Positions 1 to 64,000 of a stretch of 64,000 nt of DNA are shown one piece after another. The translations under genes and the position numbers were made by a program. Where the stretch lies: the NCBI RefSeq assembly GCF_002812955.1, contig NZ_PFXK01000003.1, forward strand, positions 434,001 to 498,000, given 5' to 3'. How positions within the stretch are numbered: position 1 is the stretch's first letter; each line of letters begins with the position of its first letter. The DNA comes from Vibrio sp. HA2012. GTDB taxonomy: Bacteria > Pseudomonadota > Gammaproteobacteria > Enterobacterales > Vibrionaceae. The notes beneath the pieces are model-generated. The model worked only from the letters and a program-made list of their open reading frames with translations. It had not been told where the DNA came from and made no database searches.

Positions 1-1583
1 CGCAGAGGTACAAAAGAATTTTCAGACCAGAATCGCAACAACTCAGGTGTGACACCAAAACTAGTGGCCATATAGTCAAAACGGACATCCTTCTGCTGCC
101 GAAGCTGCTCAATCATCCAGCTACCGATACCTCTTTGCTGTAATTCTGGATGTACTGCAATACGCATAATACGCAGACCAGACTGCAACACACCTTCCTG
201 ATAACCTAACTGACAGGCAATCGTACCTGCAATCAATTGACCTTTAGGCCGTCGCTCACCATGCATAATCTGTTTTGCAAGACCAGCATCCAATCCCCCC
301 TCTTCCGTCACCAAAATACAGCCGGTGATCTGTTTCTTATCGCTCTGGGCAAGAAAAAGATGCATGGAAGGGTCCGTCAATATATGCAGTAAATCATTAG
401 GTGAGGTCTGATAATGAGCCTGAACAAGCAAAGCAAAACAATCTCTCAGTTGTGCCGGCAGCAGTTGCTCGGATATCTCTAAACGACGAAATGTCAGATC
501 AGATATACTGACATCGGTTAAACAATCCTCCATTTCAGCATCCAGTATAAATGCCTCAAACATCCAGTCTTCCAGAGGATCATCTTTCTGCCAGCGAATA
601 GGTTGTGTGAGATGAACTGCATTCCAGCCCGGCCGGTTGATATCCAGCCAGCGGGTAAACTTCAAAGTAAATCCTCTTCCACATCCTTCATAACCATGCA
701 CTGTAGTAGAAAAAACTACCCGGTGGTAATGACGACTTAAAGCCTGTAGCAAAGGAACCGGTATTGATGATGCTTCATCAACCAGTAACAAATCACATTC
801 AGTTCTGTCCTTCAATAGCTCATCAGGAGGGATAAACCGCAAACTGGAGTGACAAGTTTGCAGTTTATTTTGTGAATCATTCTGCAGGTTAGTAAGCCCA
901 CTCCGGGCATGTTTAAACAGAGAATCAACCGATTTTCTGGCTGGAGCTGTAATAATAATATGCATATTTTTGCTGTTCATCAGCTCTGCTGAAGCTAGCC
1001 CCAGAGCACTACTTTTCCCTCGCCCCCGGTCTGCTGTGATAACAAGAGGGCGTTTACGATGTCCGGAGACCACGTGTCGAATAGCATCAATGGCTCTCTT
1101 CTGATCTGCATAACTATCTCCAGCAGTTATCACTGTTGAAACTGAAGGTAATTCAGGAAGTTTTCCGCCTTCAGTCAGTAGAAAAGCAGATCGGTTCAAT
1201 CTGTATGTCTCGAAAGATCTATTTATCCAATGGCTAAAATAACTTTTTTTGTCCATAAATAATAAAAACAATAGACCACCACCAACCAGAGCTCCTGTAG
1301 CTGCTGTCAAACTATTCGCATCCAGTCCTTCTGCGTCATCGTAGATCAGGCAATCCAGTTCCATTCCCAGAAACCGGCTTCCAAAGTGGCAAGGCTGAGT
1401 ATTGATACCCTGCAGCGGTAACCCTCCCAGTTTAAGTACCCGGGTATATTTTTCCTGCTGGATAAACTGCATCAGTACATCAGACTGCCACTGCCAGGTT
1501 CCATCAAGTTGTATAACAAAACGATAATTCTGCTGCCGGGCATAAGCAGATAAACGAGTTAAAAACTGGAGTGGGGCATTCAT
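1..1583 (-). CDS. tmcA: tRNA(Met) cytidine acetyltransferase TmcA, 3' end cut by window edge
   Basis: TmcA-type enzyme that uses ATP and acetyl-CoA to make N4-acetylcytidine at the wobble base of elongator tRNA-Met. About 527 residues are visible; the E. coli enzyme is about 670, so the C-terminal part lies beyond base 1. The order fits the family: an N-terminal DUF1726-like region, an RNA-helicase/ATPase module with a Walker A-like ADRGRGKSS (about residues 184-192) and a DEASS Walker B, then a GNAT acetyltransferase module (LRIMRIAVHPELQQRGIG). The start is uncertain: ATG at 1583 (MNAPLQFL) is used, and an in-frame ATG at 1637 would add 18 residues; neither has a strong Shine-Dalgarno. It follows the parB terminator on the same strand. 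Identity comes from domain order and recalled family sequences. Confidence 0.85.
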   Translation of the reverse strand, partial: MNAPLQFLTRLSAYARQQNYRFVIQLDGTWQWQSDVLMQFIQQEKYTRVLKLGGLPLQGINTQPCHFGSRFLGMELDCLIYDDAEGLDANSLTAATGALVGGGLLFLLFMDKKSYFSHWINRSFETYRLNRSAFLLTEGGKLPELPSVSTVITAGDSYADQKRAIDAIRHVVSGHRKRPLVITADRGRGKSSALGLASAELMNSKNMHIIITAPARKSVDSLFKHARSGLTNLQNDSQNKLQTCHSSLRFIPPDELLKDRTECDLLLVDEASSIPVPLLQALSRHYHRVVFSTTVHGYEGCGRGFTLKFTRWLDINRPGWNAVHLTQPIRWQKDDPLEDWMFEAFILDAEMEDCLTDVSISDLTFRRLEISEQLLPAQLRDCFALLVQAHYQTSPNDLLHILTDPSMHLFLAQSDKKQITGCILVTEEGGLDAGLAKQIMHGERRPKGQLIAGTIACQLGYQEGVLQSGLRIMRIAVHPELQQRGIGSWMIEQLRQQKDVRFDYMATSFGVTPELLRFWSENSFVPL

Positions 1584-1650
1584 AGCTGATCGGAATTCAC
1601 TGGATTGAAAGTGAGGAAATGGTATCACAGCCAGCATAGCAGACAGATAC

Positions 1651-1675
1651 AAAAAAGCCGCAAATTGCGGCTCTT
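1651..1675 (-). terminator. Intrinsic terminator after parB2
   Basis: Read on the minus strand, GCCGCAATTTGCGGC forms a hairpin (bases 1657-1671) followed directly by six T residues (1656-1651). It lies 40 bases past the parB2 stop and just before tmcA, so it should separate the parAB transcript from tmcA. Confidence 0.8.
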
Positions 1676-1715
1676 TCGATAGTAAATCAATATTTCATGG
1701 CGTATTTTATTAAAA

Positions 1716-2687
1716 TCATCCCAACCTAGATGTCAGAAAAGAAAGAATTTCCTGCATCGTACCGTCATCCACTTTCTTCAGGCTGATGGCTAGATTTGCC
1801 CCTTTACGGGTATATGTAGCACGACCTTTAACCAACTCATGTTTCTCAATCTGATTAACTTTAGGCGGTGTTAGCTCATGAATCCAGCTTTCCAGTTGCT
1901 CCGAAACATCTTTAGTCAAACGAGCCACACCCTGCGCACTACTGCGTTGCCAGACAAATCCGTCACCTTCTCTGCACTTACGGATCACGGCTAACTGGTG
2001 TTCGGGAGACAGTTCACTAAAATGCTTATGCAGTTTAACGATAGTTGGGCGCCCCAAATCACTGACATTAGGATAAGCCTGTAACAATTCTAATGGCAAT
2101 GCAGCCGCTTTCAGTGCTCCACTCACTAACGCTTCGCTACACTGAAACATCTGTGCCAGCGCTTTTTGATCCGCTGCCTCACCAGCGTCCAGTTTAGCCT
2201 GCATTTCTTTACCTCGTTCATACAAAGAGAGTGGCTTATGCGCGTTAGCAACATCAGAAAGGAACTTTGCATGTTCAGAATTAATATTCTCGGCAACATA
2301 CACTAAAAAATCTTGCTGGGACAGAATGCAGGATTTACGCCTGCGGCTGCCATCTAAAACTTCAATCCTGCCATCAACCATCTTTCTCCCAACGGCGGGA
2401 TATTGCTGACCACGTTCTTTAAGCGTAACCAGAATATCCGACAGAGCATGCTCTGTAAGAAAAGACTGTTCACGGGCATTTTCAGCAAATACACACGTTT
2501 GGGTTTCTACATCATGAGCAGGGATCTTAACCAGCTCAAACTCAACCACGTCTTTTCCGGCCACAGCCAGTTCGATAATTTGGGCCCGAGCCTTGGCGGC
2601 TGACTGAGCCTCCATCGGGGTCGTTGCACGACGTTTGTCCGCCTTTCCAAATAATTTTGCATTCAATTCAGAGGTTTTTAGTGCCAT
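1716..2687 (-). CDS. parB2: Chromosome II partitioning protein ParB2
   Basis: ParB/Spo0J-family centromere-binding CTPase of 323 residues, the usual size for vibrio ParB2. It binds parS2 sites, spreads on DNA and works with ParA2 to segregate chromosome II. A ParB N-terminal nucleotide-binding region (VLDGSRRRKSCIL, near residue 110) is followed by a helix-turn-helix region (ALAQMFQCSEALVSGALKAA) and a C-terminal dimerisation part. It starts six bases after the parA2 stop, so the two genes form one operon. Two perfect TTTACACTGTAAA palindromes in the window (4135 and 9075) are its expected targets. The identification rests on position beside parA2/rctB as well as on sequence. Confidence 0.93.
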   Translation of the reverse strand: MALKTSELNAKLFGKADKRRATTPMEAQSAAKARAQIIELAVAGKDVVEFELVKIPAHDVETQTCVFAENAREQSFLTEHALSDILVTLKERGQQYPAVGRKMVDGRIEVLDGSRRRKSCILSQQDFLVYVAENINSEHAKFLSDVANAHKPLSLYERGKEMQAKLDAGEAADQKALAQMFQCSEALVSGALKAAALPLELLQAYPNVSDLGRPTIVKLHKHFSELSPEHQLAVIRKCREGDGFVWQRSSAQGVARLTKDVSEQLESWIHELTPPKVNQIEKHELVKGRATYTRKGANLAISLKKVDDGTMQEILSFLTSRLG

Positions 2688-2693
2688 CTGCTA

Positions 2694-3911
2694 TTACTCC
2701 TGATTCAGTGATGGCCAGTGACTGTGCAGTACACGTTCCAGTTCAAGTGCGCTCTTCTGTACGGCATCCTGAGCCGTTGCCAGAGTCTTTTTACCCCCTT
2801 CAAAATCACTTACAGTCAGGTCAAAAACCGTGCTGTATGTATCCGCACAGGTTTCAAATGCACGGCTTCTTGGAATGGTCGCCATCATGACCTGATCATT
2901 CAGCAGATAATTCATTTCGGTCAGAACAGAGAGCTGCTTTTTATTATCATCTTCAAACATAGTCGGCATCAGGCGAACAAACTCCAGCCCTTTCCAGTGT
3001 GGAGGAAACATCTCATACACTGTTGGTAAATGCTGAAAAAAGTTAACCGTAGAAGCCCAGTCCAGACGTTTAGCAGCACACGGAATAATCAAAGCGTTTG
3101 AGGCATACATTGCATTCCAGACTAGAGGATCAACATGCGGACCGGTATCGATCATAATGATATCAAAGTCATCAGCAATCTGATCTATCAGCTTCTCTTT
3201 TAGCAAACAGACAATATCCAGCGACTGATGCCTGGAAAGATGCTGCCAGGCCTCAGCATTAAACATGGCATCTTCAGGAAATGCCGAAATCGTTTTCAGG
3301 TTAGGATACTGAGTCGGAAGCAATACATTTTTATGTAAAAATTCACGGTCAACCTGAGTACCTTCAGGTACGTTATCCAACATAATATCTACTGCAGAAT
3401 AAATATTATCATGATCTTCAATACTGATTTGAGGATTGAGGAATAATCGCAATGATCCCTGAGGATCAAGGTCAATCAGGCAAATTCGATAGCGTTTATC
3501 CAAGTTAAGAGCCAGACATGCCGCCAGGTGAACCGCTGACATAGATTTTCCGGTACCACCTTTTTGGTTTTGTACATTGATGATCCAAGGTTTATGCGGA
3601 GCTGCTTTTTTACGCTCATAGAAACTGGGAACGCCAGCTGCACTCATCAGCATGTGAGCTTCAGACAAGGAAATAGAATAGTGATTAGCATTATTCTTTG
3701 TAAACTGATGACCCTGATTTTCCAACTTAGCGATCGCATCATCCAGTTTTCTTCGAGTCAGTCCAGAGCGAGTTTCCATCAATGCCTTAGACATCGGAGG
3801 AAAATGATCATCACTACGTTCTTCCAGAACAATCTCTATACGATCAGCCTGAACTTGCTTTGTCTGTTCAGCAAGCTGGTAGAGGTTATCTATCGTTTGC
3901 TCTCGTTTCAT
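2694..3911 (-). CDS. parA2: Chromosome II partitioning ATPase ParA2
   Basis: Type Ia ParA ATPase of 405 residues. It has an N-terminal DNA-binding extension of about 105 residues with an HTH-like stretch, then the deviant Walker A KGGTGKS (residues 117-123), a Walker A' region (ICLIDLDPQGSLRLF) and Walker B (FDIIMIDTGPH). The protein makes dynamic ATP-dependent filaments or gradients that move ParB2-bound origins, and the N-terminal domain normally represses the parAB promoter. It is first in the parAB operon and reads away from the origin. The promoter should lie just right of 3911 in the AT-rich flank. Confidence 0.94.
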   Translation of the reverse strand: MKREQTIDNLYQLAEQTKQVQADRIEIVLEERSDDHFPPMSKALMETRSGLTRRKLDDAIAKLENQGHQFTKNNANHYSISLSEAHMLMSAAGVPSFYERKKAAPHKPWIINVQNQKGGTGKSMSAVHLAACLALNLDKRYRICLIDLDPQGSLRLFLNPQISIEDHDNIYSAVDIMLDNVPEGTQVDREFLHKNVLLPTQYPNLKTISAFPEDAMFNAEAWQHLSRHQSLDIVCLLKEKLIDQIADDFDIIMIDTGPHVDPLVWNAMYASNALIIPCAAKRLDWASTVNFFQHLPTVYEMFPPHWKGLEFVRLMPTMFEDDNKKQLSVLTEMNYLLNDQVMMATIPRSRAFETCADTYSTVFDLTVSDFEGGKKTLATAQDAVQKSALELERVLHSHWPSLNQE

Positions 3912-4134
3912 TATTAATTTCCATATAAGGATTAGGTCTAAAACCGATTGTACAGCAAATTATTATAGTTTCAATAAAAAGCTGAACATGCATTATTGAG
4001 TAATTAAACAGCATAGAATACATCTAACTTGTTATTGCTGAAAAAGTGACATTGAGCACATAAATTATTTCATTAAAATTTATAACTATTAACCGGTAGA
4101 TCAGGTTATTATTAAAATATTACAGTGTCACTTA

Positions 4135-4147
4135 TTTACACTGTAAA
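4135..4147. promoter_or_regulatory. parS2: parS2 centromere site (ParB2-binding palindrome)
   Basis: TTTACACTGTAAA is an exact match to the chromosome-II parS2 core TTTACAnTGTAAA. It lies 224 bases upstream of parA2, at the left edge of the origin. A near copy, TTTACAGAGTAAA with one mismatch, sits at 4465-4477 among the RctB sites. Confidence 0.88.
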
Positions 4148-4389
4148 CTATTATCAGACAGGGAAGTCCGGAACGATTATGAATACAGGACAAATTACGG
4201 TGGTTGTTATTCCAATAAAAATAGAGCGTTTACCCTCAGCTAAATAAAAGAAATCGCTGATACGCATAAAAATCTATCCTTATTTTCACATCAATCAAGC
4301 GATAAAAGATCACAAAAAAATACGGCACAGCAGAAAACCGATTTTTTATCATACATAACTAAAAAAAGGCTATCGCTAATTAAAATAAC

Positions 4390-4428
4390 CGGAAACATGA
4401 TCAAGAAGTTCACTTGATCATGTTTCCG
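4390..4428. repeat. Perfect 16-bp inverted repeat made of two head-to-head RctB-type sites
   Basis: CGGAAACATGATCAAG (4390-4405) is followed after seven bases by its exact reverse complement (4413-4428). Both arms contain the ATGATCA iteron core. It lies at the parA2-proximal end of the control region. Confidence 0.85.
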
Positions 4429-4451
4429 AGAATAAACCAAACAGAGGAAGC

Positions 4452-4785
4452 ATGATCAAGGGCATTTACAGAGTAAACAAAAACAACAGATCCGGATCTT
4501 ATTTCCGGATCAATGATCAAGGTAAAGTATTTCCCGGAAGCATGGAAATAAAACACTAACTTACGGCCAATGCCAGATATAATGGGGTATACAGGAGTTC
4601 TCCTGAGCATAACTCTATGATTCAGGTAAGCAACAAGGCAAAAAAACATATACAGTATCCCTTGATCATAGTTACGGAAAATCCGACAACTCAGCAGACA
4701 TCCCTGATAAAAAGGCGGCAAAATAAAACTGGTGACAAAAGCATCAGGAAAAGCGAAGAAGACAAAAATAACTCTTCTTGATCAT
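4452..4785. promoter_or_regulatory. Scattered RctB-binding sites of the control (rctA/inc-like) region
   Basis: ATGATCAAG occurs at 4452-4460 and 4513-4521 on the plus strand and at 4661-4669 and 4777-4785 on the minus strand. The seven preceding bases are related in each (AGGAAGC, CGGATCA, CGTAACT, CGGAACA), giving an extended consensus near CGGAAnC-ATGATCAAG. In V. cholerae such sites titrate RctB and limit initiation; that role is inferred here. Confidence 0.75.
4561..4572 (+). promoter_or_regulatory. TTACGGCYAATG element, copy 1 (candidate RctB regulatory site of the 39-mer type)
   Basis: TTACGGCCAATG lies inside the control region. A copy differing only in one pyrimidine sits directly in front of rctB (5176-5187). 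V. cholerae has iteron-unlike RctB sites in exactly these two places (39-mers in the control region, a 29-mer in the rctB promoter). Assignment to that class is inference; I could not compare with the actual 29/39-mer sequences. Confidence 0.4.
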
Positions 4786-4845
4786 TGTTCCGCTGGCAAA
4801 AAAACATCATTTACAGTCCAATCATCCAAAAATTCAGCGATGGCC

Positions 4846-4854
4846 TGTGGATAA
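4846..4854 (-). promoter_or_regulatory. DnaA box
   Basis: TGTGGATAA is the exact complement of the consensus DnaA box TTATCCACA. It stands 15 bases left of the iteron array, as expected for the DnaA-dependent chromosome-II origin. Confidence 0.85.
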
Positions 4855-4868
4855 GCTGTTAAGCCACC

Positions 4869-4990
4869 ATGATCATCACTCCATCAGAACATTGATCATT
4901 TCTCCGGATCTACCATGATCATCGATTCCAGTTATATTGATCATGCTTGCAGAATGTTATTGATCATCGTTCTGAACTATCCTTGATCAT
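4869..4990 (-). repeat. Six phased RctB iterons of the minimal origin
   Basis: TGATCA cores start at 4870, 4893, 4916, 4938, 4961 and 4984: spacings of 23, 23, 22, 23 and 23 bases, or about two helical turns. All six can be read in the same minus-strand orientation, as ATGATCA followed by TGG, ATG, TGG, ATA, ATA or AGG and preceded by a purine-rich stretch often carrying GGA or AGAA. All contain a Dam GATC site. This is the RctB assembly platform for opening the adjacent AT-rich DNA. Confidence 0.9.
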
Positions 4991-5050
4991 GTTTCTGAAG
5001 AGGTTATTTTTTTTCTTATTAAAAACAATCAGATACGAGAAAAAGACCAC

Positions 5051-5160
5051 TCAGATCAATAGATCATATAATCAATAAAGATCAAAATAATCAAAAAGAT
5101 CAGTTAAAGAAAAAATAATTTTTTTCTCTTTATTTATGATCTTTTTTTCTTTAATCTTTT
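5051..5160. other. DNA-unwinding element with ATCA ladder
   Basis: This segment is strongly AT-rich. Its first half carries six ATCA tetramers on the plus strand, starting at 5055, 5063, 5071, 5081, 5090 and 5099 (8-10 base steps). RctB has been reported to bind single-stranded ATCA repeats in the V. cholerae unwinding element. Poly-A and poly-T tracts follow up to the rctB leader. Confidence 0.75.
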
Positions 5161-5175
5161 GGAACGATAGCAATA

Positions 5176-5187
5176 TTACGGCTAATG
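5176..5187 (+). promoter_or_regulatory. TTACGGCYAATG element, copy 2, at the rctB start
   Basis: TTACGGCTAATG ends four bases before the first rctB ATG, so a protein bound here would block the rctB leader. It matches the copy at 4561 in 11 of 12 bases. It is a candidate for the autorepression site of RctB. Confidence 0.4.
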
Positions 5188-5191
5188 AGAA

Positions 5192-7180
5192 ATGGATCAC
5201 AAGATGAAGGCAGACGATAAGATACTCATCAAAGCACCACGCAGTCATAAAGATGGGCATTTGTTTGAAGTATCAGACAATATTATTGACTGGATAGAAC
5301 AGTATCAACATTTCAAAGGTGTGACCAAAAGTATTATTGAACTGCTGAATTTGATCTCGTTACAAGGGCTGAACAGTACTGATGGTTATGTCTCAACCAC
5401 ACAACTAGTTGAGGCAACTGATCGAAGGTTAACACGTGCCGCTATTCAGCAACGTCTAAGAGCTGCTGTCAACATAGGTTTGTTCACTCAAACTCCTGTC
5501 AGATTTGAAGAAGGTTTAGCCGGTAAAACCATGTTGCACCGTTTTGTTAATCCGAGCCAGCTTGTATCTATGTTGGGAGTAACCAGCCTGATGACAGAGT
5601 CAACGAAACAGACGGAAAAACAGAAACGCTCAAAAGCATTGGCCCAAACTCAGGTAAATCGTCGTTTGCTGAATGAATATGGGTTAAATACACCACCGGT
5701 GATGAAAGATGAAAAAGATCAGTTCGTAGTATCACCAACGAATTGGGCTGGGATCATCGATCAGGCTCTGGCGCCGCCAAGAACCCGGAAGAGTTATCAA
5801 AAAAGCATGGTTTCCATATCAGGATCCCGTGCCATCATTGAGACCCGATCATCAAAAAACATCATGACAGTCGACGATCTTATGACGTTGTTTGCGCTCT
5901 TTACACTGACAGTACAATATCATGATCATCAACAGGAAAGTTATCAGCTTAATGCCAGTCAGGTTCCGAATAAAACGCCTCTGTATATAACAGATATTCT
6001 CTCCATGAGAGGGAAAAAAGATAGCGGACCTGCCAGAGATGCTATCAGGGACAGTATTGATCGTATTGAATTTACTGATTTTCAGTTACATGAGCTGGCC
6101 GGGCGCTGGATGAGCGAGAATATGCCAGAAGGCTTTAAGAGTGATCGTTTCCGTTTTTTGGCTCGTACGATCACTGCTTCTGAAGAAGCGCCTTCGGAGA
6201 ATGCAGCCGGAGAGATCCGGATCAAACCTAATCTGTACATTTTGGTCTGGGAGCCTTCTTTCTACGAAGAATTACTGACCCGGGACTATTTCTTTCTGTT
6301 TCCTCCTGAAATTCTGAAACAACATACGCTGGTCTTTCAATTGTATTCGTTTTTCCGTAGTCGCATGTCCCGGCGTTTTACTGATAGCATGCTTCTGAGT
6401 GAATTGAATCAAAAGTTAGCCAGAAATATTGAATGGCGGCGTTTTTCTTCTGAATTGATCCGTGAACTGAAAAAGTTATCAGAAGGGAAAGGTGGAGACG
6501 ATCTTTTTGCGGTGAATTTGTGGGGATATCATCTGACGTTGAGTCAGACCGAAGCAAAAGGTAAGGTTTGTGATTATCAGGTCGATATTCGTTGTGATGT
6601 AGAAGAAGTGCTGCGTTTTTCCCGGGCCAGAACGACTAATGCCGGTAAACGTAATATGGCACCAACTCTGCCTAACCCTTTACGTAATGAAATGATCTCT
6701 AAGAAAAAGCTGGAAGAGTTTGCTGAAATTATCGATGGTGAATTTGAGCCGATCCAGCGAAATGCGGTATCTTCTGGCGGAAGATTAGGGCGCCGGGTTA
6801 AGCAGAGAAAGCATCTGGTCGAGATCAATGCGGATGAACTGACGATCACGTTATCTAAATATACTTCACCAGAAGCTCTGGAACGCAGTATAACGGCTCT
6901 TTCGGCCATGACTGGCCATCCCCCAGCCTTAATCAGAGATGAGTGTCAGGAGCTGATTGAGAAGCTGGATTGGCTAAGAGTCGGGGGAGATATCATGCCT
7001 CATTCCACGTTGAGTAAAACGATAGAATTATTTAATAGCCAGTCGGAATCTAAACATCTGTCGATAGAACGACTGATATCTGGGCTGGCAGTAAGAAGAA
7101 AAGTATGTAAGCAGATATTTGAAGGTCACATGAGTGAAGATGTTTTTTTGACACTCGATGAGGTTGCTGTCGGTAATTGA
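5192..7180 (+). CDS. rctB: Chromosome II replication initiator RctB
   Basis: RctB is the vibrio-specific initiator of chromosome II. It binds methylated iterons at oriCII, melts the adjacent AT-rich DNA and recruits the helicase, and its own level is autoregulated. The 662-residue frame follows recalled V. cholerae RctB throughout, including HKDGHLFEV near the N-terminus, winged-helix regions in the middle (GIIDQALAPPRTRKSYQKSM, ITASEEAP) and HLSIERLISGLAVRRKVCK at the end. The second ATG, at 5204 (MKADDKIL), would give 658 residues, the V. cholerae length, and may be the true start. An intrinsic terminator follows at 7328. The origin lies directly upstream. Confidence 0.96.
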   Translation: MDHKMKADDKILIKAPRSHKDGHLFEVSDNIIDWIEQYQHFKGVTKSIIELLNLISLQGLNSTDGYVSTTQLVEATDRRLTRAAIQQRLRAAVNIGLFTQTPVRFEEGLAGKTMLHRFVNPSQLVSMLGVTSLMTESTKQTEKQKRSKALAQTQVNRRLLNEYGLNTPPVMKDEKDQFVVSPTNWAGIIDQALAPPRTRKSYQKSMVSISGSRAIIETRSSKNIMTVDDLMTLFALFTLTVQYHDHQQESYQLNASQVPNKTPLYITDILSMRGKKDSGPARDAIRDSIDRIEFTDFQLHELAGRWMSENMPEGFKSDRFRFLARTITASEEAPSENAAGEIRIKPNLYILVWEPSFYEELLTRDYFFLFPPEILKQHTLVFQLYSFFRSRMSRRFTDSMLLSELNQKLARNIEWRRFSSELIRELKKLSEGKGGDDLFAVNLWGYHLTLSQTEAKGKVCDYQVDIRCDVEEVLRFSRARTTNAGKRNMAPTLPNPLRNEMISKKKLEEFAEIIDGEFEPIQRNAVSSGGRLGRRVKQRKHLVEINADELTITLSKYTSPEALERSITALSAMTGHPPALIRDECQELIEKLDWLRVGGDIMPHSTLSKTIELFNSQSESKHLSIERLISGLAVRRKVCKQIFEGHMSEDVFLTLDEVAVGN

Positions 7181-7222
7181 ATCTGAGCGGATATTTTTTC
7201 CGGACACAAAAATGACAGTACC

Positions 7223-7253
7223 TTGACATTGGATGTTCAGAGAAATTTATACT
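7223..7253 (+). promoter_or_regulatory. Candidate promoter downstream of rctB
   Basis: A perfect -35 TTGACA (7223-7228) is followed after 19 bases by TATACT (7248-7253). The spacing is long, so strength is uncertain. It would start transcription near 7260, inside the rctB-to-7695 gap. Confidence 0.35.
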
Positions 7254-7259
7254 GAATCC

Positions 7260-7358
7260 CGAATAGACAACCTTTAGGCCTTCTGTTTATCGGAAGAGCT
7301 TGTTTATAACATCCATTCATAATGGTTTAGCGGGTCAGTAAGTACTCGCTATTTTTTT
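7260..7358 (+). ncRNA. Possible small RNA between rctB and the next gene
   Basis: Between the candidate promoter (7223-7253) and the terminator (7328-7358) lie about 100 bases with no reading frame. An internal hairpin (CTTCTG / CGGAAG, near 7279-7295) precedes the terminal hairpin. The layout fits a trans-acting small RNA ending in a rho-independent terminator. The alternative is that this is merely the 3' UTR of rctB. I see nothing else in the rest of the 7181-7694 gap. Confidence 0.3.
7328..7358 (+). terminator. Intrinsic terminator downstream of rctB
   Basis: TAGCGGGT (7328-7335) pairs with ACTCGCTA (7344-7351) through eight pairs, one of them G-T, around the loop CAGTAAGT, and is followed by seven T residues. 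Confidence 0.8.
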
Positions 7359-7694
7359 ACCTGTCGTTTCGGTATGATGCAACGATGATCAGGGTAAATC
7401 AGTCTTTACGCCTTGATTCTGCTTGCAGAATTTCGTCTTTTTACTTTGAATTATGTGATAACGGTAACTTGTTATATGTATGGCAGCGCATCGCCCCAGT
7501 GTTCAGATTTTCTGCGGGATGAACCAGTAAAGATAATGCAGAATTAGCCGATGTACAAAAGCTTAATAACAGATTGAACAGTTAAGTGTCGGAAGTTATG
7601 CCTGCTTCACATTCTGGATCAGTTTTGCTTAACAAGAATATACCCCTTTGCTAAATAGTCAGTGTCCCTGACGTGGTTTTGTTCGGAGGTGTAT

Positions 7695-7889
7695 ATGTCG
7701 ATTAATTCCTTAAACCATGAAGAAATGTCAGATAGAGCATCAACCTGGGATCCTAAAGAAGAGGAATCCAGGCTGTCTCCCAGACAGGTGAAATCTGCAC
7801 AGGCACGACGTCGTATTGAGATGATGAAAGATCTGCGTGAAAGCGGGTTAACCATGGAAGAAGCAGAGGAAATGGGGCTGCTGGACTGA
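7695..7889 (+). CDS. Small charged protein, function unknown
   Basis: A 64-residue protein (MSINSLNHEEMSDRAS...) with start ATG 7695 behind a good Shine-Dalgarno GGAGG (7685-7689). It is very hydrophilic, with a basic patch (SAQARRRIEMMKD) followed by an acidic helical tail ending MEEAEEMGLLD, and has no signal peptide or membrane segment. The pattern loosely recalls short PA3496-type proteins, but that is a weak resemblance. It sits alone between two terminators (7328 and 7935), so it is probably monocistronic. Strong ribosome site and coding-like composition support it as a real gene. Confidence 0.65.
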   Translation: MSINSLNHEEMSDRASTWDPKEEESRLSPRQVKSAQARRRIEMMKDLRESGLTMEEAEEMGLLD

Positions 7890-7934
7890 GTTTGACGTTT
7901 GCCTGACAGAGTGTAACTTAAGTTTTTAATAGAT

Positions 7935-7960
7935 GGGCGACATTATGTCGCCCTTATTTT
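7935..7960 (+). terminator. Intrinsic terminator
   Basis: GGGCGACA-TTA-TGTCGCCC (7935-7953) is a perfect 8-bp hairpin followed by TTATTTTG. It ends the 64-residue gene. It also shows that a longer frame opening at 7933 is not the real start of the next gene. Confidence 0.85.
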
Positions 7961-8025
7961 GTTTCTGTAATCTACTTTATGCTATATTTCTGCACCACGT
8001 AAGGCGACTGACTGGAACGGGAACT

Positions 8026-8235
8026 GTGTCAATTAATTTATCTTTACTGCCTCCGGATGAGAAAAATCAAATAGAGCTTGATAAGCAGGCTTCGTTTTTG
8101 GTGTGGAGATTGAAACAGGCAAAAACAGGGTCGGATGCTATTGCTGCTAAGTTGAGGACGATCCGTAGTGAACAGGAACAGGCTTGGTTTACACAGTCGG
8201 TGGAAAAATACAAAAAAGTAATGGGTGTTGCTTAG
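8026..8235 (+). CDS. Conserved small vibrio protein, function unknown
   Basis: A 69-residue protein starting at GTG 8026 (SINLSLLPPDEKNQIELDK...). GTG was chosen because upstream codons would run back through the terminator at 7935 and because GGAACGGGAA precedes it. The sequence is hydrophilic and helical, rich in Lys, Gln and Glu, and ends EKYKKVMGVA. I recall similar small proteins next to the YebC-like gene on chromosome II of other vibrios, without an assigned role. It lies 64 bases upstream of the YebC-like gene and may be cotranscribed with it. Confidence 0.65.
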   Translation: MSINLSLLPPDEKNQIELDKQASFLVWRLKQAKTGSDAIAAKLRTIRSEQEQAWFTQSVEKYKKVMGVA

Positions 8236-8299
8236 TACGATTGTATAAAATACCCCTTTTCTTTGCATTGAAACAACATTGAATTAGAGAGAACTCCCG

Positions 8300-9019
8300 A
8301 TGGGAAGAAGTTTTGAAGTGCGCAAAGCCTCTATGGCAAAAACACAAGGCGCAAAAATTAAGGTTTATTCTAAATACGGTAAAGAAATTTACGTTTGTGC
8401 TAAAAACGGTGGGGCTGATCCTGATACCAATTTATCACTTAAGCATTTGATTACAAAGGCAAAAAAAGACCAGGTTCCTGGCCATGTTATTGATAAAGCT
8501 TTGGATAAAGCGGCAGGTGGCGGTGGTGAAGATTTTCAGCCCGCACGCTATGAAGGCTTTGGCCCGGGTGGTTGCAGTGTGATTGTCGACTGCCTGACTG
8601 ATAACGGTAACCGTACGTTTCAGGATGTTCGTCAGTGCTTTGTTAAAAATGGCGCTAAAATCGGTAGCCCGGGTGCAGTGTCTCACATGTTTGACCACCA
8701 GGCTGTATTTCAGTTTAAGGGCGATGATGAAGAGTCTGTTCTGGAAATGCTGATGATGGAAGATGTAGATGTGGCTGACATCGAGTGTGAAGATGGTGTT
8801 ATTACAGTATTCACTCCTAATACAGAATTCTTCAAAGCAAAAACAGCACTGAGCGGGCAATTGTCTGATGTAACACTGGATGTAGAAGAAATTACGTTTG
8901 TTCCACAGAACTATACTCCGATTAGTGGGGAAGATGTCGAGCAATTCCAGAAGTTTCTGGATATGTTGGATGACTGCGATGATGTACAGCAGGTATATCA
9001 TAACGCAGAGCTTGATTAA
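8300..9019 (+). CDS. YebC/YeeN-family protein (TACO1-like), chromosome II paralogue
   Basis: A 239-residue member of the YebC/PmpR/TACO1 family. YebC proteins have been linked to transcription regulation and, more recently, to relief of ribosome stalling; which applies here is unknown. The sequence opens [27 protein letters not shown] and carries the family core [44 protein letters not shown] and the acidic C-terminus [12 protein letters not shown]. The divergent N-terminus makes it YeeN-like rather than a canonical YebC. It is followed by a bidirectional terminator and a parS2 site. Confidence 0.88.
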
Positions 9020-9045
9020 GCCACTGCATTCAGCAATATAATAAT

Positions 9046-9073
9046 AAAACAGCCGGGGTATCCCGGCTGTTTT
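9046..9073. terminator. Bidirectional intrinsic terminator
   Basis: AAAACAGCCGGG (9046-9057) and CCCGGCTGTTTT (9062-9073) form a perfect 12-bp stem with a GTAT loop, flanked by A and T runs. It serves the convergent YebC-like gene and the chemoreceptor gene. Confidence 0.88.
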
Positions 9074-9074
9074 A

Positions 9075-9087
9075 TTTACACTGTAAA
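9075..9087. promoter_or_regulatory. parS2: parS2 centromere site, second copy
   Basis: TTTACACTGTAAA matches the parS2 core exactly; with flanks it is a 15-bp perfect palindrome (9074-9088). It lies between convergent genes, directly after the terminator hairpin and about 4.9 kb from the first copy. Confidence 0.85.
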
Positions 9088-9095
9088 TTGGTTCC

Positions 9096-10760
9096 TCAGA
9101 CAGTAAATCTGTCCACTAGCTCTGCCAGATCTCTGGCTTTAAAACTCAGCAGTTCACCACCTTCCCGATTTTGTCCGGCAATGATAGCTGTCTGATTACT
9201 CTGTTCTGAAATAAATTCAACCCGTTTGGAAATATCATTACCGACCTGACTCTGTTCTTCGGTTGCTGTTGCAATCAGATCGTTCATATCCATAATAACG
9301 TTAATTGAGTTTTGGATTTTATTCAGGGCTTCTCTGGCTGCACTGGCCTTATCGACAGTATCCGTGCTACGGTTCAGCCCCACTTCCATTGTTTTTACGG
9401 CAGCATCAGAAGCTGACTTGAGCTGTTCAATAACCTGATGGATTTCCTGTGTGCTTTCCTGAGTCCGGCTGGCCAGCTTGCGTACTTCATCCGCAACGAC
9501 GGCGAAGCCTCGGCCCTGTTCTCCTGCACGGGCAGCTTCTATCGCAGCGTTCAGTGCCAGCAGGTTAGTCTGCTCAGCAATGTCCTGAATGACCAGCAGC
9601 GATGATGAGATATTCTGTACATTGCCTTCCAGCTCAGAAACAACTTCATTCGCTTTAGCCACATCGCCTGCTAGAGCCTGTACTGATTCTGCCGCCGACA
9701 TAAAGATTTCTGTGGCTTCTGCTGTAGTGTCTTCTGCTTCTTTAGCTGCCTGAGCCGCCTGACTGGCATTACTGGATATTTCGCCAGCAGTCGATGTCAG
9801 TTCCGTCATCGCTGCAGCAACCTGCTCAGTTTCCTGCCGTTCGGATTCTATCAGTTCGTTAACCTGAGATGCCCGTCCGGCCATATTCTGTGTTTCCTGA
9901 GAGACTTCGTTACTGACTTCGGAAACGTTTTTAATAATAGACTGCAGTGAAGTAACAAATGCATTGAAATTATTACTCAGGACAGAAAATTCAGGAATAT
10001 TGAAACTTTCCATCCGGGCTGTCAGATCAGCATCTCCGCTGGCAAACTGGGCAATAGAGCGGTCAAACGTTTTCAATGGACGGATAATGCTCTGGTTGAT
10101 CGCTATAGCAAACAGTCCTGCAAGTACAATGATGACAAAAGAGATAATCGCGATGGATTTCACACTGTCTATGGATTGCTGGTCAGCAATAACCTCCATT
10201 TTTTCAACAACCTTCTCTACATTATCGATGTAAAACCCGGTACCAATAACGAGATCCCACTGAGGATAGTAGATAGAATAACTAAGTTTCGGTGAAGATT
10301 CTGTTTCTCCCGGTTTAGGGAAAAAATAGGTAGTAAATCCGCCGCCTTGCTTAGCCTGTTTGATGATTTCCTGAACCAGATAAAGCTTAGTTGTATCCTG
10401 AAGGTTCCAGAATGTATCACCAATGCCTTTGTCACTTGTTCCAAGAAGGAGTCTGACCCCCTTAGAATCGTAACCGAACAGGTAGCCTTCCGTGCCGAAT
10501 TTTATCTGTTTCAACTGGTTGATGGCATCTTCCCGGGATGCATTAGTGTTTTTTAACTGGGTAATGGATGAGTCGGCGATTTCCAGATAAGCCTTAAGTT
10601 CATCCTGTTTTGTTTTCATGATGGTATCTTTTGTGGATACCACGTGTGTGGCATTCATCTCTTTCAACTCTGAATAGGTAAAGAACATCATGCCGACAGA
10701 GATAATCAGGATAGGTACGATAGCCAGAATATAGAGCCTGGTTTTAATAGTGAAGTTCAT
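9096..10760 (-). CDS. Methyl-accepting chemotaxis protein with single Cache sensor
   Basis: A 554-residue transmembrane chemoreceptor. A first membrane helix (about residues 9-28, [17 protein letters not shown]) is followed by a periplasmic single-Cache type 2 sensor ([29 protein letters not shown]), a second helix ([17 protein letters not shown], near 203-220), a HAMP region and a signalling domain whose hairpin tip reads [34 protein letters not shown] written here only as its core [13 protein letters not shown]. It signals to CheA/CheW in the polar array. The ligand is unknown; sCache-2 sensors often bind small organic acids. Single gene, convergent with the YebC-like gene. Confidence 0.93.
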
Positions 10761-11009
10761 AGTTACGTCCTAGTTATGCTTCCAGTAAGGGGTGTTGCTT
10801 TAATGTTTTTTTTGTGAATACGTATAATTATTATCCGCTATATATGTTAAAAAGCGAGAATAATTATAGAGGTTAATGCCGAAATTGTGGGGTCAGTGAT
10901 ATTTTCTGTTGAGGTTAATGTTGCGTTTAAGTGGTGAAGCTTTAAAACTCCGCCATACTTATACTGAGGTTACTTCGTATAATATGTGTGGCACGGAGAG
11001 GTTCGTATT

Positions 11010-11261
11010 ATGAAAAATGAATTGGATCCTGAAAGATTGCTAAAAGCGTACGAAACGGTTATGGATAAAGGGACACCAACGGAATTTGGTAAAATTTATG
11101 AAGGTGTAGAAGCTTTTTCTGATTATGATGGTTATAACGTGTATATGCGTGGTAATGGAGTAGAACTAAGGGTGGGATTCCATAATACTTATCATCTGGA
11201 ATATGATCAGGAACATCTGCGGGACAGTTTTCTGAAAAAAGTAGCCATGTTATCTAAATAG
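11010..11261 (+). CDS. DUF3081 family protein
   Basis: An 83-residue soluble protein starting MKNELDPERLLKAYETVMDKG. ATG 11010 was chosen because GGAGAGG (10995-11001) stands eight bases upstream; a longer frame would include that site. The opening MKNELD and the later AFSDYDGYNVYMRGNGVELRVGFHNTYHLEYD fit the DUF3081 family of vibrios and relatives, whose role is unknown. TATAAT at 10978-10983 is a plausible -10 box, though it would leave a leader of only about 20 bases. A clear terminator follows. Confidence 0.75.
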   Translation: MKNELDPERLLKAYETVMDKGTPTEFGKIYEGVEAFSDYDGYNVYMRGNGVELRVGFHNTYHLEYDQEHLRDSFLKKVAMLSK

Positions 11262-11278
11262 CCATAGTGCCTGTATCT

Positions 11279-11316
11279 GTCACAGGCCGCTTTTGCTTGG
11301 CCTGTGACCCGTTTTT
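11279..11316 (+). terminator. Intrinsic terminator after the DUF3081 gene
   Basis: GTCACAGGCC (11279-11288) pairs perfectly with GGCCTGTGAC (11299-11308), followed by CCGTTTTT. It lies at the junction with the convergent nhaD gene. Confidence 0.8.
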
Positions 11317-12674
11317 CAGAATAGGGTAGTATTCAGTATCAGGTGGACAACAATGCTCAGGCTGTAACCGAGAATAATTACCGGAGACCATCTCAGGTGA
11401 CTAAAGAAGGTATATTTTCCGTGGGCAGCACCCATCAGGGCAACCCCGGCCGCTGAGCCAATGGACAGTAGGCTGCCCCCTACACCTGCGGTTAATGTGA
11501 CTAAAAGCCAGTTTCCTGCAGACATATCCGGTTGCATAGAGAGTACGGCAAACATCACAGGGATGTTATCTACAATGGCAGAGAGCGCTCCGATGGCGAT
11601 GTTTGCCCATATAGGGTTCCATTGGGTATAGATTACCCCTGATACTAGATCCAGATATCCGAGCAGGCTCAGTCCACCAACACACATAACCACGCCATAA
11701 AAGAACAGCAGGGTGTCCCATTCTGCATGTGATACCCGTTTAAATACATCAAACGGAATGATAGAACCCAGGCGTTTTAATGCGGCTTCATCGTGAGTTG
11801 CAACTGCTCTGGCGCGTTTTTTTGCAAGAGATGCGGGCAGTGTTTTCCGCAGGAAATAGCCAAAAAACTGCAAGTAGGCCAGACCCATCATCATGCCGAT
11901 AACCGGCGGAAAATGAAAGAGACCATGAAAGCTGACTGCGGTGGCTATCGTTAACAGAAACAGAAGGATGATGCGTCGTCCTCCTCGTTTTAGCTCGACA
12001 TATTCCTGCAGTGACTCCGGCTGAATACCCGGGACAAATACGGACATAATGACGGCAGGAACCATATAGTTAACCAGTGCCGGAATAAACAGATTACCGA
12101 ACTCAGAAAATGAAAGCATCCCTGCCTGCCAGACCATAAGAGTCGTAATATCACCAAAGGGGCTGAATGCACCACCAGCATTGGCAGCAATGACAATATT
12201 AATGCAGGACAGGTTAATAAATTTAGTCTGGTTTCCCCCGACTTTCATTACGACAGTGCACATCAGCAGTGCTGTTGTCAGGTTATCAGCGATAGGAGAT
12301 ATCAAAAAAGACAGGATCCCTGTCATCCAGAACAGCGACTTAAAGGTAAATCCTTTACCAACCATCCAGGCGCGTAGGCAGTCGAACAGACGTCGCTCCT
12401 CCATCGCACTGATATAGGTCATCGCAACAAGCAGGAACAACAGTAATTCAGCATACTCCAAGAGGTTGTGTTCGATGGCCTGTCGGGCTACCTCAGTCTG
12501 CCCCTGCTGATGATAAACATAGCCGATAATAATCCAGATAAGCCCGGCTGCGAGCAGTACAGGCTTCGATTTTCGTAGTTGTAGATATTCTTCTGCCATG
12601 ACAAGGCTATAAGCGATCACGAAGACAGCCAGAGCAGTATAGCCGATAGCTGAATGGGTTAATCCTTCTATCAT
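11316..12674 (-). CDS. nhaD: Na+/H+ antiporter NhaD
   Basis: NhaD-type inner-membrane sodium (lithium)/proton antiporter of the ion transporter superfamily. About 452 residues with 11-13 hydrophobic helices; family-like segments include LLEYAELLLFLLVAMTYI, SFLISPIADNLTTALLM and the second-half counterpart AIVDNIPVMFAVL, which carry the Asp/Asn residues important for transport. The true start is ATG 12674 (MIEGLTHS), behind GGAGACGAG; a TTG 18 bases upstream is less likely. It supports Na+ tolerance at alkaline pH, as fits a marine or brackish bacterium. Monocistronic and divergent from the next cyclase gene. Confidence 0.9.
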   Translation of the reverse strand: MIEGLTHSAIGYTALAVFVIAYSLVMAEEYLQLRKSKPVLLAAGLIWIIIGYVYHQQGQTEVARQAIEHNLLEYAELLLFLLVAMTYISAMEERRLFDCLRAWMVGKGFTFKSLFWMTGILSFLISPIADNLTTALLMCTVVMKVGGNQTKFINLSCINIVIAANAGGAFSPFGDITTLMVWQAGMLSFSEFGNLFIPALVNYMVPAVIMSVFVPGIQPESLQEYVELKRGGRRIILLFLLTIATAVSFHGLFHFPPVIGMMMGLAYLQFFGYFLRKTLPASLAKKRARAVATHDEAALKRLGSIIPFDVFKRVSHAEWDTLLFFYGVVMCVGGLSLLGYLDLVSGVIYTQWNPIWANIAIGALSAIVDNIPVMFAVLSMQPDMSAGNWLLVTLTAGVGGSLLSIGSAAGVALMGAAHGKYTFFSHLRWSPVIILGYSLSIVVHLILNTTLF

Positions 12675-12809
12675 TGTTATTCTCGTCTCCAACAGTGTAT
12701 TCTAAAGCTTCTTACGTGAAAGTAAGAAAATCTCAGCTACCATTAATAATGGTATGAATTCTTAGATTTTTCTCTATTGTAAGCGTGTTTCTGGTATCAG
12801 GATAGATAA

Positions 12810-14168
12810 ATGAAAGCTGTTGCAGGTATGCGATTAATGGTTTTTCTCGGGCTTGTATTTATGACAGCTTGTGCAGTATTGATCGTAGAACACCTTCATA
12901 TACAGCAGCAGGAACTGGAGAAAGAGCATCTTCGGCTGGTGGCTCAGGAGGAACTAACGGTTCTTCGTTCTGAACTGGAATCGGCTATCTATTCTGATAT
13001 ATTTTTTGCTAATAGTCTGACGACGCTGATTTCTGTGCGGCCGGAATCCGGTAACGAACTATGGAATCAGGTTGCAACAGAGTTATTCCGTCATTCCTCA
13101 TATTTAAGAAATGTCGCCATAGCCCCCGAAGATATTATCCGGTTTGTTTACCCGCTAGAGGGAAATGAACGAGCACTGGGAACGGATTTTCGTACTGTAC
13201 CTGAACAGTGGAGGACGGTACAGAAATCACGGGAAATGCAATCTCTGTTTATGGCCGGTCCGGTTCATTTGGTTCAGGGAGGAATGGGGCTGATTGTTCG
13301 TAGTCCAGTTTTTACAGATCCTCCGGCCAATACGGAGTATTGGGGCAGCTGTAGTGCTGTGATTGATGTTGATCTCCTGTTTGAAAAAGTAGGAGTAAAA
13401 ACGTTGGAAAAAAAATATGCTTTTGCTGTTCGGGGTGTGGATGGTATGGGTATCGAAGGTGCTATTTTTTATGGTGATAAACAGGTATTTGAAGACATAT
13501 TTGTCACGGAAACGGTAACTTTTCCTTCCGGATCCTGGTTTATGGCGGTTGCGCAGGGAGAGCTTTTTAGTCAGTTACCGTGGAGGCAACGATATGCTGT
13601 TCGTTTACTGGGTTATCCGGTGTTGTTTATCCTGCTGATCGCCTTTATTACTATTTATTATTTTTACCATCAGGCTCACCGGAATTCGTTGGAAGATGAG
13701 TTAACCCATTTACCCAACCGTCGTTATCTTATGTATACCCTTGAACAGCAGGTGGATAATGTTTTTAAAAAAGGTCAGGGGTTTACTCTGCTGAATCTGG
13801 ATCTGGATGGATTTAAAGCGATCAATGATACCTATGGACATGCAGCAGGAGACAAGGTTCTGATCGAGGTGGCCAGACGTATCCGTCTGGCTCTGAGAGG
13901 TTCGGATATTATTGCCAGAGTGGGGGGGGATGAGTTTTTGGCTATCCTGACCCGAGTTCAGGATGAAGAGGATATTCAGCGTATTCTCAGTCACCTTAAG
14001 CAGATCCTGACAGATTCGCCGGTCAATTTTGATGGTATGAGTATTCCTGTTCGTGTAAGTATTGGTTATGCCGTGTATAACCAGTACGGTATGGATATTG
14101 ACGCCCTGATGAGTGCTGCCGACAGGAGCATGTACCGGGCGAAGGGAAAGAAAAGTTCTTCTGTTTAA
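12810..14168 (+). CDS. Membrane diguanylate cyclase with periplasmic CHASE-like sensor
   Basis: A 452-residue enzyme predicted to make c-di-GMP from two GTP. An N-terminal helix (about 8-25) precedes a periplasmic domain of about 240 residues with CHASE-like features (LRNVAIAPEDIIRFVYPLEGNERALGTD split here at its core RFVYPLEGNERALG), a second helix (LLGYPVLFILLIAFITIYYF), then a GGDEF domain. The active site is intact (GGDEF 372-376) and an I-site RGSD lies five residues before it, so product inhibition is expected. The ligand is unknown. It is the first of four GGDEF-related genes within 6.6 kb. It ends 62 bases before the convergent cyclase. Confidence 0.88.
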   Translation: MKAVAGMRLMVFLGLVFMTACAVLIVEHLHIQQQELEKEHLRLVAQEELTVLRSELESAIYSDIFFANSLTTLISVRPESGNELWNQVATELFRHSSYLRNVAIAPEDIIRFVYPLEGNERALGTDFRTVPEQWRTVQKSREMQSLFMAGPVHLVQGGMGLIVRSPVFTDPPANTEYWGSCSAVIDVDLLFEKVGVKTLEKKYAFAVRGVDGMGIEGAIFYGDKQVFEDIFVTETVTFPSGSWFMAVAQGELFSQLPWRQRYAVRLLGYPVLFILLIAFITIYYFYHQAHRNSLEDELTHLPNRRYLMYTLEQQVDNVFKKGQGFTLLNLDLDGFKAINDTYGHAAGDKVLIEVARRIRLALRGSDIIARVGGDEFLAILTRVQDEEDIQRILSHLKQILTDSPVNFDGMSIPVRVSIGYAVYNQYGMDIDALMSAADRSMYRAKGKKSSSV

Positions 14169-14230
14169 ACGGGTATGTTATTTAATGAAAAGTTATTCTG
14201 CCCCAGATCTTGCCTGGTATCTTTATCTGG

Positions 14231-15283
14231 CTATACCGGCATCACCCGGTTCCGACCGAGTGTTTTGGCCTGATAGAGTTGCTGATCGGCATTGTCGATC
14301 AAATTGATCGGCTGCTCTCCTTCTTTCAGTTCTGCGACTCCGAATGATGCCGTGATATTTTCTACCTGTTCTCCGGTTCGTTTATCTTTGACGGATATTT
14401 TCTCAATGGTACGGCGAACTGAATCGGCAAACTGACGAGCTATGCGCAGGGATTTGTTTGGTATCAGCATGGCAAATTCTTCGCCACCATAGCGGTAGGC
14501 TGTAATACCGTCACGGCAACTGAGTTGCAGGCGTTTGGCTATGGCCTGAATGACCATATCACCGAAAATATGGCCGAAATGGTCATTCAGATTCTTAAAA
14601 CGATCAATATCGATAAAGATCAGGCACAGAGGTTGTGATGATTCGGCCTGACACATTGCTGCTAAATCCCTGTCGAAAGCTCCCCGGTTAAGCAGGCTGG
14701 AGAGGCTGTCATACAACGCATCTTTCTGGACTTTTTCCAGTTGCTGTTTCAGCTCTGTAATTTCCTGGCTGGCACTTTGTAATTGTTGGCTAAAGAACAG
14801 GGTGGAGGATTTGATATCATGCGATTCTGATACAAAATTATGCAGTAACCCCATGACTTCTTCGAAAGAAACACTGTCCCGGTTTATCTGTTCCAGATTT
14901 CCGAAATGTTTGTCTATCATGTGCTGAAAGTCCTGAGTATTGGCCAGAGTATCTTTCATTGACATAAAGATTTCATTGACCAAAATTTCCAGATTAGAAC
15001 GTAGTTCCTGCACATCGGTTTCGTTTTTACCGGCAATGTAATGTCTATAGAGATGTTCACTGCAGCTTGGCGGGCACAGACCATATTCAGCCACAATCTT
15101 ATCCATCTCTATGTTGAGTTCAGGCTGTGCTTCATCAACGTAGGTATACCATAAGGCATAGTTCGTCGGTGTGGTTGGAACCTGATTTTTTATCATCAGT
15201 GGCACAGCCTTACGCAGGTTTTCGGTGGATTTCTGGAATTCATCTTTCTTCATGCTGCAGTCAAACCAGTTGGTTTTATCCAT
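14231..15283 (-). CDS. Soluble diguanylate cyclase with helical N-terminal domain
   Basis: A 350-residue cytoplasmic protein. The N-terminal 170 residues are helical and signal-like (PTTPTNYALWYTYVDEA, a pattern seen in several gammaproteobacterial cyclases), then a coiled coil (EITELKQQLEKVQKDALYDSL) leads into a GGDEF domain with an intact GGEEF (266-270). The RxxD I-site is missing (RDGI in its place), so feedback inhibition is unlikely. ATG 15283 is used; an internal ATG at 15253 (MKKDEFQ) is possible and neither has a strong ribosome site. It is divergent from the siderophore-interacting gene, with 215 bases between them. Confidence 0.85.
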   Translation of the reverse strand: MDKTNWFDCSMKKDEFQKSTENLRKAVPLMIKNQVPTTPTNYALWYTYVDEAQPELNIEMDKIVAEYGLCPPSCSEHLYRHYIAGKNETDVQELRSNLEILVNEIFMSMKDTLANTQDFQHMIDKHFGNLEQINRDSVSFEEVMGLLHNFVSESHDIKSSTLFFSQQLQSASQEITELKQQLEKVQKDALYDSLSSLLNRGAFDRDLAAMCQAESSQPLCLIFIDIDRFKNLNDHFGHIFGDMVIQAIAKRLQLSCRDGITAYRYGGEEFAMLIPNKSLRIARQFADSVRRTIEKISVKDKRTGEQVENITASFGVAELKEGEQPINLIDNADQQLYQAKTLGRNRVMPV

Positions 15284-15407
15284 TTATATTCGTATACAAT
15301 TTAATAACAATAGTAGTGAATTTCTTTATGTCTTGCCTGAAAACAAGCAAATAAACTGCAAATTTTACCAGTATTTTTAATAATAATATCAATACATATG
15401 GCTTTTA

Positions 15408-15426
15408 TATGAGAATAAAATTCATT
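15408..15426. promoter_or_regulatory. Fur box upstream of the siderophore-interacting protein gene
   Basis: TATGAGAATAAAATTCATT matches the vibrio Fur consensus AATGAnAATnATTnTCATT at 13 of 16 defined positions. It lies 72 bases before the start codon of an iron-acquisition gene, in the right place to repress its promoter when iron is plentiful. Confidence 0.7.
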
Positions 15427-15498
15427 ACCTGTCGAAAAAAACGATATTTTCCGTCATACTGATATTTAGTAAAGTTAAAAATATATAAAGGAGTATTC

Positions 15499-16263
15499 AT
15501 GAAACGAAAAGCTCGACTGACACAGGTTGTAGAAGTTATTGATCTTTCTCCCCATTTACGCAGAATTGTTGTGGGTGGGGAAGGACTGGCTGGTTTTCCT
15601 GTTGGTCAGGAAGGCGCATATGTCAAAGTGATCGTACCTAAAGATGGCGAACGAATGCCTTGTCTGGATCTGACCAATGTTGCGGAAAGACCGACTATGC
15701 GTTCTTATACAATCCGTTCATTTGATGCTGAGCATAAGAGACTGGTAATGGATTTTGTGGTGAATCGTCATCAGGGGCCAGCAACCGACTGGGCTATTAA
15801 TGCCAGAATCGGTGATTATGTGGGTATTGCCGGTCCCGGCCCGGTTAAGCTAACGAATTTTTCTGAGTCCAGTTATTTGCTGATTGGTGATATTACGTCG
15901 GTTAATGCGATTAATGGTTATGTGCCCAGAATTAATGCGGATGCCTGTGTGCAGGTGGTGATTGTGGTTCCGACCCGTGAGGATGCTATTTCGCTGGATA
16001 TTGATGATATGCATACGGTTCATTGGCTGGTGGAAGATGAAATGGATATCTCTCTGGTACAGATGGTTCGTAATTTTTCTGCGGATATCCCACCAGAAAC
16101 GGAGGTGTTTTTGGGGTTGGAGGCGAAGAATATCCGGGCCTTACGCCCGTTTCTGCAAGATGAACTAGGGATCTGCCGTAGCCGCATTCATGCCGTTGGC
16201 TATTGGAAATGTGGTGTGAATGCCGATACATTCAGTCTGGAGAAAAAGGCTCGACCATTATAA
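15499..16263 (+). CDS. Siderophore-interacting protein (FAD-dependent ferric-siderophore reductase)
   Basis: A 254-residue SIP-family flavoprotein that reduces ferric siderophores in the cytoplasm to free iron; vibrio ViuB is a known relative. An N-terminal FAD-binding barrel has the RxYTxR-type motif RSYTIRSF near residue 72, followed by the family GPGPVKL turn. The C-terminal NAD(P)H-domain part ends in GYWKCGVNAD, close to the SIP signature GYWR.G. The start is well supported by AAGGAG (15488-15493). No transporter or siderophore synthesis gene is nearby. The candidate Fur box at 15408 supports iron-responsive control. Confidence 0.88.
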   Translation: MKRKARLTQVVEVIDLSPHLRRIVVGGEGLAGFPVGQEGAYVKVIVPKDGERMPCLDLTNVAERPTMRSYTIRSFDAEHKRLVMDFVVNRHQGPATDWAINARIGDYVGIAGPGPVKLTNFSESSYLLIGDITSVNAINGYVPRINADACVQVVIVVPTREDAISLDIDDMHTVHWLVEDEMDISLVQMVRNFSADIPPETEVFLGLEAKNIRALRPFLQDELGICRSRIHAVGYWKCGVNADTFSLEKKARPL

Positions 16264-16309
16264 GGATAAGGCTTTATATCGCTCAGAACGTTATTGTACG
16301 GCACTCAGA

Positions 16310-17890
16310 TTATTCACAACATACCTGATTCCGGCCATTGGCTTTCGCCCGGTATAGCGCTTTGTCTGCCCGGTAGAAGGTGCGTTGAGTATTTTCCCCG
16401 TCCCGATGCAGGGTCACACCGATACTGACTGTCAGGCCTCGTTCACCGAGGATATCGTGCCAGCCGAATTGAAAGATCCGCTCTCTGAGCTGTTCGGCCA
16501 GCATTTCTGCCCGCTCCAAAGTGGCATTTTCCAGAATGATCAGGAACTCTTCACCGCCAAAACGGACACAGGAGGAGCCTTTAAATTTAAAGTGATTTTT
16601 CAACTCCTGAGAAACATTAACGATCACTTTGTCACCGACCAGATGACTGAGTTCATCATTGATTGATTTAAAATGATCAATATCGATGACGAGAAAGGCA
16701 AATGGGGTTTCATGCAGGAGCAGATCTTTCAGCTTAACATCCATCCAGCGACGGTTATGCAGTTGGGTCAGAGGATCGGTAAATACATCCTGCTGCAGTT
16801 TAGCCACTGCATCTTTCTGATGCTCAGTCGTTTCTTTTAGCTCCCGGTTTTCCTGCTCTGACATAATCAGCTTCAGTTGAAGTTCAAAACGGGCTAGGCG
16901 GCGTAGCTGGTAAGCACCGAGTTCACTGATTGGAATGCTTTTAATTAGATCCGTTTCAATCCTAAAGCCCTTTTTTTCATACTCCAGAGCCTGAATAAAG
17001 TTTTTCTGCTGTCTGAATATGTAGCTCAGAGTATCGTAGAGTTTGCGCAATAGGAGCGGGGAGGCATTTTTCTGTATTCGTTTTGTTGTACTAGTCAACA
17101 GCATAGTGGCCAGATCTATTTTGCCAATTTTGCTCAGGTTGAGTACCTGTTCCAGACGGAGCATATTGGATAGCCATGATATATGACTGCGGTTAACGGC
17201 ATGATGGGCACCTGACAACGTTTTTAGTGCTTCATGATATTGTCTCTTTCTTCTCTGAATTTTGGCGCTATACAGAATGACTTGTCCGGTTAAGACCTTG
17301 TCGCTGACCAGAATACTGAGCTCATCACACTCTTTCAGTAATTCACTGGCTGCTGAAATTCTGTTGAGAGATATCAGACAGGCAACCGTATGCAGTTTAT
17401 ATCTGAGCCGCAACGTCCGGCTGCCTAGTGCGTGATCGATACCATCTATTTTTTGGTAGTACCGAAGAGCCTTGGCGTGGTCTCCATATGCTTCGCACAG
17501 ATTCCCCATGCCTAAGACAGCTTGTGCATAATCATCAATAGAACTGTATTTGACTGCCAGTGTGGAAATTTCCACATATTCTTTTAATGCTTCTGTATAG
17601 TGACCGTGCTCGGCCAGTCTTTCACTCAGACTGGTTTTTATCGTAATAATTTCTTCAGCATCTTCCGGGAGAACAAGCAGAGCCAGTGCACTTTTTAATT
17701 CTTCGATACTTAACTGAAACTGGTTAAGCTGGTTGCGGTATTCGGCACTGATCAAATGGCAGTGAGCTTTTTCTGTTAAAGACGTAGCAATATGCTGACG
17801 CACATGATCCCAGAATATGAGAGCTTCTTCCCCGGAAACAGAAGCCGGATCCAATCCTGCATCCGCAACTTTATTCAGTAATATATCCAT
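16310..17890 (-). CDS. TPR-repeat diguanylate cyclase
   Basis: A 526-residue cytoplasmic protein with about 330 residues of TPR-like helical repeats, then a coiled coil (near 335-365) and a GGDEF domain with a complete GGEEF (445-449) and IDIDHFKSINDE metal/GTP motif. There is no RxxD I-site. It should be an active cyclase controlled by protein partners through the TPR scaffold. It starts inside the last codons of the upstream gene (20-base overlap at 17871-17890), so the two are translationally coupled and likely act together. Upstream partner: the degenerate paralogue at 17871-19394. Confidence 0.86.
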   Translation of the reverse strand: MDILLNKVADAGLDPASVSGEEALIFWDHVRQHIATSLTEKAHCHLISAEYRNQLNQFQLSIEELKSALALLVLPEDAEEIITIKTSLSERLAEHGHYTEALKEYVEISTLAVKYSSIDDYAQAVLGMGNLCEAYGDHAKALRYYQKIDGIDHALGSRTLRLRYKLHTVACLISLNRISAASELLKECDELSILVSDKVLTGQVILYSAKIQRRKRQYHEALKTLSGAHHAVNRSHISWLSNMLRLEQVLNLSKIGKIDLATMLLTSTTKRIQKNASPLLLRKLYDTLSYIFRQQKNFIQALEYEKKGFRIETDLIKSIPISELGAYQLRRLARFELQLKLIMSEQENRELKETTEHQKDAVAKLQQDVFTDPLTQLHNRRWMDVKLKDLLLHETPFAFLVIDIDHFKSINDELSHLVGDKVIVNVSQELKNHFKFKGSSCVRFGGEEFLIILENATLERAEMLAEQLRERIFQFGWHDILGERGLTVSIGVTLHRDGENTQRTFYRADKALYRAKANGRNQVCCE

Positions 17891-19394
17891 CGTCTTCTTC
17901 CAACTGATCCAGCGTAAACGGGAAAGCCAGAATATCGTGCTGGCTTATAGAGGGGAGAGAGCCTGTTAGTTCACGTCGCTCCCATGGGTAGTTGTTAACC
18001 ATTTGCTGCAGGAAACAGAATAGCTTATCGGCTTTTTCTCCTTTTTCAGCCAGCAACATACCGACTTTATCTTCACTGAGCCGGGCTATCAGATCATGGC
18101 GATTGCAGAGGCATTGTGCCAGTTCAATGCAGATCTCCAGATAATCTGCAATATCATGCGAGATAATAATGACAGCATGGTTGGAGGCTTTCAGTTCACT
18201 TTTGAACAGTACCATCTGTTCCCACCAGTAAGTTTCTGAAACCAGATTAGAGAAGCCTCTTTCGTTATGGTTAAATTCAATCTGCCCGCGGATACGGTTA
18301 ATCAACTTTCTTGCCCGTTGATCGAGCTGTCGCTTTGAACTGTGGGCTTTGTCCATGCTCAGACGGTTTGTTTGTTCTTTGAGCATTTTTACCGAGTGTT
18401 TACGGTATTTTCGGAATGCCGTCAGTGCTCCTTCATGGTTGCCCTGTTTTTCTGCCACGATAGATTGCTGAAAACTGATCTGGGAAAGCAGTTCACCGTT
18501 GTCAAATTTTCGGGCAGAGTTCTCTGCTGCAGAGAGGTTTTTTTCCGCATTATCCAGATTACCACGGATAAGTTCCAGACGAGCACGGCTGATAAAAGAG
18601 TGGGTTTTCATCCAGGAAATATTTTCTTTTACAGCCAGCTGATAGGCATTCAGGCTGGCTTTTTCAGCATCTTCCAGACGTTCCAGCCCCAGTAAAGCCA
18701 GTGCCCGGAAATCCCACATTTCTGCTTTCCAGGTATTGTTCGGGTAATGTTTTAAAACTTCCTCAGCACTATCCAGTACAGAAAGCATTTCCGTATAGTC
18801 GTTAAGCAGGTAATAGTCCCATGCCAATTGAATCCGGGCCTTACCTTCAAGACAGTTGATCCGGGCATTATTGGCAACGTTTACAGCCAGAATATGTGTT
18901 GACATTGCCAGCTTGTATTCATGGGTAATACGCCAGACATTACCCAAACCGATCAGACATTCTATTTCAACATCGGTTTCCCCGACCAGAGCCGCCTGTT
19001 CCAGGGCATTGATCCAATACTGTTGAGCAGAGAGATACTTTTCCTGTCCCCAATAGTGGAGTGCATGTATGTGCAGAATTTCAGGAAGAAACTGATCCGT
19101 ATCCAGCAGATTAAGCCGGTTGTATACATCTTTTATGGCCTTAAGGCCATCACGGTAGTTTTCCTGCTCCCAATAGCTGCGGGAAATGATGATCCCTGCC
19201 AGAATACCGCCTTCCTGATACAGCATCTGGTCGGCTCGTGTCTGACATTGCTGTGCCTGAAATAAGGTCGCTGTTGTCTCTTTCTCGATAAGAGAAGAGA
19301 GCCGGTCTAATTCATTATCCAGTTGTAGGTGAACTGTATCCAAGATCGTACCTGTTATGTTGTCGGAACGGTAGATGTTCCTACTCTCTGCCAT
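17871..19394 (-). CDS. TPR protein with degenerate GGDEF-like C-terminus
   Basis: A 507-residue cytoplasmic protein of TPR-like helix pairs (for example ALKAIKDVYNRL in DGLKAIKDVYNRL, LIGLGNVWRITHEYKLAM). The last 130 residues look like a decayed GGDEF domain: HDLIARLSEDKVGMLLAE aligns with the usual DIIARxGGDEFxxxL, placing SEDKV (440-444) where the downstream partner has GGEEF (445-449). Near-equal position in both proteins supports common descent. It cannot be a cyclase, but could bind GTP or regulate its partner. Start ATG 19394 has only a weak ribosome site. The function is inferred from architecture. Confidence 0.75.
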   Translation of the reverse strand: MAESRNIYRSDNITGTILDTVHLQLDNELDRLSSLIEKETTATLFQAQQCQTRADQMLYQEGGILAGIIISRSYWEQENYRDGLKAIKDVYNRLNLLDTDQFLPEILHIHALHYWGQEKYLSAQQYWINALEQAALVGETDVEIECLIGLGNVWRITHEYKLAMSTHILAVNVANNARINCLEGKARIQLAWDYYLLNDYTEMLSVLDSAEEVLKHYPNNTWKAEMWDFRALALLGLERLEDAEKASLNAYQLAVKENISWMKTHSFISRARLELIRGNLDNAEKNLSAAENSARKFDNGELLSQISFQQSIVAEKQGNHEGALTAFRKYRKHSVKMLKEQTNRLSMDKAHSSKRQLDQRARKLINRIRGQIEFNHNERGFSNLVSETYWWEQMVLFKSELKASNHAVIIISHDIADYLEICIELAQCLCNRHDLIARLSEDKVGMLLAEKGEKADKLFCFLQQMVNNYPWERRELTGSLPSISQHDILAFPFTLDQLEEDDGYITE

Positions 19395-19594
19395 GCTGAT
19401 TGGTATGGAACACTATACCGGGTAAAGTATGTGGCAGGAAAATTTTTGCCGCAACGTTAACGGAAATTGGTTTTCTAAGCCGCATTATTTCCATACTTTT
19501 TATGAAAAGCATAAATTATGCCATAGACAAAGTACCTTCTTTATGGCTAAGAATACGGTAATTTTTTTCTTTAGTACCTGACTTGTCAATAATT

Positions 19595-19699
19595 TGACTT
19601 TTATTTGTATTTAAGAATTAATGACATTTTTGTACAAAAATATTATTTGTACATATGTGTGTGTTGCGCTACTTTTATACAAAAGATATTTTTGTATAG
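19595..19699 (+). promoter_or_regulatory. Candidate promoter and operator repeats of the photolyase operon
   Basis: TTGACT (19595-19600), a 17-base spacer and ATTAAT suggest a promoter. Just downstream lie repeated TTTGTACA-like elements: a 14-bp perfect palindrome TTTTTGTACAAAAA (19627-19640), TTTGTACAT (19646-19654) and TTTTATACAAAAG with TTTTTGTATAGG (from about 19673). They precede an operon with its own MerR-family regulator, which is the obvious candidate binder. The remainder of the 19395-19706 gap shows nothing else. Confidence 0.5.
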
Positions 19700-19706
19700 G
19701 TGCTTT

Positions 19707-20675
19707 ATGTGTTCTTCAAAGATTCTGGTTGGTGTTAGTGCTTGTGTTGTCGGTGAGAGGGTTCGTTTTGACTCTGGACATAAGAGAGATCAATTCGTGG
19801 CAGATGAATTGTCCAATTATTTCTTATTTATGCCTTTATGTCCGGAAATTGGCATTGGTTTACCAGTTCCCCGCCCAGCAATACGGTTGGTCTCTGATAA
19901 AGAGAGAGTTGCATTGGTTGAAAATAAAAATCAAACGAAAGATTACACGATGGCTATGCAGAAGTATGCCAAGCAAAAGATCAATACATTGAGGCGGGAT
20001 GATCTTTGCGGATACATAGTTTGTGCTAAATCACCCACCTGTGGGATGGAAAAGGTAAAAGTCTATAAAAATGATTATGCGGATAAAAAAGGTATTGGAG
20101 TGTTTACACGGGAGTTGATGGAAAACATGCCCTGGTTGCCGGTAGAAGAGGCCGGTAGGTTGAACGATCCTCATCTGAGAGAAAATTTTATCAGTCGGGT
20201 GTATTGCCTCCGGGACTTTTATGATTCCATTGGAAATGATTCTGATGTGAGGACGTGTCAATCCGGAAAGATAATTGCGTTTCATTCCCGATATAAACTG
20301 ACTTTGATGGCACATAGCCCGCAGTTGTATGAAAAATTAGGCAGAATGGTAGCCAGTGTTAATGAATATGATCCTCAGCAGTTTTTTTATGATTATCGGT
20401 TAGGCCTCATGCAGGCAATGTCACAGCCCGTTAGTAGAAACAATACTACTAATGTTTTGATGCATATTCAGGGATATTTCAAGAGGAGGCTTTCCTGCCA
20501 GGAAAAACAGGAGTTAGTTCAGGTTATTCAGGATTATCGGTTAGGGTTTCGACCTCTTATGGCTCCGCTTACGTTGTTAGAGCATTATTTGAGCCATTAT
20601 CCGAACCGCTATCTTCAGCAACAGAATTTCTTTGATCCTTATCCACACACGTTGCGTTTGCGCTATAGCTTATAG
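19707..20675 (+). CDS. DUF523-DUF1722 protein (YbgA family, photolyase-associated)
   Basis: A 322-residue protein. The N-terminal DUF523 domain has cysteine motifs (ILVGVSACVVGERVRFDSGHK, AKSPTCGME) and the C-terminal DUF1722 domain has KLTLMAHSPQLYEKLGRMVA, RRLSCQEKQELVQVIQDYR and PLTLLEHYLSHYP. E. coli YbgA is encoded next to phrB, as here; related proteins have been tied to tRNA or radiation stress without a settled activity. ATG 19707 (MCSSKILVG) was chosen because the upstream part of the frame is AT-rich operator DNA. It is first in a run of four closely spaced genes. Confidence 0.85.
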   Translation: MCSSKILVGVSACVVGERVRFDSGHKRDQFVADELSNYFLFMPLCPEIGIGLPVPRPAIRLVSDKERVALVENKNQTKDYTMAMQKYAKQKINTLRRDDLCGYIVCAKSPTCGMEKVKVYKNDYADKKGIGVFTRELMENMPWLPVEEAGRLNDPHLRENFISRVYCLRDFYDSIGNDSDVRTCQSGKIIAFHSRYKLTLMAHSPQLYEKLGRMVASVNEYDPQQFFYDYRLGLMQAMSQPVSRNNTTNVLMHIQGYFKRRLSCQEKQELVQVIQDYRLGFRPLMAPLTLLEHYLSHYPNRYLQQQNFFDPYPHTLRLRYSL

Positions 20676-20687
20676 TCAGGAGATAAA

Positions 20688-21464
20688 ATGAAACTATATG
20701 CAATCAGAGAAGTGGCTGCCTTAACTGGAATTAAACCGGTTACTCTGCGGGCGTGGCAGAGACGATATGGTTTGATCCAGCCACAGAGATCAGAAAGCGG
20801 ACATCGTTTATACAGCGAAGAACATCTTGAACGTATTCGGCAAATTCAGAATTGGCTTGATAAAGGAGTATCTGTTGGAAAAGTCAGAGCACTGTTGGGG
20901 ACTGAAGAAAAAGGAATATCAGGGTGTGAAGCTGCTGAATTAGAAGAGGTGGCGGATTTACTGGAAGCTTTAGCCTCATTAAATAGCGGTAAAGCAGATA
21001 CTATAATTACAAATGTACTGAAAGAATATCCACTTTCAGTAGCTGAAAGTCAGTTTTCTGCTCCGGTTGAGCGGTCACTCGTAAGCGTTAAATCATCACT
21101 GAGAACGCTGCAGAAAGGGTTATATCAATCACTGATGAACCATCATTTGTATCAGATTATAGATGCAGAGAATCGGGCTTCTACTAAAGATAAAGGTAAA
21201 TTACTCTTTATTAGTTTGGATCATATCGGGAGTATTGCTGCTTTGTATGAAGCAGGGAAACAGGCAGAAAAGAGATTTCATGTGACATTTCTTGATGGTG
21301 CCGAAGATGTTTCCGGAATAAAAAATATGTCCGGGTTGGAACAATTTAATCAATTGCATCTGTTCGCTAATCGCACACTTCCCGTTCATATTCTGAAACA
21401 GATTTTTCACCTTACTTCTTCTCTTCGCATGGATGTTATTTGCTCAGGTCTGATTGAATTGTAA
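20688..21464 (+). CDS. MerR-family transcriptional regulator of the photolyase operon
   Basis: A 258-residue regulator with an N-terminal MerR winged helix (YAIREVAALTGIKPVTLRAW, RRYGLIQPQRSESGHRLY) and a C-terminal region of about 180 residues of the size seen in CarH/LitR/MlrA-like proteins. I do not see a clear cobalamin-binding ExxxH or histidine motif, so light sensing through B12 is not supported. It lies 12 bases after the DUF523/DUF1722 gene, behind AGGAG, and 56 bases before the photolyase gene. It probably controls this operon through the TTTGTACA repeats upstream. Confidence 0.85.
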   Translation: MKLYAIREVAALTGIKPVTLRAWQRRYGLIQPQRSESGHRLYSEEHLERIRQIQNWLDKGVSVGKVRALLGTEEKGISGCEAAELEEVADLLEALASLNSGKADTIITNVLKEYPLSVAESQFSAPVERSLVSVKSSLRTLQKGLYQSLMNHHLYQIIDAENRASTKDKGKLLFISLDHIGSIAALYEAGKQAEKRFHVTFLDGAEDVSGIKNMSGLEQFNQLHLFANRTLPVHILKQIFHLTSSLRMDVICSGLIEL

Positions 21465-21520
21465 CTTTTATTTGTTGGTTTCAGGTTGGTGAATGGGGCT
21501 TTTTGTTATGAGAGGATAAT

Positions 21521-22960
21521 ATGCATTTGGTTTGGTTCAGGAAAGATTTACGTATCTTGGATAACCCGGCGTTATTTACTGCTATTCAGCGAGGGGGATC
21601 TGTTGTGGCGGCATACGTAGCAACCCCGCAACAGTGGCAGAAGCACAATATGGCACCGATACAGGCTGATTTGATTTTCCGGCATCTTGAAGCGTTGCGG
21701 TGTGAATTAGAACAACTGAATATCCCGTTTCTTTATGCTGAAAAACCAGATTACAATCATAGTGTTCAGGCGATAGTTGAGCTTGCCCGTGTACTTGGTT
21801 GTAAAACGATATCGGTTAACCGGGAATATGAACTTAATGAACAAAGACGTGATGATGAGTTGGTTGCAAAATCAGCCCCATTGGGTATTTCAGCCTGCTT
21901 GTATCATGACAGGTGTTTGCTTCCCCCGGGGAGTATTCTTAATCAGGAACAGCGTTATTTTAAGGTATTTACTCCTTTTAAACGGAAATGGCTGACACAG
22001 TTTGCTCTTACGGCACAGGATGTCTGTAAGCCATCCTGTGCCGTACCTCATTCAATATTATCATTTCCTGCTGCGAATAGAGTGGGTTTTACAGTTTTTG
22101 ACTCTAACAGTCATTTTGGTTATTCCCGACAGAACAGCAGTGATTACTTTACTGATACATCCGATATTCTGCATCGCTTGAGATATTACAGTATGCATTC
22201 ACTGGCTGATTATGCGGTTTTGCGGGATTTTCCCGCGGTAGATGGAACCAGTCGTTTATCCCCATATTTAACTATTGGGGCTTTGTCTGTCCGTCAGTGT
22301 GTGGCGGCTATGAGAGAAAGAGCGGTGAACGATTTGGATTGCGGGGCTGAAAGCTGGCTGAATGAATTTATCTGGCGGGAGTTCTATCAACATTTGGTAG
22401 CGTTGGAGCCAAAGATCAGCCAGAGAAAATCGTTTCATTCATGGGGAGATCTGATTCCCTGGAGAAATAATACTGTCTGGTTTAATAAATGGCAGAGGGG
22501 CGAAACTGGATACCCTATTATTGATGCAGCAATGAGACAACTGAATCGAACGGGTTGGATGCACAACCGATTAAGGATGGTGGTAGCCAGTTTTCTGACG
22601 AAGGATTTGCACATCGACTGGCGATGGGGGGAAACCTATTTTATGCGCAAGTTGGTGGATGGCGATTTTGCCGCTAATAATGGTGGCTGGCAGTGGTCTG
22701 CATCTACCGGATGTGATGCTCAGCCGTATTTCCGGATTTTTAATCCTGTCAGTCAAGGAGAAAAATTTGACTCTGATGGACAATTTGTGCGGCGTTGGAT
22801 CCCGGAACTTGCCCGTGTCCCGGACCGATATCTGCATAAGCCGTGGTTGTGGAAGGGATATGATAGCCTGCATTATCCTTTTCCACTGGTTGATCATAAA
22901 CAGCAGAGGACGATAACTTTGATGCTTTACCAGAATGCGAAACAAAGACAGGCCGGGTGA
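21521..22960 (+). CDS. phrB: Deoxyribodipyrimidine (CPD) photolyase
   Basis: A 479-residue class I photolyase that uses blue light to split cyclobutane pyrimidine dimers. It has an N-terminal antenna-binding domain (HLVWFRKDLRILDNPALF) and a C-terminal FAD domain with LNEFIWREFYQHL, WMHNRLRMVVASFLTKDL and the signature FAANNGGWQWSASTGCDAQ, where most family members have T in place of that C. The length matches the family (about 470). GAGAGGATAAT precedes ATG 21521. It is part of the DUF523/DUF1722-MerR-photolyase run and followed after four bases by an L,D-transpeptidase gene. Confidence 0.94.
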   Translation: MHLVWFRKDLRILDNPALFTAIQRGGSVVAAYVATPQQWQKHNMAPIQADLIFRHLEALRCELEQLNIPFLYAEKPDYNHSVQAIVELARVLGCKTISVNREYELNEQRRDDELVAKSAPLGISACLYHDRCLLPPGSILNQEQRYFKVFTPFKRKWLTQFALTAQDVCKPSCAVPHSILSFPAANRVGFTVFDSNSHFGYSRQNSSDYFTDTSDILHRLRYYSMHSLADYAVLRDFPAVDGTSRLSPYLTIGALSVRQCVAAMRERAVNDLDCGAESWLNEFIWREFYQHLVALEPKISQRKSFHSWGDLIPWRNNTVWFNKWQRGETGYPIIDAAMRQLNRTGWMHNRLRMVVASFLTKDLHIDWRWGETYFMRKLVDGDFAANNGGWQWSASTGCDAQPYFRIFNPVSQGEKFDSDGQFVRRWIPELARVPDRYLHKPWLWKGYDSLHYPFPLVDHKQQRTITLMLYQNAKQRQAG

Positions 22961-22964
22961 AAGG

Positions 22965-23876
22965 ATGATGCGAGTTTTGTTGTTGTTGGCAGGAACAATG
23001 TTTTGTTTGAACAGTATTGCTGCCAGCTACAGGTTGCCTCTGGACGGCAGTAATCTGGTTGGCAGAGTTCAGCGTCACATCGTCGCGAAAGGTGAAAGTA
23101 TGGCGTTGATTGCCAGACAGTATGATGTGGGGCTGCTTTCGCTGATGGCTGCCAATAAGGGGGTTGATCCTTTCCTGCCTGAGCCGGGAAACGTACTGAT
23201 TATTCCGTCACTGTTTATTCTGCCTAAAGAGGAGAGAAAAGGGATAGTGATTAATCTTGCTGAGTTGCGCCTGTACTTTTTTGACAAAGATAACCGGACA
23301 GTACATATTTTCCCTGTCGGAATCGGCCGAATTGGACGTGATACCCCGGTGATGCAGTCCTATATCAGTGAGAAGATCCCTAACCCGACCTGGACGCCAC
23401 CTCAGTCTATTCGTTCTGAATACGCTAAAAAAGGCGTTACATTACCGGATGTGGTTCCTGCCGGGCCGGATAATCCGCTGGGTGAATTTGCTTTAAGGCT
23501 GGCTTATGGTGTGGGGGATTATCTGATCCACGGAACGAATAAGAATTTTGGTATAGGTTTACGGGTCAGTTCCGGCTGTATCCGGATGGAGCCGGAAAAT
23601 ATCCGCTGGCTGTTTGAACAAGTAAGCCGGGGAGAAAGGGTTCGGGTGATTAATCAGCCGATAAAAATTTCTCTGGAGCCAGACAGAAGCATTTTTCTTG
23701 AGGCTCATGAGCCGCTTACCCACAGAAATGGTGTACAGGATGAACTGGAGATCCCCCAAGAGCTGGAGTGGTGGATGTCGGAATTTGATCTGCCGATGCA
23801 TAAAGCAAAGGCGGTTATTTCTGTTCAAAGCGGAGTGCCAACAGAAATTGTGGAGCCTGATATTCAGGCTCCCTGA
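22965..23876 (+). CDS. Periplasmic L,D-transpeptidase with LysM-like domain
   Basis: A 303-residue YkuD-family enzyme of the ErfK/YbiS/YcfS/YnhG type. These attach Lpp-type lipoprotein to peptidoglycan or form 3-3 crosslinks. A signal peptide (MMRVLLLLAGTMFCLNSIAA) is followed by a LysM-like segment (GESMALIARQYDV...PGNVLIIP) and the catalytic domain with H189 and the SSGCIRM cysteine (C205). ATG 22965 or 22968 is the start, behind AAAGG. It is convergent with an Lpp-type lipoprotein gene whose C-terminal lysine is its likely substrate, a suggestive pairing. Confidence 0.9.
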   Translation: MMRVLLLLAGTMFCLNSIAASYRLPLDGSNLVGRVQRHIVAKGESMALIARQYDVGLLSLMAANKGVDPFLPEPGNVLIIPSLFILPKEERKGIVINLAELRLYFFDKDNRTVHIFPVGIGRIGRDTPVMQSYISEKIPNPTWTPPQSIRSEYAKKGVTLPDVVPAGPDNPLGEFALRLAYGVGDYLIHGTNKNFGIGLRVSSGCIRMEPENIRWLFEQVSRGERVRVINQPIKISLEPDRSIFLEAHEPLTHRNGVQDELEIPQELEWWMSEFDLPMHKAKAVISVQSGVPTEIVEPDIQAP

Positions 23877-23889
23877 AGCGGAAGAATAA

Positions 23890-23924
23890 CCGTTATATCT
23901 GAATAATATGTTCAGATATAACGG
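23890..23924. terminator. Long stem-loop between convergent L,D-transpeptidase and lipoprotein genes
   Basis: CCGTTATATCTGAA (23890-23903) and its exact complement (23911-23924) enclose a seven-base loop. Neither side has a long T run, so termination efficiency is uncertain, but the position between convergent genes fits a shared terminator. Confidence 0.55.
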
Positions 23925-23944
23925 AAGGAAAAAAGAGGCTGATG

Positions 23945-24232
23945 CTATTTCGTATAGGATTGTGCGATATTATCAATACGTTCGTTGGCCCGGGTCGCTT
24001 CATCCTGTGCAGACATTGCTGCTTCTTTGGCTGCCATGGCTGCGCCTTCTGCCTGCTGAGCGGCTGTCGTTACCGCCGACTGGCTGTTTTTCAGTGCTTC
24101 AACATCTTGACTTAGCTGGGATATCTGTTGCGACAACTGACTTAGCTGAGTTGTTTCATCAGAAGCAGATGAACAGCCCGCTAATAGAACCACTGAACTG
24201 ATACCTGCCGCTAATAATAACGTTTTGTTCAT
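23945..24232 (-). CDS. lpp: Lpp/OprI-like outer-membrane murein lipoprotein
   Basis: A 95-residue lipoprotein. The signal peptide ends in the lipobox LLAGC with acylated C20. The mature part is a heptad-repeat coiled coil (LSQLSQQISQLSQDVEAL) followed by an alanine-rich helix (AEGAAMAAKEAAMSAQ) and ends in SYTK, whose terminal lysine could be joined to peptidoglycan as in Braun lipoprotein. AAGGAG precedes the start. The neighbouring convergent gene encodes an L,D-transpeptidase of the type that does this linking. Confidence 0.85.
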   Translation of the reverse strand: MNKTLLLAAGISSVVLLAGCSSASDETTQLSQLSQQISQLSQDVEALKNSQSAVTTAAQQAEGAAMAAKEAAMSAQDEATRANERIDNIAQSYTK

Positions 24233-24343
24233 AAGAACTCCTTGTTTCTGTTGCTGTGCTTTTGGTGGCTGAACATCATACAGTTTAGCTAGGATTTTTC
24301 AGAATACATAATATCGGTAAGGATTTCATGTGAATAATCTAAT

Positions 24344-24679
24344 CTATACAGTTTTTACTGTGTTTGCTGGCATCCCTTTTATTTCGTCGAGAGCCTTTAG
24401 CAGCGGTAGCTGATTTCTTAAAAAATGGGTTATATCGGTTTTTATCTGGCGGCAGTTATCAAAGCGCTGGAAACCTTTTATATCACCATCGGCAATAAGG
24501 ACAGCAACATCGGCATTACGTATATCTTCATCATGCAGAGTAAAGCCTGAACCGAAGGCCCCCTGAGTTTCGATAACAACATTGATGTTTCTTTGCTGGC
24601 AGTGCTGTTCAAGTAACTCAGCTGCCATATAAGTGTAGGCAACACCACTAATACAGGACGTAACGGCAACAATATTCAT
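24344..24679 (-). CDS. Stand-alone PTS fructose-type EIIB protein
   Basis: A 111-residue single-domain EIIB of the fructose PTS family. The phosphorylated cysteine is C9 in TSCISGVAYTYMAAELL; standard members read CPxGxAHT, so the proline and histidine after it are changed. No EIIA or EIIC gene is adjacent; the gene follows the Bat operon by 97 bases. It may supply a remote EIIC or act as a regulatory phosphoprotein. The changed residues around C9 leave phosphorylation competence open. Confidence 0.75.
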   Translation of the reverse strand: MNIVAVTSCISGVAYTYMAAELLEQHCQQRNINVVIETQGAFGSGFTLHDEDIRNADVAVLIADGDIKGFQRFDNCRQIKTDITHFLRNQLPLLKALDEIKGMPANTVKTV

Positions 24680-24776
24680 GTCATACGCTCAGTTAGTTGA
24701 GAGGTATTTTAAGTATATCGTCATTTTTTCCATCTTACTGAGTTATTTGAAAGTTTTTAGTAAAATACCACATAGG

Positions 24777-26435
24777 TTATAGTGAAGATAATACTGACTG
24801 CTGGCCTTTATTTTCCCGGATTTTCCCTGCTTTTTTAAGCAGAGTGAGCAGTGTTTGATTGTCCCAGTCCGAATTGGCTTGCGGGGTATAGGTTGAGGCC
24901 ATCATTGTTGTGATTTCTGTTTCTATTGCTGCGGTTAATGCTTTGTCTGCGCTAGTCTGTTCTTGTTTCCATTGAGCAAATGCTGCAGGAATCCGGATCC
25001 CGTCATGCTTTTCAACTGCGCGGATAAGGGCATCCAGTGCCGGGGAAACCTCGCCTTTTTCCGTATCCTGAACGTTTGTTTTATACCGGTGTTTTTCTGT
25101 ATACCACAAGGCGGTAAACAGTAACCAGAGTACGGCAAAAAAAGTACTCAGATAAGGCCAGAAGCCTGGGTCATCTACCTGAATAATTTCTGGTTTGATG
25201 TCTTTTTCGTCTGATCGAGTAGGCGGAACCGGGGAGAGTGTCAGTGATGGTGTTTCACTTTTTTCAACGGAAATATGTATGCCTTTCAGTTGAGCCTGAG
25301 CCTGTTGTCTGGTGCGGGTATTCCACCAGGGGAGCGTGATATCTGGTAAGGTAAATTCGCCTTGCTGCTTAGGGATCAATACCTGCTTAATGCTGATGAC
25401 CACGAGGTTTTCTTCCTGACTGATATTGGGTTTTTCAGCGTATACACGTAATGTATCAGGGTAGTCTGCGTGTGGAATCGGTAGTTGAGTTTGTTCCACT
25501 CCTTCGGCAGAAAGGGTTATCTCCCGGGTCAGGGGGGTACCAACACGCAGGGAAAGATCCTGTGTATCTTCTGTCAGTTCACGGCCGTTTTCATCCAGCC
25601 ATTTTTGGCTGAGTGTCAGATTCGGGCTGGGTAACCAGACGCCCTGATAGTTCTGTGGTTTTTCCAGTACATCGATAACCAGTAATTCAGAAGGCGTATT
25701 AACCGGGATCAGACGAGTATTGCCGTTTGCAGTCTGTTTGCCGATGACGGCTCCTTTCAACGTCGGTCCGTTGATGACGTATTTTCCCGCTTGTCTGGCA
25801 ATCAGATCATAATGTTGATCCACAACCGTCACTTCTACGCCATTGAGTATGCTTTGATATTGATTGGCTTTACCTTTGGGTTTTAACTCAATGGCTTGTT
25901 TATCTGCTCCTTCTATACTGGGCTGGACTATTTTGGCTTCTTGTAGGCGTCTTAGTTCAGTTTTAATCAGTAGTCGGGTATCAATATGGGCAATTTCTCC
26001 CGGATAGAGTTCTTTGTGGTTGATATTTACCTGAAACTCAATCAAATCCTCGGGTTGAGGGGTGTTGGTATCTTGAGTAACGGTCAGGTGTATCGGTGTG
26101 GTAGTATCGTTGCCGACCTGAAAAGCTGGAATTGTCAGAATGCCAGTGACTAAAGGTGCCAGAGTTATGCTCCATTCACTGCGTACTGATTTTACACCGT
26201 TTACATAGTTGGTATAGGAGCCAAAGTTGGGTCTGCCCAGATAGAAATCTTTGCTCAGAACCGAAAAGTCGATGGCTCCGGAGTCCAGATTTTCATCTGC
26301 GCTGATCCTGAGCTGAAAAACTTCATCTTTCACTATCTTATTGGTTGTTACGCTGGCCGTGGCGGCATACAGATGGGTACTGAACACTCCTGTCAGTAAT
26401 GTGAATATCCAGTGTGAGTTTCTTTTTCTGATCAT
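24777..26435 (-). CDS. batD: BatD-like membrane protein of the MoxR/Bat operon
   Basis: A 552-residue protein with a signal peptide (WIFTLLTGVFSTHLYA), a long periplasmic region of beta-rich repeats (VTTNKIVKDEVFQLRISADENLD split to its core DEVFQLRISADE; TRLLIKTELRRLQEAKIV), one membrane helix (FWPYLSTFFAVLWLLFTALWY, near 435-455) and a cytoplasmic tail. BatD proteins are linked to oxygen tolerance and envelope integrity, probably as part of a MoxR-VWA complex. It is the last clear Bat gene, 22 bases after the batB/C fusion. Confidence 0.85.
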   Translation of the reverse strand: MIRKRNSHWIFTLLTGVFSTHLYAATASVTTNKIVKDEVFQLRISADENLDSGAIDFSVLSKDFYLGRPNFGSYTNYVNGVKSVRSEWSITLAPLVTGILTIPAFQVGNDTTTPIHLTVTQDTNTPQPEDLIEFQVNINHKELYPGEIAHIDTRLLIKTELRRLQEAKIVQPSIEGADKQAIELKPKGKANQYQSILNGVEVTVVDQHYDLIARQAGKYVINGPTLKGAVIGKQTANGNTRLIPVNTPSELLVIDVLEKPQNYQGVWLPSPNLTLSQKWLDENGRELTEDTQDLSLRVGTPLTREITLSAEGVEQTQLPIPHADYPDTLRVYAEKPNISQEENLVVISIKQVLIPKQQGEFTLPDITLPWWNTRTRQQAQAQLKGIHISVEKSETPSLTLSPVPPTRSDEKDIKPEIIQVDDPGFWPYLSTFFAVLWLLFTALWYTEKHRYKTNVQDTEKGEVSPALDALIRAVEKHDGIRIPAAFAQWKQEQTSADKALTAAIETEITTMMASTYTPQANSDWDNQTLLTLLKKAGKIRENKGQQSVLSSL

Positions 26436-26457
26436 GGTTATTATATCTTTTTTTCGT

Positions 26458-28248
<1,791 letters not shown>

Positions 28249-28256
28249 AAAAGTAC

Positions 28257-29243
28257 TCACAAATGGTGTCTTCTGATAAAAATCAACAGTGCGGAAGCCA
28301 GCAATGCCAGCATCAGGGGCAATCCAAACCACTCAGTTTGCGGACGCCAGATTTCTGTTGCCTTACTGACTGGCTCAAGCTGATTGATGGTTGTGTAGAT
28401 GTCCTGTAGTGACTGTCTGTCTCGGGCCCGGAAATATTTACCGCCGGTTGTCTGTGCAACTTTTTTCAGGGTTTCTTCATCCAGATCTTTCGCGGTATTG
28501 ACTTTCCGGCGGAAGAAAAAATCATTAACCATCATTTCACCAGCACCGACACCGACAGTATAAATGGTGGTGTGATATTTGGCAGCTATCTCTGCTGCTT
28601 CCAGTGGGTCTAGAATTCCGGCAGTATTCATACCGTCTGTTAGCAGGATCATTACGCGTTGCGGTGCATCACTGTCTGCAAAGGTTTTAGTTGCAAGACC
28701 AATCCCTTCGCCGATGGCGGTTTGTACTCCCACTAGTCCTAGGACAGTTTGATGTATTTGGGTCGTGATAGTTTGTCTGTCAAGTGTCAGAGGGGTTTGC
28801 AAATAGGCATGATCAGCAAACAGGATCAGTCCCAGCCGGTCGCCGTCCCGTTGGCTGACAAAATGTTCCAGAACCTGTTTAACTGCACTGAGTCGATCGA
28901 TATATTCATCACCGGATAGCATATCTTTCTCTTTCATTGAACCGGAAAGATCAACAACCAGCATCATATCTCTGTGTTTGAGTGGTGACTGAACCGGCTC
29001 CCCATACCAGACGGGTCTTGCCGCAGCTGTAACCAGAGCTATCCAGATAAAGGCTGCCAGAACTTTTGCTGGCAGGTTTGCCGGAACCTTATCTACCGGA
29101 GTTTCCGGAAGATGAAGATAAGGCAGGTAGATGGCTGAGTGTTCTTTCACTTGTGGTGTGAGAAAGTAGAACAGAGGAGGAAGTGGCAGCAGAAACAGCA
29201 TCCACCACCAGATCAGTTCAATATGAGCGGGCAGGTTAGCCAC
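28257..29243 (-). CDS. batA: BatA-like von Willebrand A membrane protein
   Basis: A 328-residue inner-membrane protein with N-terminal helices (IWWWMLFLLPLPPLFYFL; VLAAFIWIALVTAAARP), a VWA domain with an intact MIDAS (DLSGSM from D98; later T and D in LLTDGMNT) and a C-terminal helix (LPLMLALLASALLIFI). VWA domains with MIDAS bind metal and partner proteins; MoxR AAA+ ATPases typically act on them. It overlaps the upstream DUF4381 gene by eight bases and ends nine bases before the batB/C start. Confidence 0.9.
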   Translation of the reverse strand: MANLPAHIELIWWWMLFLLPLPPLFYFLTPQVKEHSAIYLPYLHLPETPVDKVPANLPAKVLAAFIWIALVTAAARPVWYGEPVQSPLKHRDMMLVVDLSGSMKEKDMLSGDEYIDRLSAVKQVLEHFVSQRDGDRLGLILFADHAYLQTPLTLDRQTITTQIHQTVLGLVGVQTAIGEGIGLATKTFADSDAPQRVMILLTDGMNTAGILDPLEAAEIAAKYHTTIYTVGVGAGEMMVNDFFFRRKVNTAKDLDEETLKKVAQTTGGKYFRARDRQSLQDIYTTINQLEPVSKATEIWRPQTEWFGLPLMLALLASALLIFIRRHHL

Positions 29244-29718
29244 GTCTCCCCCTCTTTGGAGGCAGAGCCAGAGTCAGCCAGTGATGGCATTGCTCGACCA
29301 GAGCTTCCGTATTAACCTCCGCGTGTTTTTCGTACAGAGCCTGTAGCCATTCACGTTCATTGGGCTTAAACAGGGAGCCGTTTATCTGTGAGTCAAGGAA
29401 ATCCAGCCATTTGCTTCCGGAAAGATGAGCAACCTGACTTCTCGGGTAATAGCTGAGAGCCGCCTGCCGGACAATTTCCATTGCCCCGGACGGGGTCAGG
29501 GTAGCCCTTTCCAGATTCAGTAATGCGATAGCGGCTTTTTTGGGAGCCAGACGTTTTTTCCGCCAGCGCCACAGCAGCCAGATGGTTAGTACGGTCAGGA
29601 ACATGGTAAGCAGAAGGCTCCACCACCCCCATGCCAGAGGCCAAAAACCCGGAGGGGCCGGCAGATGAAGATCTTTCAGAGGTAACAGGTTACTGACAGT
29701 TGATGCAATGTTCGTCAT
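29236..29718 (-). CDS. DUF4381 family membrane protein of the Bat operon
   Basis: A 160-residue protein with one membrane helix (WSLLLTMFLTVLTIWLLW, near 35-52) followed by a basic stop-transfer RWRKKR and a cytoplasmic helical domain (SGAMEIVRQAALSYYPRSQVAHLSG, core AALSYYPRSQVAHLSG; EWLQALYEKHAE). ATG 29718 (MTNIASTV) overlaps the DUF58 stop by four bases. DUF4381 genes sit between DUF58 and VWA genes in many MoxR operons. The molecular role is unknown. Confidence 0.85.
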   Translation of the reverse strand: MTNIASTVSNLLPLKDLHLPAPPGFWPLAWGWWSLLLTMFLTVLTIWLLWRWRKKRLAPKKAAIALLNLERATLTPSGAMEIVRQAALSYYPRSQVAHLSGSKWLDFLDSQINGSLFKPNEREWLQALYEKHAEVNTEALVEQCHHWLTLALPPKRGRRG

Positions 29719-30665
29719 GCTGGCTTCCCGACGATTTGATGAATTAACGGTTGAGAGCTGGAAACTGAATAATACGGAATAGCTAATGAGCGGCAGAGTG
29801 TCTGAATACTTTCCTGTCTGCTGATAAAAGCCTGTTCCAGCTGTGTTCTGGTTGATTTTACCGAAAAATTTAACCATTGAACGTTTTCGTTATTGGTTAC
29901 TTTTTCCGTTCCCCGGTATGCAGTATATCCGGCTTCAAGGGGATCGTAAAAATGAATAAATTGTAGCTGATTATGTTGCCTTAACTGGCTTAGTACAGCC
30001 TTATCATTCTCCCTGTAGCGGATAAAATCACTGAGAATCATAATATCGCTTCCCTTAGGACTCAGGCGCTGTAATGCGGCAAATCCATCAGTCATTGGTT
30101 GCTGGTAACCTGTCGGCTCATGCAGAGCCGTATTGTGCATTTTTGTCAGTGTATGCAGCAATTGTAGAGCACCTTTATCTCTGGATGTGGGGCGAATATC
30201 AATAAGTTTGTTGCCACTGTCGAGTATGGCACCGATACGATCATGCTGAGCAGTGACAAGCCAGCTGATCAGACTGGCCATATGAGCCATTTGGACTGAT
30301 TTCAGCATAAAAACGGAACCAAAACGCATAGAAGCATTGAAGTCCAGATAGAGGAGCACCGGTCGTTCCCGTTCTTCAGTAAATAGTTTTGTGTGTGGTT
30401 TGCCGGTTCTGGCTGTAACCCGCCAGTCGATATTGCGGATATCATCTCCGGGTTGATATTTTCGTACTTCAGAGAAGTTTATCCCCCGTCCCTTCTGCCT
30501 GCTCGAATGCTGACCATTTAACTGTGACCAGAGACTTTTGCCCGGCGGCAGCCAGCGTACAGTCTGACTCTTATACTGCAGCAGTTCATTTAGCGTCAGG
30601 GTTACCCCGTTACCGCCGCCAGGTATGGGATCCGGTGTCGGATATGGTCTCTTTGGATTTCGCAT
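29715..30665 (-). CDS. DUF58 domain protein of the MoxR operon
   Basis: A 316-residue protein with the DUF58 signature region KGRGINFSEVRKYQPGDDIRNIDWRVTARTGKP (core YQPGDDIRNIDWRVTAR near residue 70) and a degenerate VWA-like C-terminal half (VLLYLDFNASMRFGS, IMILSDFI). DUF58 proteins are regular partners of MoxR ATPases. It starts five bases after moxR and overlaps the DUF4381 gene by four, so it is a tightly coupled operon member. Confidence 0.88.
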   Translation of the reverse strand: MRNPKRPYPTPDPIPGGGNGVTLTLNELLQYKSQTVRWLPPGKSLWSQLNGQHSSRQKGRGINFSEVRKYQPGDDIRNIDWRVTARTGKPHTKLFTEERERPVLLYLDFNASMRFGSVFMLKSVQMAHMASLISWLVTAQHDRIGAILDSGNKLIDIRPTSRDKGALQLLHTLTKMHNTALHEPTGYQQPMTDGFAALQRLSPKGSDIMILSDFIRYRENDKAVLSQLRQHNQLQFIHFYDPLEAGYTAYRGTEKVTNNENVQWLNFSVKSTRTQLEQAFISRQESIQTLCRSLAIPYYSVSSSQPLIHQIVGKPA

Positions 30666-30670
30666 GCTGA

Positions 30671-31627
30671 TCAGGCACTCCCTACCAGAGAAATCAACTG
30701 CTGAATAATCTGATTTGGATGTCTATTTTCTGCTTGTGCCTGATAGCTGAGCAACAGACGGTGACGCAGTACAGGAAAGGCCATGCTTTGTACATCTTCC
30801 GGTGTCACATAGTCCCGTCCACTTAGCCAGGCATGTGCGCGTGCACAGCGATCTAGCGCGATCGTTGCTCTCGGACTGACGCCCATTTCTAAATTGGTAG
30901 CCAATTGCTGACTGTATTTTTCCGGTGTCCGGGTTGCCAGTATCAGGCGGATGATATACTGTTCGATGCTCTCTGCCATATGGACGGTTAGTGCACTTTT
31001 TCTGGCCTGAAAGATCTGCTTCTGGGATATTAGAACGGGATCTGGTGGGGTATTTCCCTGTGCTTCTCCACGGTTCAGGCGCAGAATTGCCAGTTCGCTT
31101 TCTGCGTCCGGGTAGCCGACATCGAGATGCAGCAGAAAACGATCCAATTGTGCTTCCGGCAGTGGATAGGTGCCTTCCTGTTCAATAGGATTTTGTGTTG
31201 CCATAACCAGAAACAGCTCTGGTAGCGGATACGTTTTTCGTCCGGCGGTGACCTGCTTTTCAGCCATGGCTTCCAGCATAGCGGCCTGAACTTTTGCCGG
31301 AGCACGGTTTATTTCATCGGCAAGGATGAGTGAATTGAACACCGGGCCCTGCTGGAAGATGAATTCACCGGTTTCCGGACGATAGATATCGGTGCCTGTT
31401 AGGTCTGCGGGAAGCAGATCAGGAGTAAACTGGATGCGGTGGTAGTCTCCCTCGATACAGTCAGACAATGTTTTTACAGCCCGGGTTTTGGCCAGTCCCG
31501 GAGGACCTTCTACCAGAATATGTCCATCAGCCAGAAGGGCAACCAGGAGTTGTTTGATCAGTTCACTCTGTCCGATAACCTGTGAGTTAAGGTACTGCTG
31601 AAGCTGTTGAAAGATATCCGAATGCAT
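30671..31627 (-). CDS. moxR: MoxR-family AAA+ ATPase
   Basis: A 318-residue AAA+ chaperone-like ATPase. Walker A is GPPGLAKT (41-48), Walker B LILADEINRA, sensor 1 MATQNPIEQEGTYPLPEAQLDRF (core ATQNPIEQEG) and sensor 2 region GVSPRAT. It begins the moxR-DUF58-DUF4381-batA-batB/C-batD operon and is thought to remodel or load cofactors into the VWA partners. ATG 31627 (MHSDIFQQ) is preferred; a GTG at 31669 would add 14 residues but lies inside a palindromic leader. Confidence 0.92.
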   Translation of the reverse strand: MHSDIFQQLQQYLNSQVIGQSELIKQLLVALLADGHILVEGPPGLAKTRAVKTLSDCIEGDYHRIQFTPDLLPADLTGTDIYRPETGEFIFQQGPVFNSLILADEINRAPAKVQAAMLEAMAEKQVTAGRKTYPLPELFLVMATQNPIEQEGTYPLPEAQLDRFLLHLDVGYPDAESELAILRLNRGEAQGNTPPDPVLISQKQIFQARKSALTVHMAESIEQYIIRLILATRTPEKYSQQLATNLEMGVSPRATIALDRCARAHAWLSGRDYVTPEDVQSMAFPVLRHRLLLSYQAQAENRHPNQIIQQLISLVGSA

Positions 31628-31654
31628 TTCTGAGATTCCTGTTTTTACCTTTTT

Positions 31655-31692
31655 ATATACCGAAGTCACTTCCTGACCTCATTTCGGTATAT
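31655..31692. promoter_or_regulatory. Inverted repeat in the moxR operon leader
   Basis: ATATACCGAA (31655-31664) and its exact complement TTCGGTATAT (31683-31692) flank 18 bases. On the moxR strand the right half is followed by AAAAAGG, so it is not a terminator. An operator or a structured leader is possible. Confidence 0.4.
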
Positions 31693-31871
31693 ATGGGGAT
31701 ATTCAGTGTATTGTCAAGGTAGCTTATTGAAATGAATACTGTTCCCGGTATTATTATTTTAGCTGTATCACTATTCATTTCGGCGGTTACAGAATTCAGT
31801 TTGCCACGGGCTGGAATCATCGGGGTGAAATAGGTAAACTCGTGCCAGTTTTAACGGATCAGGTAAAGAGA

Positions 31872-32072
31872 ATGAGCGATTTTGAAAAAGAACTGGAGCA
31901 GATGTCTGAGATGACCCAGGATGAACCGGAAGTCAAGCTACCGACTCTGGAAGAGCAGCAGGCGATAGTCGCTGAACTTAAAAAGCTGGAAGCGGAAGGC
32001 AAGCTGACACCGGAAATTCTGGAAAAGCATTTTGGCCAGTTCTACTCTGAGACGGACGTGCCGGTTCATTAA
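31872..32072 (+). CDS. Small acidic protein, function unknown
   Basis: A 66-residue hydrophilic protein (MSDFEKELEQMSEMTQ...), rich in Glu and Lys, with helical heptads (AIVAELKKLEAEGKLTPEILEKHF). ATG 31872 is preferred because AAAGAGA precedes it; ten further upstream codons are in frame. No signal peptide or membrane segment. It is monocistronic, divergent from moxR and followed by a good terminator, which supports it as a real gene. I do not recognise a family. Confidence 0.6.
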   Translation: MSDFEKELEQMSEMTQDEPEVKLPTLEEQQAIVAELKKLEAEGKLTPEILEKHFGQFYSETDVPVH

Positions 32073-32112
32073 GTCTTGGCTATTGAAAATAGTCATTAAT
32101 ATTCAATGCCTT

Positions 32113-32140
32113 AAAGCCGCCTTTGGTGGCTTTTTGGTTT
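32113..32140 (+). terminator. Intrinsic terminator after the small acidic protein gene
   Basis: AAAGCCGCC (32113-32121) pairs with GGTGGCTTT (32125-32133), one G-T pair, loop TTT, followed by TTGGTTTTC. Confidence 0.8.
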
Positions 32141-32454
32141 TCTGTTTTTATTACGTAGTGGCCTGCTCATGAGGTGGTCACCTAATATGATCTGAAAGCG
32201 GTCAGAAAATTTCGTCTTATTCTTTTATATGAGAATATCCCAATATCCTTATAGATCTCCTACAGATAGGTTTACCACGTATCTAATACCTTTGTTTTAC
32301 CTTTTCTCATGCCTTGACAGTATTAAGGTTTAGGCTAGCTTAAAAGTATAAATATCATGAAAATTATCAACGTTTCTCATTGAATGGTAATTGTTTTTAT
32401 TAATGAATTCTCATTGCCTGATAAGTTACCAAAATACGTGATAAGTAGGGTGTT

Positions 32455-33120
32455 ATGAATAATAATATGGAAACAATCAGAGTTATTACACTGATTACAG
32501 AGAACAGTTTGCAGGCTTCTCTGCTGAAAGATTCTCTGGAACATCATCTGAATGCTGTTATTAATATTACTCCCCTGGCGTCTTTATTTGGACGTCATCT
32601 TACAGAATATGACAGGGTCAGTGACATTGTTATTATTGATATGTCCGTTTATACCGTTCAGATGAATGAGATTTATGCTGACTGCAGGGATAAATTGTTT
32701 CCTGATGCAGAAGAAGTGCTGATTAATTGTAAAAATGATGTGCATTATCAGGAGCTGCTGTCATGGAGCCATCTCTCAGGGGTATTTTATGTGTCTGACA
32801 GCATTGATTTACTGACCCGCGGAATTGATAAAATTATGCAGGGAGAGATGTGGCTGAGCCGGAAATTATCACAGGAATATATTCTTCATTTTCGTGGCAG
32901 ACATAATGCAGCAAGTACACAGGCCTACACCCGTCTTACCAAACGGGAGCAGCAGATCATCAGATTACTGGGGAATGGTAATTCTAATAATCAGATTGCG
33001 GATAAGCTTTTTGTCAGTGAAAATACGGTAAAGACGCACTTGCATAATGTGTTTAAGAAGATCCATGCGAAAAACCGTCTTCAGGCTTTATTGTGGGCAA
33101 AGGAGAATATCGGAGATTAG
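32455..33120 (+). CDS. VpsT/CsgD-like c-di-GMP-responsive LuxR-family regulator
   Basis: A 221-residue regulator with an N-terminal receiver-like domain lacking the usual phosphoacceptor pattern and a C-terminal LuxR HTH (LTKREQQIIRLLGNGNSNNQIADKLFVSENTVKTH, core NNQIADKLFVSENTVKTH). The motif WLSR at 133-136 matches the W[F/L/M][T/S]R c-di-GMP-binding motif of V. cholerae VpsT at nearly the same residue numbers. VpsT activates biofilm matrix genes when c-di-GMP is high. No matrix genes are adjacent, but four GGDEF-related genes lie 13-20 kb to the left. The 382-base upstream gap (32073-32454) has a terminator at its left end and AT-rich leader DNA; no further sites were recognised. Confidence 0.82.
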   Translation: MNNNMETIRVITLITENSLQASLLKDSLEHHLNAVINITPLASLFGRHLTEYDRVSDIVIIDMSVYTVQMNEIYADCRDKLFPDAEEVLINCKNDVHYQELLSWSHLSGVFYVSDSIDLLTRGIDKIMQGEMWLSRKLSQEYILHFRGRHNAASTQAYTRLTKREQQIIRLLGNGNSNNQIADKLFVSENTVKTHLHNVFKKIHAKNRLQALLWAKENIGD

Positions 33121-33189
33121 TCGGAAAAAGGTTTTTCTCCGGCAGTCCATACTGATGGTCTTAGCCTGTTTATTGACTGCTGTCCGGTA

Positions 33190-34401
33190 TTAAGCTAGAG
33201 CCTTAGCCAACAGGCTGACGGGGTGAATACATGGCAGGTTTGTGTTTTCTTCTATCTGCCATTTACAGGTCTCACAGTCGGTGACGACGTAATCTGCTTC
33301 TGAACGGTTAATCTTGTCGAACAGGTTCTGGCCGATGAGTATCGATGCTGTGTAATTCTCCTCTTTAAACCCATAGGTTCCTGCCAGACCGCAGCATTCG
33401 CTGTTAAGCACTATCACTTCCAGACCGGGGATCATCCGTAGCATTTCAATCGTAAAAATAGCGCCTCTGCTACGTTCCAGATGGCAGGGGGTATGGTACA
33501 CAATCCGTTTGTTGATAGGGTGCATTAGAGGCCTATTTCCGTTCATAAATTCTTTAAGCAGGAAGCGGCTGACATAGTGAATTTTGTCTGCAACGGTTTC
33601 GTTATTTATTCCTAAAACGTGCGGATACTCTTCTTGTAACGTAAATGAACAGGTTGAAGACGTTGAAAGTATGGCACAACTGTTTTGTCGGATCGCTTGT
33701 TCCAGATAGTGAAGGTTGTATTCGGCATTTTTTCGTGCCTGCTTGTAAAAGCCATTTGCAATCATAGGCACCCCACAGCATTTTTCTTTGTCCAGAAGAC
33801 GGACACCAATATTTATCGCATTCATTACCCGGATAAAATCCTTTCCTAATTGTGGATGATTATAGTTAACATAACAGCCATGGAAGTAGCTGATTTGCCG
33901 CGGATACATGGATTGATCCTGCACTTGTTTCTTAAACCAGTGTCTGAATGTATGGCGGGAATATTTGGGTAATGATTTATGGTCATGTACTCCGATGGTT
34001 TTGTGCATGATTTTTTTTATCAGGGGTAATTGGGTGGTGGCATTTATCACCGGGGCAACCGGGGTCGCCAGAGAACCCAGTAGATCCGTATGGCTGAGAA
34101 TAAAATCCCGGAGCAGTTTCGGATTTATGTTTTTTTTACCGTATTGACTTCTGGCTACAGCAATAATGTCCCCGATTCGAACGCCTGAAGGGCAGGCTGT
34201 TTCACACCGTTTGCAGTTAGTACAGTATTTCAGCATGTCATCATAAAATTCAGGGCTTTTTATTCTCAGACGTTCACCATCCGGCCCGCATTGTTTGGGG
34301 CCGGGAAAATCCGGGTTTACTTTAGCTACCGGGCAGTACACAGTACAGATAGTACATTTGATGCATTGCTCGAAGGTGGTGTCTTTGTTGGTGATATTCA
34401 T
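33190..34401 (-). CDS. glpC: Anaerobic glycerol-3-phosphate dehydrogenase subunit C
   Basis: GlpC, 403 residues, the membrane-anchoring iron-sulfur subunit that passes electrons from GlpAB to menaquinone. Two ferredoxin-type Cys clusters (CIKCTICTVYCPV; CTNCKRCETACPSG) lie near the N-terminus, followed by two CCG domains (FHGCYVNYNHPQ...KCCGVPM and HTPCHLERS...SECCGLAGTYG). It overlaps glpB by four bases in the glpABC operon. Expected to be used with fumarate or nitrate as acceptor. Confidence 0.94.
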   Translation of the reverse strand: MNITNKDTTFEQCIKCTICTVYCPVAKVNPDFPGPKQCGPDGERLRIKSPEFYDDMLKYCTNCKRCETACPSGVRIGDIIAVARSQYGKKNINPKLLRDFILSHTDLLGSLATPVAPVINATTQLPLIKKIMHKTIGVHDHKSLPKYSRHTFRHWFKKQVQDQSMYPRQISYFHGCYVNYNHPQLGKDFIRVMNAINIGVRLLDKEKCCGVPMIANGFYKQARKNAEYNLHYLEQAIRQNSCAILSTSSTCSFTLQEEYPHVLGINNETVADKIHYVSRFLLKEFMNGNRPLMHPINKRIVYHTPCHLERSRGAIFTIEMLRMIPGLEVIVLNSECCGLAGTYGFKEENYTASILIGQNLFDKINRSEADYVVTDCETCKWQIEENTNLPCIHPVSLLAKALA

Positions 34402-35738
34402 GCCTTTACCTTTGTTGCCGGTATACCCTGCTGACGTTCAGCCAGTATCTGCTGTGCGGCAAAGTAGCCGGTGCTAATAGCGACGCCTCCTCCGCAGCCA
34501 TGAGCAACAGGGTTATACCCGGACAGTATGGAACCGGCACAGAAGAGGTTATTGATAATTTTCCCCTGAATAGAAGGCTGGAAACGCTTATTTGTTGCTA
34601 CTCCAAAAGACATAAATGCATGTGGAGTAGGACTGAAAAAGTCTTTCTGATGCCAGGATGACCGGTTTGCTGTTTCCGTCAGATCCAGTCCGAAAACCGG
34701 TTCTTCAATATGTTGTTGATGGGCAATCAGTCCCTTACTGAAAAAACTGCCAGAAGCCAGCACATAATGTCCGGCACTTAAGTTGATATCGGCCATTTTT
34801 CTTGTTCTGATACTGGTCAGGCGTTGTATTCCTTTTTCTTCCCGGAATATTCCTCGGAGTACTTCGTCACCTTTTATCAGGATTCCTCCGTTGTTGATAA
34901 ATGTGTTCATCAACGTATTTTCTATCCGGATCCCTGGCAGAGAAGGAGGCATTGTGGGAACTTCGTGAAACTGAAGCTTGGTGCTCTGGCTGAGTTTATT
35001 CATCAGATCTAATCCCTCTCCATTGCCCAGAACAGCAGGAATGATCACCAGATCGTCGGGTGTTGCTGCTGAGGAAAGCTGACCCGCAAACGCCTCAAAC
35101 TGACTGTCTTCTCGCAGAATTCTGGCAAGATCAATAGAACGAAAGTCGTGCGGATTCCGGTTTAATCGGCTGAAAGCCGATACACTGACTCTGACCGTTT
35201 TTATCGGAATATATTGAAAAGCATCATGATGAAGCAGGTTTCCTCGTGCAATTTGAGGCTGAAAGTCCCTGAATCCATCAATGGTGATCAGCACAATACG
35301 TTGGATCCGGGAGAGATCATTAAAATTGAAATCTATCTTTCTGACATATGGCTGAGAAAGCCAGGTAGGTTTTAGCGTGCCTAATGTGGTGATCCTATAG
35401 TGATTTTCCTGTGTATTCTTGCTGCTTAGCGATAAGTTTTGTTGTTCCATCAGAGCCTGATACCAGTTCATTCCTTCACGGACAATGCATGAGCCCAGCT
35501 TTGCATAAGGGTGGTGTGGCAGAGTGGTTTGCAGATGTTCGATCTCCTGCCAGGGATTTTTGACTGGCTGGTGGGTGAACAGGGAGTGAGATAACAGATC
35601 AATGGAGCCGGATGAAAAATGCAGTGCGCTCTGACCGCTGCTGATAATTGCAGTGCGCAGACCGTGATCCAGACATCTTAATGCAGCACAATAACCCGCC
35701 ATGCCACTACCGATAACGATAACATCATAATTCAGCAT
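34398..35738 (-). CDS. glpB: Anaerobic glycerol-3-phosphate dehydrogenase subunit B
   Basis: GlpB, 446 residues, flavoprotein subunit. ATG 35738 (MLNYDVIVIGSGMAGYCAALRC) was chosen as it starts the FAD-binding GxGxxG fold and begins one base after the glpA stop; the open frame extends further upstream inside glpA. A C-terminal FAD-site motif (LFCAGSILSGYNPVAHGCGGG) is present. Forms the catalytic GlpAB dimer. Confidence 0.93.
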   Translation of the reverse strand: MLNYDVIVIGSGMAGYCAALRCLDHGLRTAIISSGQSALHFSSGSIDLLSHSLFTHQPVKNPWQEIEHLQTTLPHHPYAKLGSCIVREGMNWYQALMEQQNLSLSSKNTQENHYRITTLGTLKPTWLSQPYVRKIDFNFNDLSRIQRIVLITIDGFRDFQPQIARGNLLHHDAFQYIPIKTVRVSVSAFSRLNRNPHDFRSIDLARILREDSQFEAFAGQLSSAATPDDLVIIPAVLGNGEGLDLMNKLSQSTKLQFHEVPTMPPSLPGIRIENTLMNTFINNGGILIKGDEVLRGIFREEKGIQRLTSIRTRKMADINLSAGHYVLASGSFFSKGLIAHQQHIEEPVFGLDLTETANRSSWHQKDFFSPTPHAFMSFGVATNKRFQPSIQGKIINNLFCAGSILSGYNPVAHGCGGGVAISTGYFAAQQILAERQQGIPATKVKA

Positions 35739-35739
35739 A

Positions 35740-37386
35740 CTATTTTTGCTCCTGATCAGCTTTCTTTCCGGGGAGCGGTATATCACTACAACCAAACAGG
35801 CCTTCGTAGATCCAGTAGCTGAATTCGGCTTCACGCAGAGCTTCTCCCCAGAATATTGGCTTAATACCTGTCCATCTTTCTTCCATAAAATCGACGAGTA
35901 ACTGTCCTGATTCATATCCGGACAAGTTGCCGTATTCTTTAAACAGGCCTGCAGCCCGGTAGGCACAGAGTTCCCCCTGACAGGGTCCCATACCCAGACG
36001 AGTTCGACGGCGCAGATCGATCAGATTGTGCACATCCAATTGTTTTATTGCGTATTCGATTTCACCGGCAGTCACCATTTCACATTCGCAAATGATGGTT
36101 TGATTTTTGGGTTGTTCAGAAAGGAAAGATATGGCCCGCTCGCCATGCCGGTAAATAGCCGATTCATAAACAGGTTTAGCCATGCTGATATGCTTTCTGC
36201 TCTGTTTGGGAAGACGATCTGAACCCGGTAACGGACGGATGTGAGTTGTACAAGGCGTGGTATGGCCCAGTTTTTTTGCGATCAGGTCAGTTGCCTGTTC
36301 AGCCATCAGGCGGTAAGTCATCAGTTTGCCGCCGGTGATGGTGGTTAAGCCTTTCAAACCATCTCGTTCTTGGTGATCCAGCAGTACAATACCGCGACTG
36401 ATACTCCGTCCGGTGTGGCCACTTTCCAGAGAAACCAGAGGCCGGACTCCGGCATAGGCTCTGAGAACACGGGTATGCTCCATAACCGGAGCCAGTTTTA
36501 CACCTTCTTTCAGCAGCAGATCTACGTCTTTGTCGGTGACATGCAGATCGTCTATACCGTCATAGTCAATCTCTTCTGAGGTGGTGCCGATGAGTGAAAT
36601 AGTATCACCGGGTACGAGGATATCGGCATCAGAGGGTTTTCGGCAACGGTTGAGCACCAGATTGTTGATCCGGTAATCGAGGATCAGTAACGAACCTTTA
36701 GACGGGAACATTTTGATATCTAGATCGGCATATTCGCAGATCCTCTGTCCCCAGATCCCCGCTGCATTGATAACCTCATGGGCGAATATCTGCAAAGATT
36801 GTTTTGTCTGACTGTGTATGCCGTTTACTCCAATGACCTTATCCCCGTTGCGGATCAGAGACGTTACCAGTGTATGGCTAAACAAGCGTGCACCGTGTTC
36901 TTTTGCATCCAGTACATTTGAGGCACAGAGCCGGAAAGGATCCAGTGTACCGTCCGGCACTCTGACGGCTCCGGTTAACTGAGGATTTGTATTCGGCTCC
37001 AGAAGCAGAGCTTCTTCAGGGGTTAATGGTTCAGCTTCAATACCTGCGGAGTGGCAGGCATGAATAAAGGTATCCTGAAACATCCGATCATCTTCTGGCA
37101 ACGTAATAAACAGCCCGGAAGTGTCCTCCACACAGTGCCGGGCAATGTGTTTCAGGATACGATTTTCCTGTATGCACTCTCTGGCGGAGTGTTGATCAGT
37201 TACCGCATATCTGGCTCCGGAGTGCAGCAGGCCATGATTGCGTCCGGTGGTACCCGAGGCCAGATCATCCTTTTCCAGTAAAATACAGTCGATACCTCGT
37301 AGTGCACAATCACGCATAATGCCTGTGCCTGTTGCCCCGCCACCAATGATGATAACTTCGGTTTGATACTGTATGCCTGATTTCAT
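35740..37386 (-). CDS. glpA: Anaerobic glycerol-3-phosphate dehydrogenase subunit A
   Basis: GlpA, 548 residues, the catalytic FAD subunit oxidising sn-glycerol-3-phosphate to dihydroxyacetone phosphate. It has an N-terminal dinucleotide fold (VIIIGGGATGTGIMRDCALRG), the substrate-site region GTTGRNHGLLHSGARYAV and a C-terminal Fer2-BFD-like domain with cysteines (IICECEMVTAGE; GMGPCQGELCAYR). First gene of glpABC, divergent from glpK across 206 bases. No perfect CRP, FNR or GlpR site was recognised there. Confidence 0.95.
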   Translation of the reverse strand: MKSGIQYQTEVIIIGGGATGTGIMRDCALRGIDCILLEKDDLASGTTGRNHGLLHSGARYAVTDQHSARECIQENRILKHIARHCVEDTSGLFITLPEDDRMFQDTFIHACHSAGIEAEPLTPEEALLLEPNTNPQLTGAVRVPDGTLDPFRLCASNVLDAKEHGARLFSHTLVTSLIRNGDKVIGVNGIHSQTKQSLQIFAHEVINAAGIWGQRICEYADLDIKMFPSKGSLLILDYRINNLVLNRCRKPSDADILVPGDTISLIGTTSEEIDYDGIDDLHVTDKDVDLLLKEGVKLAPVMEHTRVLRAYAGVRPLVSLESGHTGRSISRGIVLLDHQERDGLKGLTTITGGKLMTYRLMAEQATDLIAKKLGHTTPCTTHIRPLPGSDRLPKQSRKHISMAKPVYESAIYRHGERAISFLSEQPKNQTIICECEMVTAGEIEYAIKQLDVHNLIDLRRRTRLGMGPCQGELCAYRAAGLFKEYGNLSGYESGQLLVDFMEERWTGIKPIFWGEALREAEFSYWIYEGLFGCSDIPLPGKKADQEQK

Positions 37387-37592
37387 GGTTATCTTATTTG
37401 TGAAATGTATTGTTACAGTGTGGCACTAAAAATATGTCTGTGAATGATAAAGGTTCGCAAATTTGACAAAGTCTTATTTGTTATCTGTGTTCAGAGCTTT
37501 ACTGAATAACCATCACGGTAATGTTTCGGGTTTGTGTTTATTCTCAGTCTATCTACCTGAATCCCCAAGTATGACAACTGACAGAAACAGAC

Positions 37593-39125
37593 ATGAAACA
37601 AAATGCTTTACCAATGAATAATCAATATATTGTGGCTCTTGATCAAGGAACTACAAGTTCGCGAGCCGTTGTGCTGGATCATGATGCCAATATTATTAGT
37701 GTCGCTCAGCGGGAGTTTACTCAGATATATCCACAGGCAGGTTGGGTGGAACATGATCCGCTGGAAATTTATGCGACACAAAGCTCGACTTTGATTGAAG
37801 CGCTTGAACAGAAAGGAATCCGTTCTGATCAGGTCGTCGGCATCGGGATAACCAATCAGCGGGAAACGACGATCGTCTGGAATAGAGAAACGGGTGAGCC
37901 TGTTTATAATGCGATTGTCTGGCAATGTCGTCGTACTGCCGGTATCTGTACAGAGCTGAAAAGCCGGGATGGTTTTGAGGTGTATGTCAGGGAAAATACG
38001 GGTCTGCTACTTGATCCTTATTTCTCCGGTACCAAAGTAAAATGGATTCTGGATCAGGTTGAAGGGGCAAGGGAGCTTGCGCAGGAAGGGAAACTTCTTT
38101 TTGGAACGGTGGACACCTGGCTGGTGTGGAAAATGACTCAGGGCCAGGTTCATGTGACGGACTACACTAATGCTTCCCGGACACTCCTGTTTAATATCAA
38201 TACATTACAATGGGACGACAGGATTCTGGAAGAATTGGATATTCCACGCTCAATGCTGCCGGAAGTCAGGCCTTCTTCGGAGATCTACGGCAAAACAAAT
38301 ATTGGTGGTAAGGGAGGAACTCGTATTCCCATTGCCGGTATTGCCGGAGATCAGCAGGCGGCACTGTTTGGACAGATGTGTGTGAAACCTGGTCAGGCAA
38401 AAAATACCTATGGAACCGGCTGTTTTCTACTGATGAATACTGGACAGGAAAAAGTGACGTCACAAAACGGTCTGCTGACAACGCTGGGATGTGGGGCGAG
38501 CGGTGAAGTGGCGTATGCACTGGAAGGTTCTGTATTTATGGGTGGGGCATCTATTCAGTGGCTGCGGGATGAAATGAAACTGCTGGATGATGCAAGAGAC
38601 TCTGAATACCTTGCAACCCAGATAGATTCTTCCAATGGGGTGTATGTGGTTCCTGCTTTTACTGGGTTAGGCGCACCATACTGGGATGCTTATGCCCGGG
38701 GGACAATTGTTGGTATGAGCCGGGGGACAGGGGCTAATCATATTATCCGGGCTACGCTGGAAAGTATTGCTTATCAGAGTAAGGATGTGATCGATGCAAT
38801 GCAGGCAGATTCAGGAATTCAACTCACGTCATTACGGGTTGATGGCGGAGCAGTTGCAAATAATTTCCTGATGCAGTTTCAGGCCGATATTCTGCAGACG
38901 GATGTTCTGCGGCCGAAAGTCACCGAAGTCACGGCGCTTGGGGCTGCTTATTTGGCCGGTCTTGCCGTTGGCTTCTGGAGCTGTTTGGATGAAGTCTCCG
39001 GTAAGGCTGAAATTGACCGGATTTTTACTCCGGCAGAAGATCAGGAGAAACAAACGCAGAGATATGCAGGCTGGAGGCGGGCGGTTCGTGGTGTGCTGGC
39101 ATGGTCTGGTGTGGAAGATGAATAA
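37593..39125 (+). CDS. glpK: Glycerol kinase
   Basis: FGGY-family glycerol kinase, 510 residues, closely following E. coli GlpK along its length ([69 protein letters not shown] in part). It phosphorylates glycerol to glycerol-3-phosphate, the substrate of the divergent glpABC. ATG 37593 gives a seven-residue extension; ATG 37614 (MNNQYIVAL) is closer to the family length. The glycerol facilitator glpF, usually next to glpK, is not present here. Confidence 0.96.
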
Positions 39126-39181
39126 CAAATAATATGTTGGTTATGGAGGTTACAAACAGGATCCTTACGGCCCCCTTTTTG

Positions 39182-39218
39182 ATAGTTTTTATCTATTGAT
39201 TTAATATGTAAAATCTAT
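39182..39218. promoter_or_regulatory. OxyR-binding site upstream of ahpC
   Basis: ATAG-N7-CTAT-N7-ATAT-N7-CTAT (starts 39182, 39193, 39204, 39215) matches the four-part OxyR motif ATAG-N7-CTAT-N7-ATAG-N7-CTAT at 15 of 16 bases with exact spacing. It lies about 80 bases before ahpC. Confidence 0.8.
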
Positions 39219-39298
39219 TTTTCTTTATGAAGATTGCGTGTGATTATGTATACAGAGCAGAACATTGCCATTCAATAACATAAAGGAAAAGTAAAGTT

Positions 39299-39856
39299 AT
39301 GATTAATACTAAAATTAAACCATTCAGCGCCACGGCTTTCAAAAACGGTGAATTTGTTGATATCACTGAGCAGGATGTAGCGGGGAAGTGGGCAGTCTTC
39401 TTTTTCTACCCTGCTGATTTCACATTTGTATGTCCGACAGAACTGGGCGATCTTGCCGACCACTATGACGAGCTGCAAAAGCGTGGCGTAGAAGTATTTT
39501 CTGTCTCCACAGATACTCACTTCACTCACAAAGCGTGGCATGACAGTTCAGATACCATCGGTAAAATCAATTACTACATGGTTGGTGACCAGACTGGCAA
39601 TATCACTAATAACTTTGGTGTAATGCGCGAAGGTCAGGGTCTTGCTGACCGTGCTACTTTCCTGATTGACCCTGACGGTGTTATTCAGGCGATGGAAATT
39701 ACAGCTGAAGGTATCGGCCGTGATGCAGAAGATCTGCTGCGTAAGGTAAAAGCCGCTCAGTATGTTGCTGCACACCCAGGCGAAGTATGCCCGGCGAAAT
39801 GGAAAGAAGGTGAAGAAACGCTGGCTCCTTCACTGGATCTGGTTGGTAAGATTTAA
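39299..39856 (+). CDS. ahpC: Alkyl hydroperoxide reductase AhpC (2-Cys peroxiredoxin)
   Basis: A 185-residue typical 2-Cys peroxiredoxin reducing H2O2, organic peroxides and peroxynitrite. The peroxidatic cysteine is C45 in FTFVCPTEL, the resolving cysteine lies in GEVCPAKW near residue 164. AAAGG lies ahead of the start. It is paired with ahpF 164 bases downstream, its disulfide reductase, and preceded by an OxyR-type site. Confidence 0.96.
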
Positions 39857-40020
39857 TTCTTTCGGAACGGATTAGTTATTCCAAGTTATATTAGTTAGTT
39901 TCCAGTTATAAACGTAGCAGGACGGATTCTGGATATAATCCGGAAATCTGACCTGCTTCTTCTTATCTGTTTCTATCCAGAGTGACCACTCTATAAATCA
40001 TAATAAAGGTGTGAGTGAAC

Positions 40021-41586
40021 ATGTTAGATCAAGCAATCAAACAACAATTAAAGCAGTATCTGAGTAATCTGAAACACGATGTCCGGCTAGTGGTCAGCCT
40101 GGATGAAAGCAAAGCTTCTCAGGATATTTTTTCCTTAGCGAGTGAAATTTCTGAACTCAGTGATTTGGTATCTGTAGTTCGGGATGACAGTGCCAGTGAA
40201 CGTAAACCGGTTATGGCCGTCACTAATCCGGAAAAAGGGTCTACTCTGCGTTTTGCCGGCCTGCCAATGGGGCACGAGTTTACTTCTCTGGTGCTGGCTC
40301 TATTGCACAGTGGTGGTCATCCTATGAAGCTTGACCCAGAGACGATTAAGCAGATCGCAAATCTGAACAAGCAACTGGATGTTGAGATCTTTATTTCTCT
40401 GTCGTGTCAGAATTGTCCGGATGTGGTGCAGGCTTTTAATATGATGGCTGCTATTAATCCGGATATTCAGGTTACTATGATTGATGGTGCCCTGTTCCAG
40501 AATGAAGTCAAACAACGTGACATCATGGCTGTGCCGAGTGTATTTGTGAACGGTGAGCTGTTTGGGCAGGGACGCATGTCACTGGCTGAAATTATGACGA
40601 AGCTGGACGATGGTGCAGCAGAAAAAGCGGCTGCCGGTATTAACGAGAAAGAACCGTTTGATGTGTTGGTTGTCGGTGGTGGCCCGGCTGGTGGTGCGGC
40701 AGCGATTTATTCTGCACGTAAAGGCATCCGTACCGGTATCGTAGCGAAACGTTTTGGTGGTCAGGTTATGGATACCATGGCTATTGAAAACTTTATTTCA
40801 GTGAAGAGAACGGAAGGTCCTAAGCTGGCTGCGGATATGGGTGAACACCTGAAAGAATATGGTGTGGATATTATTACCGATCAGCAGGTAGATAAACTCA
40901 TGGGTGCAGAGCTCACTGAAGATGGTTATATCAATGTGATGCTGGAAAGTGGTGCGATGCTGAAGAGCAGGAGTGTGATTTTGAGTCCGGGTGCCCGCTG
41001 GAGAGAGATGAACGTACCGGGGGAACAGGAATACCGTAATAAAGGGGTAGCGTACTGTCCTCACTGTGACGGTCCTCTGTTTAAAGGTAAGAAAACAGCT
41101 GTTATTGGTGGTGGTAACTCGGGTATTGAAGCGGCTATCGATCTGGCCGGTATTGTTCAGCATGTGACGGTTCTGGAATTTGCTGGTGAGCTGAGGGCTG
41201 ATCAGGTACTGATCAAAAAAGCAAATTCACTGCCTAATGTGGATATCATTACCATGGCGCAGACAACAGAGGTTATTGGTGATGGTAAGCGTGTGACCGG
41301 TCTTAAGTATAAAGACCGTAATACGGATGAAATTAAACAGCTGGAACTGTCAGGTATCTTTGTTCAGATTGGTCTGGTGCCAAATACAGAGTGGCTGAAA
41401 GATTCTGATGTACAGCTTTCTGTAAGAGGTGAAATAGAGGTCGGTAGTCATGGTGAAACCAGTATGGCTGGTGTATTTGCCGCCGGTGATGCGACAACTG
41501 TTCCATATAAGCAGATCATTATAGCGATGGGAGACGGTGCAAAAGCCAGTCTTGGAGCATTTGATTATCTGATCCGTCAGGGATAA
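40021..41586 (+). CDS. ahpF: Alkyl hydroperoxide reductase subunit F
   Basis: AhpF, 521 residues, FAD-dependent disulfide reductase passing electrons from NADH to AhpC. An N-terminal tandem thioredoxin-like domain with redox CxxC ([10 protein letters not shown], near residue 128) is followed by a thioredoxin-reductase-like part with [19 protein letters not shown] and redox CxxC in [13 protein letters not shown] 40021 (MLDQAIKQQ) is preferred over the GTG two codons upstream. Ends at a strong terminator. Confidence 0.96.
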
Positions 41587-41610
41587 TAGACCTTTATACA
41601 AATCAGCTGA

Positions 41611-41636
41611 AGCCCGATGATTCATCGGGCTTTTTT
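41611..41636 (+). terminator. Intrinsic terminator after ahpF
   Basis: AGCCCGATG and CATCGGGCT form a perfect 9-bp stem with loop ATT (41611-41631), followed by TTTTTATA. Confidence 0.88.
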
Positions 41637-41655
41637 ATACCTTAATTTAAGCTAG

Positions 41656-42387
41656 TTATTTGCCGTAGCGGTTGCCTTTTAACTTAAACGAAAGCGTAAA
41701 ACTCGGATCTGACGGGATCAGTGTCGAGTGACGTTCAATTTCATATCCGGGAAGCTGTTTTCTGAAATAAGAGAGCAGGCGTTGTTTATTGAAGATCCCC
41801 AGCTTAGCGGTGATTTCGCGGTTTTCTTTGCCTGAATGACCGCTGATATCTGCTACTGAGTGACCATAATCTGTATTTTTGGTGGTGATTCCTTTCAGTG
41901 ACCATTCCACACATTCCTGATTCAGGTCGCTTCTTAAAGAGCGGTTGACTTTAATGACATCGTCATCGTAGAACTCTAGTAAAACCAGTTGATATTTGTT
42001 GCGCTCAATGGCTTTTGTCAGTTTATCTAACTGGAAAGAGTGGTGCCAGTCCGCACTGGTGGTACTGGAAATAACCAGACAAGGAGATGCGTTAAAGTAG
42101 ATGAATTCCAGTACATCGCCTTTTACGACTTTTCGGGTGTTTAAAGACGGCTTTTTCTGGCTGTCGATATAAGTAATGGCGTATTGTTTACTGAGCTTTT
42201 CTGCGAGAGGTGCAAATCCTGAAAAGATTATTGGTCTTGAACATGGGGATGTGAAATGGCTGATAATACTTTTTTCGATAGTATTCTTGCTATAGATAGT
42301 ATTCTTTTTATCGATGATAGCGCCCTCTCCCGTTCGGGGAGAAGAATGCGGGGGTTCTGCCGTATCAACACTGGTAAGTTCAAACAT
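41656..42387 (-). CDS. Protein of unknown function
   Basis: A 243-residue soluble protein; start ATG 42387 behind AAGGA (eight bases). No signal peptide or membrane helix. The middle section (FSGFAPLAEKLSKQYAITYID; PCLVISSTTSADW; NKYQLVLLEFYDDDVI) alternates short hydrophobic strands and helices like a Rossmann-type fold, faintly reminiscent of class I methyltransferases, but no SAM-binding glycine motif is visible. The N-terminal 35 residues are low in structure. Convergent with ahpF, alone on its strand. I cannot assign a function. Confidence 0.6.
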   Translation of the reverse strand: MFELTSVDTAEPPHSSPRTGEGAIIDKKNTIYSKNTIEKSIISHFTSPCSRPIIFSGFAPLAEKLSKQYAITYIDSQKKPSLNTRKVVKGDVLEFIYFNASPCLVISSTTSADWHHSFQLDKLTKAIERNKYQLVLLEFYDDDVIKVNRSLRSDLNQECVEWSLKGITTKNTDYGHSVADISGHSGKENREITAKLGIFNKQRLLSYFRKQLPGYEIERHSTLIPSDPSFTLSFKLKGNRYGK

Positions 42388-42717
42388 AACGCGATCCTTA
42401 TAAATATCATCATAAACGTGGTTGTTTGGCTTACCGGATACAACATATATGCCAAAATTTAAGTAGTTTTTTATTTTTATTAAATTGTTTATTTAGGTTA
42501 TTTATTCTGATGTTTTGCGGATTTACTGGTCGTTCTATTTGTTTTATTCGGTTTTTTTCAGAGACAAGTATTTGAATGGATATTTCAGTGCTAAAACGAC
42601 AATCTCTGCACTGTACCGGTGCATAGGTTTGTCTTATCTCAGGATGTGAGATTTGAATTATGCTTGGCGTTATATTATAACGCTTATGTTTTTACTGAGT
42701 ATAACTGGTTTATTTAT

Positions 42718-43395
42718 ATGCATACTATGCTGAAAACGTTGTTTTTACTATATCTTAGTCTGATGATATTTGTCTGCTCCGGTTCTGTTCAGGCTCATCC
42801 TCATTCCTGGGTAGAGATGAAAACCTATGTTCAGGGTTCAGAAACCCTGGTCACCGGTTTTCAGATGGAGTGGGTTTTTGATGCCATGACCACTGCATAC
42901 ATGTTGGATGGTGAAGATCTGTCTCCGGAACATCAACAAGAGTCACTGCAAACATTGGCCGATGAGATGCTGGCTAATATGTTGGGTGATCATTATTTCA
43001 CTTATTTTTATGATGAAGATAAGCCTATCCGGTATCTGGAAGGCAGAAATGCACAACTTTCTCTTAAGCGTGGGAAAGGTGTTTTTTCTTTTGATCTCCC
43101 TCTGGTAAAACCTCAACCGATTACGGAATCAGCGTTGAAGTTGTTGATTTTTGAACCCAGTTATTATGTTGATATGACATGGAAGCATCCGGCAGACGTT
43201 ATATTATCGGATGCTCTGGCTAAAAATTGCAGTATAGAAATGGTAGAGCCAAATCCAACACCGGAACAGATGAACTATGCCCTGTCTCTGCCATTAGATG
43301 CTGATCCGGATAATGCTCTTGGTCAGTTGTTTACTCAAACAGTCCGGTTCCATTGCGTATCGCCGACAGATACTGAAGAGGCTATTCATGAATAA
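42718..43395 (+). CDS. DUF1007 periplasmic protein associated with NicO transporter
   Basis: A 225-residue exported protein. The signal peptide (LKTLFLLYLSLMIFVCSGSVQA) is followed by mature AHPHSWVEMKTYVQG, the usual start of DUF1007 proteins, whose His-rich N-terminus probably binds a transition metal. Further family features are FQMEWVFDAMTTAYML and LLIFEPSYYVDM. ATG 42718 or 42727 may be the start. It overlaps the NicO-type transporter gene by eight bases, so the pair likely handles one metal (Ni, Co or Zn). The 42388-42717 gap shows only AT-rich leader DNA. Confidence 0.82.
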   Translation: MHTMLKTLFLLYLSLMIFVCSGSVQAHPHSWVEMKTYVQGSETLVTGFQMEWVFDAMTTAYMLDGEDLSPEHQQESLQTLADEMLANMLGDHYFTYFYDEDKPIRYLEGRNAQLSLKRGKGVFSFDLPLVKPQPITESALKLLIFEPSYYVDMTWKHPADVILSDALAKNCSIEMVEPNPTPEQMNYALSLPLDADPDNALGQLFTQTVRFHCVSPTDTEEAIHE

Positions 43396-44308
43396 GGCAG
43401 TATTTCCGTTTCGATATTACCTGAGTACAGTGCTGGTTTTTGGATTTTTAGGATTAATGGCCTATCAGCTCTGGCTGGCGTGGCCACAGATTCTTCTTGG
43501 CAGTATTAAATGGCAGAGAGAGATTAATGCTGAGTTAAGTGATCTGCTTTATGATGCAAAAGAGAATAGCCTTGCGGCTGGCATCTCTTTGGCCGGACTG
43601 AGTTTTCTTTACGGTATTCTGCATTCTGTCGGACCAGGGCATGGTAAGGTTATTGTTACCACTTTTCTGGCAACGCATCCCAGTAAAATTAAACATGGCC
43701 TGATATTGACGATTTTGTCGGCCTTTATGCAGGCGATTGTTGCTACTGTTCTGGTTTCTTCTTTAGTTATTCTTTTCAGTCATTCTATGCGGGATGTGAG
43801 CAGTAAGGCTGATTATTTAATTAATGCCAGTTTTCTCGCAATGTCTTTGCTTGGAATTACTATTTTGTGGCGTACATCAAAAGCTATTTACTATTATCTG
43901 AAGCATCACAAGTACAGTGCCGGATGCCACTGTTGTCATTGTGTTTCAGGTAGCCAGTTGAATCAGGCCATGAACTGGAAATCTTACGTAGGAATTATTA
44001 TCAGTATCGGTATTCGTCCTTGCTCTGGTGCTATTCTGGTACTTCTTTTCTCTAATGTTGTGGGGATTTACTGGCTGGGTATCGTGAGTGCATTTCTGAT
44101 GGCAATCGGTACGGCTATCACCACATCGACAATTGCTCTGATGACTATTTCCGGGAAAAAGGTTATTCAGCGTTATCTAAGAGCTGAAAATCATCAGCAT
44201 AGTTCACTTGGTAGCATGGGGCTGCAATTTGTCGGTGGTATCTTACTGACCTTGTTGGGTATCATTTTATACAGTTCACAAACATACAGTATGTCACCAA
44301 TATTCTGA
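43388..44308 (+). CDS. NicO/RcnA-type nickel-cobalt transporter
   Basis: A 306-residue membrane protein with six or seven helices. Family signatures are YGILHSVGPGHGKVIVTTFLATH and SIGIRPCSGAILVLLF. A cytoplasmic or periplasmic loop contains the metal-ligand cluster GCHCCHC near residue 180. NicO members import or export Ni2+/Co2+. ATG 43388 sits within the last codons of the DUF1007 gene, showing translational coupling. Confidence 0.86.
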   Translation: MNKAVFPFRYYLSTVLVFGFLGLMAYQLWLAWPQILLGSIKWQREINAELSDLLYDAKENSLAAGISLAGLSFLYGILHSVGPGHGKVIVTTFLATHPSKIKHGLILTILSAFMQAIVATVLVSSLVILFSHSMRDVSSKADYLINASFLAMSLLGITILWRTSKAIYYYLKHHKYSAGCHCCHCVSGSQLNQAMNWKSYVGIIISIGIRPCSGAILVLLFSNVVGIYWLGIVSAFLMAIGTAITTSTIALMTISGKKVIQRYLRAENHQHSSLGSMGLQFVGGILLTLLGIILYSSQTYSMSPIF

Positions 44309-44343
44309 TTTTATATTTCAGTATCTAGTTAACAGACTGATCG

Positions 44344-44372
44344 TTGACATGGAAATACTTCTGGATTAAAAC
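44344..44372 (+). promoter_or_regulatory. Candidate promoter of the glycyl radical enzyme operon
   Basis: TTGACA (44344-44349), a 17-base spacer and TAAAAC (44367-44372). The -35 is perfect and the spacing ideal; the -10 is weaker. Transcription would begin near 44379, inside the inverted repeat. Confidence 0.5.
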
Positions 44373-44402
44373 TTATTTGTGCGCAATAACGCACAAATAA
44401 GT
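44371..44402. promoter_or_regulatory. Perfect 13-bp inverted repeat at the glycyl radical operon start
   Basis: ACTTATTTGTGCG (44371-44383), loop CAATAA, then the exact complement (44390-44402). It ends 20 bases before the start codon and covers the predicted transcription start, suiting an operator. Followed by TTATTTC, it could also act as a weak terminator for the upstream transporter gene. The TGTG and CACA cores are spaced too far apart for a CRP site. Confidence 0.6.
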
Positions 44403-44421
44403 TTATTTCAGGAGTCAGAGT

Positions 44422-46794
44422 ATGGAAGTCACGGAACGTATTGAGCGGTTACGGCAAAATTATGTTAATTCAAAACCTTCGATCTGTTACGAACGAGCGA
44501 AGATCTACACGGATTCACATAAACGGACCGAGGGGCAACCGGTTATTCTGCGTAGGGCTCAGGCGTTTTCTGACTTTTGTAATGAATTTGATATCAAAAT
44601 TTTCCCTGACGAGCTGATTATCGGTACGGCCGGTAAGTTTCGCCGTACCGGGATCCTGACGCCTGAATACTCATGGCGCTGGGTCGATAAGGAGATGGAC
44701 ACCTTTGCTACCCGTCCTCAGGATCCTTACCAGATGACGGACGAGCAGCGTAGTGTGGTGCGGTCAGATATCTTCCCGTACTGGGAGGGTAAATCTCTTG
44801 AAGAACATTTTCTTTCTTTGCTACCTGAAGAGACGGCCAGGATTGCGGTCGATACCGGCATTATCGATAACGATTCAAAATGGCGTCAGGCGGTGGGTGA
44901 GATCACGCCGGATTATGAAGGGCTGCTATTTAAAGTGGGCTATCGTGGGGTGTTGCAGCAGGCTGAGGAAAAACTGGCTGAGCTGGATTATCTGAGCGAT
45001 GAGAATATCGACAAGATTAATTTCTATCAGGCGACCATTTTAACCGCTAAGGCGATCATGACGCTGGCGAACCGGTATGCCGGGCTGGCGGAGCAGATGG
45101 CAGAACAGGAAACAGATAGCCAGCGCCAGGCTGAATTGCTGGATATTGCCCGGGTATGTAAGCGGGTACCGGAACATCCGCCGGAAACTTTCCATGAGGC
45201 GATTCAGTTTGTCTGGTTCGTGCAGTTAGGCGGCATTATTACTGAAAACCCGCTGGCTCTGAATCCGGGTCGCTTCGATCAGTATATGTATCCTTATTAT
45301 GCTGCCGATATAGAGGCTGGTCGTCTGGAAAAAACGCAAGCGAAAGAGCTGATCCATGCGTTGTGGCTGAAATACTCCGAGTGGGTCTGGACCATTTCGG
45401 AAAATACCACCGGGTACTTTGCCGGGTATAACCAGTTTCAGAATCTGACTGTCGGCGGAAAAAAACGTGACGGATCCGATGGTACCAATGAGCTGACTTA
45501 CCTTTGTCTAGAAGCAACGGACGAAGTACGTACTCACCAACCGGGGCTGAGTGTCCGGGTGCATTCTGACTGTCCGCCGGAATTTTTGTATGCGGTGACG
45601 GATCTGGTCAGTAAAGGAACTGGTTTTCCGGCTATCCATAACGATCAGGCTGGTACGCAGATGCTGCTTCAGGCCGGTTATGAAGCGGAAGATGCCAGAG
45701 ACTGGAATAACTGCGGTTGCGTGGTGCCTCATTTCCGTAAAACCGGTCAGTGGACATCGGCGGTGAACGTGAACTTTGTGGCCGCCATGGAATACGCTCT
45801 GAATCAGGGGAAAAGCCGTCTGACCGGAGAAAAGCTGGGGCTGGATGCGAAACCTGTTCAGGAATACACCAGCTATCAACAAGTGCAGGATGCGGCCTTT
45901 GAACAGGTCGGTAACCTTATTTATCACTCTGTGGTCGCGACGGTTGTTGCGCAAAAACTTCACTCACAAATGGTACCAAGACCATTCCTTTCTACCTGTA
46001 TTGAAGAGTGTCTGACTACGGGGACTGATTTGTCGCAGGGTGGAGCAAAATACAATGTGGGTCCGGTACTTACCGGTATTGGTCTGGCCGTTGTTGCGAA
46101 CTCGCTGGCGGTGATTAAGAAACTGGTCTTTGAAGATCAGGTCATCACTCTGGCTGAACTGGACGCCGCGATGAATGCCGACTGGGAAGGCTATGAAAGT
46201 CTTCGGGACAAGGCTCTGGATGTGGTGAAGTACGGCAATGATGACGACTATGTGGATTCCATTGCCCGGGATCTGGCGAACTATTACTACCGTGAGACCC
46301 GCTCTTATAAAGATATCTTCGGCTCGAACTTTAATTCGGCATTTATGGGGATCTCTAACTATATCCCGACCGGCCGGATTGTCGGTGCGACGCCATGTGG
46401 ACGGAAAGCGAAAAAACCGATCACCGAAGGGGTATCCCCTTATGCTGGCAGTGATGTCAGCAGCCCGCTGGCGGCGATGCGTTCCAGTGCCAAGATGAAT
46501 CATGATGTGCATACAGGCGGCACCTTGCTGAACCTGCGTCTGAGTGAGGATCTGGTCAGCACGCCAAAAGGCAAACGGGATCTGGGCAATATTATTCGTG
46601 CTTATTTCTCTCTGGGTGCATTCCATGTGCAGTTTAATACTCTGTCAACCGAGGTGTTGCGTAAAGCACAGGCAAATCCTGAAGAGTATAAAGATCTGCT
46701 GGTGCGGGTGGCTGGTTATAGTACCCAGTTTGTGAACCTGTCTCCGGAAATGCAGGAAGCGATCATCGCCCGTTCCGCTCACGGAGCCATGTAA
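44422..46794 (+). CDS. Glycyl radical enzyme of unassigned subclass
   Basis: A 790-residue glycyl radical enzyme (PFL-like family). The radical glycine is G765 in RVAGYSTQFVNL; the catalytic loop is NNCGCVVPH with C433 as thiyl cysteine and a second cysteine at 431. Eliminases and decarboxylases of the family (glycerol, propanediol and hydroxyproline dehydratases, choline and isethionate lyases) have GCVE here; this enzyme has V435 in place of that glutamate. Other family segments (RALSF-like RAQAFSDF, PGRFDQYMYPYY, QGGAKYN, GATPCGRKAKKP) are present. It is followed by its own activase (one-base overlap). The substrate is unknown. The gene is much GC-richer than the transporter before it. SD AGGAG. 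Confidence 0.9.
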   Translation: MEVTERIERLRQNYVNSKPSICYERAKIYTDSHKRTEGQPVILRRAQAFSDFCNEFDIKIFPDELIIGTAGKFRRTGILTPEYSWRWVDKEMDTFATRPQDPYQMTDEQRSVVRSDIFPYWEGKSLEEHFLSLLPEETARIAVDTGIIDNDSKWRQAVGEITPDYEGLLFKVGYRGVLQQAEEKLAELDYLSDENIDKINFYQATILTAKAIMTLANRYAGLAEQMAEQETDSQRQAELLDIARVCKRVPEHPPETFHEAIQFVWFVQLGGIITENPLALNPGRFDQYMYPYYAADIEAGRLEKTQAKELIHALWLKYSEWVWTISENTTGYFAGYNQFQNLTVGGKKRDGSDGTNELTYLCLEATDEVRTHQPGLSVRVHSDCPPEFLYAVTDLVSKGTGFPAIHNDQAGTQMLLQAGYEAEDARDWNNCGCVVPHFRKTGQWTSAVNVNFVAAMEYALNQGKSRLTGEKLGLDAKPVQEYTSYQQVQDAAFEQVGNLIYHSVVATVVAQKLHSQMVPRPFLSTCIEECLTTGTDLSQGGAKYNVGPVLTGIGLAVVANSLAVIKKLVFEDQVITLAELDAAMNADWEGYESLRDKALDVVKYGNDDDYVDSIARDLANYYYRETRSYKDIFGSNFNSAFMGISNYIPTGRIVGATPCGRKAKKPITEGVSPYAGSDVSSPLAAMRSSAKMNHDVHTGGTLLNLRLSEDLVSTPKGKRDLGNIIRAYFSLGAFHVQFNTLSTEVLRKAQANPEEYKDLLVRVAGYSTQFVNLSPEMQEAIIARSAHGAM

Positions 46795-47699
46795 TGGGGA
46801 AAGAGGTATCCTCCGGCGTTGTTATTCAGATGCAGGATTACTCCATCCATGACGGGGATGGAGTAAGAACCACGATCTTTCTGGCTGGCTGTGGCCTTCG
46901 GTGTCAGTGGTGCGCGAATCCTGAAAGCTGGACGAAGAAACCCAAGCTCGCCTTTTATGCACATAAATGCTCGCAGTGTCACAGCTGTGAGCCAGTGTGC
47001 CCACAGAGCCTTAAACCATCCAGTAATGAATTCGATCTGAGTGATTGTACCTTGTGTGGCGCATGTGTTTCGGTATGTCCGGAAAAAGCGTTAGAGCTGG
47101 CCTGTTCAGATACCGATGTCGAATCCGTTATGCAGAAGATCCGTCGTGATGAGCTGTTTTTCCGCCATACAGGTGGCGGGGTGACCTTTTCCGGCGGAGA
47201 GCCGTTTTTGCAGCATCAGTTTCTGCGGCAGTTAATGGCGGGCTGTGAACAGCTTGGTGTTTCTGTCTGGGTGGAAACCTGTGGCTTTTTTAACTGGAAA
47301 CAGTGTCAGGATCTGATGTCTGGAATTGAACATGTGTTTTTTGATATCAAGCACATGGATGAACAGGTGCATGAGCAAGTGACGGGACAAAGCAACCGGA
47401 CTATTCTGGACAACGCGCGAAAAATGCATGAACTGGGTGTGCCGATGACGATTCGTGTGCCTTTAATCACTGAAGTGAATCTGGATGACGACAATCTGCG
47501 TGCCACCGCCGAGTTCATTCGTGAATATCTCAGTGGAAGCACCATTGAACTGCTGCCATATCATGAACTGGGCAAGGCGAAATACATGGCTTTCCGCATG
47601 GATGAAGTGTTTCATTCATTTACTACACCGACGCCGGAACAGGTAGAAAAGGCGTATGATGTTTTTTCCGGGTATCAGATCCGACGTTATATGGGGTGA
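46794..47699 (+). CDS. Glycyl radical enzyme activating enzyme (radical SAM)
   Basis: A 301-residue radical SAM activase that abstracts hydrogen from the glycine of its partner. The radical SAM cluster motif CxxxCxxC is C33, C37, C40. Two ferredoxin-like clusters follow (C59, C62, C65, C69 and C85, C88, C91, C95), typical of activases of non-PFL glycyl radical enzymes. GGGVTFSGGEPFLQ is the SAM-binding glycine-rich part. Its ATG overlaps the stop of the enzyme gene by one base. Oxygen-sensitive, so expected to act under anoxia. Confidence 0.93.
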   Translation: MGKEVSSGVVIQMQDYSIHDGDGVRTTIFLAGCGLRCQWCANPESWTKKPKLAFYAHKCSQCHSCEPVCPQSLKPSSNEFDLSDCTLCGACVSVCPEKALELACSDTDVESVMQKIRRDELFFRHTGGGVTFSGGEPFLQHQFLRQLMAGCEQLGVSVWVETCGFFNWKQCQDLMSGIEHVFFDIKHMDEQVHEQVTGQSNRTILDNARKMHELGVPMTIRVPLITEVNLDDDNLRATAEFIREYLSGSTIELLPYHELGKAKYMAFRMDEVFHSFTTPTPEQVEKAYDVFSGYQIRRYMG

Positions 47700-47809
47700 T
47701 ATTAAGTAAACACACCGCCAAATCAAATCTGGGCTATGCTAGTAGTAGGGTCGATACCTTCCGATGGGAGGGCGAGGCTCATTCTTGAGACCCGATACTG
47801 GAGGTGAAT

Positions 47810-47989
47810 ATGAATATCAGTGACAAAATTAAAGAGTTGGAACATGATATCAAAGTCGCCGGTTCTGAAGGTGATATTGAGCTGATGAATCAACTTGAAA
47901 ATCAGCTGGAACAGCTTAAAGAAAAGTTGCCACACGCAATGGATGACGATCCTTACTTCACTGACGAAAATATGTACTGTGATGATTGA
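47810..47989 (+). CDS. Small coiled-coil acidic protein, function unknown
   Basis: A 59-residue protein (MNISDKIKELEHDIKV... after a first MN) with a heptad pattern (ELMNQLENQLEQLKEKL) and an acidic tail DDDPYFTDENMYCDD. ATG 47810 has a near-perfect ribosome site GGAGGTG. A leader of about 60 bases containing GGGTC/GACCC complementary arms (from 47748) precedes it. It follows the activase by 110 bases; whether it is in the same transcript is unclear. No family recognised. Confidence 0.6.
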   Translation: MNISDKIKELEHDIKVAGSEGDIELMNQLENQLEQLKEKLPHAMDDDPYFTDENMYCDD

Positions 47990-48104
47990 TATCGTCCTGA
48001 AAAACTCTGAGATGTTGTTTATCAATAATAAAACCACACATCAATGGCTCATTGTTTTTACCCAATGGGCCATTGTATTTTGAGTGGATTGGATATATTA
48101 CTCA

Positions 48105-48632
48105 TTAATAACTGACGATATTCTGGAAGACTGCGGTTTTACTTATCGCTTTGTAGCCATGTGGTTGATCAGCACAAAAACGCAAGCTTTTGCCTTGTTT
48201 AACTGGTTCCCAATGGCCATTATTCAAAACTTCCATATCACCCTGCAGAACAATAATACTTTCGATTACTCCGGGTGCATGGGCATCTGACATTTGGCAA
48301 TGATGGTTAGTCAGAGTAATTTCATGTATTTCATAATTGACCGCAGGGTTATAGGGAAAGATGGATTTCACTTTCATATCTGGATCCGGAAAATACTGAT
48401 GTTCATCCGGCTCGGGTGTTTGGGTAAAAAAGGCTGAAAATGATGTTTCCAGACCGGATGCAATTTGCCACAGTTTGGCAATGGTCGGGCTGGATTCTTC
48501 CCGTTCAATTTGTCCCAGCATGGCCTTAGAAACACCGGTTAGTTTTGCTACGGCATCCAGACTGAGTTGTCTTTGCTTCCTGATGGCTTTCAGGTGGGTG
48601 GCTATTCCTTGTTTAAACTGCTGTTCTGTCAT
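48105..48632 (-). CDS. XRE-family regulator with C-terminal cupin domain
   Basis: A 175-residue regulator. The N-terminal HTH_3 domain (HLKAIRKQRQLSLDAVAKLTGVSKAMLGQIER split to its core LTGVSKAMLGQIE, residues about 15-60) is followed by a linker and a cupin fold (HAPGVIESIIVLQGDMEVL; RFCADQPHGYKA), which usually binds a small ligand. Such regulators often control catabolic or amino-acid genes. It is convergent with the glycyl radical operon side and may or may not control it. AT-rich 3' neighbour; no terminator identified at its own end. Confidence 0.88.
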   Translation of the reverse strand: MTEQQFKQGIATHLKAIRKQRQLSLDAVAKLTGVSKAMLGQIEREESSPTIAKLWQIASGLETSFSAFFTQTPEPDEHQYFPDPDMKVKSIFPYNPAVNYEIHEITLTNHHCQMSDAHAPGVIESIIVLQGDMEVLNNGHWEPVKQGKSLRFCADQPHGYKAISKTAVFQNIVSY

Positions 48633-48703
48633 GATTGTTTACTGTTGGCTAAAACCTGTTTATCTGGAGGAATTATCTGGTGTAAATAGGCAACGGACAA
48701 GAA

Positions 48704-48733
48704 AAAACCCTCGGCAAAAGGCTGAGGGTTTTG
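48704..48733 (-). terminator. Intrinsic terminator after malK
   Basis: On the minus strand CCCTCAGC and GCCGAGGG pair through eight pairs (one G-T), flanked by AAAA and followed by TTTTTTC. It lies 39 bases past the malK stop. Confidence 0.82.
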
Positions 48734-48771
48734 GTCGTAAAGGGTTAACCCCTTAGTAACTTGGCTAATAA

Positions 48772-49884
48772 TTAGTCTACGCCATGTTCTTTATACAGTC
48801 TGCGACATGCGTCACCGTTACTGTGAAACAGATGGCAACGATGTGCTGGTAGACCGATAGAATACTTATCGCCAACTTCGATATTAAGGGTATCCGGCAC
48901 TCGGTAGATAACATCGGCATCGGCACCGTCAAGGTGCAGATACACTTGAGTTTCATGCCCCAGTTTTTCTACAATTTGTACGTCACCAGCAATCACTGCA
49001 TCACCGACATCTGCGTTTAACAGATGTTCAGGGCGGATGCCCAGCGACATACGTTCACCTTTGTTGACGGTTGCACCTGATACCGGGACCCAGAATGTTT
49101 CTCCGTTAGACAGTTGAACCATGACTCGTTCGTCTTCTACTGCTTCAATCTGTACACTCATGAAATTCATTTTCGGTGAGCCAATGAATCCGGCAACGAA
49201 ACGATTCTGCGGATAGTGATATAGTTCCAGAGGACGTCCGACTTGTGCGACACGACCTGCGTCAAGGACCACAATTTTATCTGCCATGGTCATTGCTTCA
49301 ACCTGATCATGGGTTACATAGATCATAGTACAACCAAGTTTACGCTGCAGTTTGGTGATCTCACTGCGCATATTGACACGCAATGCGGCATCCAGATTCG
49401 ATAGTGGTTCGTCCAGAAGGAAGACCTTAGGTTGTGAAACCAGAGTCCGGCCGATAGCGACCCGCTGGCGTTGTCCACCTGACAATGCCTTAGGCTGACG
49501 ATCCAGAAGATGAGTCAGTTGAAGGATATCAGCCGCATGATTTACCCGCTGGTCTATTTCTTTTTTATCTGCTTTCGCCAGTTTCATACCGAAAGACATG
49601 TTGTCGTAAAGGTTCAGGTGCGGGTAAAGCGCATAAGACTGGAAGACCATGCCAACGCCGCGTTTGGCCGGTTCCACATCATTCATTCTGTCCTGTCCGA
49701 TATAGAGATCTCCGGAAGTAATGTCCTCCAACCCGGCGATACAGCGTAGCAGAGTAGATTTACCACAGCCTGACGGACCAACGAACACAACAAATTCGCC
49801 TTCTTTGATTTCCAGGCTGACGTTTTTTGAAATCAATACGTCGTCATATGCTTTACAGACGTTTTTTAACGTAACACTTGCCAT
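48772..49884 (-). CDS. malK: Maltose/maltodextrin ABC transporter ATPase MalK
   Basis: A 370-residue ABC ATPase. Walker [10 protein letters not shown] (36-44), signature [13 protein letters not shown], Walker [13 protein letters not shown], then the C-terminal regulatory OB domain ([10 protein letters not shown]). It energises MalFG in the inner membrane, and in E. coli also restrains MalT and is inhibited by EIIA-Glc. Divergent from malF across a 752-base control region with MalT- and CRP-like sites. Confidence 0.94.
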
Positions 49885-49997
49885 GTAGCTTGTCCTCGAT
49901 ATTTTTTATGCTGTTACTGCTCACAATAAAACTTGATTCGTTATGCGGACTCACCATTGTATGGCGAGCCGTCATTATAGAAAACCGTTTAGGGGTC

Positions 49998-50041
49998 GCT
50001 TACCTTTCAATCTTTAAGCGAAATAAATTTGAAAGGTAAGC
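49998..50041. repeat. 13-bp inverted repeat in the malK leader
   Basis: GCTTACCTTTCAA (49998-50010) and its exact complement (50029-50041) surround 18 bases, 114 bases upstream of the malK start. No T run follows on either strand. It could fold in the malK leader RNA. Confidence 0.55.
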
Positions 50042-50058
50042 CATCCTGTCTCTGTGAG

Positions 50059-50096
50059 AAAAAAGGTGATGTCTCCGGTTTATGCAGACATCACCT
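50059..50096 (-). terminator. Terminator-like hairpin on the malK strand, upstream of malK
   Basis: AGGTGATGTC (50064-50073) and GACATCACCT (50087-50096) are perfect complements; on the minus strand the stem is followed by TTTTTTC. It therefore lies in the path of transcripts heading to malK from the shared promoter region, so it is either an attenuator or the terminator of a lost gene. Confidence 0.6.
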
Positions 50097-50328
50097 GCTA
50101 TTGCTAAAAGAAAGCCAGTATTCTCCCCTCCACAGTCTGAATACTCCCCCGTAGAACAAACTGTGACACATGTAACGTGCTTACTGACTCTCCCGGCAAT
50201 GAATGCCAGCAAGTATATTCTGGTGACGGTAAGCAAAATGTCTTTCCGCAATGTAACAGAATTACCGGCAAAGGCTCTTACTATCCACTCTTGGATTGCT
50301 GTAGTCTCTTAAAATAGGACGTGGCAGA

Positions 50329-50478
50329 CATCCTCCCGGTGGAATTAATTTCAGGGGGAGTAGAAAAGGAGGAGGCTCTATGTTCGGGGAAATACAAAGT
50401 AAGATCTACTTCAAATAAAATAGGACACTAAGTGTGTTTTTTATCACAAAATGTATATTTTCTGTGATAAGGATCGCT
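50329..50478. promoter_or_regulatory. MalT/CRP-type control region between malK and malF
   Basis: A CRP-like site TGTGTTTTTTATCACA (50433-50448, nine of ten core bases) and a weaker one at 50463-50478. MalT-box-like sequences matching GGGGAKGAGG at eight of ten: GGGGAGTAGA (50355-50364), AAGGAGGAGG (50366-50375) and, reversed, CGGGAGGATG (50329-50338). The grouping resembles the malE/malK control region of E. coli. Apart from these sites and the hairpins, the 49885-50636 gap holds no gene. Confidence 0.55.
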
Positions 50479-50636
50479 CCTTGTTGACGATGGAGATCAC
50501 GAAATTAACGGGTTCAGTTGGGGGCGTAGGGTTCAGGATGATGATGTATTCGTTATTATTTCCGATGATACAGAGGAAGGGATGGTAAGTTATCCCTGAT
50601 TTTTAATTTTTCCTTATTGCTAGCAGGTTTTATTTT

Positions 50637-52205
50637 ATGCAGTCAGTTCAAGGTTCAGGTGTGGTTGCATCCGGTGATGTGCCACTCGGTCAGAAAGTGT
50701 TTATTAAATGGGCACTGCTGGCGACAGTCGGTATCCTTAATGGTTACGCATCGATTCTTATGTATTCCCGTGGTGAGCTGGCATTTGCAATGCTGACAGT
50801 TGTGCTTACCGCATTAGCCATCTATATTTTTGGCAGTAAAAAAACATACGCACATCGCTATATCTATCCGGGTATCGCGGGTATGATTTTATTTATCCTT
50901 TTTCCTCTTATGTATACCGTAGGTCTGGCGTTTACCAACTACAGCGCCAAGAACCAGCTCTCTTTGGAAAGAGCACAGCAGGTTTTGTTGGACAGAACTT
51001 ATCAGAGCGGCGAAAGCTATCCTTTTTCTCTGTATCGGACAGAAAATGGTTATCGTCTGGTGATTACTCAGGGTGAGCAACTGCTGGCAACCCGGGAAAT
51101 AAAACTGGATGATTTTACTGAACCTTATTTAGACCTAGCTCCTGTGCCATCGGTTCAGGGAACTCCTGAACAGATTAAAAGTATCATTAAACACCGCAGT
51201 ACACTTAGTGGTATTGATCTGAATACTCCTGACGGAGCGGTGATCCGTATGAGTGGTTTGCGTAAGTTTGCGTCAGTGGTTCCTCTGTATACGAGGCAGG
51301 AAGATGGTCAGACGCTTATTGATAATAAAACCGGAGAAACACTGAAGCCAAATATGCAAATTGGCTATTATCAGGTGGTCGATAAAAATGATCATTTCGT
51401 AGGCGATGGCATTTCTCCCGGCTTTATTGTCAATGTCGATACCGCTAACTTTGAAAGAGTATGGAAAGACGATGGTATCAAAGAACCTTTTATCAGCATC
51501 TTTATCTGGACGATCGCATTTTCTGCTATGACGGTAATCTTTACTGCTTTTATCGGTCTGGTGCTAGCCAGCATCGTACAGTGGGAAGAGCTCCGGGGGC
51601 GTTCTGTGTATCGGGTACTGCTTATTCTTCCTTATGCCGTTCCTGCATTTATCTCGATTCTGATTTTTAAGGGTTTATTTAATCAGAGTTTTGGTGAGAT
51701 CAATATGGTTTTGCAGGCTCTGTTCGGTCTTAGCCCCAACTGGTTTTCTGATCCGATAATGGCACGGGCTATGGTTATTATTGTAAACACATGGCTTGGT
51801 TTCCCTTATATGATGATTTTATGTATGGGTCTGATGAAAGCGATTCCGGATGATCTGTATGAAGCTTCGGCGATAGACGGTGCAGGTCCGCTGAAAAACT
51901 TTACCCGCATTACCGTTCCTATGATGGTTAAGCCACTGACACCATTGATGATTGCGAGCTTTGCTTTCAACTTCAATAACTTTGTGATGATTTACCTGTT
52001 AACGACCGGTGGTCCGAATATGATTGGTACGACAGAACCTGCGGGCTATACGGATTTGCTGGTCAGCTATACCTACCGGATTGCATTTGAAGGCAGCGGT
52101 GGTCAGGATTTTGGCCTGGCAAGCGCGATAGCAACACTGATCTTCCTGTTAGTCGGTGGTCTGGCACTCATCAATTTACACTTCACCAAACCGGTACAAG
52201 ATTAA
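50637..52205 (+). CDS. malF: Maltose ABC transporter permease MalF
   Basis: A 522-residue inner-membrane permease. After N-terminal helices comes the large periplasmic P2 domain typical of MalF (about 90-275), then the permease core with the EAA loop (EASAIDGAGPLKNFTRITVPMM, core EASAIDGAG). It forms the MalFGK2 complex. MalE, normally encoded just upstream, is missing from this locus. Start ATG 50637 has a weak AGG site. Confidence 0.94.
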   Translation: MQSVQGSGVVASGDVPLGQKVFIKWALLATVGILNGYASILMYSRGELAFAMLTVVLTALAIYIFGSKKTYAHRYIYPGIAGMILFILFPLMYTVGLAFTNYSAKNQLSLERAQQVLLDRTYQSGESYPFSLYRTENGYRLVITQGEQLLATREIKLDDFTEPYLDLAPVPSVQGTPEQIKSIIKHRSTLSGIDLNTPDGAVIRMSGLRKFASVVPLYTRQEDGQTLIDNKTGETLKPNMQIGYYQVVDKNDHFVGDGISPGFIVNVDTANFERVWKDDGIKEPFISIFIWTIAFSAMTVIFTAFIGLVLASIVQWEELRGRSVYRVLLILPYAVPAFISILIFKGLFNQSFGEINMVLQALFGLSPNWFSDPIMARAMVIIVNTWLGFPYMMILCMGLMKAIPDDLYEASAIDGAGPLKNFTRITVPMMVKPLTPLMIASFAFNFNNFVMIYLLTTGGPNMIGTTEPAGYTDLLVSYTYRIAFEGSGGQDFGLASAIATLIFLLVGGLALINLHFTKPVQD

Positions 52206-52217
52206 GGAGTCATCACC

Positions 52218-53108
52218 ATGGCAATGGTACAAGGTAAAAATCTGAAATATCGTGTATGGGCAACCCATATCGGATTATGGATGTTCCTGTCACTGATCAT
52301 TTTTCCGCTGCTGATGATTGTGGCTATCTCTTTTCGTGAAGGTAACTTTGCAACTGGTAGCCTTATTCCGGAGAACCCATCTCTGGAACACTGGAAACTG
52401 GCATTGGGCTTTTCGGTAACAAATGCTGACGGAACGGTAACAAAACCCCCGTTTCCTGTTCTGCTGTGGCTGTGGAATACGATCAAAATTGCCGGAGTTT
52501 CTTCGCTATTTATTGTGACTTTGTCTACAACATCAGCTTACGCATTTGCTCGTCTGAAATTTGGTGGTAAAAGTACCATCCTGAAAGCAATGATGATTTT
52601 TCAGATGTTCCCGGCAGTACTGGCACTGGTTGCTCTTTATGCGTTGTTTGACAAGCTGGGACAATATATTCCGTTTTTGGGGCTGAATACGCATGGCGGG
52701 CTTATCTTTGCTTATCTGGGGGGAATTGCACTGCATGTGTGGACCATTAAAGGCTATTTTGAGTCTATTGATGGTTCGCTGGAAGAAGCGGCTGCATTGG
52801 ACGGAGCCACACCATGGCAGGCATTCCGTCTGGTTCTATTGCCTCTTTCTGTACCGATCCTGGCTGTAGTCTTTATTCTGTCCTTCATTATGGTGGTAGG
52901 GGAAGTACCGGTTGCAACACTTTTGCTCTCGGATATTGATAAATATACGCTGGCGGTGGGTATGCAGCAGTATCTTTATCCGCAGAACTATTTGTGGGGC
53001 GATTTTGCGGCAGCTGCCGTCTTGTCGGCCGTGCCGATTACCATTGTGTTCCTGTTGGCACAGCGCTGGCTGGTTGGTGGCCTGACAGCCGGTGGTGTGA
53101 AAGGGTAA
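52218..53108 (+). CDS. malG: Maltose ABC transporter permease MalG
   Basis: A 296-residue permease with six helices and the EAA loop ([22 protein letters not shown], core [15 protein letters not shown]), the MalK docking site. AAGGAG stands nine bases before ATG 52218, 12 bases after malF. The final stretch GGVKG is as in MalG proteins. Ends at a terminator (53138). Confidence 0.95.
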
Positions 53109-53137
53109 TAATCGTTTTTAGCATTATATTGTTATCT

Positions 53138-53171
53138 GAGCCTGGAGTTGTTCTCCGGGCTCTTTATTTTT
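53138..53171 (+). terminator. Intrinsic terminator after malG
   Basis: GAGCCTGGAG (53138-53147) pairs with CTCCGGGCTC (53153-53162), one G-T pair, followed by TTTATTTTT. Confidence 0.82.
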
Positions 53172-53187
53172 CAATATCCAATAGAGA

Positions 53188-53448
53188 CTAAATGAGTTCT
53201 CTGCTGGATGGAGCACAGCCGACGTATTGCATTAGAATGTAAATACTCTCCTGATGCATTGCCACTCTCCTAAACAGATCCGCAAAAATCATATCCCCGC
53301 CAAAACAGGCATGAATATAGTGATTAATGGATTTGTCATCATACCCTTCTGCATATAACGTCCTCACCCAGTGGTACTCAAGAGCACTCGGGTTACAGAT
53401 GGTCGCTTCGTCTAAGGTGATAGCAATATTCAAATTCAGGATAATCAA
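53188..53448 (-). CDS. Small protein or 5'-truncated gene remnant
   Basis: An 86-codon frame whose composition looks protein-coding (EYHWVRTLYAEGYDDKSINHY; GGDMIFADLFRRVAMHQES), but whose only available start is TTG at 53448 with no ribosome site; the frame is closed by TAA at 53467-53469. Either a weakly started small gene or the remains of a longer gene that lost its 5' end. No family recognised. Confidence 0.4.
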   Translation of the reverse strand: MIILNLNIAITLDEATICNPSALEYHWVRTLYAEGYDDKSINHYIHACFGGDMIFADLFRRVAMHQESIYILMQYVGCAPSSRELI

Positions 53449-53571
53449 TGTATATAAGTCAGCGAATTACAACAGATTATTGTGATAGAAATATGACAGC
53501 CTATATTGGCTATTTGAGTCCCCTGTCTATTCTTGGCACAATAGCTTATCTTTTTCTGCGTAAGACAGAGC

Positions 53572-54810
53572 ATGCGAATTCTCCATACCTCCGACTGGCA
53601 TCTGGGCCAGAATTTTTTTACTAAAAGCCGTAAAAATGAACATCAGGCCTTTATCCGCTGGTTGTTGACGCTGGTTAAAACTGAAAATATTGATGCTGTA
53701 ATTATTGCTGGAGATGTGTTTGATACAGGAACGCCTCCTAGCTATGCAAGGGAGATGTATAACCAGTTTGTGGTGGATATAAGCCGTACAGGTTGTCAGT
53801 TAGTGATCCTTGGGGGAAATCATGATTCAGTTTCGACTCTGAATGAATCCCGCCAGTTGCTTTCCTGCCTGAATACCCGGGTGATTGCCAGTACTGAGGG
53901 GGAGCCGGAAGAACAGCTTATTGAACTGAAAAATCGAGAAGGTACTGTCGGAGCCTTATTGTGCGCTGTTCCGTTTATCCGAGCCCGGGATGTGATGCAA
54001 AGTGTTGCCGGGGGGTCAGGAAAGGACAAACAAAAGCAGTTAGGTGAGCAGATCAAGGATCATTACCGGATGCTGTATCAGAAAGCATTAGCATACAGAG
54101 AAAATCAGAATTGTCAGGTACCTATTATCGCAACCGGGCATCTGACGGCTCTTGGTGTGACAAAAACAGAGTCTGAACGGGATATCTATATCGGCTCTTT
54201 GGATGCCTTTTCTGCCGATGGCTTTCCTCCCGCCGATTACATCGCTCTGGGGCATATTCACCGTCCGCAGATCGTTGCAAAATCTGACCATATTCGTTAT
54301 TGCGGTTCGCCGATTCCGCTCAGTTTTGATGAGTTGAAATGGCGGAAACAGGTGATTATCGTTGAATTCTTTGCTGATAAACACAGGCAGATCATACCGG
54401 TTGACGTTCCTATGTTTCGCCGGATGGAAATACTGAAAGGCGATTTGGCTGAGATTCAGGTTATGTTGAATCAATATCCCCCTGCATCGGAAGAAGAAGA
54501 GCCTGTCTGGCTGTTTATTGAAGTTGAAGTTCAGGATTATCTTTCAGATCTTCAGTTGCGTATTCAGGAAATGACAGCAGGGCTAAATGTGGAAGTCATT
54601 CGTTTAAAACGCAGTAAAAGTGATCGGCGCGATACTCTGATGCGTGAGGCAACAGAAACGTTATCAGAGCTGACTCCCTATGACGTTTTTGATAAGCGAC
54701 TGGAAAAGGAACGGTTTGACGGAGAGGATGAACAGAAGCGATTAACCCGTCTGAAGCAGAAATTTAGTCAGATTGTACTGGAAGTCGGACATAAGGAAGG
54801 CGGTGAATGA
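53572..54810 (+). CDS. sbcD: Exonuclease SbcCD subunit D
   Basis: SbcD (Mre11-type) nuclease, 412 residues. The phosphoesterase motifs HTSDWHLGQNF, IIAGDVFDTG, LGGNHDS, GHLTALG and GHIHRPQ carry the metal ligands. With SbcC it cleaves DNA hairpins and protein-blocked ends. Its stop overlaps the sbcC start by four bases. Confidence 0.95.
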   Translation: MRILHTSDWHLGQNFFTKSRKNEHQAFIRWLLTLVKTENIDAVIIAGDVFDTGTPPSYAREMYNQFVVDISRTGCQLVILGGNHDSVSTLNESRQLLSCLNTRVIASTEGEPEEQLIELKNREGTVGALLCAVPFIRARDVMQSVAGGSGKDKQKQLGEQIKDHYRMLYQKALAYRENQNCQVPIIATGHLTALGVTKTESERDIYIGSLDAFSADGFPPADYIALGHIHRPQIVAKSDHIRYCGSPIPLSFDELKWRKQVIIVEFFADKHRQIIPVDVPMFRRMEILKGDLAEIQVMLNQYPPASEEEEPVWLFIEVEVQDYLSDLQLRIQEMTAGLNVEVIRLKRSKSDRRDTLMREATETLSELTPYDVFDKRLEKERFDGEDEQKRLTRLKQKFSQIVLEVGHKEGGE

Positions 54811-57800
54811 AGATCTTAACGTTACGCTTTAAAAATCTTAATTCTTTGAAAGGAGAGTGGTATATCGACTTCACCCGTTCACCGTTTTCTGAGACCGGTC
54901 TGTTTGCTATTACTGGCCCAACCGGTGCAGGTAAGACCACCATATTGGATGCTATTTGTGTGGCGTTATACCACAAAACTCCGCGGTTGGATAATATCTC
55001 CGTTTCCGGTAATGAGCTGATGACTCGCGGTACAGCAGAGTGTCTGGCGGAAGTTGAGTTTGAGGTAAAAGGTAAGGCTTATCGGGCATTCTGGAGCATG
55101 CGCCGTTCCCGTGACAAAGCCGATGGTAATCTGCAGCCGGCACAGGTAGAGCTGGCAGAGGTGGTTTCCGGTCAAGTACTGGCAAATCAGATTAAGAAGA
55201 AATCTGAACTGGTAGAATCCGTAACCGGGCTGGATTTTGGTCGTTTTACCAAGTCCATGTTGCTCTCTCAGGGGCAGTTTGCTGCATTCCTCAATGCCAG
55301 AGAGGCAGAGCGGGCGGAGTTGCTGGAAGAGCTTACGGGAACGGAAATCTACGGGAAGATTTCAGCAAAGGTGCATGAGCATTATACTCAGACCAGACAG
55401 ACCATGGCTGAGCTGGAAGCTAGAGCGCAAGGGGTGCAGTTGCTGACCGAGGAAGAGGCTCAGGCACTGGAACAGGAACAGAAAAGGCTTGAACAGGAGC
55501 AGAACCAGCAAAAAAGTTTGTTGAACAAGCTGGATGCCGGGTTGCACTGGTGGAATGAACTGGAGAAAAGCCGCATTCATAAACAGGAAGCAGAGCAGGC
55601 ACTAATGCTGGCTCAAGAGGTGATAGCGACCTCTGCCCTAGAGCTGGATAAACTGGCTCGTAGTGAACCTGCCGAAGCATTACGGGCACCGTACCTGTTG
55701 ATGAATGAAGCAAGTAATCACTGTCATCAAATTGAAGAAAATCTCAAGCAAAAATCTGAGGCTAGTGAAGAAACTGAGCAGGGTTACAAGCAGGCAGAAA
55801 TCCTCTTTGAAGCAAAACAATCGGATCTTGAGCAGGCCAGACAAGCCAGCCGGGCACTGGAAACGCTTCTGAATGAGAAGGTGATCCCTCTGGATCAGAA
55901 TCTCCGTACTGAACATGATAAAAAGGTGGATCTGGAACAACGTCAGCAACACCTTAATTCCGAATGGGACAGACAGCAACAGGCTTTGTCTGAGCAGCAA
56001 CAGTGCCTTGTACAGGTGGAGCTTTCTCTGCAGCAGATTGGTCAGTATATGAAGGAACACCAGGCGGATATCTGTCTGGAACAGTCTTTAGGGCTCTGGG
56101 TGGCTCAATATGGTCGAATAGAAACGCAGCAGAAAGAGGCTCAGCAATTGGCTGATCAGGTAACTGCCGATACTGCAAAGTTAAAGCAGGAAGAGCTTAA
56201 ATATACTGCTGATCAGCAGCAGCTTAAGCTGGAATCGGATCAGGTTACCCGATTACAGCAGAGCTATAGCGAAACAGAAAATAAGAAAAAGCAGTTTCTG
56301 AAAGAACGGGCGATTGAGACAGATATCCATCAGCTTGAAAATCAGTTGCAGCACCAGAATCAGGTGATGGCGACCTTGTCTTCTCTGCAAATGGTACAGA
56401 GTCAGTGGCTGAATTTTCAGCGTGAGAAACAGAAGAAAGAACAGGAGATCCCGGCTCTGTTGCTGGATAAACAGAAGCTGGAACTGGAGCGGCAGCAACT
56501 GCGACAGCGTTATACGACACAGAATGAGCTGGTAAAAGCGTTGGATAGACTGGTCAGTCAGGAGGAACGTCTGGCGGAGTACCGTACTCAGCTTATTGCT
56601 GGAGAGGCATGCCCGCTTTGTGGTTCGACTGAGCATCCATATGCCAGTCAACATGCTGTGATCAGCCTCTCTGAGACTCGGCAGAGTATGCTGGCAGCGG
56701 ATAAAGAACGGGAAAGTATTAAAGAGCAAGGAGACAAACTTAATCTGGATATCAGTTCTCTGGAGCGCCGGATTGAGGATGAACAGAAGCGACAGCAGCA
56801 TATCATTCAGGAACAGAACCAACTGGATGGACGCTGGCAGCAATTGGCTGTTCAGGCAGTATACACGCTTCCAATTGAAGACGCCGACAGTCTGAAACAG
56901 CGGATGATTGAAACTGAGCAACAGAGTTCTGTTTTGTATAAGACTATTCATGAGTATCGCGATCTGAATCAGCGTTTAACAGCCGCCAAAGACGCTCAGG
57001 ATACGGCATTAGTACATTATCAACAGGCGGAATCTCAGCTGAAATTGTTTGGTCAGCAATTGGGATACATTCGCAGTGATCTGGAGAAGAAGCAGGAACA
57101 GCAAGGGAAGTTACTGAGTGAGATTGATGGCTTGTTTTCCGGACTGATTGCTCAGATCCACGGAAAGGGGTTTGTATCTTTGGAAAAATCTGCGCTGTCT
57201 GTTTGGCTGGACAGTAAACAAAATGATGCAAGCGTCTGGAAAGAAACGGTTAACAAACAGGAACGGTATCAGCGCGAGTTGGCTGTGCATCATGCAAATG
57301 TAGACACCGGCCGTAGACAGATATCTGAAACAGAGCAGAAACTGGCTGTGATGGTACAGGAGCTGACACAACAGGCTAAACGTGTACAACAGCTTGAGCA
57401 GGAAAGGCATATCCTGTTTGGGAACAAGCAGGTGGATGATGAAAGGCTGGCTGGTCAGGCGCTTTGTAATATAGCAGAAAAGGCATACCAGCATCAGCAA
57501 GAGAAGGTCATGGCGCAGCAGAGAGTCCTTCAGTCTCTGAAAGGGGAAATTGTAAATCTGCAGTCGTCTTATGCGCAGGCACAAAACAGCCAGAAAGCTC
57601 GAATTCAGGAGTGGGAAACTTTATTACAGGAGAGCCTGTTTGAATCGACCCAGGCGTTTGAGGCTGCCTTGCTGGAGAAAGAAGAACGACACCGGCTGAT
57701 GGCATTAAAAGAGAAGCTGTTCAGTGAACGGGATAAAGCGCAGACGCTGGTCAGCGTTGCAGGAAAAACGGAGCAACAGCTACTGAATGATGATATGGCG

Positions 57801-58511
57801 CAGGAGTATCTGCCTATGCCGAAAGCAGAGTTTGTGCAGCAGACTATAGCGTTGAGAGAGAGTATAGAAATCCGGAGTAAACAACAGGGAGAAGTGACTA
57901 ACGAGCTACGGTCTGATGTAAAACGCAGACAGGATCAGCAGGCGTTGTTTCAAGAAATTAGTGAGTACCGTGGCGTCTATGATGACATTCAGTATCTGCA
58001 TGCACTGATTGGTTCACAGAGCGGGGACAAATTTCGTAAGTTTGCACAGGGGCTGACTCTGGATAATCTTGTCTATCTGGCCAATAAGCAATTGCAGCGT
58101 CTGCATGGTCGCTATGAACTACAGAGAAAAGAAAATCAGGGGCTGGAATTGTCAGTAGTCGATACCTGGCAGGGAGATGTAGTGCGGGATACAAAGACTC
58201 TCTCCGGCGGAGAAAGTTTTCTGGTTAGTCTTGCCCTTGCGTTGGGGTTGTCGGATCTGGTTAGTCATAAAACCAGTATTGATTCTCTGTTTCTGGATGA
58301 AGGCTTCGGTACACTGGATGCTGAGACGCTGGATATGGCGCTGGACGCTCTGGACAGTCTGAATGCATCCGGAAAAATGATCGGTGTGATCAGCCATGTG
58401 GAAGCGATGAAAGAGCGTATTCCTGTACAGATTAAAGTCCGCAAACAAAGTGGACTGGGTGTCAGTGAGCTAGAGAGCCGGTTTCGGGGGCAGGGTATAC
58501 TTCGGGATTGA
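54807..58511 (+). CDS. sbcC: Exonuclease SbcCD subunit C
   Basis: SbcC (Rad50-type) SMC-like ATPase, 1234 residues, longer than E. coli SbcC (about 1050). Walker A GPTGAGKTT (37-45), long glutamine-rich coiled coils with a central zinc hook CPLCGSTEHP (C602 region), then the signature LSGGESFLVSLALALGLSDL (core LSGGESFLVSLALA) and Walker B SLFLDEGFGTLD. The extra length is in the coiled coil. Glutamine-rich repeats create many long antisense frames that are not genes. Confidence 0.95.
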   Translation: MKILTLRFKNLNSLKGEWYIDFTRSPFSETGLFAITGPTGAGKTTILDAICVALYHKTPRLDNISVSGNELMTRGTAECLAEVEFEVKGKAYRAFWSMRRSRDKADGNLQPAQVELAEVVSGQVLANQIKKKSELVESVTGLDFGRFTKSMLLSQGQFAAFLNAREAERAELLEELTGTEIYGKISAKVHEHYTQTRQTMAELEARAQGVQLLTEEEAQALEQEQKRLEQEQNQQKSLLNKLDAGLHWWNELEKSRIHKQEAEQALMLAQEVIATSALELDKLARSEPAEALRAPYLLMNEASNHCHQIEENLKQKSEASEETEQGYKQAEILFEAKQSDLEQARQASRALETLLNEKVIPLDQNLRTEHDKKVDLEQRQQHLNSEWDRQQQALSEQQQCLVQVELSLQQIGQYMKEHQADICLEQSLGLWVAQYGRIETQQKEAQQLADQVTADTAKLKQEELKYTADQQQLKLESDQVTRLQQSYSETENKKKQFLKERAIETDIHQLENQLQHQNQVMATLSSLQMVQSQWLNFQREKQKKEQEIPALLLDKQKLELERQQLRQRYTTQNELVKALDRLVSQEERLAEYRTQLIAGEACPLCGSTEHPYASQHAVISLSETRQSMLAADKERESIKEQGDKLNLDISSLERRIEDEQKRQQHIIQEQNQLDGRWQQLAVQAVYTLPIEDADSLKQRMIETEQQSSVLYKTIHEYRDLNQRLTAAKDAQDTALVHYQQAESQLKLFGQQLGYIRSDLEKKQEQQGKLLSEIDGLFSGLIAQIHGKGFVSLEKSALSVWLDSKQNDASVWKETVNKQERYQRELAVHHANVDTGRRQISETEQKLAVMVQELTQQAKRVQQLEQERHILFGNKQVDDERLAGQALCNIAEKAYQHQQEKVMAQQRVLQSLKGEIVNLQSSYAQAQNSQKARIQEWETLLQESLFESTQAFEAALLEKEERHRLMALKEKLFSERDKAQTLVSVAGKTEQQLLNDDMAQEYLPMPKAEFVQQTIALRESIEIRSKQQGEVTNELRSDVKRRQDQQALFQEISEYRGVYDDIQYLHALIGSQSGDKFRKFAQGLTLDNLVYLANKQLQRLHGRYELQRKENQGLELSVVDTWQGDVVRDTKTLSGGESFLVSLALALGLSDLVSHKTSIDSLFLDEGFGTLDAETLDMALDALDSLNASGKMIGVISHVEAMKERIPVQIKVRKQSGLGVSELESRFRGQGILRD

Positions 58512-58514
58512 CCA

Positions 58515-59945
58515 TCAGGTATGTAGGGCTTTTCCCTGAATCAGTTGCTCGACCAGCTTATTGGAGTGTTTATTTTCATACATGGCCTGATCCGCTTCAT
58601 TGATGATCATATCAAAAGATTCGGTTTGTGGATCTCCGACATGAACACCAATACTGACACCCAAATGAAATGAATGGTGACCAATTCTGATTTCTTCATT
58701 GGTCACTGATTCCAGACGGTTGCAGAGTATATCGATATCTTTTATGTTGGCAGGCCTTTCCAGCATGACTACAAATTCATCACCACCAAAGCGGGCGATA
58801 ATATCTCCGGTCTTTATGCTGGATTTTAACCGTTGTGCTACGATGGCCAAGACCTTGTCGCCGATGGGATGCCCATAGGTATCATTGATGGATTTAAACT
58901 TGTCTAAATCGAGAAACAGACAGCAGATTTGCTCTGCCTTTTTGGCTAATAGCATGTACTCTTCTATCAGGCCGCTGCGGTTCAGCAGTGGTGTCAGCAC
59001 GTCATAGTTGGATTTTTGTTTCAGTTCGACAGATTCTGTAATGTTGAGCAGGCTGATAAGTTTCAGTTCATGGGGAATGGTGACGGCAAGCGATTGTGTC
59101 AGTTCAAAATGCTGATCGTGGATCTGTATCTGACAATTTTCCAGTGGTAACGGGATAAATCGGGTAATGGGTTCTCCTTTTAGCCTTCCTGAGGTGCGGT
59201 GAAAGATCTGTTCAGCAGCAGCATTGGCGTAGGTGATTTGATTATTATCATTAATCAGTAAAGCCGCTTGCGGCAGATTCATCAGAAGGTTTTCCAGATT
59301 CCTCTGAAATGCATTACTGTTTCTATTTGCCAGATGCAGTCGGTATATCATCAGAAGAAAATTAATCAGTACCAGAATGAAAATAATAATTTGTGCAATA
59401 CGCAGGGTTTGTGATTTCTGAATGGACAGTTGTTCTGAGCGTATGGTTAGTTCATTCATCAGAAACAGCATGGATTTATTCGTTTGCAGGGCATAGTTCT
59501 GCAGTACGTTATTGTTTCGGTAAGGCTGATCACTTTCCAGCATTTTATATACTGGTGTCCATAATTCCAGAGCTTTGGTCAGTAGTTGCTGACTTTTCAG
59601 ATCATGGATCGCTTTTAGTGTTACGTTTTTTTCATCCGGAGTGTGCAGAGTTCCACCGTTTTTTAATGTTCTCAGAGTCTGGTTCAGTGTTCTCGCTGAT
59701 TCAATGACAGTTTTTTTATCTTCCGCGGCTTCGCTTAAAGAGGTAGAAGGGCTACTGAGCAGTAACAGATTTTTAGCGATATTTTGCGACAGCATGCGTT
59801 GCCGGCCAGTTACATTAATAATCAGTGCATCATTTTCCAGTTTTTGAGTCAGGTTGATATTGAGAAACAGCAGAGTGAAGTCCAGAAAGATGAATGTCGA
59901 CACCAGAATAATGAGAGGAACAGTGGTGAGTTTCTTATGAAACAT
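58515..59945 (-). CDS. Membrane diguanylate cyclase with PilJ-like sensor and PAS domain
   Basis: A 476-residue protein; ATG 59945 (MFHKKLTTVPL) is preferred because the upstream 14 codons lie in leader DNA. The N-terminus has a helix, a type IV pili methyl-accepting (PilJ) periplasmic domain (ALIINVTGRQRMLSQNIAKN), a second helix (IAQIIIFILVLINFLLMIY), a PAS domain (MNLPQAALLINDNNQITYANAAAE) and a GGDEF domain with an intact GGDEF near residue 387. The I-site position reads KTGD instead of RxxD. PilJ-type domains are found in nitrate-sensing proteins such as NarX; the ligand here is unknown. Convergent with sbcC three bases apart. Confidence 0.87.
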   Translation of the reverse strand: MFHKKLTTVPLIILVSTFIFLDFTLLFLNINLTQKLENDALIINVTGRQRMLSQNIAKNLLLLSSPSTSLSEAAEDKKTVIESARTLNQTLRTLKNGGTLHTPDEKNVTLKAIHDLKSQQLLTKALELWTPVYKMLESDQPYRNNNVLQNYALQTNKSMLFLMNELTIRSEQLSIQKSQTLRIAQIIIFILVLINFLLMIYRLHLANRNSNAFQRNLENLLMNLPQAALLINDNNQITYANAAAEQIFHRTSGRLKGEPITRFIPLPLENCQIQIHDQHFELTQSLAVTIPHELKLISLLNITESVELKQKSNYDVLTPLLNRSGLIEEYMLLAKKAEQICCLFLDLDKFKSINDTYGHPIGDKVLAIVAQRLKSSIKTGDIIARFGGDEFVVMLERPANIKDIDILCNRLESVTNEEIRIGHHSFHLGVSIGVHVGDPQTESFDMIINEADQAMYENKHSNKLVEQLIQGKALHT

Positions 59946-60040
59946 GACAAACACTCCGTCTGACGTGTAACCGCAATCATGCAGCAAGTTATTATCGGTT
60001 TTAGTTATGTGATTCTGCTATAAATCAGATAGTTCACCAA

Positions 60041-60068
60041 AAATTATAGCCTACAAATTATAGTCCAC
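60041..60068. repeat. Two 14-bp tandem repeats upstream of the RpiR regulator
   Basis: AAATTATAGCCTAC (60041-60054) is followed directly by AAATTATAGTCCAC (60055-60068), 12 of 14 identical. They lie about 120 bases before the regulator gene and may be an operator. Confidence 0.45.
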
Positions 60069-60186
60069 AAATTTGTTATGCTGTTGGCAGTAATTTATAT
60101 AAGGATTATGCAGAGTGTAAATTAAAACACTCTTTTTGGTTTTTATCGGGTATATAATGGGTGCTGTTTTTCAACGGAATGTTTGT

Positions 60187-61038
60187 ATGTCAGTAAATAT
60201 CGACCAGCCTTTACCGAATATCCGGATGCGGATGCCGTCTTTAACCAAGACGGAACAGTCAATCGTTGAGAGCTTCCTGCAGCCTCATTTTCTGCATAAG
60301 AATACCTCGATAAAAGAGGTGGCTGAACGGTTGAGAGTCTCACCTGCCCTGTTGGTAAAAGTATCGAAAAAACTAGGGTATAGTGGATTTAAGCAACTGA
60401 AAGATGCACTGACAGCACAGCTTGAATCTGCAGATTTTATACCTAGTGAACAACTGCTTCCTGATGATAGTTGTGAAGAAATTATCAGCAAGGTGCTGCA
60501 CAATTCTATTAATGCACTGACTGAAATTCTGGATTTTATTGATGCTCAGGCATTAAGTGCTGCAGCGGATGCGATTTTGAATGCGAAGTGTATAGAATTT
60601 TATGCTGCCGGGGCATCCAGTATTGTTTGTGAAGATTTTCAGCAGAAACTATTGCGTATCGGTATTAAGGCATCGGTACCTATGGAAAGGCACCTGATGC
60701 TGATGTCGGCAAGCCTTCTGTCAGAGCATGATGTTGTTCTGGTGGTTTCCCACTCTGGCCAGACTGCCGATTTGATGGACTCTGTACGGCTGGCAAAGCA
60801 GTCTGGAGCCAAAATTATTTCTATTACCAATAACTACAACGCAGAGCTTTCCCTGTTATCCGATATTCCTCTTTATGCGCCTTCTTCTCCGGAACCTGTG
60901 ATGGGAAAAAACGGGACAGCAAGACTGGTCAAACTGGCGATGATTGACTGCCTGTATGCTACGATCGTAAATAAAATGCCGGAACTGGCAGAGAAGAACC
61001 TGAATACTACCCATAAAGCATTGGGGTTGAGAGAATAG
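60187..61038 (+). CDS. RpiR/MurR-family sugar-phosphate regulator
   Basis: A 283-residue regulator with an N-terminal HTH_6 domain (SIKEVAERLRVSPALLVKVSKKLGYSGF, core EVAERLRVSPALLVKVSKK) and a C-terminal SIS phosphosugar-binding domain (CIEFYAAGASSIVCEDFQQKL; VVLVVSHSGQTADLMDSVRLAK, core VVSHSGQTADLMDS). ATG 60187 (MSVNIDQ) is supported by ACGGAA nine bases upstream. Next to manA and a fructose/mannose PTS gene, it probably senses a hexose phosphate and controls them. Confidence 0.88.
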   Translation: MSVNIDQPLPNIRMRMPSLTKTEQSIVESFLQPHFLHKNTSIKEVAERLRVSPALLVKVSKKLGYSGFKQLKDALTAQLESADFIPSEQLLPDDSCEEIISKVLHNSINALTEILDFIDAQALSAAADAILNAKCIEFYAAGASSIVCEDFQQKLLRIGIKASVPMERHLMLMSASLLSEHDVVLVVSHSGQTADLMDSVRLAKQSGAKIISITNNYNAELSLLSDIPLYAPSSPEPVMGKNGTARLVKLAMIDCLYATIVNKMPELAEKNLNTTHKALGLRE

Positions 61039-61052
61039 CTTATGGACTGGAA

Positions 61053-61086
61053 ATGAAAACTGCCGGTAAATCCGGCAGTTTTCATT
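61053..61086. terminator. Bidirectional terminator between rpiR-type gene and manA
   Basis: ATGAAAACTGCCGG (61053-61066) and CCGGCAGTTTTCAT (61072-61085) form a perfect 14-bp stem with loop TAAAT. Confidence 0.85.
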
Positions 61087-61109
61087 GTGCGATGATTTTT
61101 AGTGTGTGA

Positions 61110-62309
61110 TCAATTATAAGCGCGTGCAACTTTCCCGGTCGTTGACAGCTGATATTTACCGGTATAAGCCGGTACAAATACCGACTCTCCTTTTTTGACG
61201 GTGACTGTTTCACCACTTTTATGATTCAGTGTCATGTTCGCATCGACAGCAAACAGAATTTCAGCACTTTCCGGACACAGAGTCAGAGCCTGTACTGATT
61301 CAATAACTGCAAATTTAAAATCATCCACCGGAACCGGAAAGTAAAGTATGCCATCCTGCTTTTCTGGCTGAGTCAGCAGCGTTTTTAGTGGCTTACCTTC
61401 AAAACGTGTACAGGCTACCAGTTCTTCCACATCAATATATTTAGGTGTCAGCCCTGAACGCAATACATTATCTGAACTTGCCATAATTTCCAGACCGGTC
61501 CCTTTCAGGTAGGCATGTGGTGTACAGGCATGCAGGAACATCGCTTCGCCGGGCTGCAGTGTTAATACATTCAACATGAGTGGACAAAATAAGCCGATAT
61601 CGCCGGGATATTGTTGTGCAAGCTCCTGGATCAGGGCGAACAGTTCATGGTGTTTGTTTGCTTCAGCGTAGGTCAGCAGTTCCTGTACCGCGGTTTCTTT
61701 CTGATTTCCTTCGAGAGAAAGCATTGCGCGGAAAAATGTTTTTAGCCCTTCAGCATCAGGGGATGCTGAAAATGCATTCACCAGTTCTTTGATTGAAGGC
61801 AGGCTGATTTGTCTGAACAGGGCGATAATTTCCGGGAATTCCCGGAATCCGTTCATGGCCTGATAAGGAGTCAGAGCATATACTAATTCCGGTTTATGGT
61901 TCGGATCTTTATAATTTCGGTTTGCTGCGGTACGGGCTATACCTGCCAGTTCCTCTTTTTCATAACCGATTTCTGCTTGCTCTTTACTCGGGTGCACCTG
62001 AACGGAAAGGGCATTGGCTGCAGCCAAAACTTTAAACAGGTAAGGCAGTTCACCAAACTGAATATCAGTTCCTTCATGTAGGATCCCTGATTTATCCAGA
62101 CTGATAAAATCAGACAGCCATTGTGTTTCCCCATCTTCAACGATTTTTGAACAGCCGTTCGGGTGGGCTCCCATCCATATTTCAGCCTGCGGTTTTTGTT
62201 CCGGATTGGCGATATCAAAGAGTTCATGGATAGAAGTTGTGCTTCCCCACGCATAGTTCTGAATGACATTTTCCATTGGGAAGAAATACTGAGTTGATGC
62301 CTGAGTCAT
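61110..62309 (-). CDS. manA: Mannose-6-phosphate isomerase, class I
   Basis: A 399-residue type I phosphomannose isomerase interconverting mannose-6-P and fructose-6-P. Zinc ligands are in LSVQVHPSKEQAEIGYE and DPNHKPELVYALTPY; the catalytic loop region reads HACTPHAYLKGTGLEIMASSDNVLRSGLTPKYIDV (core HAYLKGTGLEIMASSDNV). It lies 219 bases after the PTS gene on the same strand, with a terminator between; AGAGGAT precedes the ATG. A mannose-uptake module is likely. Confidence 0.94.
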   Translation of the reverse strand: MTQASTQYFFPMENVIQNYAWGSTTSIHELFDIANPEQKPQAEIWMGAHPNGCSKIVEDGETQWLSDFISLDKSGILHEGTDIQFGELPYLFKVLAAANALSVQVHPSKEQAEIGYEKEELAGIARTAANRNYKDPNHKPELVYALTPYQAMNGFREFPEIIALFRQISLPSIKELVNAFSASPDAEGLKTFFRAMLSLEGNQKETAVQELLTYAEANKHHELFALIQELAQQYPGDIGLFCPLMLNVLTLQPGEAMFLHACTPHAYLKGTGLEIMASSDNVLRSGLTPKYIDVEELVACTRFEGKPLKTLLTQPEKQDGILYFPVPVDDFKFAVIESVQALTLCPESAEILFAVDANMTLNHKSGETVTVKKGESVFVPAYTGKYQLSTTGKVARAYN

Positions 62310-62431
62310 GGTTATCCTCTGATATAATTCGGTTTATTGTGCCGTAGTTTACGTGATCCAGTATACAAAGTGCACTTTTGAGATGGTGGGTACTGCACAT
62401 TTTTGTCCTGAAAATGAGACTGACACAGATA

Positions 62432-62463
62432 TAAATAAAAATGTCCCTTCATATGAAGGGACA
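62432..62463 (-). terminator. Intrinsic terminator after the PTS gene
   Basis: A 22-bp perfect palindrome around CCCTTCATATGAAGGG (62442-62463) is followed on the minus strand by TTTTTATTTA. A second weaker stem (AGCATCAC / GTGATGCT, 62467-62514) lies between it and the stop codon. Confidence 0.82.
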
Positions 62464-62528
62464 AAAAGCATCACAGTTGACGGTCTGTCAGGAGCATGCA
62501 GAAAACAGTGATGCTTGTTGTACTATGA

Positions 62529-64000
62529 TCAGGCAAATGCGGCTTCTGCCTTTTTCTGACGCATTTTCTTCAGTGTGACACAAACCAGAGCTGTTACGAC
62601 TGAACCCGCAGCCATGCAGATAAGTGCCAGCAGTGGTTTATTCATTGCACCAAGCAGAGCAACCACCGGGCCACCATGTGCGACGCTGTTTGTGATCCCG
62701 AATGAGAATGCCATGACTGCCGCAACCATTGAGCCTATCACGTTCGCCGGAATGACAGACAACGGATCCTGAGCCGCAAACGGGATAGCTCCCTCAGAGA
62801 TGCCGACCAGTCCCATGGCTCCGGCAGCTTTGCCTGCTTCAAACTCTGATGCTTCAAACAAGTTCAGTTTATGTCCCAGAACTGTAGCCAGACCCATACC
62901 CAGTGGTGCAACCGGAATGGCACAGGCCATCGCACCCATAAACTGGGTTTGTCCACTGGCAATCATGCCAACAGAGAATAGGAAGGCGACTTTGTTACAC
63001 GGGCCACCCATATCAAACCCGGCCATGCCACCCAGAACGATTCCCAAAAGGACAACGTTTCCGGTACTCATTGTGGTCAGCAGGATATTTAGGCTGTCCA
63101 TCAAACCGGCAATTGGTGCACCGATGACAAAGATAAACAGGCTGGAGATGAAAAGCGAACCGGCAATTGGTGCAATCATAATCGGCACAAGCGGCTGAAT
63201 AAATTTGTGATAATTAATGCTTGTTAGCCAGCGGATAAAGTAACCGACCAAAAGACCGGCAAGGATAGCTCCGATGAATCCAGTACCTGCTTCTGCTCCG
63301 TAAAAGGAACCGTTATTAGCAATCCAGCCGCCAATCAGACCGGGAGCCAGTGCTGGACGATCTGCAATGGCATAGGCGATGTATCCTGCCAGAATAGGGA
63401 TCATCAGAGTAAAGGAAACAACACCTACATCTAAGACTTTATTCCACAGGCTACCCGGAGGAATTGCCATACCTGCTTCGGTTGGTTCACCGCCAATAGC
63501 TAGTGACAAAGCGATCAGCAGACCACCGGTAACCACAAACGGGATCATATGTGATACACCGTTCATCAGGAATCGATACAGATCAGAGCGTCCCTGAGAA
63601 GCTTTGTTCTTTTCGTTTTTAACATTATCCGCCTGATAGAGTGGCTGTCTGAGTGACTGTTGAATCAGGCCGATGGCATCTTTAATCGGTGCTTTTACAC
63701 CGGTTTCTATGACTCGTTTTCCGGCAAAACGTCCCATATCTACTTGTTTGTCACAAGCGACGATAATAGCATCCGCACGATCTATTTCTTCGGCTGTCGG
63801 TTCATTTTTTACACCGATAGAACCGTTGGTTTCAACCTTGATCTGATAGCCCAGTTCGGCAGCACCCTTTTCCAGAGCTTCAGCTGCCAGATAGGTATGC
63901 GCGACGCCTGCCGGACAGCCGGTTACCCCGATAAGGAATCCTTTATCGGCGACAGGATTCATCTGGGATGGTTCAACCTTTTGCAGCAATAGCTCAAGGG
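62529..64000 (-). CDS. Fructose/mannose-family PTS EIIBC (probably EIIABC), 5' end cut by window edge
   Basis: The frame is open to base 64000 and its first residues (QKVEPSQMNPVADK) look like a linker, so an EIIA domain likely precedes it. The EIIB domain has the phospho-cysteine in GVTGCPAGVAHTYLAAEALEKG (core GCPAGVAHTYLAAEA); a linker follows (LRQPLYQADNVKNEKN), then an EIIC domain of eight or more helices (HMIPFVVTGGLLIALSLAIGG). Proximity to manA and an RpiR regulator suggests mannose or fructose uptake, like the manP-manA2 arrangement I recall in V. cholerae. The C-terminus is complete. Confidence 0.9.
   Translation of the reverse strand, partial: LELLLQKVEPSQMNPVADKGFLIGVTGCPAGVAHTYLAAEALEKGAAELGYQIKVETNGSIGVKNEPTAEEIDRADAIIVACDKQVDMGRFAGKRVIETGVKAPIKDAIGLIQQSLRQPLYQADNVKNEKNKASQGRSDLYRFLMNGVSHMIPFVVTGGLLIALSLAIGGEPTEAGMAIPPGSLWNKVLDVGVVSFTLMIPILAGYIAYAIADRPALAPGLIGGWIANNGSFYGAEAGTGFIGAILAGLLVGYFIRWLTSINYHKFIQPLVPIMIAPIAGSLFISSLFIFVIGAPIAGLMDSLNILLTTMSTGNVVLLGIVLGGMAGFDMGGPCNKVAFLFSVGMIASGQTQFMGAMACAIPVAPLGMGLATVLGHKLNLFEASEFEAGKAAGAMGLVGISEGAIPFAAQDPLSVIPANVIGSMVAAVMAFSFGITNSVAHGGPVVALLGAMNKPLLALICMAAGSVVTALVCVTLKKMRQKKAEAAFA

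Follow-up and report, generated by a model that had tools for sequence, protein, structure and literature searches.

Which reaction would be catalyzed by a glycyl radical enzyme (GRE) that lacks the glutamate of the eliminases? The question was raised by a gene pair of Vibrio sp. HA2012 lying in the window, i.e. the whole 64,000-nucleotide stretch of contig NZ_PFXK01000003.1 that was analyzed. A preliminary description had noted a GRE with an NNCGCVVPH loop and no eliminase glutamate, paired with an activase containing a double ferredoxin insert. The open reading frames were as described (Table 1). The GRE stop codon (TAA, 46792-46794) overlapped the activase start codon (ATG, 46794-46796) by 1 nt. 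Pfam matches of the GRE were PF02901 (9.8e-224) and PF01228 (2.8e-30), and the superfamily traits, an RVxG[FWY] motif, a central thiyl cysteine and an adjoining radical-SAM activase, were all present. The loop reads RDWNNCGCVVPHFRK (NNCGCVVPH) with Cys433 at the thiyl position. Replacement of the radical glycine by Ala, Ser or Thr, the trait of the aminoacyl radical enzymes (AARE class; PMC11528403), was not seen, Gly765 being invariant in all 44 aligned rows. The activase gave radical SAM and Fer4 matches, the latter at about residues 56-103, with TIGR02494 as best fit, in agreement with the ferredoxin insert; an activase of the same cluster lay near the GRE in 67 of the 73 family loci.

Table 1. 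Features of the GRE locus (positions in the window)
Feature	Position	Strand	Basis
36-bp perfect inverted repeat, 15-bp arms, 6-bp center, just upstream of GRE	44369..44404		sequence
Predicted SutR-type operator core TTGTGCGCAATAACGCACAA within inverted repeat	44377-44396		motif kinship
GRE, 790 aa, CGCVVP loop, member of NCGCVVPH clade	44422..46794	+	ORF and profile matches
Codon Glu160, at site of CutC Asp216 / HypD His160 / IslA Gln193 / PFL Arg176	44899..44901	+	invariant 66/66
Codons Cys431-Gly432-Cys433; Cys433 = thiyl cysteine, Cys431 at CutC Met487 site	45712..45720	+	alignment
Codon Val435, where eliminases carry CXE glutamate	45724..45726	+	alignment, 66/66 V vs 16/16 E
Codon Gly765, radical glycine in RVAGY	46714..46716	+	invariant column, PF01228
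Cognate radical-SAM activase, 301 aa, two-cluster ferredoxin insert	46794..47699	+	profile matches
XRE-cupin regulator (REG), SutR/YdcN type, 175 aa	48105..48632	-	profile and homologue comparison

The loop set the GRE apart from the eliminases that carry a CXE motif with Glu two residues past the thiyl cysteine. All 66 full-length family rows had Val435, whereas Glu occupied this site in all 16 outgroup rows, a set that leaves out the PFL row L002 (CCVSP) and the misassigned row L035. The window's GRE passed none of the NCBIfam equivalog cut-offs, only that of the broad TIGR01774; the CutC model yielded 746 bits at a cut-off of 1050. The NCGCVVPH loop was invariant in a monophyletic clade (support 100/100) that is spread over several phyla and is sister, among the GREs compared, to two rows passing the CutC model (1522 and 1276 bits). 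Identity to solved GREs did not exceed 39% among the matches listed. Clustering inside a characterized GRE class was thus not seen, the loops of solved GREs having been compared in part.

Clade members came from gut and rumen metagenome genomes, fermenting Bacillota, Synergistota and some Pseudomonadota. A 24-base NCGCVVPH pattern was found in 4/391, 15/197, 17/199, 2/151 and 5/120 sampled genomes, counts that include the center genomes and genomes already known; the reversed control gave no match in the tables for the sampled genomes. Among the matches listed by a scan of genome contigs, 80 of 580 candidates were retained. Between clade GREs, synonymous sites were saturated (pS 0.76-0.90 vs pN 0.09-0.14 in five pairs), which by itself fits purifying selection. 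Nothing on the clade or its loop was found in literature coverage that lay mostly outside subscription journals. Judged from its sequences, the clade is a distinct, uncharacterized branch without the usual catalytic glutamate. It probably performs chemistry not yet described, because the residue that defines the eliminases was lost, yet the active site is strictly conserved.

Absence of the loop glutamate is shared with PFL (row L002) and, according to the preliminary description, with the X-succinate synthases (XSS), and 2-oxoacid genes adjoin some clade members. A PFL-like 2-oxoacid formate-lyase or an XSS-like adding enzyme is nevertheless scarcely to be expected. Glycyl and thiyl sites are common to PFL and the window's GRE, but the two are only 20% identical, the adjacent cysteines are missing (PFL Cys418 corresponds to Gly432, next to Cys433) and the activase has a ferredoxin insert. 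PFL chemistry is unlikely since Glu160 and Asn449 stand at the sites of the carboxylate-binding PFL residues Arg176 and Arg435. On the arginine and cysteine sites the 2-oxoacid lyase was rejected, as it had been in the preliminary description on its cysteines. The fold was nearer to CutC-type eliminases (Z 56.6) than to the other two classes, XSS reaching 44.0 at best and PFL 36.6. A BssC-like subunit (PF08201), representing the small accessory subunits typical of XSS, was detected in 0 of 35 genomes by a search whose control was silent too.

The predicted structure (pLDDT 91.8) had the CutC fold (TM 0.98, 39% identity). CutC residues Phe389, Phe395 and Thr502 are kept as Phe333, Phe339 and Thr445, and Cys489 and Ile700 are likewise retained. 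In all 66 rows, however, CutC Glu491 is replaced by Val435, Asp216 by Glu160 and Met487, a member of the largest CutC active-site cluster (PMC12838924), by Cys431. Further differences are Tyr208 to Ser (Ser152), Thr334 to Leu, Tyr506 to Asn, Ser or Thr, and Leu698 to Met. Both the model score and the Asp216, Glu491 and Tyr208 sites (Glu160, Val435 and Ser152) thus placed the GRE outside CutC. The Glu160 site, whose equivalents in CutC, HypD and IslA follow PMC8473560, holds a carboxylate only in the two CutC rows of the 16-row outgroup and His in the other 14. It would suit a cation, as Glu160 stands where PFL has Arg176. Glu160 and the second active-site cysteine, Cys431, had escaped the preliminary description.

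Loss of the loop glutamate alone does not exclude elimination, because Glu160 is an invariant carboxylate at another substrate-contacting site. A CutC-like eliminase acting on a sulfur-free small amine or amino acid could have moved its catalytic carboxylate from the cysteine loop (Glu491) to β-strand 1 (Glu160), ammonia or an amine leaving the carbon beside a carbinol (e.g. threonine, serine or an ethanolamine-like compound). The sister position to CutC, the restriction of the carboxylate to the CutC rows of the outgroup, the preserved Thr502 and both Phe residues, and the amino-acid genes adjoining some clade members would all agree with such an enzyme, and in HypD another acid can serve as the base (PMC7077986). 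We consider this eliminase rather unlikely, since the loop glutamate is retained in the whole outgroup, regulation of the SutR type (see below) points to sulfur compounds, and aldehyde-handling enzymes or shell genes were not recognized in the neighborhoods viewed, non-systematically, for them.

The invariant Cys431 could also mean that Cys431 and Cys433 give electrons as a disulfide, following a logic like that of class III RNR, in a reductive cleavage with a general thiol reductant. Many clade members are, by their organism names, amino-acid fermenters, which presumably need electron sinks. A reductase is very improbable, however, as a redox partner was not recognized among the neighbor clusters common to many loci.

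The preliminary description had presented a system of two genes. The enzyme unit indeed consists of GRE and activase, but a regulator gene and an operator in the GRE promoter had been missed (Table 1). A regulator of the REG cluster lay near the GRE in 36 of 73 family loci; the remaining 37 showed none, and in 6 of them a GntR gene was found immediately upstream of the GRE instead. REG and eight GRE-linked REGs were 33-42% identical to SutR (YdcN) of E. coli vs 19-23% to PuuR. The recognition-helix residues of SutR and its cupin positions Ser115, His118, Glu124, His158 and Tyr175 are common to these eight and the window's REG, and Glu101 is kept in seven of the eight and in the window's; PuuR retains just Glu124 and His158 of the positions compared. 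REG was thus of the SutR type by its recognition helix, by the residues of its cupin pocket and by its operator.

At ≤3 mismatches the operator core occurred just once in the window and not at all in 100 shuffles, and at ≤2 mismatches the GRE promoter was its sole site in the window's genome. A scan of 27 genomes gave 21 distinct operator places, of which 18 were the GRE locus; the other three did not exceed the reversed-pattern control (7 matches). Among 66 testable loci, the 20-bp palindrome (≤4 mismatches) occurred in 18/36 loci with REG vs 1/30 without (Fisher 2e-5), the former offering more DNA to the test (promoters of both REG and GRE). The contrast was weaker when counts were confined to the GRE promoter (13/36 vs 1/30, Fisher 0.0017); these statistics treat the loci as independent irrespective of kinship. 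Markov shuffles of the REG-containing regions gave a rate of 0.06%. At ≤4 mismatches the operator was absent from half of the loci with REG, and the promoter of the window's REG had no site. Taken as sequence patterns, these results showed a regulatory link between REG, operator and GRE in clade loci.

In E. coli, the spacer between ydcO and sutR contains TTGTCCGTTATAACGCACAA, with 1 mismatch to the operator; the regulators of the two systems are of one type and the operators nearly identical. The arrangement differs: in E. coli and in 13/13 same-genus loci without a nearby GRE, the regulator faces a BenE-type, YdcO-like transporter gene, with two sites between the divergent genes in the latter, whereas the window's REG adjoins the GRE unit downstream on the opposite strand. 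SutR is reportedly a "sulfur utilization" regulator, and YdcO is a cysteine importer, as we assume. The ligand shared by REG and SutR need not contain sulfur, because the Pfam family of both YdcO and one same-genus homologue is BenE (benzoate transport). REG strongly matched PDB 1y9q (200 bits), the V. cholerae homologue of the same regulator type, crystallized with bound D-methionine (PMC7901475). This D-methionine may stem from the expression host.

The preliminary description had left open whether a C-C or a C-X bond is processed. By analogy, the SutR-type switch would favor C-S chemistry, with a sulfur amino acid as the substrate. We therefore propose, at a probability of about 0.35, that the GRE is a base-free radical C-S lyase acting on cysteine, an S-substituted cysteine or methionine. 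GRE, activase and REG would form a self-contained anaerobic catabolic unit. As a repressor, REG would occupy the palindrome of the GRE promoter and leave it in the presence of a sulfur amino acid, its cupin pocket being like the one in which the V. cholerae homologue holds methionine. The activase would put the radical on Gly765, from where it would pass to Cys433. Glu160 would bind the α-ammonium group of the substrate in an otherwise mostly hydrophobic pocket, and the Cys433 thiyl would abstract a hydrogen from the carbon beside the sulfur-bearing one, i.e. Cα of cysteine or S-substituted cysteine and Cβ if the substrate is methionine. The C-S bond would then break by β-scission; as this needs no general base, the loss of the CXE glutamate would be explained. 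The freed thiyl would regain a hydrogen via Cys433/Cys431. Products would be aminoacrylate (yielding pyruvate and ammonia) and sulfide or a thiol, or, from methionine, vinylglycine/2-oxobutyrate and methanethiol. Further dedicated enzymes would not be needed because such products enter central metabolism directly.

The bond type proposed is the one cleaved by the GRE IslA (PMC8473560). The isethionate sulfite-lyase IslA/IseG and the DHPS sulfolyase HpsG are, however, only 32-33% identical to the window's GRE, and their substrates are sulfonates. Both retain the loop glutamate, as do, to our knowledge, all known C-S-cleaving GREs. C-S cleavage is disfavored by this and by the nearest relatives, since CutC and other eliminases act on C-N or C-O bonds of carbinol substrates.

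Most genes neighboring the GRE were not conserved among loci, and apart from activase and regulator no partner common to many of the 73 + 25 + 6 loci (L167-L168 in part) was found, the 25 + 6 added regions overlapping partly with genomes already sampled. PFOR lay near the GRE in L064 and L066, ilvA- and ilvE-like genes (by eye) in L072, L077, L078 and L097, and methionine-biosynthesis-like genes (by eye) in L051; these neighbors fit pyruvate/2-oxobutyrate or methionine metabolism. A PFOR upstream of the GRE in L155 was dropped, as the sense frames gave MATE-, Hsp33- and LysR-like ORFs (named by eye). Minor recurrent neighbors were ilv/leu genes, aspartokinase-like genes (L074, and L075, re-fetched as L157) and a DUF5058 plus cluster-130 pair (L045, L047, part in L177). 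M20 peptidases (clusters 11 and 27) occurred in 9/73 loci, in 7 of these within a few genes.

Base-free C-C cleavage or a carbon-skeleton rearrangement of an amino acid, e.g. of a B12-independent glutamate-mutase-like kind, would not require the loop glutamate either. Genes for B12-binding, MutL, MutE, methylaspartate ammonia-lyase and fumarase-C proteins come after the cassette in L062, and M20 genes of a cluster whose L038 and L064 members resemble glutamate carboxypeptidase stand beside L038, L045, L064, L066 and L069. Methylaspartate ammonia-lyase was, however, present in just 9/51 GRE-carrying genomes, the same 9 with a B12 mutase E chain (MutE) over the cut-off, and absent from the window's genome. 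This distribution weakened the replacement of glutamate mutase suggested by L062, and such chemistry appears improbable.

More doubtfully, such a base-free lyase may be the first GRE whose radical β-scission breaks the C-S bond in a proteinogenic sulfur amino acid or simple cysteine S-conjugate. It would supply H2S or methanethiol anaerobically and independently of PLP, in a regulator-enzyme-activase cassette spread by gene transfer. The SutR-type switch offers a rational guess at the substrate class of the GRE, one that a small panel of compounds could test. Were the sulfur reading true, a PLP-free path to H2S or methanethiol would be added for anaerobes.

To define the family of the glycyl radical enzyme (GRE), public bacterial and archaeal genomes were scanned and the best 80 of 580 candidate loci were retained; 72 of these plus the window make up the family (73 loci). 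Among the matches listed, members were 56-86% identical to the window GRE, the closest being from Cohaesibacter and Oleispirillum (85%), followed by Anaerotignum (79-80%). The eight retained loci outside the family (L093, L095, L098, and L100-L104) were 38-41% identical and encoded a GCVEP loop without exception, and among the retained loci none at >41% identity was seen with a loop other than NCGCVVPH. The loop [NS]NCGCVVPH occurred in 66/66 full-length aligned rows, which had been chosen by NCGCVVPH; shorter or unrecovered rows were excluded, as was L035, for which the wrong one of its two GREs had been taken. The second GRE of L035 is longer (902 aa), lies a few ORFs from the family GRE with a small ORF and an activase, and, judged by protein size, resembles a decarboxylase system. 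L096/L170 carries the family GRE as two overlapping ORFs (413 + 377 aa), owing to a frameshift or sequencing error.

In a maximum-likelihood tree, 35 family rows formed one clade (support 100/100), whose sister (100/100) consisted of two rows of another genome scoring above the CutC model cut-off (1522 and 1276 bits); the outgroup was small, and a long-branch warning applied to branches elsewhere in the tree. The clade was not found in the open-access articles searched. The GRE was missing from 36 tested genomes of the same genus, in which no other match exceeded 37%; together with the matches in distant phyla, this suggests horizontal acquisition.

Pfam and NCBIfam agreed on the superfamily of the window GRE. 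In NCBIfam, it exceeded the cut-off of the broad TIGR01774 subfamily only and fell below every equivalog cut-off shown (CutC model, 746 versus 1050 bits). The ferredoxin insert ascribed to the activase in the preliminary description was borne out by the fit to TIGR02494 and by Fer4 matches. The genome (3.76 Mb) encodes five PF02901 GREs on contigs C1, C4, C12, and C15: besides the window's, one PFL (ACCVSP loop) and three enzymes with CXE-type loops (GCVEP, GCVEL, and GCIET).

Features of the window and of other family loci
Feature	Locus	Position	Remarks
DUF1007 protein and NicO-type metal permease	window	42619-44308	directly 5' of GRE promoter
Inverted repeat AAACTTATTTGTGCG-CAATAA-CGCACAAATAAGTTT	window	44369-44404	5' of GRE
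Operator core, 20 bp	window	44377-44396	SutR-type palindrome
GRE gene	window	44422-46794	intact
Activase gene	window	46794-47699	intact; 1-base overlap with GRE gene
XRE-cupin regulator (REG)	window	48105-48632 (-)	175 aa
Genes following the GRE cassette	L062	4350-11277	Tissierellia MAG
DUF5058 pair	L045	16249-17688	
DUF5058 pair	L047	13373-14781	
Four-gene block	L068	13272-21083	directly 3' of activase

An AlphaFold2 model of the window GRE (pLDDT 91.8, pTM 0.92; residues 645-650 poor) matched CutC best among solved structures (TM 0.98 and Z 56.6, with an rmsd of 1.4 over 788 residues and 39% identity). Next came the dehydratases of propanediol, glycerol, hydroxyproline, and N-methyl-hydroxyproline, and XSS (Z ≤44.0) and PFL (Z 36.6) were more distant. 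Choline-site residues of CutC, listed in an excerpt of PMC12838924, were transferred by HMMER alignment: Y208, D216, T334, F389, F395, M487, C489, E491, T502, Y506, L698, and I700 correspond to S152, E160, L278, F333, F339, C431, C433, V435, T445, N449, M642, and I644, respectively. In CutC, HypD, and IslA, the residue at the D216 site is a substrate contact (PMC8473560, excerpt). All 66 family rows were identical at E160, C431, C433, V435, H437, and T445, and position 449 was N in 54, S in 11, and T in 1. In a profile alignment with the PFL of the same genome, R176, C418, and R435 fell at E160, G432, and N449. From this mapping to CutC and PFL, the pocket is predicted to be mostly hydrophobic, with a single carboxylate and a second cysteine. 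Because of these features, it would suit an ammonium-bearing substrate, and PFL chemistry appears less likely.

GRE, activase, and XRE-cupin regulator clusters were counted in 69, 67, and 36 of the 73 loci, numbers lowered by missed ORFs (e.g. GC-rich antisense ORFs in L027, L049, and L083); no further widely shared neighbor cluster was found among them. A regulator-GRE-activase cassette recurred in Synergistota (L187-L190). A GntR gene lay directly 5' of GRE in 6/73 loci and in L177 and L191. In L062, the cassette is followed by genes for a B12-binding protein, MutL, MutE, methylaspartate ammonia-lyase, and fumarase C. A DUF5058 protein and an unnamed ~230-aa protein, perhaps an uptake system, adjoin GRE with M20 peptidases in L045 and L047, and the ~230-aa gene is also close to GRE in L177. 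The block in L068 includes DUF6063 and a 1484-aa ATPase-like protein and, by eye, is possibly a Wadjet-type defense module.

The operator core recurred 5' of GRE or REG in Pseudomonadota and Bacillota. Sufficient upstream DNA was available for 66 loci (7/73 dropped). At ≤4 mismatches, a site was present in 18/36 loci with REG, where two promoters were searched, versus 1/30 without (Fisher 2e-5, ignoring kinship among loci); order-1 Markov shuffles of the REG-positive regions attained this level in 0.06%. For the GRE promoter only, the counts were 13/36 versus 1/30 (Fisher 0.0017, again ignoring kinship). When up to 5 mismatches were allowed in the search of both promoters, the counts were 25/36 versus 1/30. 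Genome-wide, 19/27 genomes had a match, and 18 of the 21 distinct places were the GRE locus, the sole match in the window's genome. A reversed control pattern gave 7 matches; thus, chance suffices to account for the 3 places outside that locus.

REG matched PDB 1y9q (200 bits). In an excerpt of PMC7901475, Pseudomonas XRE-cupin factors are described as specialized local repressors, with palindromic motifs established for three and known signals coming from the regulated pathway itself, and V. cholerae 1Y9Q as having D-methionine bound; 1Y9Q is listed with Zn in an excerpt of PMC2684688. The identity of GRE-linked REGs was 33-42% to SutR versus 19-23% to PuuR, and residues of the recognition helix and the cupin are common to these REGs and SutR. 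The name SutR reportedly derives from sulfur utilization, per the title of a paper. REG homologues occurred in 24/60 other same-genus genomes. In all 13 of these 24 that were inspected, the homologue and a gene resembling ydcO (product 38-48% identical to YdcO) point away from each other across a spacer with two operator copies, and CGCVVP was encoded in none of these 13 stretches. E. coli ydcO-sutR has the same arrangement; one of its sites differs by 1 mismatch and the other by 4. YdcO is a putative cysteine importer; Pfam assigned it and one same-genus YdcO-like gene to BenE (benzoate transport). Because window REG was closer to same-genus homologues (53-60% to 11/13) than to aligned GRE-linked REGs of Bacillota and Synergistota (33-40%), REG and GRE need not have traveled together throughout.

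REG ties the GRE to whatever a SutR-type sensor detects. We rate the chance that the substrate class is a sulfur amino acid at slightly below even. In the complete mechanism, to which we give a probability of roughly 0.35, a sulfur amino acid sensed by REG would have its C-S bond broken by the GRE through base-free beta-scission, with participation of the second cysteine. If REG does sense a sulfur amino acid, this would be the simplest reaction able to dispense with the CXE glutamate and with partner enzymes and to employ the second cysteine. Confidence in substrate class and mechanism was unaltered by the BenE assignment, the CutC-row scores, and the GRE-promoter-only operator count. In four Mogibacterium-type genomes (L072, L077, L078, and L097), an ilvD-leuA-leuC-leuD-leuB-AAA-ilvA-ilvE run leads straight into GRE (leuA-like and AAA genes named by Pfam in L078, the others by eye), and PFOR adjoins L064 and L066. 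The products proposed below agree with PFOR and with the ilvA/ilvE-like genes; such neighbors are few, and the agreement could be coincidental. Pyruvate or 2-oxobutyrate, ammonia, and sulfide or a thiol would be formed and would enter central metabolism.
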